Positions 1 to 64,000 of a DNA stretch of 64,000 nucleotides are shown here, piece after piece; positions within the stretch are counted from its first letter, which is position 1, and each line of letters begins with the position of its first letter. This DNA is from Streptomyces nigrescens (GTDB taxonomy: Bacteria > Actinomycetota > Actinomycetes > Streptomycetales > Streptomycetaceae). The translations under genes and the position numbers were made by a program. The notes beneath the pieces were generated by a model. It was not told where the DNA came from. It saw nothing but the letters and a program-made list of their open reading frames with translations, and searched no databases. The DNA is taken from assembly GCA_024349765.1 (NCBI GenBank), contig AP026073.1:8184001-8248000 (forward strand), read 5' to 3'.

Positions 1-137
1 GCCTCAACGTGGAGGTGCTGTCCTCGGACGGCATGTCCATCGAGATGCGCGACACCGACGAGGACGTCTTCCGCGCTGCGGAGGAGCTCGGCATCGACCT
101 GTCCCGGCGCGAGCCGAGCAGCGTCGAAGAGGTCTGA
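1..137 (+). CDS. rpoB: RNA polymerase beta subunit, C-terminal end (partial)
   Basis: This is the last 45 codons of rpoB; the gene starts outside the window. The reading frame begins at base 3 and stops with TGA at 135-137. It encodes the acidic tail of the beta subunit, with [10 protein letters not shown] early and SVEEV at the end, typical of actinobacterial RpoB. rpoC follows 97 bp downstream in the same direction, the universal rpoB-rpoC order. The call rests on the tail sequence and on the intact rpoC next to it. Confidence 0.93.
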
Positions 138-234
138 CGGGTCTGGCCGGGAGCTTCTGCCCAAGAAGTTCCCGGCCCCGCCCCGGACCCCGTACAGACC
201 ATCTAGATACGACCCTGAGAGGGATTGACGCATA

Positions 235-4134
<3,900 letters not shown>

Positions 4135-4156
4135 TCCTGGTCCGTACACCGTCCAC

Positions 4157-4186
4157 AGGGCGGCCATCCTCCGGGGTGGCCGCCCT
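4157..4186 (+). terminator. rpoBC terminator hairpin
   Basis: A perfect 10-bp inverted repeat (AGGGCGGCCA / TGGCCGCCCT) with a 10-nt loop begins 22 nt after the rpoC stop. It lacks a U-tract, as is usual in Streptomyces. It probably ends the rpoBC transcript. Confidence 0.8.
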
Positions 4187-4282
4187 GCGGCATTGGGGGC
4201 CGTGCGGGGGAACTTGTCCCCCCATCCCTGCGTCTGTGATGAGAAGATGGGGAGAACTGTCGAGCGGGGGGAGGGTCGCGAC

Positions 4283-4822
4283 GTGGCATTCCAGCCGTGG
4301 CAGGGTGGACAGCCCGCGCAGCCGTGGAATCAGGTGCCTGCCATGCGTGCCTCGCACGCCGATCGTGAGCGGGCGGTCGATGTGCTCAAGGCGGGGTTCG
4401 CCGAGGGGCGGTTGTCGCAGAACGAGTACGAGCAGCGGCTGACCCGCGCCTACCAGGCGCAGACCCACGCCGAGCTGCAGATGCTGGTCTCGGACCTGCC
4501 GATGGGGCCGGTGCCGCAGGCGCAGTTCGTACCGCAGCGGCCGGTGCCGGCGACGTTCCTGCCGATGCAGATGCCGCCGCCGGTGACGACGAACAGCTCG
4601 GCGACGGGCGCGCTGGTCTGCGGCCTCATGACGCCGGTGACCTGGGGGCTGACCGCGATCCCGGCGGTGATCCTGGGACACAAGGCGCGCGCCGAGATCC
4701 GCCGCACCGGAGAGCGCGGGGACGGGCAGGCCATCACCGGTCTGGTGTTGGGCTGGCTGGCGATCGGGGGCTGGTCGCTGATGTTCCTGGTGTGGATCCT
4801 GCTCGCGGCGGTCAACCTCTGA
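4283..4822 (+). CDS. DUF1707 and DUF4190 domain membrane protein
   Basis: A 179-aa protein of unknown function. Residues from about 18 to 63 form the short helical DUF1707 (SHOCT-like) domain, with MRASHADRERAVDVLKAGF and RLSQNEYEQRL. A Pro/Gln/Met-rich linker follows, then a DUF4190 region with two membrane helices (ALVCGLMTPVTWGLTAIPAV and GLVLGWLAIGGWSLMFLVWI) joined by a basic loop containing GHKARAEIRRTG. The GTG at 4283 is chosen because GGGGGGAGGG lies just upstream; the frame stays open to 4193. The gene sits alone between the rpoBC and str operons. The DUF1707 domain probably mediates protein contacts on the cytoplasmic side, but no function is established. Confidence 0.8.
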   Translation: MAFQPWQGGQPAQPWNQVPAMRASHADRERAVDVLKAGFAEGRLSQNEYEQRLTRAYQAQTHAELQMLVSDLPMGPVPQAQFVPQRPVPATFLPMQMPPPVTTNSSATGALVCGLMTPVTWGLTAIPAVILGHKARAEIRRTGERGDGQAITGLVLGWLAIGGWSLMFLVWILLAAVNL

Positions 4823-4928
4823 CCCGTGTTGCGGCGGCGTTGCGCCTTCTTCCGTACGGGCCGCTCGCGCACTACGGTGGCGGCAGCGCCGTGACGAGTC
4901 CGGCGTGTCCTTCGCGTGTGCATTTGTT

Positions 4929-4957
4929 TTGACCGCAGCCAATGCGGTAGGTACGCT
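4929..4957 (+). promoter_or_regulatory. str operon (rpsL) promoter
   Basis: TTGACC at 4929-4934 and TACGCT at 4952-4957 are 17 bp apart, a good match to the vegetative HrdB consensus. It lies about 220 bp before rpsL, so a long structured leader is predicted. The rest of the 355-bp gap 4823-5177 holds no gene that can be supported. Confidence 0.7.
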
Positions 4958-5100
4958 CTGACCTTGTGCCTGGGGTGTCCCTGGGCTGCCGTGCGCGCAA
5001 TCTCCCAAGCCACCGGCCGGGAGGCCACCAGCACGGAAGCCGGGTCTCGACACCGCAATCTGCCGCCTTCCCGTTCCAGCGGGAATCGGACTGCAGTATT

Positions 5101-5125
5101 CGACACACCCGACCGCGTGGGTCGG
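5101..5125 (+). promoter_or_regulatory. Leader hairpin of the str operon, shared with the S10 operon
   Basis: A 25-nt segment with CCCGACC / GGTCGGG arms and a short loop, 52 nt before the rpsL start. A copy differing at one base lies in the rpsJ leader at 9882-9906. The hairpin is seen; a regulatory role is inferred. Confidence 0.55.
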
Positions 5126-5177
5126 GAGCGTTCCAGGTTAGCTTTACCGAGACTGGCACACAGAAACCGGAGAAACG

Positions 5178-5549
5178 GTGCCTACGATCCAGCAGCTGGT
5201 CCGCAAGGGCCGGCAGGACAAGGTCGAGAAGAACAAGACGCCCGCACTCGAGGGTTCCCCCCAGCGCCGCGGCGTCTGCACGCGTGTTTTCACCACCACC
5301 CCGAAGAAGCCGAACTCGGCCCTGCGTAAGGTCGCGCGTGTGCGTCTGACCAGCGGGATCGAGGTCACCGCTTACATTCCGGGTGAGGGCCACAACCTCC
5401 AGGAGCACTCGATCGTGCTCGTGCGTGGCGGCCGTGTGAAGGACCTGCCGGGTGTTCGGTACAAGATCATCCGCGGCTCCCTCGACACGCAGGGCGTCAA
5501 GAACCGCAAGCAGGCTCGCAGCCGCTACGGCGCCAAGAAGGAGAAGTAA
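5178..5549 (+). CDS. rpsL: 30S ribosomal protein S12
   Basis: Decoding-centre protein of the small subunit, 123 aa, the usual length. The conserved [15 protein letters not shown] segment and the PGVRYK loop are present. Positions linked to streptomycin resistance are wild type (K43, K88, P91), so the allele should be streptomycin-sensitive. The start is GTG at 5178 with a GGAGA ribosome site 6-8 nt upstream. It is the first gene of the str operon and its 3' end carries the rpsG ribosome site. Confidence 0.99.
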
Positions 5550-5551
5550 GA

Positions 5552-6022
5552 ATGCCTCGTAAGGGCCCCGCCCCGAAGCGCCCGGTCATCATCGACCCGG
5601 TCTACGGTTCTCCTCTGGTGACCTCCCTCATCAACAAGGTGCTGCTGAACGGAAAGCGCTCCACCGCCGAGCGCATCGTTTACGGCGCCATGGAGGGGCT
5701 GCGCGAGAAGACCGGCAACGACCCGGTCATCACCCTCAAGCGCGCGCTCGAGAACATCAAGCCGACCCTCGAGGTCAAGTCCCGCCGCGTCGGTGGCGCG
5801 ACCTACCAGGTCCCGGTCGAGGTCAAGCCCGGCCGTGCCGCCACCCTCTCGCTCCGCTGGCTCGTGGGCTACTCGCGCGCCCGTCGCGAGAAGACCATGA
5901 CCGAGCGCCTCATGAACGAACTGCTGGACGCCTCCAACGGCCTCGGCGCTTCGGTCAAGAAGCGTGAGGACACGCACAAGATGGCCGAGTCCAACAAGGC
6001 CTTCGCGCACTACCGCTGGTAG
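5552..6022 (+). CDS. rpsG: 30S ribosomal protein S7
   Basis: Primary 16S rRNA-binding protein that nucleates the 30S head, 156 aa. The N-terminus [20 protein letters not shown] and the [19 protein letters not shown] helix are typical. It starts 2 bp after the rpsL stop, so it is translationally coupled; its AAGAAGGAGA ribosome site is the last codons of rpsL. Confidence 0.99.
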
Positions 6023-6061
6023 TCGCAACCCACATCGAGACCGAGAGAAGATTGAGCCACT

Positions 6062-8182
<2,121 letters not shown>

Positions 8183-8205
8183 CTCCGGTCCCGTAAGAAC
8201 CGGAG
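8183..8205 (+). terminator. Weak hairpin after fusA
   Basis: CTCCGGT and ACCGGAG arms (7 bp) surround a 9-nt loop directly after the fusA stop. It may attenuate read-through into tuf. A perfect TTGACA at 8223-8228 follows, but its best partner TAATCC is only 14 bp away, so a separate tuf promoter is only possible. Confidence 0.35.
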
Positions 8206-8348
8206 CGCAACACGCTTTAGGCTTGACACCGTCTGAGGGGGGTAATCCCCGCAAACCGTGAGGATTGCCCCCGTCAGCCGGCACCCCAGCAAAGATCACC
8301 TGGCGCCGATGAGTAAGGCGTACAGAACCACTCCACAGGAGGACCCCA

Positions 8349-9542
<1,194 letters not shown>

Positions 9543-9580
9543 GACGATCCGCTCGACCTGGTAGCTCTCCGGAGCACTCC

Positions 9581-9618
9581 AAGGAGCCCCGCCCACCGCA
9601 AGGTGGGCGGGGCTCCTT
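9581..9618 (+). terminator. str operon terminator
   Basis: A perfect 17-bp stem with a GCAA tetraloop, 38 nt after the tuf stop. One of the strongest hairpins in the window. Confidence 0.92.
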
Positions 9619-9634
9619 GACAGTTGGGGGTCGA

Positions 9635-9665
9635 TTGGCCTTGGGTGCCGGGCGTATGGCACACT
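9635..9665 (+). promoter_or_regulatory. Possible S10 operon promoter
   Basis: TTGGCC at 9635-9640 and CACACT at 9660-9665 with a 19-bp spacer; the match is weak. The leader to rpsJ would be about 300 nt. The 424-bp gap 9543-9966 otherwise holds the tuf terminator, small GC-rich inverted repeats and the shared leader hairpin. Confidence 0.3.
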
Positions 9666-9881
9666 GTCCAGGTTGCTCGGTTGAGTGCCGATGCTGCGCG
9701 CCTCCCGCCGGGAGGACCGGAAGCGAGTCCCAGGTATTCGTCGTCCCTTCTCAGGGCCGGAAATACGGGAATCTTCCGGGAAGCGTCAGCGGGGTGCCTC
9801 GGCCAGGCGCCCGGTGGGTGTCCTTCCCCCGCCTCCTCCTTCTTGAGGGATCTTCCGTGCGGAGATTTACGAGAAGGGGTG

Positions 9882-9906
9882 CGACACGCCCGACCGCGTG
9901 GGTCGG
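9882..9906 (+). promoter_or_regulatory. Leader hairpin of the S10 operon, shared with the str operon
   Basis: 24 of 25 bases match 5101-5125. The CCGACC / GGTCGG stem lies 60 nt before the rpsJ start. Repetition in two ribosomal operon leaders suggests a common regulator or processing signal (inference). Confidence 0.55.
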
Positions 9907-9966
9907 AGAAGGACGCGAACCTGCCGGGTCCCAGAGCGTTACGAGAGACAGGACTACGAAGTAGCC

Positions 9967-10275
9967 ATGGCGGGACAGAAGATCCGCATCCGGCTCAAGG
10001 CCTACGACCACGAGGTCATCGACTCCTCGGCGAAGAAGATCGTCGAGACGGTGACCCGCACTGGTGCGTCGGTCGCGGGCCCGGTGCCGCTGCCCACTGA
10101 AAAGAACGTGTACTGCGTCATCAAGTCGCCGCACAAGTACAAGGACTCGCGCGAGCACTTCGAGATGCGCACGCACAAGCGCCTGATCGACATCCTCGAC
10201 CCGACGCCGAAGACCGTTGACTCCCTGATGCGACTCGACCTCCCGGCCGGTGTCGACATCGAGATCAAGCTCTGA
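9967..10275 (+). CDS. rpsJ: 30S ribosomal protein S10
   Basis: Small-subunit head protein, also the NusE antitermination factor, 102 aa. [19 protein letters not shown] at the start and DIEIKL at the end are typical. The frame is open upstream, but the ATG at 9967 gives the family length. First gene of the S10 operon. Confidence 0.99.
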
Positions 10276-10293
10276 GGGTCGGTGATCTGAGAG

Positions 10294-10938
10294 ATGGCTA
10301 AGCAGATCAAGGGCATCCTGGGCGAGAAGCTCGGTATGACGCAGGTGTGGGACGAGAACAACCGTGTTGTTCCGGTCACCGTCGTCAAGGCCGGGCCCTG
10401 TGTCGTTACCCAGGTGCGCACCAATGACCAGGACGGTTACGACTCCGTCCAGATCGCCTTCGGCGAGATCGACCCGCGCAAGGTGAACAAGCCCCTCAAG
10501 GGCCACTTCGCGAAGGCCGACGTCACCCCCCGCCGTCACCTCGTCGAGGTCCGTACTCCCGACGCCGGTGAGTACACCCTCGGCCAGGAGCTGACCGCTG
10601 AGACCTTCGAGTCCGGCGTCAAGGTGGACGTGACCGGCAAGAGCAAGGGCAAGGGCTTCGCCGGTGTCATGAAGCGTCACGGCTTCGGCGGCGGCAAGGC
10701 CTCGCACGGTGCCCACCGCGTGCACCGCAAGCCGGGCTCCATCGGTGGCTGCGCCACCCCGGGCCGCGTGTTCAAGGGCATGCGGATGGCCGGCCGTATG
10801 GGCAATGAGCGGGTCACCACCCAGAACCTGACCGTCCACGCCGTTGACGCGGAGAAGGGTCTGCTGCTCATCAAGGGCGCAGTTCCTGGTCCGAACGGCG
10901 GCCTCGTCCTGGTCCGTACCGCGGCCAAGGGGGCCTGA
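10294..10938 (+). CDS. rplC: 50S ribosomal protein L3
   Basis: Early 23S-binding protein near the peptidyl transferase centre, 214 aa. It has the [15 protein letters not shown] start, the central [21 protein letters not shown] loop and the [16 protein letters not shown] segment. It follows rpsJ by 18 bp in the S10 operon. Confidence 0.99.
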
Positions 10939-10946
10939 GGTAACCG

Positions 10947-11600
10947 ATGAGCACCATTGACATCCTTTCGCCTGCTGGCGACAAGGCCGGGTCCGTCGAG
11001 CTCCCCGCGGAGATCTTCGACGCCAAGGTCAGCGTTCCGCTGATCCACCAGGTCGTTGTTGCGCAGCTGGCCGCGGCCCGTCAGGGCACGCACAAGACCA
11101 AGACCCGCGGCGAGGTCCGCGGCGGTGGCAAGAAGCCTTACCGCCAGAAGGGCACCGGCCGCGCGCGCCAGGGTTCGACCCGTGCGCCGCAGTTCGCCGG
11201 CGGTGGCGTCGTCCACGGCCCCGTGCCGCGTGACTACAGCCAGCGGACCCCGAAGAAGATGAAGGCCGCCGCGCTGCGCGGTGCCCTCACCGACCGGGCC
11301 CGCAACAGCCGCATCCACGTCGTTTCCGGCGTGGTCGAGGGCGCGGTTTCCACCAAGGCCGCCAAGGCGCTTCTCGGCAAGGTCAGCGAGCGCAAGAACG
11401 TGCTCCTGGTCGCCGAGCGCAGCGACGAGGCCGCGTGGCTGTCCGCCCGCAACCTGCCCCAGGTTCACATCCTGGAGCCGGGCCAGCTGAACACGTACGA
11501 CGTGCTCGTCTCCGACGACGTGGTCTTCACCAAGGCCGCCTTCGAGTCCTTCGTGTCCGGCCCCAAGGCCAACGCTGAGACCGAAGGGAGCGACGCCTGA
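10947..11600 (+). CDS. rplD: 50S ribosomal protein L4
   Basis: Exit-tunnel protein, 217 aa. The basic extended loop ([18 protein letters not shown], then STRAPQF) that lines the tunnel is intact, without changes expected of macrolide resistance. The stop overlaps the rplW start in TGATG, indicating coupling. In some bacteria L4 represses its own S10 operon; that is not shown here. Confidence 0.99.
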
Positions 11601-11923
11601 TGACTGAGGCCGTCGTCACCAGCAAGACCTTCACGGACCCGCGTGACATTCTCGTCAAGCCGGTGGTTTCCGAGAAGAGCTACGCGCTGCTGGACGAGAA
11701 CAAGTACACGTTCGTCGTCGACCCGCGTGCCAACAAGACCCAGATCAAGCAGGCCGTCGAGGCGGTCTTCTCGGTCAAGGTCACCGGGGTCAACACGATC
11801 AACCGGCAGGGCAAGCGCAAGCGCACCCGCACCGGTTACGGCAAGCGCGCCAACACCAAGCGCGCCATCGTGACCCTCGCCGAGGGCGACCGTATCGACA
11901 TCTTCGGCGGCCCGGTCTCCTAA
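11600..11923 (+). CDS. rplW: 50S ribosomal protein L23
   Basis: Tunnel-exit protein and docking site for trigger factor and SRP, 107 aa. The [15 protein letters not shown] start and the [17 protein letters not shown] helix are typical. The start overlaps the rplD stop by one base. Confidence 0.99.
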
Positions 11924-11962
11924 CGGAGTCCGAGTCGTCCGGAATCGGACGAGGACTGAGAA

Positions 11963-12799
11963 ATGGGTATCCGCAAGTACAAGCCGACGACCCCGGGCCG
12001 TCGTGGCTCCAGCGTCGCCGACTTTGTCGAGATCACGCGGTCCACGCCGGAGAAGTCGCTGGTCCGCCCGCTGCACAGCAAGGGCGGCCGTAACAACGCC
12101 GGTCGTGTGACCGTTCGCCACCAGGGCGGTGGCCACAAGCGCGCCTACCGCGTGATCGACTTCCGTCGTCACGACAAGGACGGCGTGCCGGCCAAGGTCG
12201 CGCACATCGAGTACGACCCGAACCGCACCGCGCGCATCGCGCTGCTGCACTACGCAGACGGCGAGAAGCGCTACATCATCGCGCCCCGTGGCCTGGCCCA
12301 GGGTGCTCGGATTGAGAACGGCCCTGGCGCCGACATCAAGCCGGGCAACAACCTGCCGCTGCGCCACATCCCCGTGGGTACGACGATCCACGCGATCGAG
12401 CTGCGTCCGGGCGGCGGTGCGAAGTTCGCCCGCTCGGCCGGTGCCTCCGTGCAGCTGCTGGCGAAGGAGGGCGCGATGGCCCACCTTCGTATGCCGTCCG
12501 GTGAGATCCGCCTGGTCGACGTGCGCTGCCGCGCCACCGTCGGCGAGGTCGGCAACGCCGAGCAGTCGAACATCAACTGGGGCAAGGCCGGCCGTATGCG
12601 CTGGAAGGGCGTCCGCCCGACCGTGCGTGGTGTCGTGATGAACCCGGTCGACCACCCGCACGGTGGTGGTGAGGGCAAGACCTCCGGTGGTCGCCACCCG
12701 GTCTCGCCCTGGGGCCAGAAGGAGGGTCGTACTCGCTCGCCGAAGAAGGCCAGCAACAAGTACATCGTCCGCCGCCGCAAGACGAACAAGAAGCGCTAG
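11963..12799 (+). CDS. rplB: 50S ribosomal protein L2
   Basis: Large-subunit protein required for subunit joining and peptidyl transfer, 278 aa. The conserved [12 protein letters not shown] motif is present near residue 230. A 7-bp hairpin at 11935-11952 (TCGTCCG / CGGACGA, loop GAAT) ends next to the GAGGA ribosome site, so it could modulate initiation (inference). Confidence 0.99.
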
Positions 12800-12811
12800 G
12801 AGCGGGTTTAG

Positions 12812-13093
12812 ATGCCGCGCAGTCTCAAGAAGGGGCCCTTCGTCGACGACCACCTCGCCAAGAAGGTGGATGGTCAGAACGATGCTGGCACCAAGAACGT
12901 CATCAAGACCTGGTCCCGCCGCTCCATGATCGTCCCGGCCATGCTCGGCCACACGATCGCGGTGCACGACGGCCGCAAGCACGTCCCGGTGTTCGTCACC
13001 GAGTCGATGGTCGGCCACAAGCTCGGCGAGTTTGCGCCGACCCGCACCTTCCGCGGCCACGAGAAGGACGACCGCAAGTCGCGTCGTCGCTGA
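12812..13093 (+). CDS. rpsS: 30S ribosomal protein S19
   Basis: 30S head protein near the A-site finger, 93 aa. [19 protein letters not shown] and the [23 protein letters not shown] core are diagnostic; the latter spans more than one conserved strand. It lies 12 bp after rplB. Confidence 0.98.
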
Positions 13094-13137
13094 TCGACCG
13101 GAGTGCGAAGACTATGACTGACACCGAAGGGACAACC

Positions 13138-13485
13138 ATGGAAGCCAGGGCCCAGGCGCGGTACATCCGCGTCACGCCCATGAAGGCCCGCCGCGTGGTG
13201 GACCTTATCCGTGGCATGGATGCCACGGAGGCTCAGGCGGTCCTGCGTTTCGCCCCGCAGGCCGCGAGCGTGCCGGTGGGCAAGGTGCTGGACAGCGCCA
13301 TTGCCAACGCCGCGCACAACTACGACCACACGGACGCCTCCACGCTGGTTATCAGCGAGGCGTACGTCGACGAGGGTCCGACCCTGAAGCGGTTCCGTCC
13401 GCGTGCCCAGGGCCGTGCCTACCGGATCCGCAAGCGGACCAGCCACATCACCGTGGTCGTCAGCAGCAAGGAAGGAACCCGGTAA
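13138..13485 (+). CDS. rplV: 50S ribosomal protein L22
   Basis: Exit-tunnel protein, 115 aa from this start ([19 protein letters not shown]), the usual streptomycete length. GAAGGGA lies just upstream. An in-frame ATG at 13114 would add eight residues and cannot be excluded. The tunnel hairpin region ending [19 protein letters not shown] is intact. The stop overlaps the rpsC start (TAATG). Confidence 0.96.
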
Positions 13486-14303
13486 TGGGCCAGAAGGTAA
13501 ACCCGCACGGGTTCCGGCTCGGCGTCACGACGGACTTCAAGTCCCGCTGGTACGCCGACAAGCTGTACAAGGACTACGTCAAGGAAGACGTCGCCATTCG
13601 TCGCATGATGACGAAGGGCATGGAGCGCGCCGGTATCTCCAAGGTGGAGATCGAGCGCACCCGTGAGCGCGTCCGCGTTGACATCCACACCGCTCGCCCG
13701 GGCATCGTCATCGGCCGCCGCGGCGCCGAGGCCGACCGCATCCGCGGTGAGCTCGAGAAGCTGACCGGCAAGCAGGTCCAGCTGAACATCCTCGAGGTCA
13801 AGAACCCCGAGACCGATGCTCAGCTCGTGGCCCAGGCCGTCGCCGAGCAGCTGTCCTCCCGCGTCTCCTTCCGTCGCGCCATGCGTAAGAGCATGCAGTC
13901 GACGATGAAGGCCGGCGCCAAGGGCATCAAGATCCAGTGCGGTGGCCGTCTCGGCGGCGCCGAGATGTCCCGCTCGGAGTTCTACCGCGAGGGCCGTGTG
14001 CCCCTGCACACCCTCCGTGCGAACGTCGACTACGGCTTCTTCGAGGCCAAGACCACCTTCGGCCGCATCGGCGTGAAGGTCTGGATCTACAAGGGCGACG
14101 TCAAGAACATCGCCGAGGTGCGCGCCGAGAACGCCGCGGCCCGTGCGGGCAACCGCCCGGCCCGTGGTGGCAACGACCGTCCGCGTCGCGGTGGCGAGCG
14201 CGGCGGCCGCGGCCGCAAGCCGCAGCAGACCGCCGCTGCCGAGGCCCCCAAGGCCGAGGCCGCTGCCGCTGCTCCGGCGGAGACCCCCGGAACGGAGGCC
14301 TGA
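13485..14303 (+). CDS. rpsC: 30S ribosomal protein S3
   Basis: mRNA-entry protein with helicase activity, 272 aa. The KH domain carries [21 protein letters not shown]. The C-terminal 55 or so residues form an Arg/Gly-rich then Ala/Pro/Glu-rich tail, giving a length above E. coli S3 (233 aa), as in other streptomycetes. Coupled to rplV by a one-base overlap. Confidence 0.99.
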
Positions 14304-14308
14304 CCGAC

Positions 14309-14728
14309 ATGCTGATCCCTCGCAGGGTCAAGCACCGCAAGCAGCACCACCCGAAGCGCAACGGCATGGCCAAGGGTGGCACCGAGCTGGCCTTCGGTGA
14401 GTACGGAATCCAGGCCGTCACCCCGGCCTACGTGACGAACCGTCAGATCGAGTCCGCTCGTATCGCGATGACCCGTCACATCAAGCGTGGCGGCAAGGTC
14501 TGGATCAACATCTACCCGGACCGCCCGCTGACGAAGAAGCCTGCCGAGACCCGCATGGGTTCCGGTAAGGGTTCCCCGGAGTGGTGGGTCGCGAACGTCA
14601 AGCCCGGTCGGGTGATGTTCGAGCTGTCCTTCCCGAACGAGAAGGTTGCTAAGGAGGCGCTGACCCGCGCCGCCCACAAGCTTCCGATGAAGTGCCGCAT
14701 CGTTCGGCGCGAGGCAGGTGAATCGTGA
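14309..14728 (+). CDS. rplP: 50S ribosomal protein L16
   Basis: Large-subunit protein that organises the A-site region, 139 aa. It begins [19 protein letters not shown], with [19 protein letters not shown] in the middle, which is diagnostic. The ATG at 14309 lies 5 bp after rpsC with GGAGG upstream. Confidence 0.99.
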
Positions 14729-14952
14729 TGTCGGCCGTTACCAAGGCGTCCGAGCTGCGCGAGCTGAACAACGAGGACCTCGTTGCGAAGCTCCGTGAGG
14801 CCAAGGAAGAGCTGTTCAACCTCCGCTTCCAGGCGGCGACCGGACAGCTCGAGAACCACGGCCGGCTGAAGGCCGTCCGGAAGGACATCGCCCGGATCTA
14901 CACCCTGATGCGGGAGCGCGAGCTCGGCATCGAGACGGTGGAGAGCGCCTGA
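14728..14952 (+). CDS. rpmC: 50S ribosomal protein L29
   Basis: Small two-helix protein near the tunnel exit, 74 aa. The ATG at 14728 overlaps the rplP stop in TGATG; a GTG three bases earlier is also possible. [22 protein letters not shown] carries the family signature across its two helices. Confidence 0.97.
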
Positions 14953-15236
14953 TGAGCGAGAAGAATGTGACTGAGCAGAAGACCGAGCGCGGTTTCCGCA
15001 AGACCCGTGAGGGTCTGGTCGTCAGCGACAAGATGGACAAGACCGTCGTCGTCGCCGTCGAGGACCGCGTCAAGCACGCGCTGTACGGCAAGGTCATCCG
15101 CCGTACCAACAAGCTCAAGGCGCACGACGAGCAGAACGCTGCCGGTGTCGGCGACCGCGTCCTCCTGATGGAGACCCGGCCGCTGTCCGCCACCAAGCGC
15201 TGGCGCATCGTCGAGATCCTCGAGAAGGCCAAGTAA
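14952..15236 (+). CDS. rpsQ: 30S ribosomal protein S17
   Basis: Primary 16S-binding OB-fold protein, 94 aa. [20 protein letters not shown] and [19 protein letters not shown] are diagnostic. Last gene of the S10 operon; it overlaps rpmC by one base. Confidence 0.98.
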
Positions 15237-15240
15237 TCCC

Positions 15241-15261
15241 TCCTAGGGGGACCCCCTAGGA
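15241..15261 (+). terminator. Hairpin at the S10-spc junction
   Basis: TCCTAGGGGG and CCCCCTAGGA are perfect inverted arms one base apart, 5 nt after the rpsQ stop. A second stem, GGCGAGAGGCG (15279-15289) with CGCTTCTCGCC (15301-15311), follows and contains one G-U pair. They may partly terminate the S10 transcript. Confidence 0.5.
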
Positions 15262-15340
15262 ACAGTTCCGCCAGGCTCGGCGAGAGGCGCGAAGCACTCG
15301 CGCTTCTCGCCGGGAACCGGCAGACATTCAGGAGATAGAC

Positions 15341-15709
15341 GTGATCCAGCAGGAGTCGCGACTGCGTGTCGCCGACAACACTGGTGCGAAGGAGATCCTT
15401 TGCATCCGTGTTCTCGGTGGTTCCGGTCGCCGCTACGCGGGCATCGGTGACGTCATCGTCGCCACCGTCAAGGATGCGATCCCCGGTGGCAACGTGAAGA
15501 AGGGTGACGTCGTCAAGGCGGTCATCGTTCGCACCGTCAAGGAGCGCCGCCGTCCGGACGGCTCGTACATCCGCTTCGACGAGAACGCGGCCGTCATCCT
15601 CAAGAACGATGGCGACCCCCGCGGCACCCGCATCTTCGGCCCCGTGGGCCGGGAACTGCGCGAGAAGAAGTTCATGAAGATCATCTCGCTCGCGCCGGAG
15701 GTGCTGTAA
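15341..15709 (+). CDS. rplN: 50S ribosomal protein L14
   Basis: Subunit-interface protein, 122 aa, usual length. [20 protein letters not shown] is the family start; the initiator is GTG with AGGAGA at 15330-15335. First gene of the spc block, after a 104-bp structured gap. Confidence 0.99.
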
Positions 15710-15712
15710 CCG

Positions 15713-16036
15713 ATGAAGATCAAGAAGGGCGACCTGGTCCAGGTCATCACCGGTAAGGACAAGGGCAAGCAGGGCAAGGTCATCCAGGCCTTCCCCCGCG
15801 AGGACCGTGTTCTGGTCGAGGGTGTCAACCGGGTCAAGAAGCACACCAAGGCCGGACAGACCGCTCGTGGTTCGAAGACCGGCGGCATCGTGACCACCGA
15901 GGCCCCGATCCACGTGAGCAACGTTCAGCTCGTGGTGGAGAAGGACGGCAACAAGGTCGTCACCCGCGTCGGGTACCGCTTCGACGACGAGGGCAACAAG
16001 ATCCGCGTTGCCAAGCGGACCGGTGAGGACATCTGA
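15713..16036 (+). CDS. rplX: 50S ribosomal protein L24
   Basis: Assembly initiator protein, 107 aa. The KOW motif is [20 protein letters not shown] near the start. It begins 3 bp after rplN and overlaps rplE by one base. Confidence 0.98.
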
Positions 16037-16596
16037 TGACTGCCACCACCAACGCGCCGCGTCTCAAGACGCGCTACCGCGAAGAGATCGCCGGGAAGCT
16101 GAAGGACGAGTTCTCCTTCGAGAACGTCATGCAGATCCCCGGTCTGACCAAGATCGTGGTCAACATGGGTGTGGGCGACGCCGCCCGCGACTCCAAGCTG
16201 ATCGAGGGCGCCATCCGCGACCTCACCACGATCACCGGCCAGAAGCCGGCCGTCACCAAGGCCCGTAAGTCCATCGCGCAGTTCAAGCTGCGTGAGGGCC
16301 AGCCGATCGGTGCCCACGTCACCCTCCGCGGTGACCGCATGTGGGAGTTCCTGGACCGTCTGCTGTCGCTCGCGCTCCCGCGCATCCGCGACTTCCGTGG
16401 TCTGTCCCCGAAGCAGTTCGACGGTCGGGGCAACTACACCTTCGGTCTCACGGAGCAGGTCATGTTCCACGAGATCGACCAGGACAAGATCGACCGTACC
16501 CGGGGTATGGACATCACCGTGGTCACCACGGCGACCAACGACGATGAGGGCCGCGCTCTCCTTCGTCACCTCGGCTTCCCGTTCAAGGAGGCGTGA
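16036..16596 (+). CDS. rplE: 50S ribosomal protein L5
   Basis: 5S rRNA-binding protein, 186 aa. The [16 protein letters not shown] and [20 protein letters not shown] segments are typical. Start overlaps the rplX stop. Confidence 0.99.
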
Positions 16597-16601
16597 GCGA
16601 G

Positions 16602-16787
16602 ATGGCGAAGAAGGCTCTGATTGCCAAGGCTGCTCGCAAGCCCAAGTTCGGTGTGCGCGCGTACACCCGCTGCCAGCGCTGCGGCCGTCCGCACTCCGTG
16701 TACCGCAAGTTCGGCCTGTGCCGCGTGTGCCTTCGTGAGATGGCTCACCGTGGCGAGCTGCCGGGCGTGACCAAGAGCTCCTGGTAA
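16602..16787 (+). CDS. rpsN: 30S ribosomal protein S14, zinc-binding type Z
   Basis: 61-aa short S14. Zinc ligands are C24, C27, C40 and C43 in CQRC...CRVC, so this is the zinc-dependent form. The ATG at 16602 gives the family length; an in-frame GTG at 16593 overlaps the end of rplE. No zinc-free paralogue lies in the window. Confidence 0.97.
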
Positions 16788-17026
16788 TCCCCCAGTTGGG
16801 ATTCCCCGGAGACTCTCGGTAAGCAGTCGGTCGGCGGGCACCTGCCCCCTTTTCTCGTAGGGTAGAGGGGTTTGGGTGTCCCGCCGCCCGAGACCGACCG
16901 CGGGCCGAGCCCGCATAACGTCGCTTACTACGCCGTAGGTCCCCGCGCCGCACCCGTCCCGACCTTGATCGGGGAGAGGGATGGCGCACATAGGAAACCC
17001 CGGCGAGAGAGGCCGAAGGCCAATTC

Positions 17027-17425
17027 ATGACCATGACTGACCCCATCGCAGACATGCTGACCCGTCTGCGGAACGCGAACTCGGCGTACCACGACACCGT
17101 CGTGATGCCGCACAGCAAGATCAAGTCGCACATCGCGGAGATCCTCCAGCAGGAGGGTTACATCACCGGCTGGCGTGTCGAGGACGCCGAGGTTGGCAAG
17201 AACCTCGTCCTCGAGCTGAAGTTCGGCCCGAACCGCGAGCGCTCGATCGCCGGCATCAAGCGGATCTCGAAGCCGGGCCTCCGGGTCTACGCAAAGTCCA
17301 CCAACCTGCCGAAGGTCCTCGGCGGCCTGGGCGTGGCGATCATCTCCACGTCCCACGGTCTCCTGACCGGTCAGCAGGCCAGCAAGAAGGGCGTGGGTGG
17401 GGAAGTCCTCGCCTACGTCTGGTAA
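17027..17425 (+). CDS. rpsH: 30S ribosomal protein S8
   Basis: 16S central-domain binder, 132 aa. [20 protein letters not shown] at the start and [10 protein letters not shown] at the end are diagnostic. The 239-bp gap before it has a small CCCGA / TCGGG hairpin near 16960 and no supported gene. In E. coli S8 represses the spc operon; no matching site was recognised. Confidence 0.98.
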
Positions 17426-17447
17426 CCCGGGAACGGAGGAAGAGCTA

Positions 17448-17987
17448 ATGTCGCGCATTGGCAAGCTGCCCATCCAGGTTCCCGCTGGCGTGGACGTCAC
17501 CATCGAGGGCCGCACGGTCAACGTGAAGGGTCCCAAGGGTTCCCTTTCGCACACCGTCGCGGCTCCCATCGAGGTCGCCAAGGGTGAGGACGGCGTCATC
17601 AACGTCACCCGCCCGAACGACGAGCGTCAGAACAAGGCCCTGCACGGCCTGTCCCGCACGCTGGTGGCGAACATGATCACCGGCGTGACCCAGGGGTACA
17701 GCAAGGCGCTCGAGATCAGCGGTGTCGGTTACCGCGTCCAGGCGAAGGGCTCCAACCTGGAGTTCTCCCTGGGCTACAGCCACCCGATCCTGATCGAGGC
17801 CCCCGAGGGCATCTCGTTCAAGGTCGAGTCCCCGACCAAGCTCAGCGTCGAGGGCATCGACAAGCAGAAGGTCGGCGAGGTGGCGGCGAACATCCGCAAG
17901 CTGCGCAAGCCTGACCCGTACAAGGCCAAGGGCGTCAAGTACGCCGGCGAGGTCATCCGCCGCAAGGTCGGAAAGGCTGGTAAGTAA
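17448..17987 (+). CDS. rplF: 50S ribosomal protein L6
   Basis: 179-aa protein near the sarcin-ricin loop. [21 protein letters not shown] and the C-terminal [21 protein letters not shown] are diagnostic. ATG at 17448 follows GGAGGAAGAG. Confidence 0.99.
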
Positions 17988-17990
17988 GCC

Positions 17991-18374
17991 ATGGCATACG
18001 GTGTGAAGATCGCTAAGGGCAACGCGTACAAGCGCGCGGCCGCCAAGCGTCGCCACATCCGCATCCGTAAGCGGATTTCGGGTACTTCGGAGCGTCCGCG
18101 TCTGGTCGTGACGCGGTCCAACCGCGGCATCACCGCTCAGGTCATCGACGACATCCAGGGCCACACCCTGGCCTCGGCGTCGACCCTGGACGCGTCCATC
18201 CGTGGTGGCGAGGGCGACAAGAGCGCCCAGGCCCAGAAGGTCGGCGCCCTGGTTGCCGAGCGTGCCAAGGCCGCCGGTGTCGAGGCCGTCGTGTTCGACC
18301 GCGGTGGCAAGCAGTACGCCGGGCGGATTGCCGCTCTGGCCGACGCCGCCCGCGAAGCCGGGCTGAAGTTCTAA
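17991..18374 (+). CDS. rplR: 50S ribosomal protein L18
   Basis: 5S rRNA-binding protein, 127 aa, ending in [20 protein letters not shown] and GLKF. It begins 3 bp after rplF. Confidence 0.98.
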
Positions 18375-18421
18375 AGCCCCGGTTCCGGAGCTAGCGGACG
18401 TAACAGAGAGAGGTAAATCCA

Positions 18422-19024
18422 ATGGCTGGACCCCAGCGCCGCGGCAGCGGTGCCGGTGGCGGCGAGCGGCGGGACCGGAAGGGTCGCGACGGTGGCGCTG
18501 CCGCCGAGAAGACCGCGTACGTTGAGCGCGTAGTCGCGATCAACCGCGTCGCCAAGGTTGTCAAGGGTGGTCGTCGCTTCAGCTTCACTGCGCTGGTCGT
18601 GGTGGGCGACGGTGACGGCACCGTGGGTGTCGGTTACGGCAAGGCCAAGGAAGTTCCGGCTGCCATCGCCAAGGGCGTGGAAGAGGCCAAGAAGAACTTC
18701 TTCAAGGTCCCCCGTATCCAGGGCACCATCCCGCACCCCATCCAGGGCGAGAAGGCTGCGGGCGTCGTCCTGCTCAAGCCGGCTTCCCCCGGTACCGGTG
18801 TGATCGCCGGTGGCCCCGTGCGTGCCGTTCTGGAGTGCGCGGGCATCCACGACGTGCTGAGCAAGTCGCTCGGTTCGTCGAACCCGATCAACATCGTGCA
18901 CGCCACGGTGACCGCGCTTCAGGGCCTGCAGCGCCCCGAGGAGATCGCGGCCCGTCGTGGCCTGCCGCTGGAGGACGTTGCTCCCGCCGCTCTGCTGCGG
19001 GCGCGTGCAGGGGTGAGCGCGTAA
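18422..19024 (+). CDS. rpsE: 30S ribosomal protein S5
   Basis: Translational-accuracy protein, 200 aa. A Gly/Arg-rich N-terminal extension precedes the dsRBD-like fold with [20 protein letters not shown]. Coupled to rpmD through TAATG. Confidence 0.98.
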
Positions 19025-19206
19025 TGGCTCGCCTGGAGATCACGCAGACCAAGTCCTACATCGGCAGCAAGCAGAACCACCGCGACACGCTGCGTTCGCT
19101 CGGCCTGAAGCGCCTGGGTGACGTGGTTGTCAAGGAGGACCGCCCCGAGTTCCGCGGCATGGTGCACACCGTCCGCCACCTCGTGTCGGTCAAGGAGGTC
19201 GACTGA
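19024..19206 (+). CDS. rpmD: 50S ribosomal protein L30
   Basis: 60-aa protein, [20 protein letters not shown] at the start and [11 protein letters not shown] at the end, the bacterial short L30. The ATG overlaps the rpsE stop by one base. Confidence 0.97.
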
Positions 19207-19207
19207 C

Positions 19208-19663
19208 ATGGCGGAGCAGAACCCGCTGAAGGTCCACAACCTCCGGCCCGCCCCGGGCGCCAAGACCGCCAAGACCCGTGTCGGTCGTGGTGAGGCGTCC
19301 AAGGGTAAGACCGCCGGTCGTGGTACCAAGGGCACCAAGGCCCGTTACCAGGTTCCGGAGCGCTTCGAGGGTGGGCAGATGCCCCTCCACATGCGCCTCC
19401 CGAAGCTGAAGGGCTTCAAGAACCCCGCCCACAAGCAGTTCCAGGTCGTGAACCTGGACAAGCTGGCCGCGCTGTACCCGCAGGGTGGCGAGGTCACGGT
19501 GGCCGACCTGGTCGCCAAGGGCGCGGTGCGCAAGAACGAGCTCGTCAAGGTCCTGGGCCAGGGCGAGGTCTCCGTGGCGCTGCAGGTTTCGGTTGACGCC
19601 GTCTCCGGCTCCGCCAAGGAGAAGATCGCCGCCGCCGGCGGCACCGTCACCGAGCTCATCTGA
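19208..19663 (+). CDS. rplO: 50S ribosomal protein L15
   Basis: 151-aa late-assembly protein. [20 protein letters not shown], the Gly/Lys-rich loop and [11 protein letters not shown] identify it. The ATG at 19208 begins right after the rpmD stop; the frame is open further upstream, but that region is rpmD. Confidence 0.98.
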
Positions 19664-19680
19664 GTTCGTTGGTTCAACTG

Positions 19681-19714
19681 ACCGGGGATGCCCATCGATT
19701 GGGGCATCCCCGGT
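19681..19714 (+). terminator. Terminator between rplO and secY
   Basis: A perfect 13-bp stem (ACCGGGGATGCCC and its complement) with an 8-nt loop, 17 nt after rplO. It implies that secY-adk is at least partly transcribed from its own promoter in 19715-19890. Confidence 0.8.
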
Positions 19715-19890
19715 TGGTCGTTCCACGGGGGTACGGTCGCCGGTAAGGTGGCATGCACTGTTGTTTTCCGGGGCCAATGCCCCGGGCCCCCGCCGCGTGG
19801 GCCGCGCCCGCGCGGTTTCCGGCCGTTACGAATTCGTCGATCCTCAAGACCGTCACCTCTCGCCCGCGGGCGGGAGGCGCAGGAGGCACC

Positions 19891-21204
19891 GTGCTCACCG
19901 CGTTCGCCCGAGCGTTCAAGACGCCCGACCTGCGCAAGAAGCTGCTGTTCACGTTGGGCATCATCGTGCTCTACCGGATCGGAGCGCACGTCCCGGTCCC
20001 TGGGGTGAACTACGCGAACGTCGAGACCTGCATGAAGCAGGCCGGCGGCAACAGCGGGTTGTTCGCCCTGGTGAACATGTTCAGCGGTGGTGCGCTGCTG
20101 CAGATCACGATCTTCGCGCTGGGGATCATGCCGTACATCACGGCGAGCATCATCCTCCAGCTGCTGACCGTGGTCATCCCCAGGCTGGAGGCCCTCAAGA
20201 AAGAGGGGCAGTCGGGCCAGGGGAAGATCACCCAGTACACCCGCTACCTGACCGTGGCGCTCGCGGTCCTGCAGGGCACCGGCCTGGTGGCCACCGCCCG
20301 CAGTGGCGCGCTCTTCCAGAGCTGCCCGGTCGCCAGCGAGATCGTGCCCAGCGACTCGATCTTCACCACCATCACGATGGTCATCTGCATGACCGCCGGC
20401 ACCTGCCTGATCATGTGGCTCGGTGAGCTCGTCACCGACCGCGGCATCGGCAACGGCATGTCCATCCTGATGTTCATCTCGATCGCCGCCGGCTTCCCGG
20501 GCGCCCTGTGGCAGATCAAGCTCACCGGCAAGCTCGCGGACGGCTGGATCGAGTTCTTCTCGGTGATCGCGGTGGGCCTGGCGATGGTCGCGCTGGTGGT
20601 CTTCGTCGAGCAGGCCCAGCGACGCATCCCGGTGCAGTACGCGAAGCGGATGATCGGCCGCCGGTCCTATGGCGGTACGTCCACGTACATCCCGCTCAAG
20701 GTGAATCAGGCGGGTGTGATTCCCGTCATCTTCGCGTCGTCGCTGCTCTACATTCCAGCCCTGGTTGCACAGTTCAGCGGGTCGAAGGCGGCATGGGCGA
20801 CCTGGATCGCCACCAACTTCACCAAGGGAAATCACCCGGTTTACATCGTTACGTACTTCCTGCTGATCGTCTTCTTCGCGTTCTTCTACGTCGCCATCAG
20901 CTTCAACCCCGAAGAAGTTGCCGACAACATGAAGAAGTATGGTGGCTTCATCCCGGGTATCCGGGCTGGTCGCCCGACGGCCGAGTACCTCAGCTACGTG
21001 CTCAACCGGATCACGTGGCCGGGCTCGCTGTACCTGGGGCTGATCGCGCTCGTACCAACAGTGGCGTTGGTGCTGTTCAACGCGAACCAGAACTTCCCGT
21101 TCGGCGGGACGAGCATCCTCATCATCGTGGGTGTGGGTCTGGAGACCGTGAAGCAGATTGAGAGCCAGCTTCAGCAGCGCAACTACGAAGGGTTCCTCCG
21201 CTGA
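19891..21204 (+). CDS. secY: Preprotein translocase subunit SecY
   Basis: Channel-forming membrane subunit of the Sec translocon, 437 aa with ten predicted membrane helices. The GTG at 19891 ([20 protein letters not shown]) has AGGAGG at 19881-19886 and gives the usual length; upstream open frame is non-coding leader. The [17 protein letters not shown] and cytoplasmic [20 protein letters not shown] segments are conserved. Its stop overlaps the adk start. Confidence 0.98.
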
Positions 21205-21857
21205 TGCGAATCGTCCTCGTCGGGCCCCCGGGGGCCGGCAAGGGTACGCAGGCTGCGTACCTTGCCAAGAACCTCGCGATCCCGCACATCTCCACGGGGG
21301 ACCTGTTCCGGGCCAACATCAGCCAGGGCACCGACCTCGGCAAGAAGGCCAAGGCGTTCATGGACGCCGGTGAGCTCGTTCCCGACGAGGTCACCATCGG
21401 CATGGCCCGCGACCGGATGAACCAGCCGGACGCGATCGGCGGCTTCCTGCTGGACGGCTTCCCCCGCAACGTCTCGCAGGCCGAGGCGCTCGACGAGGCC
21501 CTCAAGGAGGACGGCGTCACGCTCGACGCGGTCCTGGACCTGGAGGTCCCGGAGGAAGAGGTGGTCAAGCGCATCGCCGGCCGCCGCATCTGCCGCAACG
21601 ACTCCAGCCACGTCTTCCACGTGTCCTACAGCGCGCCGAAGCAGGAGGGCGTCTGCGACGTCTGCGGCGGGGAGCTGTACCAGCGCGACGACGACAGCGA
21701 GGCGACCGTCCGCAAGCGGCTGGAGGTCTACCACACGCAGACCGAGCCGATCATCGACTACTACAAGGCCCAGGACCTGGTCGTCACCATCCCGGCACTC
21801 GGGAAGGTCGAAGAGGTCACGGAGCGCGCGATGGCCGCGCTCCAGGGCGGCGAGTAG
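21204..21857 (+). CDS. adk: Adenylate kinase
   Basis: Interconverts ATP, ADP and AMP, 217 aa. The P-loop is GPPGAGKGT at residues 7-15. The long-form LID domain contains [14 protein letters not shown] and [14 protein letters not shown], so Cys/His residues that could bind zinc are present. ATG overlaps the secY TGA; secY-adk coupling is common. Confidence 0.98.
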
Positions 21858-21869
21858 CCGACAGCTTCG

Positions 21870-21906
21870 TACGGCCGCGGTGTCCAGCACGGGCACCGCG
21901 GCCGTA
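21870..21906 (+). terminator. Hairpin between adk and map
   Basis: A perfect 13-bp stem, TACGGCCGCGGTG and complement, with an 11-nt loop, 13 nt after adk. Likely terminator or attenuator before map. Confidence 0.7.
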
Positions 21907-21957
21907 CTGTTGGTCGGGTACGACGGACACAGCACGGACGGAAGGGCGTAAGCCGCG

Positions 21958-22794
21958 ATGGTGGAGATCAAGACCCCCGAGCAGATCGCGAAGATGCGCG
22001 AGGCGGGGCTGGTGGTCGCCGCCATCCACGCCGCGACCCGGGAGGTCGCGGTGCCGGGCGCCACGACCAAGGACCTGGACGACGCGGCGCGCAAGGTGCT
22101 CGCGGAGCACGGCGCGAAGTCGAACTTCCTCGGCTACGGCGGCTTCCCCGCGACGATCTGCACCTCGGTGAACGACGTCGTGGTCCACGGCATCCCGGAC
22201 ACCGAAACCGTCCTCGCGAACGGCGACATCATCTCCATCGACTGCGGCGCGATCGTCGACGGCTGGCACGGCGACGCCGCGTACACCGCGTTCGTCGGCT
22301 CCGGTCACTCCGCGGAGCTGATCGAGCTCAGCCGGGTCACCGAGGGCTCGATGTGGGCGGGCATCGCCGCGGTCGCCAAGGGCAACCGACTGGTCGACAT
22401 CTCCAAGGCGATCGAGGGCTACATCCGTCGCCAGCCCCGCCCGGCCGGCGGCAAGTACGGCATCGTCGAGGACTACGGCGGCCACGGCATCGGCTCGCAG
22501 ATGCACATGGACCCGCACCTGCTGAACTACGTCGACCGCAAGCGCGGCCGCGGCCCCAAGCTGGTGCCCGGTTTCTGCATCGCGATCGAGCCGATGGTGA
22601 ACCTCGGCACCCCGAAGACCCATGTCCTCGAGGACGACTGGACCGTGAAGTCGAACGACGGCAGCTGGTCCTCGCACTGGGAGCACTCGGTCGCGCTGAC
22701 CGAGCAGGGCCCGCTGGTGCTGACCGCGCCCGACGGCGGCAAGGCCAGGCTCGCGGAGCTCGGGATCACCGCCGCGCCGGACCCGCTGGCGTAA
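21958..22794 (+). CDS. map: Methionine aminopeptidase, type I
   Basis: Removes the initiator methionine, 278 aa. Metal-binding residues are recognisable in SIDCGAIVDGWHGDAAYT (two Asp), GYGGHGIGSQMH (His) and AIEPM (Glu), plus a C-terminal Glu in HWEHSVALTE. No N-terminal zinc-finger extension. ATG at 21958 with GGAAGGG upstream. Confidence 0.97.
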   Translation: MVEIKTPEQIAKMREAGLVVAAIHAATREVAVPGATTKDLDDAARKVLAEHGAKSNFLGYGGFPATICTSVNDVVVHGIPDTETVLANGDIISIDCGAIVDGWHGDAAYTAFVGSGHSAELIELSRVTEGSMWAGIAAVAKGNRLVDISKAIEGYIRRQPRPAGGKYGIVEDYGGHGIGSQMHMDPHLLNYVDRKRGRGPKLVPGFCIAIEPMVNLGTPKTHVLEDDWTVKSNDGSWSSHWEHSVALTEQGPLVLTAPDGGKARLAELGITAAPDPLA

Positions 22795-22824
22795 GGATCA
22801 CCCGGCATGGGCAATAATCCTGGA

Positions 22825-22854
22825 TTCGTCTTTTCCCGGGCCCTGACGTAGACT
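22825..22854 (+). promoter_or_regulatory. Possible infA promoter
   Basis: TTCGTC at 22825-22830 and TAGACT at 22849-22854, 18 bp apart. The -10 is good and the -35 is poor. Confidence 0.4.
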
Positions 22855-22965
22855 GACGCGTCGGCTCTCGTGCATCCGTATGCCTGTAAAGGGGTGCGGA
22901 CGTGTCGTAGGTGTTTCACCTGCGAATGACAGCCGCCAAAAGGTAGCCGATTCGAAGGGCGAAGC

Positions 22966-23187
22966 GTGGCCAAGAAGCAAGGTGCCATCGAAATCGAGGG
23001 CACCGTGATCGAGTCCCTCCCGAACGCGATGTTCAAGGTGGAGCTTCAGAACGGTCACAAGGTCCTCGCGCACATCAGCGGCAAGATGCGGATGCACTAC
23101 ATCCGTATCCTTCCGGATGACCGGGTCGTCGTGGAGCTCTCTCCCTACGATCTGACGCGTGGCCGGATCGTCTACCGCTACAAGTAG
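22966..23187 (+). CDS. infA: Translation initiation factor IF-1
   Basis: Single OB-fold factor, 73 aa: [20 protein letters not shown] at the start and [11 protein letters not shown] at the end. GTG start. It begins the infA-rpmJ-rpsM-rpsK-rpsD-rpoA-rplQ block. Confidence 0.98.
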
Positions 23188-23247
23188 ATCTTGTCGGCAC
23201 CCCGCTCCCGTGGGGTGACGGCACTGACCCGGAGAACCTCACATCCC

Positions 23248-23361
23248 ATGAAGGTCAAGCCGAGCGTCAAGAAGATCTGCGACAAGTGCAAGGTGATCCG
23301 CCGCCACGGCCGGGTCATGGTCATCTGCGACAACCTGCGCCACAAGCAGCGCCAGGGCTGA
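23248..23361 (+). CDS. rpmJ: 50S ribosomal protein L36, zinc-binding form
   Basis: 37-aa protein, [20 protein letters not shown] at its start, ending RHKQRQG. The zinc ligands C11, C14, C27 and H32 are all present, so this is the zinc-containing form. GGAGAACC lies upstream. Confidence 0.97.
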
Positions 23362-23439
23362 CGCACGCCGACCACCTGCAATTTCGCAGTTCGCGCGACG
23401 CAAGCACCACACGTTCATACGCAGTCACCCGACCCCCCG

Positions 23440-23490
23440 CACCAGCGGCGTGGGGACGACACCCCCGGCTCGGAGGCCGGGGACCCGGCT
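23440..23490 (+). promoter_or_regulatory. Structured leader of rpsM
   Basis: The 199-bp gap 23362-23560 contains a CCCCGGC / GCCGGGG stem near 23463-23482 and a CCCC-GGGG pairing just before it. Attenuation or protection of the rpsM transcript is possible; no clear promoter was found. Confidence 0.35.
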
Positions 23491-23560
23491 CGTAATTCTG
23501 CAGAGTCTTACGGGAACGGTGCTGCGGAAGACCTCCGAATAGCCATCAGGAGCCACATCA

Positions 23561-23941
23561 ATGGCACGCCTCGCAGGCGTTGATCTCCCGCGCGAAAAGC
23601 GTGTGGAGGTCGCCCTCACCTACGTCTTCGGTATCGGGCGGACGCTCTCGCAGCAGACCCTCGCCGCCACCGGCGTGAACCCGAACACCCGGGTCCGCGA
23701 CCTGGCCGAGGAAGACCTCGTCAAGATCCGCGAGTACGTCGACAACAACCTCAAGACCGAGGGTGACCTCCGTCGCGAGATCCAGGCCGACATCCGCCGC
23801 AAGGTCGAGATCGGCTGCTACCAGGGTCTGCGTCACCGCCGCGGTCTGCCGGTGCACGGTCAGCGCACCAGCACGAACGCCCGTACCCGCAAGGGTCCGC
23901 GTCGCGCGATCGCCGGCAAGAAGAAGCCGGGCAAGAAGTAG
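23561..23941 (+). CDS. rpsM: 30S ribosomal protein S13
   Basis: 30S head and subunit-bridge protein, 126 aa. [20 protein letters not shown] at the start and the basic tail [19 protein letters not shown] are diagnostic. CAGGAGCC precedes the ATG. Confidence 0.99.
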
Positions 23942-24005
23942 TCCTCAGCAGGACGCTTACCAGCGGTCTTCGCTGTAGGACCGACCACCTCCACGGGAGA
24001 TTTGA

Positions 24006-24410
24006 ATGCCTCCGAAGGGCCGTACGGCCGGCGCCAAGAAGGTGCGCCGCAAGGAGAAGAAGAACGTCGCCCACGGGCACGCTCACATCAAGAGCACGTT
24101 CAACAACACGATCGTCTCGATCACCGACCCGACCGGGAACGTGATCTCTTGGGCCTCTGCCGGCCACGTCGGCTTCAAGGGCTCGCGCAAGTCCACCCCC
24201 TTCGCCGCGCAGATGGCCGCCGAGTCGGCCGCCCGCCGCGCGCAGGAGCACGGCATGCGCAAGGTTGACGTCTTCGTCAAGGGTCCCGGCTCCGGCCGTG
24301 AGACCGCGATCCGCTCGCTCCAGGCCACCGGCCTGGAGGTCGGCTCGATCCAGGACGTCACCCCCACCCCGCACAACGGATGCCGCCCGCCCAAGCGTCG
24401 CCGCGTCTGA
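24006..24410 (+). CDS. rpsK: 30S ribosomal protein S11
   Basis: Platform protein, 134 aa. [19 protein letters not shown] and the C-terminal [18 protein letters not shown] are diagnostic. Confidence 0.99.
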
Positions 24411-24437
24411 CCCACTGAAGTAGGAGACAACTAGACA

Positions 24438-25064
24438 ATGGCGCGTTACACCGGGGCCGACTGCAAGCGTTGCCGTCGGGAGAAGCAGAAGCTCTTCCTC
24501 AAGGGGAGCAAGTGCGAGAGCGCGAAGTGCCCGATCGAGATCCGTCCTTACCCCCCGGGTGAGCACGGTCGCGGGCGCACCAAGGACAGCGAGTACCTGC
24601 TCCAGCTTCGTGAGAAGCAGAAGTGCAGCCGCATCTACGGTGTCCTTGAGAAGCAGTTCGTGAACTACTACAAGGAAGCGAACCAGAAGACCGGCAAGAC
24701 CGGTGAGAACCTTCTGCGCATCCTTGAGACCCGCCTCGACAACGTGGTCTACCGGGCCGGCTTCGCCAAGTCCCGCGACCACGCCCGTCAGCTGGTCCGT
24801 CACGGACACATCGTCGTCAACGGCCGCAAGACCGACATCCCGTCGGCCCGCGTGGCGGTCAACGACATCATCGAGGTCCGCGAGAGCTCTCGGAACCTGA
24901 CCCCCTTCGAGGTGGCCAAGGCCGAGGCCGGCGAGAAGACCGTTCCGGCGTGGCTGGAGGCGATCCCCTCGCAGCTGCGGATCCTCGTGCACAGCCTGCC
25001 CGAGCGCCAGGTGATCGACACCCAGGTGCAGGAGCAGCTGATCGTCGAGCTCTACTCGAAGTAA
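24438..25064 (+). CDS. rpsD: 30S ribosomal protein S4, zinc-binding form
   Basis: Primary assembly protein, 208 aa. N-terminal zinc cysteines C9, C12, C26 and C31 (CKRC...C...C) are intact. The S4 RNA-binding domain has RLDNVVYRAGFAKSRDHARQ and then LVRHGHIVVNGRK. With S14 and L36, it is the third zinc-binding ribosomal protein in the window. Confidence 0.98.
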   Translation: MARYTGADCKRCRREKQKLFLKGSKCESAKCPIEIRPYPPGEHGRGRTKDSEYLLQLREKQKCSRIYGVLEKQFVNYYKEANQKTGKTGENLLRILETRLDNVVYRAGFAKSRDHARQLVRHGHIVVNGRKTDIPSARVAVNDIIEVRESSRNLTPFEVAKAEAGEKTVPAWLEAIPSQLRILVHSLPERQVIDTQVQEQLIVELYSK

Positions 25065-25071
25065 GGCTCGT

Positions 25072-25095
25072 CGGCCCCCGTCACGTCGGGGGCCG
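25072..25095 (+). terminator. Hairpin between rpsD and rpoA
   Basis: CGGCCCCCG and CGGGGGCCG arms (9 bp) with loop TCACGT, 7 nt after rpsD. Probably attenuates read-through into rpoA. Confidence 0.6.
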
Positions 25096-25198
25096 GTGGG
25101 TGGGGGCGGTACGGGGCCTTGTGCGTCGTACCGCCCGTACCCTTGTCAGTACAGCGGGCGTCAAATAGCGGGCGCCCACGACTGAAGGACCGAAAAAC

Positions 25199-26221
25199 AT
25201 GCTGATCGCTCAGCGTCCCTCCCTGACCGAAGAGGTCGTGGACGAGTACCGTTCCCGGTTCGTGATCGAGCCGCTGGAGCCGGGCTTCGGCTACACCCTC
25301 GGCAACTCCCTGCGTCGTACGCTCCTCTCCTCGATCCCGGGTGCGGCGGTCACGTCCATCCGCATCGACGGCGTTCTGCACGAGTTCACCACCGTGCCGG
25401 GCGTCAAGGAGGACGTCACCGACCTCATCCTCAACATCAAGCAGCTGGTCGTCTCCTCCGAGCACGACGAGCCGGTCGTGATGTACCTGCGCAAGCAGGG
25501 TCCGGGCCTCGTGACCGCCGCGGACATCGCGCCGCCGGCCGGTGTCGAGGTGCACAACCCCGACCTGGTCCTCGCCACGCTCAACGGCAAGGGCAAGCTG
25601 GAGATGGAGCTGACCGTCGAGCGCGGTCGCGGCTACGTCTCCGCCGTGCAGAACAAGCAGGTGGGCCAGGAGATCGGCCGCATCCCGGTCGACTCCATCT
25701 ACAGCCCGGTGCTCAAGGTCACGTACAAGGTCGAGGCGACCCGTGTCGAGCAGCGCACCGACTTCGACAAGCTGATCGTCGACGTCGAGACCAAGCAGGC
25801 GATGCGTCCCCGTGACGCCATGGCCTCCGCCGGTAAGACCCTGGTCGAGCTGTTCGGTCTCGCCCGCGAGCTGAACATCGACGCCGAGGGCATCGACATG
25901 GGCCCGTCCCCCACGGACGCCGCCCTGGCCGCCGACCTGGCGCTGCCCATCGAGGAGCTGGAGCTCACCGTCCGCTCCTACAACTGCCTCAAGCGCGAGG
26001 GCATCCACTCCGTGGGTGAGCTCGTCGCCCGCTCCGAGGCGGACCTGCTGGACATCCGCAACTTCGGTGCGAAGTCCATCGACGAGGTCAAGGCGAAGCT
26101 GGCCGGCATGGGCCTGGCCCTGAAGGACAGCCCGCCCGGATTCGACCCGACCGCCGCTGCCGACGCCTTCGGCGCCGACGACGACGCGGACGCCGGGTTC
26201 GTGGAGACCGAGCAGTACTGA
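25199..26221 (+). CDS. rpoA: DNA-directed RNA polymerase alpha subunit
   Basis: 340-aa scaffold subunit. The N-terminal domain (about 1-230) has [20 protein letters not shown] and TLLSSIPG for dimerisation. The C-terminal domain (about 260-325) has [20 protein letters not shown] and then [18 protein letters not shown] for UP-element and activator contact, followed by an Asp/Ala-rich tail. Confidence 0.99.
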
Positions 26222-26349
26222 GTTCGACCGGCAGGGGTCCGGGAGCCTTTCCCGGGCCCCTGCCGTGTGCATCTTCCGCGGGGCGGCCGCCTCGTGGGAA
26301 CTGACACCGGTACCTGATACGGCCGGTGCAGCAATGAAGGAGATACACC

Positions 26350-26832
26350 ATGCCGAAGCCCACCAAGGGTGCCCGTCTGGGCGGCAGCGCTGCGCACGAG
26401 CGTGCCATGCTGCGCAACCTGGCGACCAACCTCTTCGAGCACGGCCGCATCACGACGACCGAGGCCAAGGCCCGCCGTCTGCGTCCGTACGCGGAGCGTC
26501 TGGTGACCAAGGCGAAGAAGGGCGACCTTCACAACCGCCGTCAGGTCATGCAGCTGATCTCGGACAAGAGCGTCGTGCACACGCTCTTCACGGAGATCGC
26601 GCCGCGGTTCGCGGAGCGTCCGGGTGGCTACACCCGTATCACCAAGATCGGCAACCGTCGTGGCGACAACGCCCCGATGGCCGTCATCGAACTGGTCGAG
26701 GGCGAGATCGCCAAGAAGGCGACCGTCGCCGAGGCCGAGGCCGCGACCAAGCGCGCGGTGAAGGAAGCCGATGAGGCCGCGGCGACCGAGGCTCCGGCCG
26801 AGGCGCCCGCCGAGGAGTCCAAGGACGCCTGA
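26350..26832 (+). CDS. rplQ: 50S ribosomal protein L17
   Basis: 160 aa: a conserved core of about 120 aa beginning [20 protein letters not shown], followed by an Ala/Glu-rich tail of about 40 residues typical of actinobacteria. AAGGAGA precedes the ATG. Confidence 0.98.
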
Positions 26833-26847
26833 GGTTGACCTCGCGTG

Positions 26848-26879
26848 AAGCGGGTCCGTCCGAGAGGGCGGGCCCGCTT
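26848..26879 (+). terminator. rpoA-rplQ terminator
   Basis: AAGCGGGTCC pairs with GGGCCCGCTT (one G-U) over a 12-nt loop, followed by TTCGCGTTTT. It begins 15 nt after rplQ. Confidence 0.8.
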
Positions 26880-26919
26880 TCGCGTTTTCCCAAGGGATCT
26901 GCCCTGAGAGGATCTCCCC

Positions 26920-27777
26920 GTGAGTGACGAAGTACGGCCCGGACACGTCCGCATCCGCCTCGACCTGTCGTACGACGGGTCCGCCTTCCACGGCTGGGCC
27001 AAGCAGGCCGGCGGCCGGCGCACCGTGCAGGCCGAGATCGAGGACGCCCTGCGCACCGTGACGCGGTCCGGCGACACGACGTACGAGCTGACGGTGGCCG
27101 GCCGGACGGACGCCGGGGTGCACGCGCGGGGCCAGGTGGCGCACGTCGACCTGCCCGGGGAGCTGTGGGCGGAGCACCGGGAGAAGCTGCTGAAGCGGCT
27201 CGCCGGGCGGCTTCCCAAGGACGTACGGATCTGGCGCCTGACCGAGGCCCCCGAGGGCTTCAACGCGCGCTTCTCGGCGATCTGGCGGCGCTACGCCTAC
27301 CGCGTCACCGACAACCCCGGCGGTGTCGACCCGCTGCTGCGCGGGCACGTCCTGTGGCACGACTGGCCGCTCGACGTGGACGCCATGAACGAGGCGGCCC
27401 GGCGGCTGCTCGGGGAGCACGACTTCGCGGCGTACTGCAAGAAGCGCGAGGGTGCGACGACCATCCGTACGCTCCAGGACCTCGGCCTGGTGCGGGGCGA
27501 CGACGGGATCATCACCGCCACGGTGCGGGCCGACGCCTTCTGCCACAACATGGTGCGCTCGCTGATCGGGGCGCTGCTGTTCGTGGGGGACGGGCACCGG
27601 CCGGCGGACTGGCCGGGGAAGGTGCTCGCGGCCGGCATACGCGACTCGGCCGTGCACGTGGTCCGGCCGCACGGGCTGACGCTCGAAGAGGTCGGGTATC
27701 CGGCGGACGAGCTGCTGGCGGCCCGCAACAAGGAGGCCCGGAACAAGCGGGCGCTGCCGGCGGGCGGCTGCTGCTGA
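26920..27777 (+). CDS. truA: tRNA pseudouridine(38-40) synthase
   Basis: Modifies the tRNA anticodon stem, 285 aa. The catalytic aspartate is D64 in [32 protein letters not shown] and [14 protein letters not shown] are further family motifs. The start is GTG with GAGAGGA upstream. truA after rplQ is the standard order. Confidence 0.97.
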
Positions 27778-27801
27778 GCCGCCCGCCGGGGAGCCGGCCG
27801 G

Positions 27802-28674
27802 TCAGGAGGACTGGCCGGCCTTCTTCTGGGCTTCCTTCAGCTGGCGTTCGGCGGCCTTGGCGGCCTGGTCCTTGCCGCGCTGGGTGATCTGGGTGAACGC
27901 GTAGGAGCCGCCGTCCCGGGCGATCTGCCGGGCCTTGGTCTCCGAGGTGGTGACGTCCTTGCCGTTGAGGTAGCCGGCGATGGTGAAGTAGGCGTAGCGG
28001 CCGGTGGCGTTGGTGGCCATCCGGCACTTGTGGCCCTGGCAGAAGTCCGAGGGGACGCCTCCGCCGGGCAGCGGCATGAGGTTGGTCCGGTTCTCGTTCA
28101 TGACCTTGCTCGCCTTGGCGGGCGAGTCGAAGACCGCGATGCCGATGGTGACCGCCACGCCGCCCTTGGCGTAGGTGGCGCGCAGCAGCTGCTTGCAGCC
28201 GTTGTGGGACAGCGAGGAGACCAGCGCGCCCTGGGCGCCTGCGGTGCAGTCCTTGGTCGAGGCGGTGCTGGTGCGCGGGTAGCTGTGCTCGCCGATGACC
28301 ATGGTCTTCTGCGGGAAGAGCGTGGCCGGGGTGAGCGGCGCGGTGTCCTTCTTGGGATCGGAGATGTAGTCCTGCGGGTTGGGCGGCGGCGGGACGGAGA
28401 CGTCCGGGAAGGACGGCTTGTCGTCCGGGACCGCGGCCTGGCCGGAGGAGGTGGGCGCGGCGGTCGGCTTGCCGCCGGGGGAGTCGCCGCCGGCCATCAC
28501 CGCGGCGGCGACGATGCCGGCCACCGCGACGGTCGCCAGTGCTCCGCCGCCGATCCACATCCACCGTTTGCGGCGGGACTGCGCCTCGCTCTCCTCGGCG
28601 AGCGCGTCCCAGTCCGGCGTGGACGAGAAAGATCCCCCGGGGCCGTCGAAGGGCCCGCCTTGCCCAAAACTCAT
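27802..28674 (-). CDS. Membrane-anchored actinobacterial protein of unknown function
   Basis: 290 aa from the ATG at 28674, chosen because AGGA lies just upstream; an ATG three codons earlier is part of that AGGATG. The cytoplasmic N-terminus is followed by RRKRWMWIGGGALATVAVAG, a single membrane helix starting near residue 33, a Pro/Ser/Gly-rich linker, and an extracytoplasmic domain from about residue 110. That domain contains four cysteines (DCTAGAQG, NGCKQLL, FCQGHKC), so disulfides are possible, and ends in a charged helix. No known family was recognised. It is convergent with truA and divergent from the ABC-F gene. Confidence 0.75.
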   Translation of the reverse strand: MSFGQGGPFDGPGGSFSSTPDWDALAEESEAQSRRKRWMWIGGGALATVAVAGIVAAAVMAGGDSPGGKPTAAPTSSGQAAVPDDKPSFPDVSVPPPPNPQDYISDPKKDTAPLTPATLFPQKTMVIGEHSYPRTSTASTKDCTAGAQGALVSSLSHNGCKQLLRATYAKGGVAVTIGIAVFDSPAKASKVMNENRTNLMPLPGGGVPSDFCQGHKCRMATNATGRYAYFTIAGYLNGKDVTTSETKARQIARDGGSYAFTQITQRGKDQAAKAAERQLKEAQKKAGQSS

Positions 28675-28730
28675 GGCGCGCATCCTAATGGGGTTGGTGG
28701 AACGCTTATAGGCCGGTCACAATCCGGACC

Positions 28731-30359
28731 ATGGGACATCTGGAAGCAGGGCACCTGGAGTACTACCTGCCGGACGGGAGGGTCCTGCTGGGGGACGTGT
28801 CCTTCCGGGTGGCGGAGGGCGCGACGGTCGCGCTGGTCGGGGCCAACGGCGCGGGCAAGACAACGCTGCTGCGGCTGCTCGCGGGGGAGCTGGCGCCGCA
28901 CGGCGGATCGGTGACGGTCAGCGGCGGGCTGGGCGTGATGCCGCAGTTCGTCGGCTCGGTGCGGGACGACCGGACGGTGCGTGACCTGCTGGTGTCGGTG
29001 GCCCAGCCGCGGATCCGGGAGGCGGCCGCGGCGGTGGACGCCGCGGAGCTGGCGCTCATGACCGAGGACGACGAGGCCGCGCAGATGGCCTACGCGCAGG
29101 CGCTGAGTGACTGGGCCGAGGCACGGGGTTACGAGGCCGAGACGGTCTGGGACATGTGCACGACGGCCGCGCTCGGCGTCCCGTACGAGAAGGCGCAGTG
29201 GCGGCAGGTGCGCACGCTCAGCGGGGGCGAGCAGAAGCGGCTGGTGCTGGAGTCGCTGCTGCGCGGCACGGACGAGGTGCTGCTGCTGGACGAGCCGGAC
29301 AACTATCTGGACGTGCCGGGCAAGCGCTGGCTGGAGGAGCAGCTGCGGCAGACCCGTAAGACGGTGCTCTTCGTCTCGCACGACCGGGAGCTGCTGGCCC
29401 GCGCCGCGGAGAAGATCGTCAGCGTCGAGCCGGGCCCGGCGGGCTCGGACGTGTGGGTGCACGGCGGCGGCTTCGGCACGTACCACGAGGCGCGCCGGGA
29501 GCGCTTCGCCCGCTTCGAGGAGCTGCGGCGGCGCTGGGACGAGAAGCACGCCCAGCTGAAGAAGCTGGTGGTCAATCTGCGGCAGGCGGCCGCGGTGAGC
29601 CATGAGATGGCCTCGCGCTACGCGGCGGCGCAGACCCGGCTGCGGAAGTTCGAGGAGGCCGGCCCGCCGCCGGAGCCGCCGCGGGAGCAGGACATCACGA
29701 TGCGGCTGCGCGGCGGCCGCACCGGCGTCCGGGCGGTGACCTGCGCGGACCTGGAGCTGACCGGCCTGATGAAGCCGTTCTCGCTGGAGGTCTTCTACGG
29801 CGAGCGGGTCGCGGTGCTGGGCTCCAACGGCTCCGGCAAGTCGCACTTCCTGCGCCTGCTGGCCGGAGACGCCGACGATCCGGTGGCCCACACCGGCACC
29901 TGGAAGCTGGGCGCCCGCGTCGTGCCCGGCCACTTCGCCCAGACCCACGCCCACCCCGAGCTGAGGGGCCGCCCCCTGCTCGACATCCTCTGGACCGAGC
30001 ACGCCAAGGACAAGGGCCAGGCGATGTCCGCCCTGCGTCGCTACGAGCTGGAGAAGCAGGCCGAGCAGCCCTTCGACCGCCTCTCCGGCGGCCAGCAGGC
30101 CCGCTTCCAGATCCTGCTCCTGGAGCTCTCGGGCACCACGGCCCTGCTCCTGGACGAGCCGACCGACAACCTGGACCTGGAGTCGGCGGAGGCGCTGCAG
30201 GAGGGCCTGGAGTCGTACGAGGGGACGGTTCTGGCGGTCACGCATGACCGCTGGTTCGCGCGTTCCTTCGACCGGTTCCTGGTGTTCGGGTCGGACGGCG
30301 TGGTGCGGGAGACGGCGGAGCCGGTGTGGGACGAGCGGAGGGTCGAGCGGAAGCGGTAG
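28731..30359 (+). CDS. ABC-F family ATPase
   Basis: 542 aa with two nucleotide-binding domains and no membrane segment, so a translation-associated ABC-F protein rather than a transporter. Walker A motifs are GANGAGKT (38-45) and GSNGSGKS (364-371). The signature motifs are LSGGEQKR and LSGGQQAR, and both Walker B motifs end in LLLDEP. Between them is a basic coiled linker (about 245-310), shaped like the P-site tRNA interaction motif. Members act in antibiotic resistance or in relieving stalled ribosomes; which applies here cannot be told from sequence. No partner permease is nearby. Confidence 0.85.
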   Translation: MGHLEAGHLEYYLPDGRVLLGDVSFRVAEGATVALVGANGAGKTTLLRLLAGELAPHGGSVTVSGGLGVMPQFVGSVRDDRTVRDLLVSVAQPRIREAAAAVDAAELALMTEDDEAAQMAYAQALSDWAEARGYEAETVWDMCTTAALGVPYEKAQWRQVRTLSGGEQKRLVLESLLRGTDEVLLLDEPDNYLDVPGKRWLEEQLRQTRKTVLFVSHDRELLARAAEKIVSVEPGPAGSDVWVHGGGFGTYHEARRERFARFEELRRRWDEKHAQLKKLVVNLRQAAAVSHEMASRYAAAQTRLRKFEEAGPPPEPPREQDITMRLRGGRTGVRAVTCADLELTGLMKPFSLEVFYGERVAVLGSNGSGKSHFLRLLAGDADDPVAHTGTWKLGARVVPGHFAQTHAHPELRGRPLLDILWTEHAKDKGQAMSALRRYELEKQAEQPFDRLSGGQQARFQILLLELSGTTALLLDEPTDNLDLESAEALQEGLESYEGTVLAVTHDRWFARSFDRFLVFGSDGVVRETAEPVWDERRVERKR

Positions 30360-30403
30360 GAGGCGCCGGGCGCGCGGGGGCGCGGGCCGGTGTGGGGGGC
30401 GTT

Positions 30404-30433
30404 TTGACCGCGCTGGGGACGGCCCGGTATTCT
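30404..30433 (+). promoter_or_regulatory. rplM-rpsI promoter
   Basis: TTGACC at 30404-30409 and TATTCT at 30428-30433, 18 bp apart, a strong vegetative match. The roughly 200-nt leader to rplM includes a small ACGGG / CCCGT hairpin near 30521-30538. Confidence 0.75.
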
Positions 30434-30642
30434 GCTGGTTCGTTATGCGTATTGGCTTGCTCTATCTCACGTGAGGGGCCCTTACGCCGGTCCACCGGAC
30501 CGATCACCAGCGGCGGACGAACGGGTTGCGTCACCCGTAGTGCCGCCCTGCTGCGTGATCGATTGTGGTGACCAGTACAGGACCCACCCCCGAGTCCTCA
30601 CGGCCCGGGGGTCCCATCACTGAAGAAGCGAAGGCTACGACC

Positions 30643-31086
30643 GTGCGTACGTTCAGCCCCAAGCCCGGCGATGTCCAGCGCCAGTGGCACATCATTGACG
30701 CGCAGGACGTTGTCCTGGGCCGTCTGGCCAGCCAGGCCGCGTCCCTCCTGCGGGGTAAGCACAAGCCGGTGTATGCACCGCACGTTGACACCGGTGACTT
30801 CGTCATCATCATCAACGCCGACAAGGTGCACCTGTCCGGCAACAAGAAGACCCAGAAGATGGCCTACCGTCACTCCGGCTTCCCGGGTGGTCTGCGCTCC
30901 GTCCGTTACGACGAGCTGCTCGACAAGAACCCCGAGAAGGCCGTCGAGAAGGCCATCAAGGGCATGCTCCCCAAGAACACCCTCGGCCGTCAGATGCTCT
31001 CGAAGCTGAAGGTCTACGCGGGCGCCGAGCACCCGCACGCTGCGCAGCAGCCGGTGCCGTTCGAGATCACCCAGGTCGCGCAGTAA
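30643..31086 (+). CDS. rplM: 50S ribosomal protein L13
   Basis: Early-assembly protein, 147 aa from the GTG at 30643 ([20 protein letters not shown]), the family start. The frame is open back to 30565, but that part does not match L13. [20 protein letters not shown] and ending ITQVAQ are typical. Confidence 0.98.
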
Positions 31087-31130
31087 GTCCGGCCACCCCC
31101 TAAGACGACAGAGAATTCTTAAGGAGCATC

Positions 31131-31634
31131 GTGGCTGAGACCACCCCCGAGACCCCGCTGGACGAGGTCGAGGAGTACACCACCGAGACCGAGGTCGTGG
31201 AGTCGGAGTACACCTCCGAGTCCCTCGCGTCCCGCTTCGGCGACCCGCAGCCGGCCGCCGGCCTGGGCCGTCGCAAGAACGCCATCGCCCGCGTCCGGAT
31301 CGTTCCGGGCTCCGGCCAGTGGAAGATCAACGGCCGCACCCTCGAGGGCTACTTCCCGAACAAGGTGCACCAGCAGGAAGTCAACGAGCCCTTCAAGGTG
31401 CTCGAGCTCGACAACCGCTACGACGTCATCGCCCGCATCGCCGGCGGCGGCATCTCCGGCCAGGCCGGTGCGCTGCGCCTGGGCGTGGCCCGTGCGCTGA
31501 ACGAGGCGGACGTCGAGAACAACCGCCCCGCGCTGAAGAAGGCCGGGTTCCTCAAGCGTGACGACCGTGCGGTCGAGCGCAAGAAGGCCGGTCTGAAGAA
31601 GGCCCGCAAGGCGCCGCAGTACAGCAAGCGCTAA
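31131..31634 (+). CDS. rpsI: 30S ribosomal protein S9
   Basis: P-site tRNA-contacting protein, 167 aa. The C-terminal [11 protein letters not shown] tail and [19 protein letters not shown] are diagnostic. The first 38 or so residues are an acidic Thr/Glu-rich extension typical of actinobacteria. GTG start with AAGGAGC. Confidence 0.98.
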
Positions 31635-31664
31635 TCACGCGCTGCATCATGCAGCTCGTGGCGT

Positions 31665-31699
31665 ACGCCCCGGTGGCACTTCCCGTGCTGCCGGGGCGT
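31665..31699 (+). terminator. rplM-rpsI terminator
   Basis: A 15-bp stem with two G-U pairs and a 5-nt loop, 30 nt after the rpsI stop. Confidence 0.8.
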
Positions 31700-31794
31700 T
31701 CGGCTATCCGGGACCGGGCGGCGTAGATCCCCGTCCAGGGGCGTATACCTGGACGTGACGCTCTGGTCCAAGCTCAGAAACTCGGAGGACACCA

Positions 31795-33153
31795 GTGGGA
31801 CGACTCTTCGGCACGGACGGTGTGCGCGGCGTCGCCAATGCGGACCTGACGGCGGAGCTGGCGCTCGGTCTGTCGGTCGCTGCGGCGCATGTGCTTGCGG
31901 AAGCGGGCACATTCGAGGGTCACCGGCCGGTGGCCGTGGTCGGGCGGGATCCGCGGGCGTCGGGGGAGTTCCTGGAGGCGGCGGTGGTGGCCGGGCTGGC
32001 CAGCGCCGGGGTGGACGTGCTGCGGGTGGGCGTGCTGCCGACCCCGGCGGTGGCGTACCTGACCGGCTCGCTGGGCGCGGACCTGGGCGTGATGCTCTCC
32101 GCCAGCCACAACCCGATGCCCGACAACGGCATCAAGTTCTTCGCCCGCGGCGGCCACAAGCTCGCCGACGAGCTGGAGGACCGGATCGAGGAGACCTACC
32201 GCGCGCACAGCTCCGGTGAGCCGTGGGAGCGGCCGACCGGCGGCGGCGTGGGCCGGGTCACCGTCTACGACGAGGGCTTCGACAACTACGTCGCGCACCT
32301 GGTCGGCGTCCTGCCGAACCGCCTGGACGGGCTGAAGGTCGTCATCGACGGTGCGCACGGCGCGGCGGCGCGGGTCTCGCCCGAGGCGTTCGCCCGGGCC
32401 GGCGCCGAGGTTGTCACCCTCGGCACCGACCCCGACGGCCTGAACATCAACGACGGCTGCGGCTCCACCCACCTCGCGCAGCTGCGCGCGGCCGTCGTCG
32501 AGCACGGCGCCGACCTCGGCGTCGCCCACGACGGGGACGCGGACCGCTGCCTGGCCGTGGACCGCGAGGGCAACGAGGTCGACGGGGACCAGATCCTGTC
32601 CGTGCTGGCGCTCGGCATGCGGGAGGCCGGGGCGCTGCGGAAGAACACCGTGGTCGCCACCGTCATGTCCAACCTGGGCTTCAAGCTGGCCATGGAGCGC
32701 GAGGGCATCGACCTCGTGCAGACCGCGGTCGGCGACCGGTACGTCCTGGAGGAGATGAAGGCCCACGGCTTCGCGCTGGGCGGTGAGCAGTCCGGGCACG
32801 TCATCGTGCTGGACCACGCGACCACCGGCGACGGCACGCTGACCGGCCTGATGCTGGCGGCCCGGGTCGCGGCGACCGGCCGTACGCTCGGGGAGCTGGC
32901 GGGCGTCATGGAGCGGCTGCCGCAGGTCCTGGTCAACGTCCCCGACGTCGACAGGTCGCGGGTGGCCTCCTCGCCCGAGCTGACCCAGGCGGTCGCCGAG
33001 GCCGAGCGGGAGCTGGGAGCGACCGGGCGGGTGCTGCTGCGGCCGTCCGGCACCGAGCCGCTGGTCCGGGTGATGGTGGAGGCCGCGGACGAGGAGCAGG
33101 CGCGGGCGGTGGCCGGCCGGCTCGCGGACGCGGTCAAGTCCGCGCTGGGATAA
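31795..33153 (+). CDS. glmM: Phosphoglucosamine mutase
   Basis: Converts glucosamine-6-phosphate to glucosamine-1-phosphate for UDP-GlcNAc and peptidoglycan, 452 aa. The catalytic phosphoserine is S104 in [16 protein letters not shown]. The Mg-binding loop is DGDADR with D246, D248 and D250. The C-terminal phosphate-binding loop is [15 protein letters not shown] start after CTCGGAGGAC. glmS lies 2.4 kb downstream. Confidence 0.98.
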
Positions 33154-33160
33154 GGGATGT

Positions 33161-33212
33161 GGGCCCCGCCCGCCGGGCGCGCCGTCAGTGGCGCGGCCGG
33201 CGGGCGGGGCCC
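33161..33212. terminator. Bidirectional terminator between glmM and the DUF389 gene
   Basis: A 23-nt inverted repeat with one mismatch and a 6-nt loop. It covers the stop codon of the minus-strand gene and begins 7 nt after glmM. Confidence 0.88.
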
Positions 33213-34132
33213 GTGTCGTGCCGGGCCCACAGCAGTTTCTGGGCGACCAGGGTCAGGGTGCCGGCCACGATGATGCCCGCCAAGTTCAGCAGCAGCTGCT
33301 CCATGGAGTGCCAGGCCTGGCCGTACGCGCCGTAGGCGAGCGCGACCGCGGCGTTGGCGGCGGCCGGGACGGTCGTCACGGAGATCGCCACTCCTACCAG
33401 GGCGCCCGATTTCGCGGACGTCAGGGAGAGCACCCCGGCGGTCCCGGCCAGCACGGCGACGACGAACGAGAACCAGTCCGGCCGGTAGATGAAGTTCGTG
33501 TTGGGCCGCTCCGCCGCCAGCGCCCCGGCGTGGAACAGGCCCATCGCGTCCATGAAGAGGCTGAAGCCCACCGTCAGGACCATGGCCGCGGCGAAGCCGA
33601 CGACCAGCGCCGTCACCGAGCGCCAGGCCAGCCGCGGCGCCCGCTGCACCAGCGCGGTGCAGATACCGGCCAGCGGGCCGAACTCCGGGCCCACCGCCAT
33701 CGCGCCGACAATCAGGATCGCGTTGTCGAGGACCACACCGCAGGCCGCGATCATCGTGGCGACCGTCAGGAACGCCAGGTAGGTGGCGGAGAGCGTGGAC
33801 TCCTCGTGGGTGGCGTCGGTCAGCGACTCCCACAGCACCGCGTCGGCCCCCTCGCCGGGCGCCTCCTCCTCGGCCCGTTCGGCCCGTACCGACAGCGACA
33901 GGTCGATGTTCTCGATCGCGATCGAGCCGTCCTTGTGCAGGCCCAGCGCCCGCAGCTCGGCCAGCAGTCCGTCGGCGGCCTCCCGGGCTACGTCGCACAG
34001 CACCACATCGCCCCGCGGGTCCCGGGCGGCCCCGGCCAGCACCGCCACATGGGCCGTACCGACCGTCGTCTCCAGCAGCTCCAGGGCCGCGTCCGTACGG
34101 TCCGTCGGCACGATCATTCGCAGATGCAGCAC
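33185..34132 (-). CDS. DUF389 integral membrane protein
   Basis: 315 aa. An N-terminal cytoplasmic alpha/beta region of about 110 residues precedes six or so membrane helices; VVLDNAILIVGAMAVGPEFG is the family hallmark. Function is unknown in this family. GTG start. It begins 16 bp after the coaA stop on the same strand, so the two are probably co-transcribed. Its 3' end lies within the shared terminator. Confidence 0.85.
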   Translation of the reverse strand: MLHLRMIVPTDRTDAALELLETTVGTAHVAVLAGAARDPRGDVVLCDVAREAADGLLAELRALGLHKDGSIAIENIDLSLSVRAERAEEEAPGEGADAVLWESLTDATHEESTLSATYLAFLTVATMIAACGVVLDNAILIVGAMAVGPEFGPLAGICTALVQRAPRLAWRSVTALVVGFAAAMVLTVGFSLFMDAMGLFHAGALAAERPNTNFIYRPDWFSFVVAVLAGTAGVLSLTSAKSGALVGVAISVTTVPAAANAAVALAYGAYGQAWHSMEQLLLNLAGIIVAGTLTLVAQKLLWARHDTGPARRPRH

Positions 34133-34148
34133 GGTCCGCGCACCCTTC

Positions 34149-35138
34149 CTACAGCTTGCGCAGCGACAGCCGCTGCACCTTGTGGTCCGGGCCCTTGCGC
34201 AGCACCAGGCTGGCGCGGCCGCGGGTGGGGGCCACGTTCTGCTGCAGGTTGGGCTTGTTGATGGTGCGCCACATCATGCGGGCGTAGTCGAGGGCCTCCG
34301 CCTCGGAGACCTGGGTGTACTTGCGGAAGTACGAGAACGGGTTCTGGAAGGCGGTCTCGCGCAGTTTGCGGAACCGGCCGAGGTACCACTGCTCGATGTC
34401 CTCGGTGCGGGCGTCGACGTACACGGAGAAGTCGAAGAAGTCGGCCAGACCGAGGCGGGTGCGCCCGTCCTTGCCGGGCAGCGCCGGCTGCAGGACGTTG
34501 AGGCCCTCGACGATGAGGATGTCCGGGCGGTGCACGGTGAGCCGCTCGCCGGGCACGATGTCGTAGATCAGGTGCGAGTAGACCGGGGCGGTGACCTCCG
34601 CCTTGCCGGACTTCACGTCCGCGACGAATCGGGTCAGCGCCCGGCGGTCGTAGGACTCCGGGAAGCCCTTGCGGGACATCAGGCCGCGTCGGTGCAGCTC
34701 GGCGTTGGGGAACAGGAACCCGTCGGTGGTGACCAGTTCGACGCGGGGATGCTCCGGCCAGCGGGCGAGCAGCGCCTGCAGCAGCCGGGCGGTGGTCGAC
34801 TTGCCGACCGCGACGCTGCCGGCGACGCCTATGACGAACGGGGTGCCGGGCTGCGAGCCGTGGCCGTCGCCGGCGTCGCCCAGGAAGGTGTTCAGCGCGC
34901 CGCGCAGGTTGCTGGTCGCGCCGACGTAGAGGTTCAGCAGCCGGGACAACGGGAGGTAGACGTCGCGGACCTCGTCCAGGTCGATGACGTCGCCCAGGCC
35001 GCGCAGCCGTTCCACCTCTTCGGCGGTCAGCGGCAGCGGGGTCTTCTCCCTGAGGGCGCTCCACTGGGCGCGCGTCAGATCGACGTAGGGGGAGCTGTCG
35101 GCGCGGCGGCGCGCGGGCGGATCGGTCGTCAGGGCCAC
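34149..35138 (-). CDS. coaA: Pantothenate kinase, type I (CoaA)
   Basis: First committed step of coenzyme A synthesis, 329 aa from the GTG at 35138 ([20 protein letters not shown]). The P-loop [11 protein letters not shown] is at 104-114. [21 protein letters not shown] and the C-terminal NIxxTR-like [16 protein letters not shown] are family motifs. The open frame runs further upstream, but the sequence there is unlike CoaA. Confidence 0.96.
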
Positions 35139-35312
35139 GCGCCCATTGTGCGCAGCCGTCACACGCCGTTCATGCCGGGGTGTCATACGCCACCCCGGCC
35201 CGGGGTGTGGCCTTCGCCACCTGCAGGTCTGTACCGGACGGATTCGGCCCGGTACGGTCGGCGCGGGGGCGGCCCGCGATCCGGGCCGCGAAGAAGACAC
35301 AGGGGGGTGGCT

Positions 35313-35576
35313 GTGCGCACGCGCAAGCCAGCACTGCCGGGACTGTGGTACCGGCGCAGGAAGACCGGAACGGACGGCACGGCGACGGACCTCTTCGTCG
35401 CCCGGGTGCACGCCGAACTCGCCGAGGATCTGCCGGACGAGGATCTGGGCGAGGACCTCGCCGACTTCCTGGAGCGGTACGAGCCGGCCGGCGGGCCCGG
35501 CGCCGACGCGGAGGCCGACGAGGAGTTCCTGGAGACGGTGCGGGAGGCGCACCACCGGATAGCGCGCGGGTATTGA
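35313..35576 (+). CDS. Small acidic protein of unknown function
   Basis: 87 aa from GTG 35313 (GTG 35307 also in frame), preceded by AGGGGGG. A basic N-terminus ([19 protein letters not shown]) is followed by a strongly acidic helical part with [20 protein letters not shown] and a terminal [18 protein letters not shown]. It ends 25 bp before glmS. No family recognised; coding is supported by codon pattern, ribosome site and placement. Confidence 0.65.
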
Positions 35577-35601
35577 GCGGGCCGCGTCGTAGGCTGCCTC
35601 C

Positions 35602-37449
35602 ATGTGCGGAATCGTGGGTTATGTGGGCGGGCAGAGCGCCCTGGACGTCGTCCTGGCCGGGCTGAAGCGGCTGGAGTACCGCGGCTACGACTCGGCGGGC
35701 GTCGCCGTGCTGGCCGACGGCGGGCTGGCCGCGGCCAAGAAGGCCGGCAAACTCGCCAACCTGGAGAAGGAGCTGGCGGACCGTCCGCTGCCGGCCGGCT
35801 CCACCGCCATCGGGCACACCCGGTGGGCCACCCACGGCGGGCCCACCGACGAGAACGCCCACCCGCACCTGGACAACGCCGGGCGGGTCTCGGTGGTGCA
35901 CAACGGCATCATCGAGAACTTCGCCGCGCTGCGCACCGAACTCGCCGAGCGCGGCCACACCTTGGCGTCCGAGACGGACACCGAGGTCGTGGCGCATCTG
36001 CTCGCCGAGTGTTACTCCTCGTGCGGTGAGCTGGCCGAGGCGATGCGGCAGGTGTGCCGGCGGCTGGAGGGCGCGTTCACGCTGGTCGCGGTGCACGCCG
36101 ACGAGCCCGACGTGGTCGTCGGGGCGCGCCGCAACTCCCCGCTGGTGGTGGGCGTCGGGGACGGCGAGGCCTTCCTCGCCTCGGACGTCGCGGCGTTCAT
36201 CGCGCACACCCGCGAGGCGATCGAACTGGGCCAGGACCAGGTCGTCGAGGCCCGCCGGGACGGGGTGACGGTCACCGACTTCGACGGTGCGCCGGCGGAC
36301 GTCCGCGAGTACCACGTCGACTGGGACGCCTCGGCAGCCGAGAAGGGCGGCTACGACTACTTCATGCTCAAGGAGATCGCCGAGCAGCCCAAGGCCGTCG
36401 CGGACACCCTGCTGGGCCGGATCGACGCCTCGGGGGTGCTGTCCCTGGACGAGGTGCGGATCCCGCCGGAGGTGCTGCGCGAGGTCGACAAGGTCGTCAT
36501 CGTCGCGTGCGGGACGGCGTACCACGCCGGCATGATCGCCAAGTACGCGATCGAGCACTGGACCCGCATCCCCTGCGAGACCGAGCTGGCCAGCGAGTTC
36601 CGCTACCGCGACCCGATCCTGGACCGGCGCACGCTGGTGATCGCGATCAGCCAGTCCGGCGAGACCATGGACACCCTGATGGCGCTCCGGCACGCCCGTG
36701 AGCAGGGCGCGAAGGTGCTGGCCATCTGCAACACCAACGGCTCGACGATCCCCCGCGAGTCGGACGCGGTGCTGTACACGCACGCCGGTCCCGAGGTCGC
36801 GGTGGCGTCGACGAAGGCATTCCTGACCCAGCTGGTCGCCTGCTATCTGGTCGCGCTGTACGTCGCGCAGGTACGGGGCACGAAGTGGGGCGACGAGATC
36901 CGGGCGGTGGTGCGCGAACTGGCCGCCATCGGCACCCAGGTCGAGCAGGTGCTCGGCACGATGGAGCCGGTGCGGGAGCTGGCCCGCAGCCTCGCCGACA
37001 AGAACACCGTGCTGTTCCTCGGCCGGCACGTGGGCTACCCGGTGGCGCTGGAGGGCGCGCTGAAGCTCAAGGAGCTGGCGTACATGCACGCCGAGGGGTT
37101 CGCGGCCGGTGAGCTCAAGCACGGCCCGATCGCGCTGATCGAGGACGATCTGCCGGTCGTCGTCGTGGTCCCGTCGCCGCGCGGCCGGTCCGTGCTGCAC
37201 GACAAGATCGTCTCCAACATCCAGGAGATCCGGGCCCGCGGCGCCCGCACGATCGTGATCGCCGAGGAGGGCGACGAGGCCGTGGTGCCGTACGCCGACC
37301 ACCTCGTGCGCATCCCGCACACCCCGGTGCTGCTGCAGCCGCTGGTGTCCACCGTCCCGCTGCAGGTCTTCGCCTGCGAGCTCGCCACCGCCCGCGGCAA
37401 CGAGGTCGACCAGCCGCGCAACCTCGCCAAGTCGGTGACGGTGGAGTGA
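35602..37449 (+). CDS. glmS: Glutamine-fructose-6-phosphate aminotransferase (isomerizing)
   Basis: Makes glucosamine-6-phosphate from fructose-6-phosphate and glutamine, 615 aa. The N-terminal glutaminase nucleophile is C2 (MCGIVGYVG), and GHTRWATHG and DTEV follow. Two SIS domains (about 290-430 and 460-600) bind sugar; [11 protein letters not shown] is in the first. It ends [13 protein letters not shown]. With glmM it supplies UDP-GlcNAc. No glmS-type ribozyme was seen upstream. Confidence 0.98.
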
Positions 37450-37814
37450 TCATCGGGGTGGGGATCGACGTCGCCGAGATCGACCGGTTCGCCGCGGCGC
37501 TGGACCGCACGCCCGAGCTGGCCGGCCGGCTGTTCGTCGCGTCGGAACTGCTGCTGCCGAGCGGGGAGCGGCGCGGCACGGCGTCGCTCGCGGCCCGGTT
37601 CGCCGCCAAGGAGGCGGTGGCCAAGGCACTGGGCGCGCCGGGCGGGCTGCACTGGACGGACGCGGAGGTGTACGTCGAGGACAGCGGCCAGCCGCGGCTG
37701 CGGGTGCGCGGCACGGTCGAGGCGTGCGCGGCCCGGCTGGGCGTGCGGTCGTGGCACCTCTCGCTGAGCCATGACGCGGGGGTCGCTTCGGCCGTGGTGA
37801 TCGCCGAGGGGTGA
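37446..37814 (+). CDS. acpS: Holo-[acyl-carrier-protein] synthase
   Basis: Transfers 4'-phosphopantetheine to ACP, 122 aa. [15 protein letters not shown] carries the metal-binding D8, and [12 protein letters not shown] the second signature. The GTG overlaps the glmS stop by four bases, so it is coupled. Its CoA substrate links it to nearby coaA. Confidence 0.96.
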
Positions 37815-37824
37815 CACTGGGGCC

Positions 37825-39249
37825 ATGAGGACTGCCTACAGCGTATCGACCGTGCGGGCCGCCGAGCGGGACCTGATGGCCCGTCTGCCGGAAGGGGCCC
37901 TGATGCAGCGGGCGGCGGCCGGACTGGCCGCCGCCTGCCGGGAGTTGCTGGGCCGGGTCTACGGCAGCCGGGTCGTCCTGCTGGTGGGCAGCGGCGACAA
38001 CGGCGGGGACGCGCTGTACGCCGGGGCCCGGCTGGCCCGGCGCGGGGCCGGCGTGGTGGCCGTCCTGCTCTCGCCGGAGCGGGCCCACCAGGGCGGCCTC
38101 GGCGCGCTGCGGGCGGCCGGCGGCCGGGTGTCGGACGACGCGCTGCGGGACATCGCCCGGTGCGATCTGGTCGTGGACGGGATCGTGGGCATCGGCGGCC
38201 GCGGCGGGCTGCGGCCGGACGCCGCCGAACTCGCCCGCGCGGCATGGGAGTCGGCGCCCGTCGTCGCGGTCGACCTGCCCAGCGGGGTGGACGCGGACAG
38301 CGGCGAGGTGCGCGGCGAGGCGGTCCGGGCCGATGCGACGGTGACGTTCGGGGCGTACAAGCCGGGCCTGCTGATCGACCCGGCCCGGGAGCGGGCGGGC
38401 GCGCTGCGGCTGGTGGACATCGGCCTGACGCTGCCCGGGGAGGCCGAGTACGAGGCGCTGCAGCACGCGGACGTGGCGGAACTGCTGCCGCGCCCGGCGG
38501 CGGAGAGCGACAAGTACCGGCGGGGCGTGGTCGGCGTGGTCGCCGGGTCGGCGCGCTATCCGGGGGCGGCGGTGCTGGCGGTGGCCGGTGCGCTGCGCGG
38601 CGGCGCGGGGGCGGTGCGGTACGTCGGGCCGGCCGCGGACGCGGTGCTGGCCCGTTTCCCCGAGACGCTGGTGCACGCCGGGCCGCCGCACAAGGCCGGC
38701 CGGGTGCAGTCCTGGGTGATCGGCCCCGGCCTCGGCGACGAATCGGACGCCCTTCAGGACGTGCTGGCCTCCGACGTACCGGTCCTGGTGGACGCCGACG
38801 GGCTGCGCTTCCTGACGCCGGAACGGGTCCGGGCGCGCACCGCCGAGACCCTGCTGACGCCGCACGCCGGGGAGGCGGCGGCGCTGCTGGGCCGGGCCCG
38901 CGACGAGGTCGAGGCGGAACGGCTCGCGTCCGTACGGGAGCTGGCGGCGCGCTATGCCGCGACGGTGCTGCTGAAGGGCTCGACGACGCTGGTCGCGCAG
39001 GAGAGCGGCCCGGTGCGGGTGAACCCCACGGGCACCGGCTGGCTGGCCACGGCCGGCAGCGGTGACGTCCTGTCGGGCGTCACCGGCTCGCTCCTCGCCG
39101 CCGGCCTGCCCGCCCGCGACGCGGCATCCGTCGGCGCGTACCTCCACGGCCTGGCGGCCCGCCGGGCCGCCGGCCCCGAGGGTGCCCCCATCCTCGCCAC
39201 GGAGGTGGCGGACCATCTGGGGGCGGCCTGGCGGGATGTGACGGGGTGA
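37825..39249 (+). CDS. nnr: Bifunctional NAD(P)HX epimerase / ADP-dependent dehydratase
   Basis: Repairs hydrated NAD(P)H, 474 aa. The N-terminal YjeF_N epimerase (about 1-210) has LVGSGDNGGDALYAGARLAR and VAVDLPSGVDADSG. The C-terminal carbohydrate-kinase-like dehydratase (about 220-474) has GPGLG, LLTPHAGEAAALLG and the catalytic GSGD with D414. It begins 10 bp after acpS. Confidence 0.95.
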   Translation: MRTAYSVSTVRAAERDLMARLPEGALMQRAAAGLAAACRELLGRVYGSRVVLLVGSGDNGGDALYAGARLARRGAGVVAVLLSPERAHQGGLGALRAAGGRVSDDALRDIARCDLVVDGIVGIGGRGGLRPDAAELARAAWESAPVVAVDLPSGVDADSGEVRGEAVRADATVTFGAYKPGLLIDPARERAGALRLVDIGLTLPGEAEYEALQHADVAELLPRPAAESDKYRRGVVGVVAGSARYPGAAVLAVAGALRGGAGAVRYVGPAADAVLARFPETLVHAGPPHKAGRVQSWVIGPGLGDESDALQDVLASDVPVLVDADGLRFLTPERVRARTAETLLTPHAGEAAALLGRARDEVEAERLASVRELAARYAATVLLKGSTTLVAQESGPVRVNPTGTGWLATAGSGDVLSGVTGSLLAAGLPARDAASVGAYLHGLAARRAAGPEGAPILATEVADHLGAAWRDVTG

Positions 39250-39349
39250 CAGGTCTTGGCGGGGCCGGGGTTACGCCCCGCGGGGGAATGCCGCGGGCAG
39301 CAGGGCGAACCTCGTGGCCGGTCGGGCGGCAGGGCGGTCCGGTCACGGC

Positions 39350-40195
39350 ATGCGTGAGGGCATGAAACGCACGCTTGTGGCGCTGCTGGCCGGCGCCTCG
39401 CTGTTCCCGCTCGCCGGACCGCCCGCGGTGGCCGTCGCCCCGTCAGCCGCCCGGCCCGCGGCCTCCACCCGGTACGCGGCCGCCCGCAACGCGGCCCTCG
39501 ACCTCGTCCCCGGGATCCCGCGCAGCGCCCGGCGCCCGGCGCCCGGTGGGCGGCAGGTGCACATCGAGTACGTCCCCCGGTCCGAGGCGGGCCGCGGCGC
39601 CCGGGCCGGGCGCTGCACCCGCTCCGCCGGGCCGTTCCAGCGGCAGGCCGAGCGCTATCTGCGGCGGAGAGCGGACGGGCGGCAGAGCGCGGGGGACTGC
39701 CGGGCGATCCGGCGGTTCCAGCAGGCGCACCGGATCGCCCCGGCGACCGGTTACGCGGGGCCGGTCACCGGCGCCGTGGTGCGGCTGCTGCGGGCCAGGA
39801 AGGACCCCAACCGGGCCGGTCACTGCCCGGTCCGCCAGGAGCGGACCGCGTGCGTCGACCTGGACCGGCAGGTGATGTGGGTGCAGCAGGCCGGACGGGT
39901 GATCTTCGATCCGGTGCCGATCCGTTCCGGCCAGCCCACGATGGAGACCCGAACCGGGACGTACCGGATCTATCTGCGGCGCAGGTACCACATTTCGAAC
40001 CTGTACCACACGCCGATGCCGTTCGCGCAGTTCTTCGACCGCGGGGAGGCGTTCCACGGCGTCGAGGACGACATCTACGAGGGCCTCGGCTCGCACGGGT
40101 GCGTCAATCTGACCTGGTCGGACGCGCGCAACCTCTGGTACCTGCTCAAGAAGCACGACCTCGTGTACGTCTGGGGGCGGAAACCCAGCGGGTGA
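39350..40195 (+). CDS. Secreted L,D-transpeptidase with peptidoglycan-binding domain
   Basis: 281 aa from ATG 39350 (ATG 39362 also possible). A signal peptide (MKRTLVALLAGASLFPLAGP) is followed by an Arg-rich mature N-terminus, a PG_binding_1-like region (about 95-165, RRFQQAHRIAPATGYAGPVT) and a YkuD catalytic domain. The catalytic motif is GSHGCVNL with C251, and the conserved His is in FHGVEDD. Such enzymes form 3-3 cross-links in peptidoglycan. It lies between cofactor-repair and alr genes. Confidence 0.85.
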   Translation: MREGMKRTLVALLAGASLFPLAGPPAVAVAPSAARPAASTRYAAARNAALDLVPGIPRSARRPAPGGRQVHIEYVPRSEAGRGARAGRCTRSAGPFQRQAERYLRRRADGRQSAGDCRAIRRFQQAHRIAPATGYAGPVTGAVVRLLRARKDPNRAGHCPVRQERTACVDLDRQVMWVQQAGRVIFDPVPIRSGQPTMETRTGTYRIYLRRRYHISNLYHTPMPFAQFFDRGEAFHGVEDDIYEGLGSHGCVNLTWSDARNLWYLLKKHDLVYVWGRKPSG

Positions 40196-40254
40196 GCACG
40201 GTTTCCGTGCCGGTCCCCCGGGGCGCCGCGCGATCGCCTGCGACACTGAGGGGG

Positions 40255-41652
40255 ATGAACGAGACAGCGAAGCGCGCCCGTGCCGTCGTCGACCTCGCCG
40301 CCGTGCGGGCGAACGTCCGTGTCCTGCGGGACCGCGCCCCCGGGGCAGAGCTGATGGCCGTGGTCAAGTCCGACGGCTACGGGCACGGCGCGGTGCCGTG
40401 TGCCCGGGCCGCCCGGGCGGCCGGTGCGAGCTGGCTGGGCACCGCGCTCCCCGAGGAGGCGTTGGCCCTGCGCGCGGCCGGCGACACCGGGCGGCTGATG
40501 TGCTGGCTGTGGACGCCGGGCGGGCCCTGGCGGCGAGCGGTGGAGCAGGACATCGATGTCTCGGTGAGCGGGCTGTGGGCGCTGCGCGAGGTGACGGCGG
40601 CGGCGCAGGCGGCCGGCCGTACCGCCCGCGTCCAGCTCAAGGTCGACACCGGGCTCGGCCGCAACGGCTGCCAGCCCGCCGACTGGCCGGAGCTGACCGC
40701 CGCGGCGCGCGCCGCCGAGGCCGCGGGCGCGCTGCGGGTCACCGGCGTCTGGTCGCACTTCGCCTGCGCCGACGAGCCCGGCCACCCCTCGATCGCCGCC
40801 CAGCTCGACGTCTTCCATCAGGCGCTGCGGACGGCGGAGTCGGCCGGGCTGCGCCCCGAGGTGCGGCACATCGCCAACACCGCGGCGGCGCTCACCCTCC
40901 CCGAAGCCCATTTCGACCTGGTCCGTGCGGGTATCGGCATCTACGGCGTCTCGCCCAGCGCCGAACTCGGCACTCCCCAGGACTTCGGGCTGCGGGCCGC
41001 GATGACCCTGGAGGCCTCGCTCGCCTCGGTGAAGCGGGTCCCGGGCGGCCACGGCGTGTCGTACGGGCACCGGTACACCACCCCCGGTGAGACGACGCTC
41101 GCGCTGGTCCCGCTCGGTTACGCCGACGGCATCCCGCGGCACGCCTCCGGCACCGGCCCGGTGCTGATCGCCGGGAAGTGGCGGACGGTCGCCGGGCGGA
41201 TCGCGATGGACCAGTTCGTCGTCGACCTGGGCGGCGACAGCGCCGAGGAGGGCGATCTCGCGGTGCTCTTCGGCCCCGGCGACCGCGGCGAGCCGATCGC
41301 GGAGGACTGGGGCCGGGCGGCCGGAACCATCGGGTACGAAATCGTCACCCGGATCGGAACCCGTGTTCCGCGCGTCTATGTGGACAGTGGCATGGACGGC
41401 GGGGTAGCCGGGGCAGACGGGACAGAAGAGGAACACGAGGCACACGAAGCGACCGGAACGGAAGCCGGAAGAGAAATCGCAGCGAACAGCGCACCGGACA
41501 CCGCGGCGAACAACCCGACCGACACCGCAACCAGCACCGCCACGATCGACGCAACGACCACCGCAACGACCAGCGCGACCAACCACGCGACCGACACCGC
41601 GACAGCCGGAACGGCCGAGGGAGACACCGCGCTCACGGGGGGTACGGCATGA
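40255..41652 (+). CDS. alr: Alanine racemase with an unusual C-terminal tail
   Basis: Makes D-alanine for peptidoglycan, 465 aa. The PLP lysine is K38 in AVVKSDGYGHG and the second catalytic residue is Y270 in GVSYGHRY. AGRIAMDQFVVDLG is in the C-terminal beta domain. The enzyme proper ends near residue 383 (RVPRVYVDS), matching normal length. About 80 extra residues follow, rich in Thr, Ala, Asn and Asp, low complexity and lower in GC than the rest. The ATG at 40255 has GAGGGGG upstream. The stop overlaps the next start. Confidence 0.95.
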   Translation: MNETAKRARAVVDLAAVRANVRVLRDRAPGAELMAVVKSDGYGHGAVPCARAARAAGASWLGTALPEEALALRAAGDTGRLMCWLWTPGGPWRRAVEQDIDVSVSGLWALREVTAAAQAAGRTARVQLKVDTGLGRNGCQPADWPELTAAARAAEAAGALRVTGVWSHFACADEPGHPSIAAQLDVFHQALRTAESAGLRPEVRHIANTAAALTLPEAHFDLVRAGIGIYGVSPSAELGTPQDFGLRAAMTLEASLASVKRVPGGHGVSYGHRYTTPGETTLALVPLGYADGIPRHASGTGPVLIAGKWRTVAGRIAMDQFVVDLGGDSAEEGDLAVLFGPGDRGEPIAEDWGRAAGTIGYEIVTRIGTRVPRVYVDSGMDGGVAGADGTEEEHEAHEATGTEAGREIAANSAPDTAANNPTDTATSTATIDATTTATTSATNHATDTATAGTAEGDTALTGGTA

Positions 41653-42986
41653 CCGACGGCACCGAAGCCGCCGCGCAGGCGGTCGAGACGGCCGCCGAGG
41701 TGGCGGCCGAGGCCGCGAACAACTGGGCCAAGGCGGGCCGCCACGCCGGCATCGCCGGTGCCGCGATCGGCGTGGTCGCGGCCGGGGCGGCGGCCGGCGT
41801 GGCCATAGAGCGGCTGACGGTCGGCCGCGGGATGCGCCGCCGGGCCCGGCTCGCCCTGGACGCGGCCGGCCCGTACGGCACGCTGCGCGGCACGCCCGGC
41901 GCGGCGATCTCCGAGGACGGCACGGAGCTGTACTTCGAGATCGACGAGGTGGGCGCGGAGCCCGCCCGCCTGGAGAAGGGCGACCGCCGCGGCGGCAAAC
42001 ACGGCCGCAACGACCCGTCGGCGAGGCCGGTCCGCGGCAAGCAGGCCCGTGCCGCCCAGGAGGCGCACGGCGGGCTGCGCAAGCGACTGACGGCGGCGCT
42101 GGGCCGCCGCCCGGCGGCCGCCCCGACGGTCGTCTTCAGCCACGGCTACTGCCTCAACCAGGACTCCTGGCACTTCCAGCGGGCCGCGCTGCGCGGCACC
42201 GTGCGCACCGTCCACTGGGACCAGCGCAGCCACGGCCGCTCGGCCCGCGGCCACAGCCAGATCGAGGGCACCGAGAACGTCACCATCGACCTGCTCGGCC
42301 GGGACCTGAAGGCGGTGCTGGACGCGGCGGTGCCCGAGGGGCCGATCGTGCTGGTCGGGCACTCCATGGGCGGGATGACGGTGATGGCGCTGGCCGACCA
42401 GTTCCCCGAGTACGTCGCGGAGCGGGTGATCGGCGTGGCCCTGATCGGCACGTCAGCGGGCCGGCTCAGCGAGGTCACCTACGGGCTGCCCTCGATGGGC
42501 ATGAAGGCGTTCCACTGGCTCGCGCCGAACGTGCTCAAGGCGCTGGGCTGGCAGCCCGATCTGGTCGAACGCGGCCGGCGGGCGACCGCGGATCTGTTCG
42601 CCGGGCTGGTCAAGCGGTATTCGTTCGGCACGCCGGAGGACGTGGATCCGGGCATCGCGCGGTTCGGCGAGCGGCTGATCGAGGGCACCCCGATCGATGT
42701 GGTCGCCGAGTTCTTCCCGGCGTTCGCGGTGCACGACAAGACCGAGGCGCTGGTGGCGTACGACGCGGTGCCCGCGCTGGTGCTCGCCGGTGAGAGCGAT
42801 CTGATCACCCCCGCCGACCACAGCCGGACGATCGCGGAGGTGCTGCCGGACGCGGAGCTGGTGTGCGTGCCCGGCGCCGGCCATCTGGTGATGCTGGAGC
42901 GGCCCGAGCTGGTCAACGACCATCTGGTGGCCCTGGTGGAACGCGCGGCCGCCGCGGCCCGCAGCTCGGGGCACGCACGGGCGTGA
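41649..42986 (+). CDS. Alpha/beta hydrolase with N-terminal membrane segment
   Basis: 445 aa. An Ala-rich N-terminus with a Gly/Ala helix (HAGIAGAAIGVVAAGAAAGV, about 34-53) could anchor it. The hydrolase fold (about 155-440) has nucleophile S239 in GHSMGG, acid D384 in GESDLITP and H412 in GAGHLVM. Substrate unknown. It overlaps alr by four bases and precedes tsaE, the order known at alr loci of actinobacteria. Confidence 0.88.
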   Translation: MTDGTEAAAQAVETAAEVAAEAANNWAKAGRHAGIAGAAIGVVAAGAAAGVAIERLTVGRGMRRRARLALDAAGPYGTLRGTPGAAISEDGTELYFEIDEVGAEPARLEKGDRRGGKHGRNDPSARPVRGKQARAAQEAHGGLRKRLTAALGRRPAAAPTVVFSHGYCLNQDSWHFQRAALRGTVRTVHWDQRSHGRSARGHSQIEGTENVTIDLLGRDLKAVLDAAVPEGPIVLVGHSMGGMTVMALADQFPEYVAERVIGVALIGTSAGRLSEVTYGLPSMGMKAFHWLAPNVLKALGWQPDLVERGRRATADLFAGLVKRYSFGTPEDVDPGIARFGERLIEGTPIDVVAEFFPAFAVHDKTEALVAYDAVPALVLAGESDLITPADHSRTIAEVLPDAELVCVPGAGHLVMLERPELVNDHLVALVERAAAAARSSGHARA

Positions 42987-43040
42987 GGGCGTCGCTCGGG
43001 GGTGGTGGTCGGATGAGGGGCAGGCCGTACCATTTGCGGC

Positions 43041-43574
43041 ATGAGCACCACCGCCCCCGTTGCGCATGTCACTGTCAAGTCCCCCGACCAGATGCAGGAG
43101 TTGGGCCGCAGACTGGCTCCGCTGCTGCGCCCCGGCGACCTGGTGCTGCTCACCGGTGAGCTGGGCGCCGGCAAGACCACGCTGACCCGCGGGCTGGGCG
43201 AGGGCCTGGGCGTGCGCGGCGCCGTGACCTCGCCCACGTTCGTCATCGCCCGGGTGCACCCGTCCCTGACCGGCGGCCCCGCGCTGGTGCACGTCGACGC
43301 CTACCGGCTCGGCGGCGGGCTGGACGAGATGGAGGACCTCGACCTCGACGTCTCGCTGCCCGAGTCGGTGGTGGTCGTCGAGTGGGGCGAGGGCAAGGTC
43401 GAGGAGCTCTCCGAGGACCGGCTGCACGTCGTCATCGGGCGGGCCGTGGGTGCCGATGCTCCCGGGGGGCTGGACGGGCACCCGGAGGACGACGTGGACG
43501 ACGTCCGTGAGGTGACGGTCAGCGGGTTCGGCGCGCGCTGGGCGGACGCAGGCCTGGCCGACCTGGGGATCTGA
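43041..43574 (+). CDS. tsaE: tRNA t6A threonylcarbamoyltransferase complex ATPase TsaE
   Basis: 177 aa. Walker A GELGAGKTT at 39-47, then SPTFVIARVHP and HVDAYRL are family motifs; VVVVEWGEG is the Walker B region. A C-terminal Asp/Gly-rich tail is longer than in E. coli. tsaE, tsaB and tsaD here supply three of the t6A genes. Confidence 0.95.
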   Translation: MSTTAPVAHVTVKSPDQMQELGRRLAPLLRPGDLVLLTGELGAGKTTLTRGLGEGLGVRGAVTSPTFVIARVHPSLTGGPALVHVDAYRLGGGLDEMEDLDLDVSLPESVVVVEWGEGKVEELSEDRLHVVIGRAVGADAPGGLDGHPEDDVDDVREVTVSGFGARWADAGLADLGI

Positions 43575-43711
43575 CCCGGCTCACGACTCGGCCGACGAAC
43601 CCGCCGACCCGACCGGGCCGGGGTGTCCCGTAGGCGGGCGGATATCCGGCCGCGGGTCCCGTAGTTTCCGACAAGCCGTCGGCAAGATGTTGCGTAGCCG
43701 GTGCCGGGCGT

Positions 43712-43730
43712 GGTCACATGGGATGTGACC
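43712..43730. promoter_or_regulatory. Perfect palindrome upstream of the 43819 gene
   Basis: GGTCACATgggATGTGACC, 8-bp perfect arms with a 3-bp centre, five bases before a DmdR-like iron box. Probable operator; binding protein unknown. Confidence 0.5.
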
Positions 43731-43734
43731 CCAG

Positions 43735-43753
43735 TTAGGTCAGCCTAAGTAAC
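43735..43753 (+). promoter_or_regulatory. Candidate iron box (DmdR/IdeR type)
   Basis: TTAGGTCAGCCTAAGTAAC matches the actinobacterial consensus TWAGGTWAGSCTWACCTWA at 14 of 19 positions by my alignment; the left half is nearly perfect and the right half weak. It is 66 bp before a 77-codon gene. Confidence 0.45.
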
Positions 43754-43818
43754 GAGCTCGCCGAGCTCGGAGGCGGCCTAGCTTCTGTCGCTTGCCCCAG
43801 GAGCCCCGGGAGGCGTCC

Positions 43819-44052
43819 ATGCCGGCCCACCAGCACGACGCGCGCGAGACGCCGACGATGAACGAACTGCTGGCGGCGTGCGCCGCGGCCAGCGCCGTCT
43901 CCACGCCCCCCGACGCCGCCGAGGAATCCCGCAAGGAACGCCCGGAACCCCGTAAGGACCGGCCGGCGGAACGGCCCCCGGCCGCCGCGGAGGAGCCGCC
44001 GGCGGACGGCGGGGACACACCGGCGTCCACTCCGGGCCGCACCGCGGCGTAG
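43819..44052 (+). CDS. Small disordered protein of unknown function
   Basis: 77 aa from the ATG at 43819, which has GGGAGG six bases upstream. The first 35 residues (MPAHQHDARETPTMNELLAA, then ACAAASAVSTPP) look helical; the rest is Pro/Glu/Arg/Ala-rich and probably disordered. No signal peptide. A terminator follows and two operator-like sites precede it, so a regulated single-gene unit is likely. No family recognised. Confidence 0.6.
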   Translation: MPAHQHDARETPTMNELLAACAAASAVSTPPDAAEESRKERPEPRKDRPAERPPAAAEEPPADGGDTPASTPGRTAA

Positions 44053-44074
44053 TCCGTACGGGCTAAGAAACTCT

Positions 44075-44095
44075 CCGTGCCCAGCCGGGGCACGG
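44075..44095. terminator. Terminator between convergent genes
   Basis: CCGTGCCC and GGGCACGG arms (8 bp) with loop AGCCG, between the 43819 gene and the convergent 44098 gene. Confidence 0.7.
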
Positions 44096-44097
44096 CC

Positions 44098-44664
44098 CTA
44101 GGACACCACCACGACCTTGGTGCCCTGGAGTGCGAAATCCCACATCGCCTTGCCGTCGGCCCGGGACTCCCGGATGCCGCCGGTCTTCTTCTTGGCGGCG
44201 GGGTCGGGCCGCGAGCCGTCGACGGCCGCGCTGAAGCCGACCGGGACGCCGCCGACGCTGCCGAACAGCACCACGTGCTCGATCGCGACCCCGTCCGAGC
44301 CGGTGATACTCACCGACCGCGAGGTCACCGCGTACGCGCCGGCCGGCGGGCTGACCGTGCTGGGCGCGACCTGGTACGTCCGCAGCGCCTTGCCGTTCGC
44401 CCCGACCAGCCAGACCCGCTTGGCGGCGAGCGAGTACACCACCCTCTTGCCGGTGCCGGACGCCGCCGGGACCGGCGCCGGAGCGGGCGCGCGGCGCTTC
44501 TTGCCGGAGCCGTCCTCGTGGCCCTTGGCGGTGCCGTGGTGACCCTTGCGGGCCGGGGCGAGGGAGTCCGGGGCCGAGGCCGCGGCCTGGTAGCCGAGTA
44601 CCCCGACCACGACCACGGCGGCCGTGGTCAGCGCGGTGACGATCGTGCTGCTCTTAGCGGGCAC
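44098..44664 (-). CDS. Membrane-anchored L,D-transpeptidase-like protein lacking the catalytic cysteine
   Basis: 188 aa from GTG 44664, with AAAGGTGG upstream. An N-terminal helix (IVTALTTAAVVVVGVLGYQA) anchors it; a Lys/Gly/Pro-rich linker follows. The outer domain, RVVYSLAAKRVWLVGANGKA and then RTYQV, resembles the start of a YkuD fold. Where the HGxxC motif is expected there is GGIRESRADGKAMWDFA, with no Cys or His. So the fold assignment is moderate and an inactive binding role is inferred. Divergent from tsaB. Confidence 0.7.
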   Translation of the reverse strand: MPAKSSTIVTALTTAAVVVVGVLGYQAAASAPDSLAPARKGHHGTAKGHEDGSGKKRRAPAPAPVPAASGTGKRVVYSLAAKRVWLVGANGKALRTYQVAPSTVSPPAGAYAVTSRSVSITGSDGVAIEHVVLFGSVGGVPVGFSAAVDGSRPDPAAKKKTGGIRESRADGKAMWDFALQGTKVVVVS

Positions 44665-44752
44665 CGCTGTGCCACCTTTCCGTACGGGCCTTGACCACGG
44701 GCCGACGGTAGCACCGCGACGGGCACCACCGGCCGCGCCGTAGTCTTGAGAC

Positions 44753-45412
44753 GTGCTGCTGCTAGCTCTTGACACCGCCACCCCCGCCGTCACCGTCGCG
44801 CTCCACGACGGCGAGCGGGTCCTCGCCGAGTCCCGCCAGGTGGACGCGCGCCGGCACGGCGAGCTGCTGCTGCCCGCCGTCGACCGGGTGCTGGCCGAGG
44901 CCGGCCGCAAGCTCGACGAGGTCAGCGCCATCGTGGCCGGCGTGGGCCCGGGCCCGTACACCGGACTGCGGGTCGGTCTGGTGACCGCCGCCACGTTCGG
45001 CGCGGCGCTCGACGTCCCCGTCCACGGCCTGTGCACGCTCGACGGCCTGGCCCACGCCTCCGGCCTGACCGAGCCGTTCGTGGTCGCCACCGACGCCCGC
45101 CGCAAAGAGGTCTACTGGGCCCGCTACGCGGACGCCCGTACGCGGATCACCGAGCCCGCCGTGGACCGGCCCGCCGACATCGCCGACCAGGTGGCCGGCG
45201 TCCCGGCCGTGGGCGCGGGCGCGCTGCTCTACGACTCCGTCTTCACCGGCGTACGGCGGGACGCCCCCGAGCACCAGTCCGCCGGCGCGCTCGCCGAACT
45301 GGCCGCCGCCAAGCTGGCCGCGGGCGAGGAGCTGCTGCCGCCGCAGCCGCTGTACCTGCGCCGCCCGGACGCCCAGGTGCCCGCCAACTACAAGGTGGTC
45401 ACCCCCAAGTGA
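44753..45412 (+). CDS. tsaB: t6A complex protein TsaB
   Basis: Partner and activator of TsaD, 219 aa, ASKHA fold. [20 protein letters not shown] and [16 protein letters not shown] are diagnostic. GTG start. Its stop overlaps the rimI start (GTGA). Confidence 0.95.
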
Positions 45413-45966
45413 CGTCCCGCCCGTCGCCCGACCACCGCCCCTCAACGGCACCGCTGCGCGGCGGCACCCCCCATTCCGCCGAGCTGCGCGAGATGCGCTG
45501 GTGGGACATAGCCCCGGTGCTGGAGCTGGAGCGCCGGCTGTTCCCCGAGGACGCCTGGTCGCACGGCATGTTCTGGTCCGAGCTGGCGCACGCCCGCGGC
45601 CCGCGGGCCACCCGCCGCTACCTGGTCGCCGAACTCGCGGGCCGGCTGGTCGGCTACGCCGGACTGGCCGCCGTCGACGGCACCGGCGACGTCCAGACCA
45701 TCGCCGCCGCCCGCGACCAGTGGGGCACCGGACTGGGCGCCCGGCTGCTGACCGAACTCCTCGGCGCCGCAACGGACTTCGAATGCCACGAGGTGCTGCT
45801 GGAGGTGCGGGTCGACAACCTCCGCGCGCAGCGCCTCTACGAACGCTTCGGCTTCGAGCCGATCGGCTTCCGGCGCGGCTACTACCAGCCCGGCAACATC
45901 GACGCCCTGGTGATGCGCCGCACCACCCAGACCTCCTCCGAAGCACCCTCCGTACAAGGAACCTGA
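45409..45966 (+). CDS. rimI: Ribosomal-protein-alanine N-acetyltransferase-like GNAT
   Basis: 185 aa from GTG 45409. The GNAT domain begins at [20 protein letters not shown]; acetyl-CoA binding is [13 protein letters not shown] and the C-terminal [17 protein letters not shown] is typical. A later start near 45493 would still keep the domain. It sits between tsaB and tsaD, the usual place for rimI. Confidence 0.92.
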
Positions 45967-45971
45967 CAACC

Positions 45972-47132
45972 ATGGCTGACTCACGCGGCGGACCGCTCGT
46001 CCTCGGTATCGAGACCTCCTGCGACGAGACCGGTGTCGGCATCGTCCGCGGCCACACCCTCCTCGCCGACGCGGTCGCCTCCAGCGTCGACGAACACGCC
46101 CGTTTCGGCGGCGTGGTGCCGGAGGTGGCCTCCCGCGCCCATCTGGAGGCGATGGTCCCCACCATCCAGCGCGCCCTGAAGGACGCCGGTGTCGCGGCGA
46201 GCGACCTGGACGGCATCGCGGTCACCGCGGGCCCGGGCCTGGCCGGCGCCCTCCTGGTCGGCGTCTCGGCCGCCAAGGCGTACGCCTACGCGCTCGGCAA
46301 GCCGCTCTACGGCGTCAACCACCTCGCCTCGCACATCTGCGTCGACCAGCTCGAACACGGCCCGCTGCCGGAGCCGACGATGGCCCTGCTGGTCTCCGGC
46401 GGCCACTCCTCGCTGCTGCTGGCCCCGGACATCACCTCCGACGTGCGCCCGCTGGGCTCGACCATCGACGACGCGGCCGGCGAGGCCTTCGACAAGATCG
46501 CCCGGGTGCTGAACCTCGGCTTCCCCGGCGGCCCGGTCATCGACCGCTACGCCCGCGAGGGCAACCCGGACGCGATCCGCTTCCCGCGCGGCCTGACCGG
46601 CCCCCGCGACCCCGCCTACGACTTCTCCTTCTCCGGTCTGAAGACGGCGGTGGCCCGCTGGATCGAGGCCAAGCGGGCGGCCGGCGAGGAGGTGCCGGTG
46701 GCGGACGTCTCGGCGTCCTTCCAGGAGGCCGTGGTGGACGTGCTGACCCGCAAGGCCGTACGCGCCTGCAAGGACAACGGCGTCGACCACCTGATGATCG
46801 GCGGCGGCGTCGCGGCCAACTCCCGGCTGCGGGCGATGGCCCAGCGCCGCTGCGAGGACGCCGGGATCACGCTGCGGGTGCCGCGGCCCAAGCTGTGCAC
46901 CGACAACGGCGCGATGGTCGCGGCGCTCGGCGCCGAGATGGTGGCGCGCGGCCGCGCGGCCTCCGCCTGGGACCTGTCCGCGGACTCCTCGCTCCCGGTC
47001 ACCGAACCGCACGTCCCGGCGGAACCGGCCGAGGACGACGGCCACCACGACCACGGTCACAGCCACAGCCACAGCCACAGCCACAGCCACGACCACGTCC
47101 ACGAGCTGAGCAAGCAGAACCTCTACCAGTGA
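45972..47132 (+). CDS. tsaD: tRNA N6-threonylcarbamoyladenosine transferase TsaD
   Basis: Catalytic subunit for t6A37, 386 aa. [12 protein letters not shown] opens the ASKHA fold; metal ligands H117 and H121 are in GVNHLASH, and CTDNGAM carries the third ligand. Near the C-terminus (about 357-376) a His-rich run of alternating His and Ser, encoded by five CACAGC repeats, is inserted before [10 protein letters not shown]. The start is 5 bp after rimI. Confidence 0.97.
47058..47087 (+). repeat. Hexanucleotide microsatellite inside tsaD
   Basis: Five perfect CACAGC units encoding alternating Ser and His. The unit is in-frame, so copy changes would alter only tract length. Confidence 0.85.
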
Positions 47133-47150
47133 TCCCCGCTCGCCATCCCT

Positions 47151-47190
47151 CCTCGTAAGGGGGCCTTCCGTAAGGGCCTCCCGTAAGGGG
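47151..47190. repeat. Three 13-bp direct repeats after tsaD
   Basis: Units share CCTYCGTAAGGG with small changes, just before the tsaD terminator. Confidence 0.6.
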
Positions 47191-47223
47191 CGCCGGTCCG
47201 GAATGTCGGCCTCCGGACCGGCG
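47191..47223 (+). terminator. tsaD terminator
   Basis: CGCCGGTCCGGA and its perfect complement (12 bp) around a 9-nt loop, 58 nt after the stop. Confidence 0.8.
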
Positions 47224-47323
47224 ACATCTGAGGATCGGTGACAACCGCCGCCTCCCCGGACTCCGCGGCTGCCGCGAGGTCTTACTCTGGTGCAGCACCG
47301 GGCGCGTGGGGAGGCGGCAGGCT

Positions 47324-47689
47324 GTGGACTGGTTCTGGTGGGTGTTCATCTTCTTCATGGCGGGCGGCTTCGCGAAGGTCGCGGACACCGCCCGTACGGC
47401 GCTGCGCACCCGCCACGAGCGCAAGATGGAGCGGCTGGAGTCCGCCCGTCACGAACGGCAGGCGCTGGAGGCCGCCCAGAAGCCGCCGGAGCCGGTGTGC
47501 GGCTGCACCCACCACCTCGCCAAGCATGACAAAAAGGGCAAGTGTCATGAGCGGGTGGAGATTCCGGTCGCCTGGGACGCCGACCACAAGCCGGTCCAGT
47601 ACGAGGCCGGCCAGTGCACCTGCCAGCAGTACGTCGGCCCGCAGCCGCTCTCCCAGATCTACGCCGAGGACCTCACCGACCTCGCCTGA
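47324..47689 (+). CDS. Membrane protein with zinc-ribbon-like C-terminus
   Basis: 121 aa from GTG 47324, with GGGGAGG upstream; GTG 47306 is an alternative. One N-terminal helix, MDWFWWVFIFFMAGGFAKVA, a basic coiled segment, then a Cys/His cluster: CGCTHHLAKHDKKGKCHE and later CTCQQY. The spacing suggests one metal site. Function unknown. It is convergent with the downstream methyltransferase. Confidence 0.78.
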   Translation: MDWFWWVFIFFMAGGFAKVADTARTALRTRHERKMERLESARHERQALEAAQKPPEPVCGCTHHLAKHDKKGKCHERVEIPVAWDADHKPVQYEAGQCTCQQYVGPQPLSQIYAEDLTDLA

Positions 47690-47696
47690 CCGCCGG

Positions 47697-48902
47697 TCAG
47701 ACCTCGTCCGCCGGGTGCCCCAGCAGCATCGTCGGCGCCCCCGCGACCCGGGTGAGGAAGATCGTGCAGGAATTGCCGCCGCCGGCCAGCTTCAGCTTCT
47801 TGCGCAGCTCCTCGGGCTCCACCGCGGACCCCCGCTTCTTGATCACCGCGACGCCGGCCCCGCGCTCCCGCAGCAGCGCCTTGAGCCGCTTGACGTTGAA
47901 CGGCAGCACATCGGTGATCGCGTAGGCGGTGGCGAAGGGGGTCGGGCGCAGTTCGTCGGCGGTGACGTACGCGATCGTCGGGTCGATCAGCCGCCCGCCG
48001 ACCTGCTGGGCGACCTCCGCGACGAGGTGGGCGCGGATGACGGCGCCGTCCGGCTCGTACAGGTAGGGGCCCACCGGACCGGGCTCCGGGTCCGGCAGAC
48101 CGGCGCCGAGCAGCGAGCCCCCACCGGGCAGCAGCGTGGCCCGGCGCCCGCCGGCCACCGGCCCGTCGCCCCCGCCGGGCCGGCCGAACCACACCACCGC
48201 CTCCTTCACCTCGCCCCCGTAGGAGATCCACTCCGTCTCGGCGTCCTCGGGCAGCGCCTCGTGCGGCACCCCCGGCGCGATCTTCAGCGCCGCGAACGGG
48301 GCGGTACGGGCCGCCTCGACGGCCCACGACAACGGCGGTGAGTACGCCTCCGGATCGAAGATCCGGCCCCCGCGCGCCTTGGTGCGGCGCGCCGGGTCGA
48401 CGAACACCGCGTCGTACCCGGCGGTGTCCACCTCCGTCACGTCCGCGCAGCGCACCTCGATCAGCTCCGCGAGCCCCAGCGCCTCGGCGTTCGCCCGCGC
48501 CGCCGCGCAGGCCAGCGGGTCCCGGTCGACGGCCAGCACCCGGATCCCGGCCCGCGCCAGGGCCAGCGCGTCACCGCCGATCCCGCAGCACAGATCGGCC
48601 AGCGTCCGCACGCCGAGCCCGGCCAGCCGTGCCGCGCGGTGCGCGGCGACCGAGGCGCGGGTGGACTGCTCGACCCCGTTCGGAGTGAAGTACATCCGCT
48701 GCGCGTCGGCCCCGAACTTCGCGGCCGCCCGCTGCCGGAGCCGCGCCTGGGTGAGCGCGGCGGAAACGAGCGGTGCGGCATGGTCCCGCCGCAGCCGGGT
48801 GGCTGCCGCCAGCTCGTCGGCGGGGTCGTGGTCCCGCAACTCCTGAAGCAGCGCTTGGCCCTCCGGGCCTAGGAGGGCGACGAAGGTGTCGAGGTCATTC
48901 AC
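47697..48902 (-). CDS. Class I SAM-dependent methyltransferase with THUMP-like C-terminal domain
   Basis: 401 aa from GTG 48902 (MNDLDTFVALLGPEGQALLQ). The frame is open to 48983, but that extension is read from repeat element 1 and is not credible. SAM motif I is LADLCCGIGGDALALA, motif II VDRDPLA and motif IV FVDPARRT. The C-terminal part, near LPFNVKRLKALLRERG and VIKKRGSAVEPEELRKKLK, matches the THUMP-like domain of RNA methyltransferase relatives. RNA is the probable substrate (inference). Confidence 0.85.
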   Translation of the reverse strand: MNDLDTFVALLGPEGQALLQELRDHDPADELAAATRLRRDHAAPLVSAALTQARLRQRAAAKFGADAQRMYFTPNGVEQSTRASVAAHRAARLAGLGVRTLADLCCGIGGDALALARAGIRVLAVDRDPLACAAARANAEALGLAELIEVRCADVTEVDTAGYDAVFVDPARRTKARGGRIFDPEAYSPPLSWAVEAARTAPFAALKIAPGVPHEALPEDAETEWISYGGEVKEAVVWFGRPGGGDGPVAGGRRATLLPGGGSLLGAGLPDPEPGPVGPYLYEPDGAVIRAHLVAEVAQQVGGRLIDPTIAYVTADELRPTPFATAYAITDVLPFNVKRLKALLRERGAGVAVIKKRGSAVEPEELRKKLKLAGGGNSCTIFLTRVAGAPTMLLGHPADEV

Positions 48903-48914
48903 GGAGTCATTGTC

Positions 48915-49484
48915 GCTTCCCACGTACCCGTCTTTCCCGCCGCGGGGCTTGCTCGCCGTTGCGCGCTTGGCGGCGCCTCCCACGTACTTGGCTGTCCCGC
49001 CGCGGGTCGTCTCGCCGTTGCGCCTGCGGCGGGCTGGGTTGTTTGTGGGTGCGGTGACGGGCCTCCGGGGCCGGTTGTGTGGACTGCTGACGCTTTACGT
49101 CCACACAACCGGCCCCTCCGGCCCGTCCCCTCCCGTGAGAGGGAAAGTTAAGGACGGTGGGGGTGCACGTAGTGCCGACGTGCGCGCGGGCAACAGAGCA
49201 CGCCCGCCCCCAACCAGCTCTTACCTCCCACTCACGGGAGGGGGTGGACCGGAGGACGAAGTCTGGAGGGCCGGCACCGCACCCAAAACACAAACGCCCG
49301 CCGCCAGGCGCAACGGCGAACAAGCCCCGCGGCGGGACGGCCAACTACGTGCGGGGCGCCGCAAAGCGCAACGGCGAGACGAACCGCGGCGGGACAGACG
49401 GGTACGTGCGAGGCGCCGCAAAGCGCGCAACGGCGAGCGAGCCCCGCGGCGCCGCAGACGGGTACGTGGGAGGACAGCCAAGCG
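48915..49484 (+). repeat. Composite palindromic repeat element, copy 1
   Basis: About 570 bp between the 5' end of the methyltransferase and the 3' end of the SEDS gene. The core (49047-49284, 238 bp) has 20-bp terminal inverted repeats, GGGTGCGGTGACGGGCCTCC and a right end matching 18 of 20. Inside is an 18-bp perfect stem, GGGGCCGGTTGTGTGGAC (49067-49084) with 49099-49116, loop 14 nt, and a CCCCTCCCGTGAG / CTCACGGGAGGGG pair. The arms hold two units to the left and three inverted units to the right, each about 60 bp with CCCACGTAC, CCCGCCGCGGG and CGCCGTTGCGC. No gene is supported inside. Copy 2 is at 58457-58957 in the opposite orientation. Confidence 0.9.
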
Positions 49485-50903
49485 CTAGCGGACCGGTTCG
49501 CGTCGTCGCTGGGCGTGGTCGCTGATGCGCAGGAGTACCGCCACCATCACCCAGTTCGCGACCAGCGACGAGCCTCCCTTGGCGAGGAAGGGGAGGGCCT
49601 TGCCCGTGAGGGGGATGAGGCCGGTGACGCCGCCGGAGACGACGAAGACCTGGAGCAGCAGCGCGCCGGCGAGGCCGACCGCGAGGAGTTTGCTGAACGG
49701 GTCGCGGGCGGTCAGCCCCACCCGCAGGCCGCGCTGGGCGAGCAGGACGTAGAGCATCAGGACGGCCATCACCCCGGCGAGGCCCAGTTCCTCGCCGACG
49801 GTGGTGAGGATGAAGTCGCTGTTGCCGGCGAAGCCGACCAGCTCGGGGTGGCCCTGGCCCAGCCCGGTGCCGCTGATGCCGCCGCTGCCGAAGCTGAACA
49901 GTGCCTGGGCGAGCTGGTCGGACATGAACTCCGCCCTGCCCTGTTTGGTGAACGCGCGCATCGGGTCCAGCCAGGCGGTCACCCGGCCGTGCACATGCGG
50001 TTCGAGGGAGCCGACGACAGCCGCGCCGACGACGGCCATCAGCAGACCGCACACCACCCAACTGGTGCGGCCGGTGGCCATGTAGAGCATGATCACGAAG
50101 ACGCCGAAGAAGATCAGCGAGGTGCCCAGGTCCCGCTCGAAGATGAGGACCATCAGGCTGATCACCCAGATCGTGAAGATCGGGCCGAGCTGCCGCCCCG
50201 GGGGCAGCTGGACGCCCATGACGCGGCGGCCGGCCAGCGCCAGCGCGTCGCGGTTGACCGTGAGGTAGCCGGCGAAGAACACCGAGATCATGATCTTCAC
50301 GAACTCGCCGGGCTGGAGCGACAGCGGCCCGAGCAGGATCCACCGCTTCGCGCCGTACATGTCCGCGCCGAAGAAGGCCGGTGCCATCAGGAGCACCAGC
50401 GCCACCGCCATCGTCAGGTAGATGTAGCGCTGCAGGATGCGGTGGTCGCGCAGCACCAGCAGGATGACGATGCAGACCGCCACCCCGATCACCGTCCACA
50501 CCAGCTGCCCGCTGGCCGCCTCGGCGATCTTCGGATGGCGGGTCTGGGCGTACGTGAGGTCCAGGCGGTGCAGCAGGACCAGGCCGATCCCGGTCAGCAG
50601 CGTGGCCAGCGGCAGGATCAGCGGATCGGCGCGCGGGGCGAAGCGGCGCAGGACCAGGTGCGGGACCAGCGCCACGAAGACCATGCTGACCGCGAATCCG
50701 GGCAGCCCGCCGGGCAGCCGGCCGGTCATCGACAGGCCGGTGTACGCGTAGCCGAAGACGGCGATCGCGACGACGAGGGCGAGCAGCCGGGCCTCGGTCC
50801 TCCGGCGGTTCGGTGCCTGGGCGAGCGCCGCGAACGTCATGGTGCGTTCGGCATCGCTCTCCGGCTCCCCGGCCGCCCGGGAAGCGCTGGTCAGTCCACG
50901 CAC
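49485..50903 (-). CDS. SEDS-family protein (FtsW/RodA-type glycosyltransferase)
   Basis: 472 aa, about ten membrane helices. SEDS motifs are seen: GAKRWILLGPLSLQPGEFVK, the R-x-x-AWLDPMRAF loop with the expected acidic residue, SGGISGTGLGQG and NSDFILTTVGEELG. These polymerise lipid II glycan with a partner class B PBP; no such gene is adjacent. The GTG at 50903 is preferred because GGAGG lies 6 bp upstream; the ATG five codons earlier has no ribosome site. The stop lies at the edge of repeat element 1. Confidence 0.88.
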   Translation of the reverse strand: MRGLTSASRAAGEPESDAERTMTFAALAQAPNRRRTEARLLALVVAIAVFGYAYTGLSMTGRLPGGLPGFAVSMVFVALVPHLVLRRFAPRADPLILPLATLLTGIGLVLLHRLDLTYAQTRHPKIAEAASGQLVWTVIGVAVCIVILLVLRDHRILQRYIYLTMAVALVLLMAPAFFGADMYGAKRWILLGPLSLQPGEFVKIMISVFFAGYLTVNRDALALAGRRVMGVQLPPGRQLGPIFTIWVISLMVLIFERDLGTSLIFFGVFVIMLYMATGRTSWVVCGLLMAVVGAAVVGSLEPHVHGRVTAWLDPMRAFTKQGRAEFMSDQLAQALFSFGSGGISGTGLGQGHPELVGFAGNSDFILTTVGEELGLAGVMAVLMLYVLLAQRGLRVGLTARDPFSKLLAVGLAGALLLQVFVVSGGVTGLIPLTGKALPFLAKGGSSLVANWVMVAVLLRISDHAQRRREPVR

Positions 50904-50947
50904 GGGTTCCTCCGCCATCGATGGTCAGTGCCGCCGGCCGGAACCGG

Positions 50948-51042
50948 GTCGCACACGTCGCACACGTCGCACGCGTCGCACGTGCTGTGCGCATCGGACG
51001 TCGTGCGCAACGCGCGTCGCACATGTCGCACCCGTCGCGCAC
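50948..51042. repeat. 9-bp tandem repeats upstream of the SEDS gene
   Basis: Four units of GTCGCACAC type at 50948-50983 and three more at 51016-51042. They lie between the SEDS start and the groES promoter region. The rest of the 471-bp gap 50904-51374 holds the two CIRCE sites and the groES promoter; no gene is seen. Confidence 0.8.
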
Positions 51043-51200
51043 GGTTCACCGGCTCGGCAGTCGGGGAGGTAGACGAAGCAGCCGGTGGCGTGGTTGCGAG
51101 GGAAGGGAAGGTGTGTCCGATTTGGCGGGGATCCACGCCGCCCGTCCTCCCGGTACGGGGCGCTGGTCAACCCGCGCCGCACGATGCACCCCCGGCGCGC

Positions 51201-51226
51201 TGGCACTCCGCTTGACCGAGTGCTAA
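51201..51226. promoter_or_regulatory. CIRCE operator 1 (HrcA binding)
   Basis: TGGCACTC, 9 bp, GAGTGCTAA. It matches the consensus TTAGCACTC-N9-GAGTGCTAA and overlaps the -35 region of the groES promoter. Confidence 0.93.
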
Positions 51227-51240
51227 CCGCGTCATAGTCT
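51212..51240 (+). promoter_or_regulatory. groES-groEL1 promoter
   Basis: TTGACC at 51212-51217 and TAGTCT at 51235-51240, spacer 17 bp. It is bracketed by two CIRCE operators, so HrcA repression is expected. Confidence 0.85.
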
Positions 51241-51245
51241 CGGCG

Positions 51246-51272
51246 TTGGCACTCTCCGAGGGGGAGTGCCAG
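51246..51272. promoter_or_regulatory. CIRCE operator 2 (HrcA binding)
   Basis: TTGGCACTC, 9 bp, GAGTGCCAG, at the expected transcription start, so it would also lie in the 5' leader. Confidence 0.93.
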
Positions 51273-51374
51273 ACACACAGCGACGGGCAGGTCCGGCACC
51301 CGCGACGACGGATCCACCTGGTCGCCACCTCAGACAGTTAACCCCGTGAGATCTCCGAAGGGGGAGGTCGGATC

Positions 51375-51683
51375 GTGACGACCGCCAGCTCCAAGGTTGC
51401 CATCAAGCCGCTCGAGGACCGCATTGTGGTCCAGCCGCTCGACGCCGAGCAGACCACGGCTTCGGGCCTGGTCATTCCGGACACCGCCAAGGAGAAGCCC
51501 CAGGAGGGCGTCGTCCTGGCCGTGGGCCCGGGCCGCTTCGAGGACGGCAAGCGCGTCGAGCTCGACGTCACCGTTGGCGACGTCGTGCTTTACAGCAAGT
51601 ACGGCGGCACCGAGGTGAAGTACAACAACGAGGACTACCTCGTTCTCTCGGCTCGCGACGTTCTCGCGATCGTCGAGAAGTAA
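51375..51683 (+). CDS. groES: Co-chaperonin GroES
   Basis: 102-aa cap of the GroEL chamber. [20 protein letters not shown] and the mobile loop are normal; it ends [11 protein letters not shown] start. First gene of the CIRCE-controlled operon with groEL1. Confidence 0.98.
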
Positions 51684-51798
51684 GTCACCCAGATTTGCCG
51701 TGTTCTGCGCCCCTGGTTCCCGCGTCTAAACAACCCGGGGCAGGGGCGCAGTTCCGTTTGAGACAGCGGTCCCCACTGCGTGCCGAGGATCGCAATGA

Positions 51799-53442
<1,644 letters not shown>

Positions 53443-53495
53443 CGCGTCCTACGGGCCGGGGGCGGCGCCCTGCCGCCGCCCCTCGCTGACCCGAC

Positions 53496-53527
53496 GAACC
53501 CGGTCCCGCCTCGGCGGGGCCGGGTTC
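53496..53527 (+). terminator. groESL terminator
   Basis: A 15-nt stem, GAACCCGGTCCCGCC with complement (one G-U), 54 nt after groEL1, followed by TGGGTTTT. Confidence 0.85.
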
Positions 53528-53580
53528 TGGGTTTTCGCGCTGCTGTTTCCCCGCCGCCTACCTGTGTCGTTGTTTCCCCG

Positions 53581-53610
53581 CCGCCCACCCCCCTTCGGGG
53601 GGTGGGCGGG
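53581..53610. terminator. Second hairpin with TTCG tetraloop
   Basis: A perfect 13-bp stem, CCGCCCACCCCCC with complement, closed by TTCG. It can act for both convergent genes. Confidence 0.75.
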
Positions 53611-53720
53611 TCAGGTGGGGACCCGCGGGCGGGGGAGCGGGGCACCCGCCCGGGGAGGGCAGGGGCCGGCGACCGCCCCGGGTGGTCCGAGGGGTCGGGT
53701 CAGGGGGGCGGGTCGAGGCA

Positions 53721-53884
53721 GGTCGTGTGGTCGGGCTGGGGCGGGCCGAGGCAGGTCGAGTGCTCGGGCCGGGGCATGGCGCGTGGTCAGGTCGAGTGAT
53801 CGGGTCGGGGCAGGCCGCGTGGTCAGGTCGAGTGGTCGGGCCGGGGCAGACCGCGTGGTCAGGTCGCGTGGTCAGGCCGGCTCA
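53721..53884. repeat. 36-bp tandem repeat (VNTR)
   Basis: Three full 36-bp units at 53754-53789, 53790-53825 and 53826-53861, preceded by a 33-bp variant and followed by a partial unit running into the dehydrogenase stop codon. The 439-bp gap 53443-53881 holds only the two hairpins and this array. Confidence 0.88.
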
Positions 53885-54940
53885 CGCCGAGTGGTGCAGG
53901 TGCTCCGCGTGGACCGGGTCGGTGAACGGGAGGCCGCGGGCGTAGCGTTCGAGGGCGTCGAGGGCGTGGTCGGCCAGGCGGTGGAGTTCGGTGCCGAGGG
54001 AGCCGGCGACGTGCGGGGTGAGCAGCACGTTCGGCAGGTCGTACAACGGCGAGCCGGGGGGCGGGAGTTCGGGCTCGGTGACGTCCAGGACCGCGTTGAG
54101 GCGGCCGGTGAGCAGTTCGGGCAGCAGGGCCGTCTCGTCGACGAGGGAGCCGCGGGCGGTGTTGATCAGGGTCGTCCCGTCGGGCATCAGGGCCAGTTCC
54201 CGGGCGCCGAGCATATGACGGGTCGCGGGCAGCTGCGGGGCGTGCACGGTGACGACGTCGCTGTCCGCGCACAACGTGCCCAGCGGTACGGAACGGGCCC
54301 CCATACGGGCGGCCTCGGCGGCGCCGACGTACGGGTCGTGCAGCAGCACCCGCAGGTCGAAGGGGCGCAGCAGTTCGATGACGCGGCGTCCGATGCGGGA
54401 GGCGCCGATGACACCGACGGTGCGGTGGTAGTTGCCGGCGCCGGCGAGTTCCCGCTGCCAGTCGTGCGGGCCGCGCAGGGTGCGGTAACGGTGCGCGGAG
54501 TGCAGGACGCGCTTGTTGGCGAGCAGGATCGCGGCGAGCGTGTACTCGGCGACCGGCAGTGCGTTGGCGGCGGCGGCCGAGGTGACCGCGAGGCCGCGTT
54601 CCCAGCAGGCATCGGTGATGTGGTGTTTGACCGAGCCGGCGGCGTGGATGACCGCGCGTAGGCGGGGCGCGGCGTCCAGCACGCGCGCGGTGAGCGGCGG
54701 CGCGCCCCAGCAGGTGAGCAGGACCTCGGCGTCGGCGAGGGCGGCGGCGACCGCCGGGGACGGGTCGGCCAGCTCGTGTGCGACGAGGCCGGGGTCGGTG
54801 CGGGCGAGCGCCGCGAGGCGGGTGCGGTGGCGGGCGTCGAGCAGCCGGTCGGCGATGCCGGGGCCCATCGACAGCAGCAACGCGGGCCGGACGGAGGGCA
54901 TTTCCGCAGGTCCGGCGGGATTGTCAGTGGTGGGGTGCAT
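53882..54940 (-). CDS. D-isomer-specific 2-hydroxyacid dehydrogenase
   Basis: 352 aa. The NAD-binding Rossmann motif is VGVIGASRIGRRV, a variant in which the middle Gly of GxGxxG is Ser. Catalytic Arg is in NTARGSLVDE, Glu in DVTEPEL and His in LTPHVAGS. Members next to sugar ABC transporters and DUF2264 proteins probably process sugar acids; the substrate is unknown. ATG 54940 is used; M14 is an alternative. It follows the permease remnant by 42 bp on the same strand. Confidence 0.88.
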   Translation of the reverse strand: MHPTTDNPAGPAEMPSVRPALLLSMGPGIADRLLDARHRTRLAALARTDPGLVAHELADPSPAVAAALADAEVLLTCWGAPPLTARVLDAAPRLRAVIHAAGSVKHHITDACWERGLAVTSAAAANALPVAEYTLAAILLANKRVLHSAHRYRTLRGPHDWQRELAGAGNYHRTVGVIGASRIGRRVIELLRPFDLRVLLHDPYVGAAEAARMGARSVPLGTLCADSDVVTVHAPQLPATRHMLGARELALMPDGTTLINTARGSLVDETALLPELLTGRLNAVLDVTEPELPPPGSPLYDLPNVLLTPHVAGSLGTELHRLADHALDALERYARGLPFTDPVHAEHLHHSA

Positions 54941-54982
54941 AGTGATGAACGGTGCTCCTTCGCGGTCGCCCGTCGTGGCCCG

Positions 54983-55153
54983 TCACTTGCCGCTGCCGGC
55001 GGTGAGGCCGGCCTTCCAGTGTCGCTGGAGGGCGATGAAGGCGACGATCAGCGGGATGACGGCGAGGCGCGAACCGGTGACGACGAGGGCGGCCAGCAGG
55101 GTGAGTGCGGCGGTGGCGGAGGCGGTGGCGGTTCTGCTCCAACTGGGGCTCAT
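54983..55153 (-). pseudogene. Remnant of a sugar ABC transporter permease (C-terminal end only)
   Basis: An open frame of 56 codons, MSPSWSRTATASATAALTLL to the stop. The end, AVIPLIVAFIALQRHWKAGLTAG and three more residues, looks like the last membrane helix and EAA-distal tail of a MalG-type permease, which usually ends LQRxxxxGLTAGAVK. The upstream 210 or so residues, the EAA loop and the signal region are absent, and no other transporter gene is present. GGAGCC precedes the ATG, so a short peptide could still be made. Deletion is inferred. Confidence 0.65.
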
Positions 55154-55235
55154 GGCAAGGCTCCTGGATGGACGGCCTGACAGGTGAGAGGGAAGCGCGC
55201 GTGATGGCGGCGATCCTTGGGCCGGCCATGAGTGA

Positions 55236-55262
55236 AGTCAAGAGCGAACGATTGAATGATCG
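55236..55262 (-). promoter_or_regulatory. Possible promoter and operator before the permease remnant
   Basis: On the minus strand, TTGACT (55241-55236) is preceded by CGATCATTCAATCGTTCG (55262-55245), a partly palindromic AT-richer stretch. Related words (CGATCGTTCGATC at 56493-56505, GATCGATCG near 56474) lie on the other side of the regulator gene. Candidate sites for the DeoR-LacI regulator. Confidence 0.4.
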
Positions 55263-55275
55263 AAAAACGCACAAA

Positions 55276-56385
55276 CTATGCGCGCGCGACGGCTTCCGCG
55301 CCCGCCGCGCCGCAGGAGGCCCGTACCCGAAGCCGGGGCAGCAGGGCCAGATGCCGCCGCGGCCCCGGCGCCGTCGCCACCCCCAGCCCCATCCGCTCCA
55401 GCAGCAACTCCGCGGCCAGCCGGCCCACTTCCCGCTTCGGCGGGGCCACCGCCGTGAGCGGGGTGTCCGCCAGCGCGGCCACCTCGTCGTCGTAGGCGAT
55501 CAGCGCCAGATCCCCCGGCACCCGCATGCCCAGCTCACCCAGCCGCTGCACCATCTGGATGGCCCCCACGTCGTTGTGCACCAGTGCCGCCGTCACCCGC
55601 CCCGCGCGCACCGCCGTCCACAGTGCCTGCACCCCGCGCTCGAACCCCACCGGGTCGCCGTCGGCCGGCGCGTCCACCACCGGATGCGGCAGCTCCAGGC
55701 CCAGCGCGCGCAGCGCCCGGTCGTACCCGGCCCGCACCGCCAGCGCCGTCGGGCTGTCCGTCCGCGCCACCAGGAGGGGCGCCCCGTGCCCCTGCGCCAC
55801 CAGGTGCCGCAGCGCCAGCAGCACCCCGTGCGCATGGTCCGAGCACACCCGGTCCAGGCCGGCCAGCGGGCTGCCGAGCTCCGCCTCGCGCTCCAACAGC
55901 ACGGCGGGAACCGGGAGTTCACCCATCCAGCCGCCGTGCTCGGCCGGGTCGCGGCGGCCGCGCCAACCGGGGGCGATCAGCAGGCCCTCGGCGCCGGCCG
56001 CCAGCAGCCCCTCGGCCCGGGCCCGGTCCTCCTCGGGCCGGTAGTCGGAGATCCGCAGGATCAGCCGGGCCCCGGCCCGCGCCGCCGCCTCGTGCGCACC
56101 GTGGATGACCTCGGCGAAGTAGTACGTGGCGGACGGCGCCAGCAGGCCGAGCACGGGAGCGCTGTCCGCACCGGTGGCCCCCGCCTCACCGGTGCGCCGC
56201 CGGGGCCAGGACACCGAGCCGTGCGCCCGGTCGACCAGTCCCTTGCGGGTCAGCGTCTCGACGTCCCGGCGTACGGTCACCGGTGACACCCCGAGCCGTT
56301 CGGCGAGGTCGGTGACCCGGGCCGTGCCGTGCTCCCGCACCAGGGTCAGCAGGCGTTCATGGCGTTGCATCGCACTTTCGCGCAC
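55276..56385 (-). CDS. Chimeric regulator: DeoR-type HTH with LacI-type sensor domain
   Basis: 369 aa. Residues about 6-60 are a DeoR winged helix (RHERLLTLVREHGTARVTDL, then AERLGVSPVTVRRDVETLTRKGLVDRAHG). From about 78 the protein is a periplasmic-binding-like LacI sensor: VLGLLAPSATYYFAEVIHGA, VHNDVGAIQMVQRLGELGMR and DLALIAYDDEVAALADTPLT. True LacI proteins have a different HTH. GTG start with GAGGGG upstream; M6 is an alternative. It lies between the dehydrogenase unit and the divergent DUF2264 gene and probably controls both. Confidence 0.88.
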   Translation of the reverse strand: MRESAMQRHERLLTLVREHGTARVTDLAERLGVSPVTVRRDVETLTRKGLVDRAHGSVSWPRRRTGEAGATGADSAPVLGLLAPSATYYFAEVIHGAHEAAARAGARLILRISDYRPEEDRARAEGLLAAGAEGLLIAPGWRGRRDPAEHGGWMGELPVPAVLLEREAELGSPLAGLDRVCSDHAHGVLLALRHLVAQGHGAPLLVARTDSPTALAVRAGYDRALRALGLELPHPVVDAPADGDPVGFERGVQALWTAVRAGRVTAALVHNDVGAIQMVQRLGELGMRVPGDLALIAYDDEVAALADTPLTAVAPPKREVGRLAAELLLERMGLGVATAPGPRRHLALLPRLRVRASCGAAGAEAVARA

Positions 56386-56472
56386 GGCGGCATTCCCCTC
56401 GCGTAGGACGGCCCGGGCGGCCCGATGGCGGCCGAGCCTAAATGAGCGGGTCGACGGTCAGCCAGCCTCAAG

Positions 56473-56541
56473 TGATCGATCGCAAGATAAACCGATCGTT
56501 CGATCTCTTTCCCTTCGTGTTCCCTTGACGAGCGATCGGTC
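56473..56541 (+). promoter_or_regulatory. Promoter/operator region of the DUF2264 gene
   Basis: TTGACG at 56525-56530 is followed by an imperfect -10 (AGGATT, 19 bp). GATCG-containing words occur at 56473-56482, 56493-56505 and 56532-56541, resembling the site near 55250. The 214-bp gap between regulator and DUF2264 genes is AT-richer than its surroundings. Confidence 0.4.
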
Positions 56542-56599
56542 AGCGCAGAAGGATTCCGCTCGCACGGCCGCCGCCCGCCACCTCGCCCCAGGGGACGCC

Positions 56600-58456
56600 A
56601 TGCCCGAGCCCGCCCGCGCGCCCGCCGACCGCCGCCCGTGCCCCTTCCCCCTCCCGCCCGAGGACCGTGGCCGCAGCCCGTACACCGGCTGGACCCGCGC
56701 CCACTGGGAGGCGACGGCCGACGGCCTGCTGCACGCCGCCGCCCGCCACGCCTCGCCGCGGCACGCCCTGATCTCCCTCCCGGGCCCCCGCCCCAGCTCC
56801 TCCGGCCCCCGCTCGGACGGCCTCGAAGGCTTCGCCCGCACCTTCCTGCTCGCCGCCCTCCGCGTCGCCGGCAACAACGGCCACGACCCCCACGCCCACC
56901 TCACCCGCTACGCCGAAGGCCTGACCGCGGGAACCCAACACCCCACCACCACACCCGAATTGACCACAACGGACCCCGACTCCTGGCCCTCCATCAACAC
57001 CACCCGCCAGGCCCGCGTCGAAGCCGCCTCACTCGCCCTCGGCCTGCGACTGACCCGTCCCTGGCTCTGGGACACCCTCGGCGACGCGGTACGCAGCCGC
57101 CTCGCCGACTGGCTGCTGCCCGCCCTCGGCCCGTCCCCCGTCGACAACAACTGGTGGCTCTTCGGACTCACCGTCGGCGGCTTCCTCCGCGACGCCGGCA
57201 TCGAGACGGCACGCGCACAAACGGCCATCGACCGCGCGCTCACCCGTATCGAGGACTGGTACGGCGGCGACGGCTGGTACTCCGACGGCGACAACCGCGC
57301 CTTCGACCACTACAACGCCTGGGCGCTGCACTTCTACCCGGTCCTGCACGCCCACCTCAGTGGCGACCACTCCCTGCTCGCCCACTACGGCGCGCGCCTG
57401 CGCGCCCAACTGGACGACTACACCCGCCTTTTCGACACCAACGGCGCCCCGCTCCCGTTCGGCCGTTCGCTCACCTACCGTTTCGCCGCCACCGCCGCCC
57501 CCTGGCTCGGCGCCCTCACCGGCCACACCCCGCTCACCCCGGGCGCCACCCGCCGCCTCGCCTCCGGAACCCTCCGACACTTCCTCGACCGCGGCGCGGT
57601 CACCACGGACGGCCTGCTGCCGCTCGGCTGGTACGGGCCGTACGAGCCGATGCTCCAGAGCTACTCCGGCCCGGGCTCCCCCTACTGGGCGGCCAAGGCT
57701 TTCGTCGGCCTGCTGCTCCCCGCCACCCACCCCGCCTGGACCGCCCGCGAGGAACCCCTGCCCGCCGAAACCACGGACACCATCCGCCCCCTCGGCCGCA
57801 CCGGTCTACTCCTGCACTCCACCGCCTCCGACGGCTTGGTCCGCGTCCACAACCACGGCAGCAACGCCACCCCCGACGACCCCTACTACGCCCGCTTCGC
57901 CTACTCCACCCGTACCGGCCCGACCGCCGACGGCGACAACCACTTCGCGCTGCTCCTCGACGGCCGCCCCACCACCCGCGGCCCCGCGCATCCCCACGCC
58001 ACCGGCCCGGACTGGGCGTCCTCCACCCACACCCCGCGGCACGCCGACGGCACGCCCCTCACCGGCATCCGGGTCCTCTCCACGACCCTCGTGCACGGCC
58101 GCGCCGAACTCCGCGCCCACCTCGTCACCGGCGCCGCCCCCGGCACCCGCGTCCGCCAGACCGGCTGGGCCACCACCCCCGACGGCCCCACCGCCCAACT
58201 CCACCCCCTGCACGGTTACGACGACACCCCGCGCCGCGCCCCTACGGGCAGCACCCTGATGGGCCCCCACACCCACACCTCCACCCTGGAGGGCACCATC
58301 ACCACACGCCCCGAGGGCACCCTCTTCGCAGCCCTCGCCTCCCTGACCAGCGACCCGGCCCCCGCCCCACCGAGCACTCTGGCCACGACCCGCCTCGTCG
58401 GCGACACCCTCCACATCACGTGGCACGACGGCACGGAGTCCGCGCTTGCGTTTTAG
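56600..58456 (+). CDS. DUF2264 domain protein, probable polysaccharide-related enzyme
   Basis: 618 aa. The N-terminal half (about 20-370) is a predicted alpha/alpha barrel with SLALGLRLTRPWLWDTLGD, PVDNNWWLFGLTVGGFLRDA, WYGGDGWYSDGDNRAFDHYN and LGWYGPYEPMLQSYSGPGSP, all family features. The C-terminal half is beta-rich, like heparinase and other lyase relatives. No signal peptide, so it may act on imported oligosaccharides. The ATG at 56600 has AGGGGA upstream. Catalysis is not established for the family. Confidence 0.82.
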   Translation: MPEPARAPADRRPCPFPLPPEDRGRSPYTGWTRAHWEATADGLLHAAARHASPRHALISLPGPRPSSSGPRSDGLEGFARTFLLAALRVAGNNGHDPHAHLTRYAEGLTAGTQHPTTTPELTTTDPDSWPSINTTRQARVEAASLALGLRLTRPWLWDTLGDAVRSRLADWLLPALGPSPVDNNWWLFGLTVGGFLRDAGIETARAQTAIDRALTRIEDWYGGDGWYSDGDNRAFDHYNAWALHFYPVLHAHLSGDHSLLAHYGARLRAQLDDYTRLFDTNGAPLPFGRSLTYRFAATAAPWLGALTGHTPLTPGATRRLASGTLRHFLDRGAVTTDGLLPLGWYGPYEPMLQSYSGPGSPYWAAKAFVGLLLPATHPAWTAREEPLPAETTDTIRPLGRTGLLLHSTASDGLVRVHNHGSNATPDDPYYARFAYSTRTGPTADGDNHFALLLDGRPTTRGPAHPHATGPDWASSTHTPRHADGTPLTGIRVLSTTLVHGRAELRAHLVTGAAPGTRVRQTGWATTPDGPTAQLHPLHGYDDTPRRAPTGSTLMGPHTHTSTLEGTITTRPEGTLFAALASLTSDPAPAPPSTLATTRLVGDTLHITWHDGTESALAF

Positions 58457-58957
58457 CGCCCACGTACCCGTCTGTCCCGCCGCGGGGCGCTGCGCTTTGC
58501 GGCGCCGCCCACGTACCTGTCTGCGGCGCCGCGGGTCTTGTTCGCCGTTGCGCCTGGCGGCGGGCGTGGTGTTGTCGGGTGCGGTGCCGGCCCTCCAGAC
58601 TTCGTCCTCCGGTCCAGCCCCTCCCGCGAGTGGGAGTTACTGAGCTGGTTGGGGGCGGGCCTGGTCTGTTGCCTGCGGGCTCGTGGGCATTACCTGCACC
58701 CCCACCGTCCTTAACTTCCCCTCTCACGGGAGGGGACGGGCCGGAGGGGCCGGTTGTGTGGACGTAAAGCGTCAGCAGTCCACACAACCGGCCCCGGAGG
58801 CCCGTCACCGCACCCGACAACCACCTGGCCCGCCGCAGGCGCAACGGCGAACAACAACCGCGGCGGGACAGCCAAGTACGTGGGCGGCGCCGCAAAGCGC
58901 GCAACGGCGAGACGACCCGCGGCGGGACAGCCAACTACGTGGGGGAAAACCCAAGCG
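58457..58957 (-). repeat. Composite palindromic repeat element, copy 2
   Basis: About 500 bp between the convergent DUF2264 and SDR genes, starting right after one stop codon and ending at the other. The core (58577-58815, 239 bp) is the reverse complement of the copy 1 core with about 15 differences by eye. The 18-bp stem is at 58746-58763 and 58778-58795, with an identical loop in reverse. Each arm has two units of about 60 bp. No gene is supported inside. Confidence 0.9.
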
Positions 58958-59731
58958 TCAGCGAGGCCCGTATTTGCGGCCCGTCCGCGAAGTGATCCCT
59001 CCCAGCACCCCGCGCGGCGCCAGCTTCACCGCGCCCATCAGGGCCTTGTAGCGCGGGTCGGGGATGGACAGGGACTTGCCGCGCATGAGGTCCTTCATCG
59101 CCGCGTCGACCAGCTTGTCGGCGTCCAGCCACATCCAGCCGGGGATGTTGTCCGTGCCCATCCCGGCCCGCTGGTGGAACTCGGTCCGTACGAAGCCGGG
59201 GCACAGCGCCATCAGGCGCACCCCGCTGCCCGCCAGGTCGCGCGCCGCGCCCTGCGTGAACTGCACCACCCACGCCTTGCTCGCGCCGTACGTGCCGCGC
59301 GGCACGAACGCGGCCACCGACGCCACATTGACCACCGCGCCGCGCCGCCGGTCCCGCATCCCGCGCACGCCGGCGGTGGTGAGTCGCAACACCGCCTCGC
59401 AGTGCACCTTCAGCATCGTCAGCTCGTCGGCCATCGAGACTTCGAGGTACTCGCCCTTGTTGCCGAATCCGGCGTTGTTCACCAGCAGATCCACCGGGTG
59501 TTTGGCGTCCGAGAGCCGCGCCTCGACCGCCGCGATGCCGTCGTCCGTCGACAGGTCGGCGCTGAGCACCTCCGCTTCGATGCCGTGCCGGTCGTGCAAC
59601 TCGGTGGCCTGCTCGCGCAGTCGCTTCTCGTCGCGGGCCACCAGCACCACGCTGTGGCCGTCGCTCGCCAGCCGCCGGGCGAAGGCCGCGCCGATGCCCG
59701 CCGTCGCTCCCGTGATCAATGCAGTCGTCAT
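58958..59731 (-). CDS. Short-chain dehydrogenase/reductase
   Basis: 257 aa, classical SDR. Cofactor motif TGATAGIG at 7-14, NNAG at 85-88, catalytic S138, Y148 and K152 (TYGASK). VARDEKR after strand 2 suggests NADPH preference. The substrate is unknown. ATG start. It ends at the edge of repeat element 2. Confidence 0.92.
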   Translation of the reverse strand: MTTALITGATAGIGAAFARRLASDGHSVVLVARDEKRLREQATELHDRHGIEAEVLSADLSTDDGIAAVEARLSDAKHPVDLLVNNAGFGNKGEYLEVSMADELTMLKVHCEAVLRLTTAGVRGMRDRRRGAVVNVASVAAFVPRGTYGASKAWVVQFTQGAARDLAGSGVRLMALCPGFVRTEFHQRAGMGTDNIPGWMWLDADKLVDAAMKDLMRGKSLSIPDPRYKALMGAVKLAPRGVLGGITSRTGRKYGPR

Positions 59732-59734
59732 ACC

Positions 59735-59760
59735 GGCACGCTATCCGCCCGGAGCGTGCC
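59735..59760. promoter_or_regulatory. Inverted repeat between SDR and MOSC genes
   Basis: GGCACGCT and AGCGTGCC, 8-bp perfect arms with a 10-bp centre, just upstream of the SDR start. It could be an operator for the SDR gene or a weak terminator for the MOSC gene. Confidence 0.45.
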
Positions 59761-59819
59761 ACCGGAGCCCCAACCCCCGCCCGCGGCAGGTCCCGTCGCC
59801 CCGGCCCGGCCCGCGGGCC

Positions 59820-60479
59820 TCATGCGTGCTCCAGATACTTCGCCACCTGCCGCCGGGTCTCCTCCGGGAGCGCCTCGCCCGCGTCCAGCAGTCGCGGCAG
59901 CAGTTCCCGTCGGCCGGTCAGCGCCCGGAACACCATCCGGACGGTCACCTCGTGGTCCGGGCGGTGCTCCCGTCGGACCGGGTCCCCGGCGCGGATCCGG
60001 CCCGGCTCGATCACCCGCAGGTACGCGCCGGGCACCGCGGCCCCGATGAACCGCTTCATCCAGCCGGGCTCCCCCATCCGCCCCTGGAACGTACGGCAGG
60101 GGACCCGCGGGGCCGACACCTCCAGCAGGACGTGCCGGCCGATCCGCCAGCGTTCGCCGATGCGGGCGTGGGTGACCTCGACGCCCCAGGTGGTGAGGTT
60201 CTCGCCGAAGGCCCCGTTGGGCAGCGCGCGGCCCAGCTCGTGCTGCCAGACGTCCAGGTCCTCGCGGGCGTACGCGTAGACGGCCTTGTCGTCGCCGCCG
60301 TGGTGGCGCCGGTCGACCACCGCGTCACCGGTCAGCCCGCTGCCCCCGACGCCCCTGGGCCCGGGGGAGCGGACCGTCACCGGGCCGTCCACGGGCCGTT
60401 TGAAGATGCCCGTGCCGGCCGCGACGGCGGCGTGCGCGGACGGGGTGCGGTGTCCCAGGTTCACGGTCAGCAGCTTCAT
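59820..60479 (-). CDS. MOSC domain protein (YiiM-like)
   Basis: 219 aa from ATG 60479, with GGAG six bases upstream. MOSC features are FGENLTTWGVEVTHARIGER, then VSAPRVPCRTFQGRMGEPGW with the conserved Cys. A C-terminal helical bundle (from about 170) resembles the 3-alpha domain of YiiM, which reduces N-hydroxylated compounds with molybdenum cofactor. That activity is a family inference. Divergent from the LysR gene. Confidence 0.86.
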   Translation of the reverse strand: MKLLTVNLGHRTPSAHAAVAAGTGIFKRPVDGPVTVRSPGPRGVGGSGLTGDAVVDRRHHGGDDKAVYAYAREDLDVWQHELGRALPNGAFGENLTTWGVEVTHARIGERWRIGRHVLLEVSAPRVPCRTFQGRMGEPGWMKRFIGAAVPGAYLRVIEPGRIRAGDPVRREHRPDHEVTVRMVFRALTGRRELLPRLLDAGEALPEETRRQVAKYLEHA

Positions 60480-60697
60480 GCGGAGCTCCGATGCCCGGTC
60501 GTGGCGGCAGGATGCGGCCCCCATACATCAGGGTGACCGCTTTACGCCCCGGCACGCCCCTCAGCACGGCGTACGGGGGAAGGCGCCGGAAGCTCGGGGC
60601 GCGCGGAGAGCGTGACGATCCCCGCCCGTGCCTCCACGCGTGCGCCCGGTGCCTCAAAGCAGCCAACCGGTTTTTCCTGATCGACCCAAGACGCGCT

Positions 60698-60703
60698 TAT
60701 GCT
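60698..60703 (+). promoter_or_regulatory. -10 element for a leaderless LysR transcript
   Basis: TATGCT lies six bases before the ATG and there is no ribosome site, so transcription probably starts at the start codon. The -35 is weak (TCCTGA, 17 bp). Confidence 0.55.
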
Positions 60704-60709
60704 CGAAAC

Positions 60710-61621
60710 ATGATCGAGGCCCGTCATCTCCGCGTGCTGCGTGCCGTCGCCAGGACCGGCTCGTTCTCCGGTGCGGCGCGGGAGCTGGGCTGCACCCAGC
60801 CGGCCATCAGCCAGCAGATGAAGGCGCTGGAGCAGTCCGCCGGGACCCCGCTGCTGGTCCGGGCGGGCCGCGAGATGCGGCTGACGCAGGCCGGCGAGGC
60901 ACTCGTACGGCATGCGGTCGGCATCCTGGCCGGGCTGACCGCCGCCGAGGAGGAGGTCGCGGCCATCGCCGGCCTCCGGGCCGGGCGGGTGCGGCTGGTG
61001 TCGTTCCCCTCGGGCAGTTCGACGCTGGTGCCGACCGCCCTGGCGAAGATGCGCGCCGCCCACCCCGGCACCCGGGTCTCGCTGGTGGAGGCCGAGCCGC
61101 CGCGCTCGATCGAGATGCTGCGCAACGGCGACTGCGAGATCGCGCTGGCGTTCCGTTTCCCGGAGGTGCGCGGGGCGGACCCGGCGGCCGGTGCGGAGTG
61201 GGACGACCTCGTGGTGCGGCCGATCCTGGCGGACCGGCTGATCGGCCTGGTCCCGGACGGCCACCGGCTGGCGAGGGCCGGCCGTGCGCGCTTCACGGAT
61301 CTGGCCGACGAGCCGTGGATCGCGGGCTGCCCGCGCTGCCGCCGTCATCTGGTGGAGGTCTGCGAGAGCGCGGGCTTCACGCCGCGCATCGATTTCGCGA
61401 CGGACGACTACCCGGCCGTGATCGGTCTGGTCGGGGCGGGACTGGGGGTCGCCGCGCTGCCCGAGCTGACACTGGCGTCGGTACGTCCCAAGGGAGCCAC
61501 CGCGATCCGGATGGATCCCGCCGTGCACCGGGAGATCGTCGCGCTCACGCTGCCGGACCTGGCGCAGGTCCCGGCCGTCGAGGCCATGCTCGACCAGCTG
61601 GTGGACGCCGCGGGCCGCTGA
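60710..61621 (+). CDS. LysR-family transcriptional regulator
   Basis: 303 aa from ATG 60710. The winged HTH is MIEARHLRVLRAVARTGSFS, then GAARELGCTQPAISQQMKALE. The effector domain (about 90-300) contains an unusual GCPRCRRH-x4-C segment with three cysteines near residues 205-217. The divergent MOSC gene is the likely target, as is usual for LysR pairs. Confidence 0.9.
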   Translation: MIEARHLRVLRAVARTGSFSGAARELGCTQPAISQQMKALEQSAGTPLLVRAGREMRLTQAGEALVRHAVGILAGLTAAEEEVAAIAGLRAGRVRLVSFPSGSSTLVPTALAKMRAAHPGTRVSLVEAEPPRSIEMLRNGDCEIALAFRFPEVRGADPAAGAEWDDLVVRPILADRLIGLVPDGHRLARAGRARFTDLADEPWIAGCPRCRRHLVEVCESAGFTPRIDFATDDYPAVIGLVGAGLGVAALPELTLASVRPKGATAIRMDPAVHREIVALTLPDLAQVPAVEAMLDQLVDAAGR

Positions 61622-61951
61622 CCGACGCGGCACGAAAGCGGAAGGACGCCGGCAGGCGGGCACGCCCGCCGGATCCACGGGTGAGCACTCCGAACCGTGG
61701 GCACCCCACACGTTCTCCGCACGGCACGCTCCACGCGCGGCACGCTCCACGCACGCCAAAAGCGCGGGCCGCCCTCCGCGTCCCCGCGCACAAAAACCCA
61801 CCCCGCCCCACCCCGCACCGCCACCCCGAACCCGTTCCCCGACCGCCCCGCCGCATCGCAGGCACGGTTCCGCCGCCGCACGAACGACCCCTTGCCGTCC
61901 CCTGCAGCCCTTTGCAGGAACGTTTCTTCCCGAGCTCCGCGTCCTTCTTCC
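61622..61951. other. 330-bp gap between the LysR gene and whiD
   Basis: C-rich on the plus strand, with no convincing gene. It holds a 14-bp direct repeat, GGCACGCTCCACGC, at 61723-61736 and 61739-61752. Confidence 0.6.
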
Positions 61952-62284
61952 TCAGTGGCCGGGCGCCCCCGGCCGGCCCGTCATCGAACTCGCGGGGACG
62001 AGGCGGTGACGGGCCCGGCCCATCAATTCCTCGCGCTCGTCCTCGGTCAGGCCGCCCCACACCCCGTAGGGCTCACGGACGGCCAGCGCATGCGCCGCGC
62101 ACTCGGCCCGCACGGGGCAGCGCATACAGACCTCTTTTGCCGATGTCTCACGCGCGCTGCGGGCCGCTCCGCGCTCACCCTCGGGGTGGAAGAAGAGTGA
62201 GCTGTCCACGCCGCGGCAGGCGGCCAGCAGCTGCCAGTCCCAAAGATCTGCGTTCGGGCCCGGGAGGCGGGAGAAATCTGCCAT
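61952..62284 (-). CDS. whiD: WhiB-family sporulation regulator WhiD
   Basis: 110 aa from ATG 62284, with GAGGGG upstream. The four [4Fe-4S] cysteines are C23, C53, C56 and C62, and the GVWGG turn at 74-78 is intact; these match Streptomyces WhiD. The position next to divergent bldM supports this assignment over other Wbl proteins. WhiD is needed for late spore maturation in S. coelicolor. Confidence 0.93.
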   Translation of the reverse strand: MADFSRLPGPNADLWDWQLLAACRGVDSSLFFHPEGERGAARSARETSAKEVCMRCPVRAECAAHALAVREPYGVWGGLTEDEREELMGRARHRLVPASSMTGRPGAPGH

Positions 62285-62333
62285 TGCTTGTCCCCTCGAA
62301 GCGATGCGGATTCGGGCTCGGTGCTCACGACCG

Positions 62334-62358
62334 TACATCTACTGTCGAAGTAGATGTA
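62334..62358. promoter_or_regulatory. Palindrome in the whiD promoter region
   Basis: TACATCTAC, 7 bp, GTAGATGTA: perfect 9-bp arms, 50 bp before the whiD start, in an AT-richer stretch. Candidate operator; binding protein unknown. The 382-bp gap 62285-62666 holds this site, a TTGACT on the minus strand near 62390, and the bldM promoter. Confidence 0.55.
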
Positions 62359-62512
62359 AATATGACTCATTGCGAATCTAGTCATAGTCAACGCGAAAAT
62401 GGAAGAAAGGGAGCCAAATAGGGCATAGGGTGCACGCGCGGATGCCGGTCGCCCGATGAGTCGTCTGCGTATCCGGCTCCTCACGGAGCGTGCTGAACTC
62501 GGTCGCCGAAGC

Positions 62513-62540
62513 CGTAACTCTTTCGGGTGACCGTCGTTGA
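62513..62540 (+). promoter_or_regulatory. Sigma-BldN-dependent bldM promoter
   Basis: CGTAAC at 62513-62518 and CGTTGA at 62535-62540 with a 16-bp spacer, an exact match to the published sigma-BldN consensus as I recall it. It lies 126 bp before bldM, a known BldN target. Confidence 0.88.
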
Positions 62541-62666
62541 GTGTGCGGAGGCGATTGGCAGAGGTAGCCCTCGGGCAGGTGTCCGAGGCGGCCGTCAATC
62601 GCACAGGTGACGATACGTACCAGCCTGGAGGCTCAAGGTGACGCGCATCAGCTGCGGAGGGCGGTC

Positions 62667-63278
62667 ATGACATCCGTCCTCGTCTGCGACGACTCCCCGC
62701 TTGCCCGAGAGGCGCTCCGTCGGGCGGTTGCGACCGTGCCCGGCGTCGAGCGTGTGACGACCGCGGCCAACGGCGAGGAAGTCCTCCGCCGCTGGGGTGC
62801 CGATCGCTCGGATCTGATTCTGATGGACGTACGGATGCCCGGGCTCGGCGGTGTCGAGACCGTGCGCCGGCTGCTGTCCGCGGACCCGGGCGCCCGGATC
62901 ATCATGCTCACGGTGGCCGAGGATCTCGACGGCGTCGCGCTCGCGGTCGCCGCCGGTGCCCGCGGCTATCTGCACAAGGACGCCTCGCGCGCCGAGCTGC
63001 GGGCGACGGTGACCCAGGCGCTCGCCGACCCGACGTGGCGGCTCGCCCCGCGCCGGCTGCGGTCCGCCGAGATGGGTGCCGCGCCGACGCTCACCGCGCG
63101 TGAGATCCAGGTGCTGGAGGGCATGAGTCACGGCCGTTCGAACGCCGAGATCGGCCGCGAGCTCTTCCTGTCGGAAGACACGGTCAAGACGCACGCCCGG
63201 CGACTGTTCAAGAAACTGGGCGCCTCCGACCGGGCCCATGCGGTGGCGCTCGGCTTCCGCTGGGGACTGGTCCGCTAA
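62667..63278 (+). CDS. bldM: Developmental response regulator BldM
   Basis: 203 aa, the S. coelicolor BldM length. Receiver domain 1-120 with D54 in LILMDVRMPG; LuxR-type HTH at about 140-200, TLTAREIQVLEGMSHGRSNA, then EIGRELFLSEDTVKTHARRL. ATG 62667 has GGAGGG; the frame is open to 62607. BldM acts in aerial growth and sporulation, as homodimer or with WhiI, and has been reported to act without phosphorylation. Confidence 0.95.
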   Translation: MTSVLVCDDSPLAREALRRAVATVPGVERVTTAANGEEVLRRWGADRSDLILMDVRMPGLGGVETVRRLLSADPGARIIMLTVAEDLDGVALAVAAGARGYLHKDASRAELRATVTQALADPTWRLAPRRLRSAEMGAAPTLTAREIQVLEGMSHGRSNAEIGRELFLSEDTVKTHARRLFKKLGASDRAHAVALGFRWGLVR

Positions 63279-63315
63279 GGCGTCGTGACGTGCAGCGATG
63301 CGGGGGAATGAAGAT

Positions 63316-63341
63316 CCCCGCCCGCCCTGTGGCGGGCGGGG
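63316..63341 (+). terminator. bldM terminator
   Basis: CCCCGCCCGCC and complement (11 bp perfect) with loop CTGT, 37 nt after the stop. Confidence 0.8.
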
Positions 63342-63557
63342 CGGCATGGTGCCCCGCATGTCCCGATCGGCGACGGCGGTCCGATTCGCCGCGCGGTGCC
63401 GCATCCTTGAGGTATGGAGTTCCTCGGGGACGGGCCGCTCGGGCACGAGGGGAGGGCGCGGGAGATGACAGCCGGCGCACCTGCCGCTCATAACGCTTCA
63501 GTGCACAACTACGGACCTGGTGCCGCGGACCGTGCGGCGCCAAGGCACCATGGACCG

Positions 63558-64000
63558 ATGCGCGACGACGGGAAGCAGGAGATCGGCGATCTCGTCGCAC
63601 GCGCCGTCGAGGGGGACCAGCGGGCCACTCACGACCTCCTGGCCCATGTGCACCCCCTCGCCCTGCGCTACTGCCGCACCCGGCTGTCCCGGCTGCCCGG
63701 CGACGCCCGGCACTTCGTCGAGGACCTTGCGCAGGAGGTGTGTGTCGCGGTGCTCTGCGCGCTGCCGCGCTACCGCGACACCGGCAAGCCCTTCGAGGCG
63801 TTCGTCTTCGCCATCGCCGGCCACAAGGTCGCCGATCTGCAGCGGGCCGCGATGCGCCACCCGGGCAGCACGGCCGTGCCGTCCGACGAGATGCCCGAGC
63901 AGCCGGACGACTCCCTCGGTCCCGAGGAGCGGGCGCTGCTGAGCAGCGATGCCGAGTGGGCCAAGAAGCTGCTGGCGAACCTTCCGGAGAACCAGCGCGA
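63558..64000 (+). CDS. ECF-type RNA polymerase sigma factor (partial, runs off the window)
   Basis: 147 codons are present; the gene continues beyond 64000. Sigma region 2 spans about 10-100: DQRATHDLLAHVHPLALRYC, FVEDLAQEVCVAVLCALPRY and PFEAFVFAIAGHKVADLQR. Region 4 begins at AEWAKKLLANLPENQR. Position after whiD-bldM, downstream of groEL1, fits the SigD/ShbA-type sigma factor; that is synteny-based inference. The ATG at 63558 lacks a good ribosome site. An in-frame GTG at 63501 sits six bases after CATAAC, so a leaderless longer form is possible. Confidence 0.88.
   Translation, partial: MRDDGKQEIGDLVARAVEGDQRATHDLLAHVHPLALRYCRTRLSRLPGDARHFVEDLAQEVCVAVLCALPRYRDTGKPFEAFVFAIAGHKVADLQRAAMRHPGSTAVPSDEMPEQPDDSLGPEERALLSSDAEWAKKLLANLPENQR

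Follow-up and report, generated by a model that had tools for sequence, protein, structure and literature searches.

The intergenic element described here is a BIME-like mosaic palindrome in a Streptomyces nigrescens genome without a resident RAYT gene, and it probably belongs to a family whose copies overwrite one another at fixed sites and leave a short mutational halo in the genes that they abut. The sites of the family are old and inherited, many of them lying directly beside the 3′ end of a gene, and the family probably no longer moves appreciably.

Build of the element and its copies in the genome

An earlier note, made from the letters of the window (the whole stretch of 64,000 nucleotides that was analysed), had described a 238-bp core with 20-bp terminal inverted repeats, flanked by inverted arrays of repeat units. 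The core is exactly 238 bp long (49047-49284) and its ends, GGGTGCGGTGACGGGCCTCC and on the reverse strand GGGTGCGGTGCCGGCCCTCC, share 18 of 20 bases; a unit scan likewise returned the claimed arrays, two plus-strand arm units on the left and three minus-strand units on the right. The further claim that each unit contains the same three motifs held in part: the motifs are not identical everywhere, right-hand units carrying the variants CGCACGTA and GGCGCCGCGG. The second copy reported about 9 kb away is also there, at about 58457-58944, with its core (58577-58815) in the opposite orientation; it is place 8242577 in our genome list of core ends. The whole composite measures ~570 bp, with arm units of 47 bp. 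Gene and unit finders were home-made, and a first unit parser, which gave seven units, was replaced. The features are as follows.

47697..48902, minus strand: gene that we take to be SAM-dependent-methyltransferase-like; its GTG start, picked by comparison with relatives, is 15 bases away from the first scanned unit and sits behind a conserved GACAAT
48918..48964, plus strand: outer left arm unit (unit scan)
48978..49023, plus strand: inner left arm unit (unit scan)
49047..49284, plus strand: 238-bp core with terminal inverted repeats (18/20) (sequence; own-genome matches)
49069..49114, plus strand: T-half hairpin, stem GGCCGGTTGTGTGGAC / GTCCACACAACCGGCC, loop TGCTGACGCTTTAC (sequence; hairpin collection across species)
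49252..49284, plus strand: E-half core end, 33 bp (46 exact genome matches)
49308..49354, minus strand: inner right arm unit (unit scan)
49366..49411, minus strand: middle right arm unit (unit scan)
49425..49471, minus strand: outer right arm unit (unit scan)
49485..50918, minus strand: gene that is presumably FtsW/RodA-like, with its stop codon 13 bases away from the last scanned unit
From about 58457, strand not given: variant unit of the second copy (read by eye)
58507-58553, plus strand: unit of the second copy (unit scan)
58839-58885 and 58899-58944, minus strand: units of the second copy (unit scan)

By inverted-repeat search, the left arm (48918-49023) and the right arm (49366-49471) pair with 90% complementarity over 106 nt. 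As single-stranded DNA, positions 48915-49484 fold at -272.4 kcal/mol, compared to a mean of -154.5 (standard deviation, 5.0; z = -23.5) for 100 dinucleotide shuffles, and for DNA and RNA alike the folding energy is over 20 standard deviations lower than in such shuffles. The loop was used to collect 30 distinct T-hairpin sequences from several species, and in these at least two Watson-Crick pair types occur at 12 of the 15 stem positions; the loop takes two main forms, TGCTTCGCTTTAC (15 sequences) and TGCTGACGCTTTAC (12 sequences). This covariation may reflect selection on structure, or one stem arm may have been copied from the other. Left-right covariation of the arms within an element showed no excess for the innermost and second units (20 tests, none below 70/1000 shuffles), and therefore selection on the arms does not maintain full cruciforms; the idea that selection keeps the arms complementary was dropped for this reason. 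The earlier note had also offered a structured RNA source as one reading, and this stays a candidate that was addressed here through folding and pairing. Rfam gave no match at the element, the sole gathering-level match in the window being an L17 ribosomal protein leader RNA (RF03132) elsewhere, at 26276-26331.

The earlier note counted two copies and looked to a genome-wide search for others. Dispersed copies are in fact numerous, which disposes of a two-copy family: the 33-bp right end of the core occurs at 53 genome places at up to three mismatches (46 exact; reversed control, 0), two of these places being the two ends of one element. All 53 lie on contig C1, the window's contig, and none on C2. 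A query with the core gave 40 distinct places at 89 to 100% identity, with 40 of 133 first-look candidates scored. In the regions fetched around the core-end places, two core motifs, T and E, identified 55 places, and five further stretches of the genome with an element or half-element (loci L268 to L271 and L274) were found when S. endophytica copies were mapped back. The core can be divided into a T half, which contains a long hairpin, and an E half; the T-plus-E form predominates, alongside some E-plus-E and T-plus-T copies and half-elements. Just 1 of the 53 core ends falls inside C1 2618355-4315988, as if this 1.7-Mb stretch, together with C2, were accessory or newer DNA that the family has apparently not colonised.

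Some individual copies depart from the common build. At L078 (C1 about 3040285-3042700), a gltD-like gene lies between two half-elements of the same direction, each of which breaks off in or near the core middle. In L078, L081, L102, L257, and L258, part of the inner arm is replaced by another hairpin, which reads CTCCCCCACTGCCTGAAGGGCGTGGGAGGTACCCCC or CTCCCCCAGCTAACGCTGGGAGGTGCCCCC and occurs on either strand.

Shared sites and placement against gene ends

The earlier note had raised recent mobility as a possibility, with clean empty sites in relatives as its sign. Of the 55 places, 53 could be mapped in the sister species S. endophytica (the two unmapped places are both half-elements at L078), and 50 of the 53 hold an element at the same site; the other three comprise two remnants and one site with none, and no clean empty site is among them, which tells against recent mobility. 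Forty-five places are anchored on both sides, with a mean identity of 97.9% in the flank anchors, and by core motifs 44 of these hold an element in S. endophytica; at the 45th (own position 6084633, a half-element), S. endophytica has a remnant, shortened by deletion, that breaks off inside the T hairpin. The other ten places include six with an element (L061, L075, L086, L089, L100, and L102), one of whose counterparts, that of L075, carries an IS-like insertion, as well as a degenerate remnant at the L097 site and other DNA, with no element, at the L101 site.

Several S. endophytica loci were noted in passing. The other DNA at the L101 site (L264, about 8839-10551) includes an apparent small toxin-antitoxin pair. 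An insertion with a transposase-like frame lies inside one copy, whose T half is mostly missing (L257, about 13966-15714). One half-element (L224, from about 2963) has several near-identical tandem arm units and looks like a recent tandem amplification; its S. nigrescens counterpart (L269, from about 9986) has several diversified arm units.

Within the genus the family is patchily distributed. The core was matched in 6 of 150 genomes at E ≤ 1e-10 and the arm motif, at up to one mismatch, in 20 of 392, the S. nigrescens genome included in both counts. At least eight arm-motif matches occur in 11 of the 392 genomes (S. nigrescens, 65; highest, 87), and those in the nine genomes with one to three may be due to chance, as the backward control gives one or two in many genomes; arm-motif matches in L119, L120, and L129 were likewise judged to be chance. 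At up to two mismatches, where the control gives 0 to 4 in the named relatives, the arm motif occurs 52 times each in S. endophytica and S. chattanoogensis, 30 times in S. lydicus, 28 in S. sioyaensis, 26 in Streptomyces sp. NBRC 110611, 24 in S. kronopolitis, 16 in S. piniterrae, 13 in S. albospinus, 6 in S. netropsis, 3 in S. monomycini, 2 in S. catenulae, and 0 in S. noursei. No match was found in 50,697 phage records, and the one matching plasmid record is a 2.8-Mb Streptomyces replicon.

The site in the window itself appears to be old. An element occupies the gap separating the FtsW-like gene from the methyltransferase-like gene not only in the window but also in S. endophytica, S. lydicus, S. 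kronopolitis, NBRC 110611, and S. sioyaensis (where the contig begins inside the element), and each of these species has a different variant. In our reading of these gaps, the FtsW-like frame appears longer where the element is absent, the stop beside the element seems to vary by species among TAG, TGA, and TAA, and on the other side the element appears to end a few bases short of the conserved GACAAT. The S. piniterrae gap was rejected as an empty site, as it reads to us like a remnant of an outer arm unit; with this remnant scored as present, a quick methyltransferase tree needs two changes of the element character. When the flanks of 12 loci from other species were compared with those of our own element loci only, three shared both flanks (L245, L247, and L248) and one shared one flank (L244); another of the 12, L252, proved to be the S. 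kronopolitis counterpart of the site in the window.

Elements are placed unevenly with respect to genes. Neighbouring genes are convergent at 25 of the 55 places, versus 61 of the 403 remaining neighbouring pairs within these loci (p = 1e-6). Of the edges that could be scored (105), twice as many face the 3′ end of a gene (70) as face a 5′ end (35); the distance from edge to stop is 0 to 8 bp in 42 of the 70, and that from edge to start is less than 20 bp in only 2 of the 35. We read this placement as elements probably occupying space that is dispensable, as far as the stop codon, and staying clear of promoters.

Exchanged contents and diverged gene ends

We compared the contents of orthologous copies in one sister-species pair, S. 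nigrescens and S. endophytica. Over 38 T-plus-E pairs, core identity is 0.901 between orthologs, 0.910 between paralogs in S. nigrescens, 0.883 between paralogs in S. endophytica, and 0.891 between non-orthologs of the two species; the true ortholog ranks anywhere from 1 to 39 of 39 and ranks first, ties counted, in 4 of the 38. Orthologs are no closer than paralogs, and this depends on similarity, as in concerted evolution. By pairwise alignment, the ortholog is strictly closest in 2 of 43 pairs, L081 and L064, which are the copies least like the rest of the family (mean paralog identity, 0.654 and 0.819); their ortholog identities (0.948 and 0.946) are close to that of ordinary intergenic DNA (0.956). 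These two serve as an internal control, in that copies apparently too different to recombine keep their history. Between the species, coding DNA is 98.0% identical and other intergenic DNA 95.6%, versus 88.6% for the element core, and therefore core divergence is not ordinary drift, although 7 of the 80 ordinary intergenic gaps are likewise less than 0.905 identical, which counts against this conclusion.

The order of the T and E halves is reversed in 3 of 44 pairs and the type of a half is changed in 5 of 44; unit numbers match on both sides in 7 of 45. Linkage between biallelic core positions (r2) is 0.31 in S. nigrescens and 0.22 in S. endophytica at 1 to 2 bp and 0.030 and 0.026, respectively, at 41 to 80 bp, where about 0.025 is expected (1/n), and it is thus near background beyond about 40 bp. 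Within arm units, a few neighbouring positions are strongly tied and most slot pairs are tied weakly. Ortholog agreement in slots c and e (outer and inner units) is no higher than in shuffled pairs; in the outermost slot b it is 0.523 versus 0.332 shuffled (0/1000), and slot d shows weak agreement (29/1000 shuffles). Some orthology therefore survives at the element edges. In the core, with L064 left out (37 pairs) and a no-exchange level of 0.947 to 0.969, surviving orthology is 8 to 13%, and the remaining ortholog signal is small (0.9177 versus 0.9134; permutation p = 0.019). We estimate that each site may have been overwritten about 2.0 to 2.6 times since the species split.

Genes whose ends abut an element carry a halo of divergence, with an about tenfold excess of third-position change in the last ten codons of these unique genes (Fisher's test, p = 9e-29, on counts rebuilt from the divergence table). 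Counting back from the stop, third-position divergence between the species is 0.214 in codons 1 to 5 of 33 abutted ends versus 0.022 in 120 controls, 0.224 versus 0.025 in codons 6 to 10, and 0.158 versus 0.034 in codons 11 to 15, and the two sets are equal by codons 31 to 60. The stop codon itself is changed in 8 of the 33 abutted ends and in 0 of the 120 controls. In the last five codons, both synonymous-change codons (0.208 versus 0.020) and amino-acid-change codons (0.151 versus 0.027) are raised, synonymous changes outnumbering amino-acid ones; relaxed selection alone is therefore insufficient, and relaxed selection on gene tails may add to the halo. GC3 in the last five codons is 0.687 in 39 ends versus 0.891 in 295 controls and is at or near the control level from codon 16. 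In addition, similarity to the arm spacer is higher in abutted ends than in controls (p = 1e-5; shuffled spacers, p = 0.24).

These results rest on codon-based tests, as a gapless edge profile was uninformative because of indels; a unit-based edge gradient was not relied on, being inflated by missed edge units, and the codon tests use no units. In a gapless recheck, 29 of 33 ends have a third-position change in the last ten codons, compared to 22 of 109 controls. After five frameshift-like ends were dropped from the element set only, not from the controls, which works against the effect, 0 of 10,000 permutations reached the observed mean.

Explanations and relation to known repeats

The chain of events that we consider most likely would begin with the palindrome. 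Its hairpins would stall replication or be cut, which we infer to be the likely driver, and repair enzymes would then mend the damage from another of the dozens of similar copies, an ectopic exchange dependent on homology across about 60 sites. Gene conversion probably replaces cores, halves, arm units, and orientation, and the unique flanks hold each site in position. Repair would spill some 50 to 90 bp into the neighbouring gene, bringing a raised substitution rate and some overwriting by arm-spacer-like sequence. The elements might also bring some benefit, for instance as a 3′ boundary for abutted genes. A bolder version, which we think unlikely, is that this protein-free, position-locked repeat network acts as a genome-wide diversity generator and persists because each broken copy is rebuilt from another, while hairpin-driven breaks constantly reshuffle 3′ boundaries out of a common pool of modules and hypermutate or overwrite the last codons and stops of dozens of genes.

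Other explanations account for parts of the data. That elements are functional bidirectional terminators or 3′-end boundaries under selection, with exchange a side effect, is compatible with copies overwriting one another at fixed sites, and we hold it as a tentative possibility: it fits the bias toward convergent genes, the edges at stops, the strong folding, and the pairing kept in the hairpin stem, but plain harm from insertions close to promoters would produce such a bias as well, and termination alone explains neither the scrambled contents nor the halo. It is improbable that a non-autonomous mobile element of MITE or REPIN type keeps re-inserting, also into old copies, so that sites only look fixed. 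The core does end in terminal inverted repeats as a MITE does (18/20), copies are many, and the spread in the genus is patchy; the RAYT-type transposase domain Y1_Tnp (PF01797), the one family covered by our genome-wide transposase search, is present in 3 of 9 relatives, with one or two genes each in S. piniterrae, S. noursei (no arm motif), and motif-rich S. chattanoogensis (52 arm motifs). However, it was found neither in the S. nigrescens genome nor in the other six (S. endophytica, S. sioyaensis, S. lydicus, NBRC 110611, S. kronopolitis, and S. albospinus). Further points against re-insertion are the 50 of 53 sites common to the sister species, the 1.7 Mb of C1 (2.62-4.32 Mb) with one core end, the lack of any on C2, and the orthology kept by divergent copies. 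In the part of the flanks viewed by eye, no target-site duplication was apparent.

Import from other strains, with the elements as hot spots of allele exchange that mix contents and diverge the flanks, would explain the raised synonymous divergence beside elements and a transition share like that of controls (84 of 152 changes versus 55 of 104, summed from the divergence table). We nevertheless regard it as quite improbable, given that GC3 falls to 0.687 in the last five codons, off the level of other gene ends, and that the zone is only some 50 to 90 bp long. Repeats also invite assembly or sequencing artefacts, and by our reading some S. endophytica copies differ in homopolymer length; an artefact is nonetheless extremely improbable, as C1 is one contig and so is the S. 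endophytica chromosome, the halo falls within unique coding sequence with its changes concentrated at third positions, and orthology is retained by the divergent copies. We favour exchange among fixed copies.

BIMEs and REPs are dispersed intergenic palindromic units, arranged in inverted pairs, mosaic in build, and placed at gene 3′ ends; REP units measure 20-40 bp and carry a GTAG or CGTC tag, and REPIN systems are defined by their RAYT gene. The suggestion in the earlier note of a BIME-like repeat is borne out by dispersed intergenic palindromic units in inverted pairs and by the mosaic build. The family resembles BIME/REP and REPIN-RAYT systems in its inverted palindromic pairs, mosaic build, and 3′-end placement and differs from them in having no RAYT of its own and in forming a ~570-bp composite of 47-bp arm units around a 238-bp core; here, moreover, the comparison of orthologous sites directly reveals exchange from one fixed site to another. 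Neisserial intergenic mosaic elements and pneumococcal BOX elements are modular, multi-part repeats with variable unit number, and our family, compared by description only, shares this modularity and variable unit number and differs in sequence, host, and arrangement. Among the matches listed from the open-licence PMC literature, we recognised no description of this Streptomyces palindrome family.

Whether REPs evolve by gene conversion was asked in the title of a 1988 paper by Higgins and others (as cited in PMC3116915 and PMC3733652); to that question about palindromes and gene conversion, the present family brings fixed sites with exchanged contents and a built-in control of divergent copies. 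STAR elements of Staphylococcus aureus are, in the portion of PMC3532100 that describes them, modular intergenic repeats with loci stable within the species, and the authors report that these locations are not kept from one species to another and that they saw no sign of loci converting one another; our elements are modular like STAR, but their sites are shared between species and their contents are exchanged. The halo fits the repeat-induced recurrent repair (3R) hypothesis, which in the outline that PMC3114760 offers holds that repeats stall replication, recruit error-prone polymerases, and raise nearby substitution. As outlined there, 3R was inferred from the surroundings of indels and short repeats; in our case a single repeat family has a halo in unique genes, a natural and many-times-repeated assay of repeat-driven mutagenesis in bacteria, which implies that gene ends beside such repeats evolve under a different mutation regime. 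Concerted evolution in prokaryotes has been described, in the summary given by PMC6053082, for 26 genes whose paralogs are as similar as orthologs through gene conversion; the family here is non-coding, spans about 60 sites, and retains high diversity.
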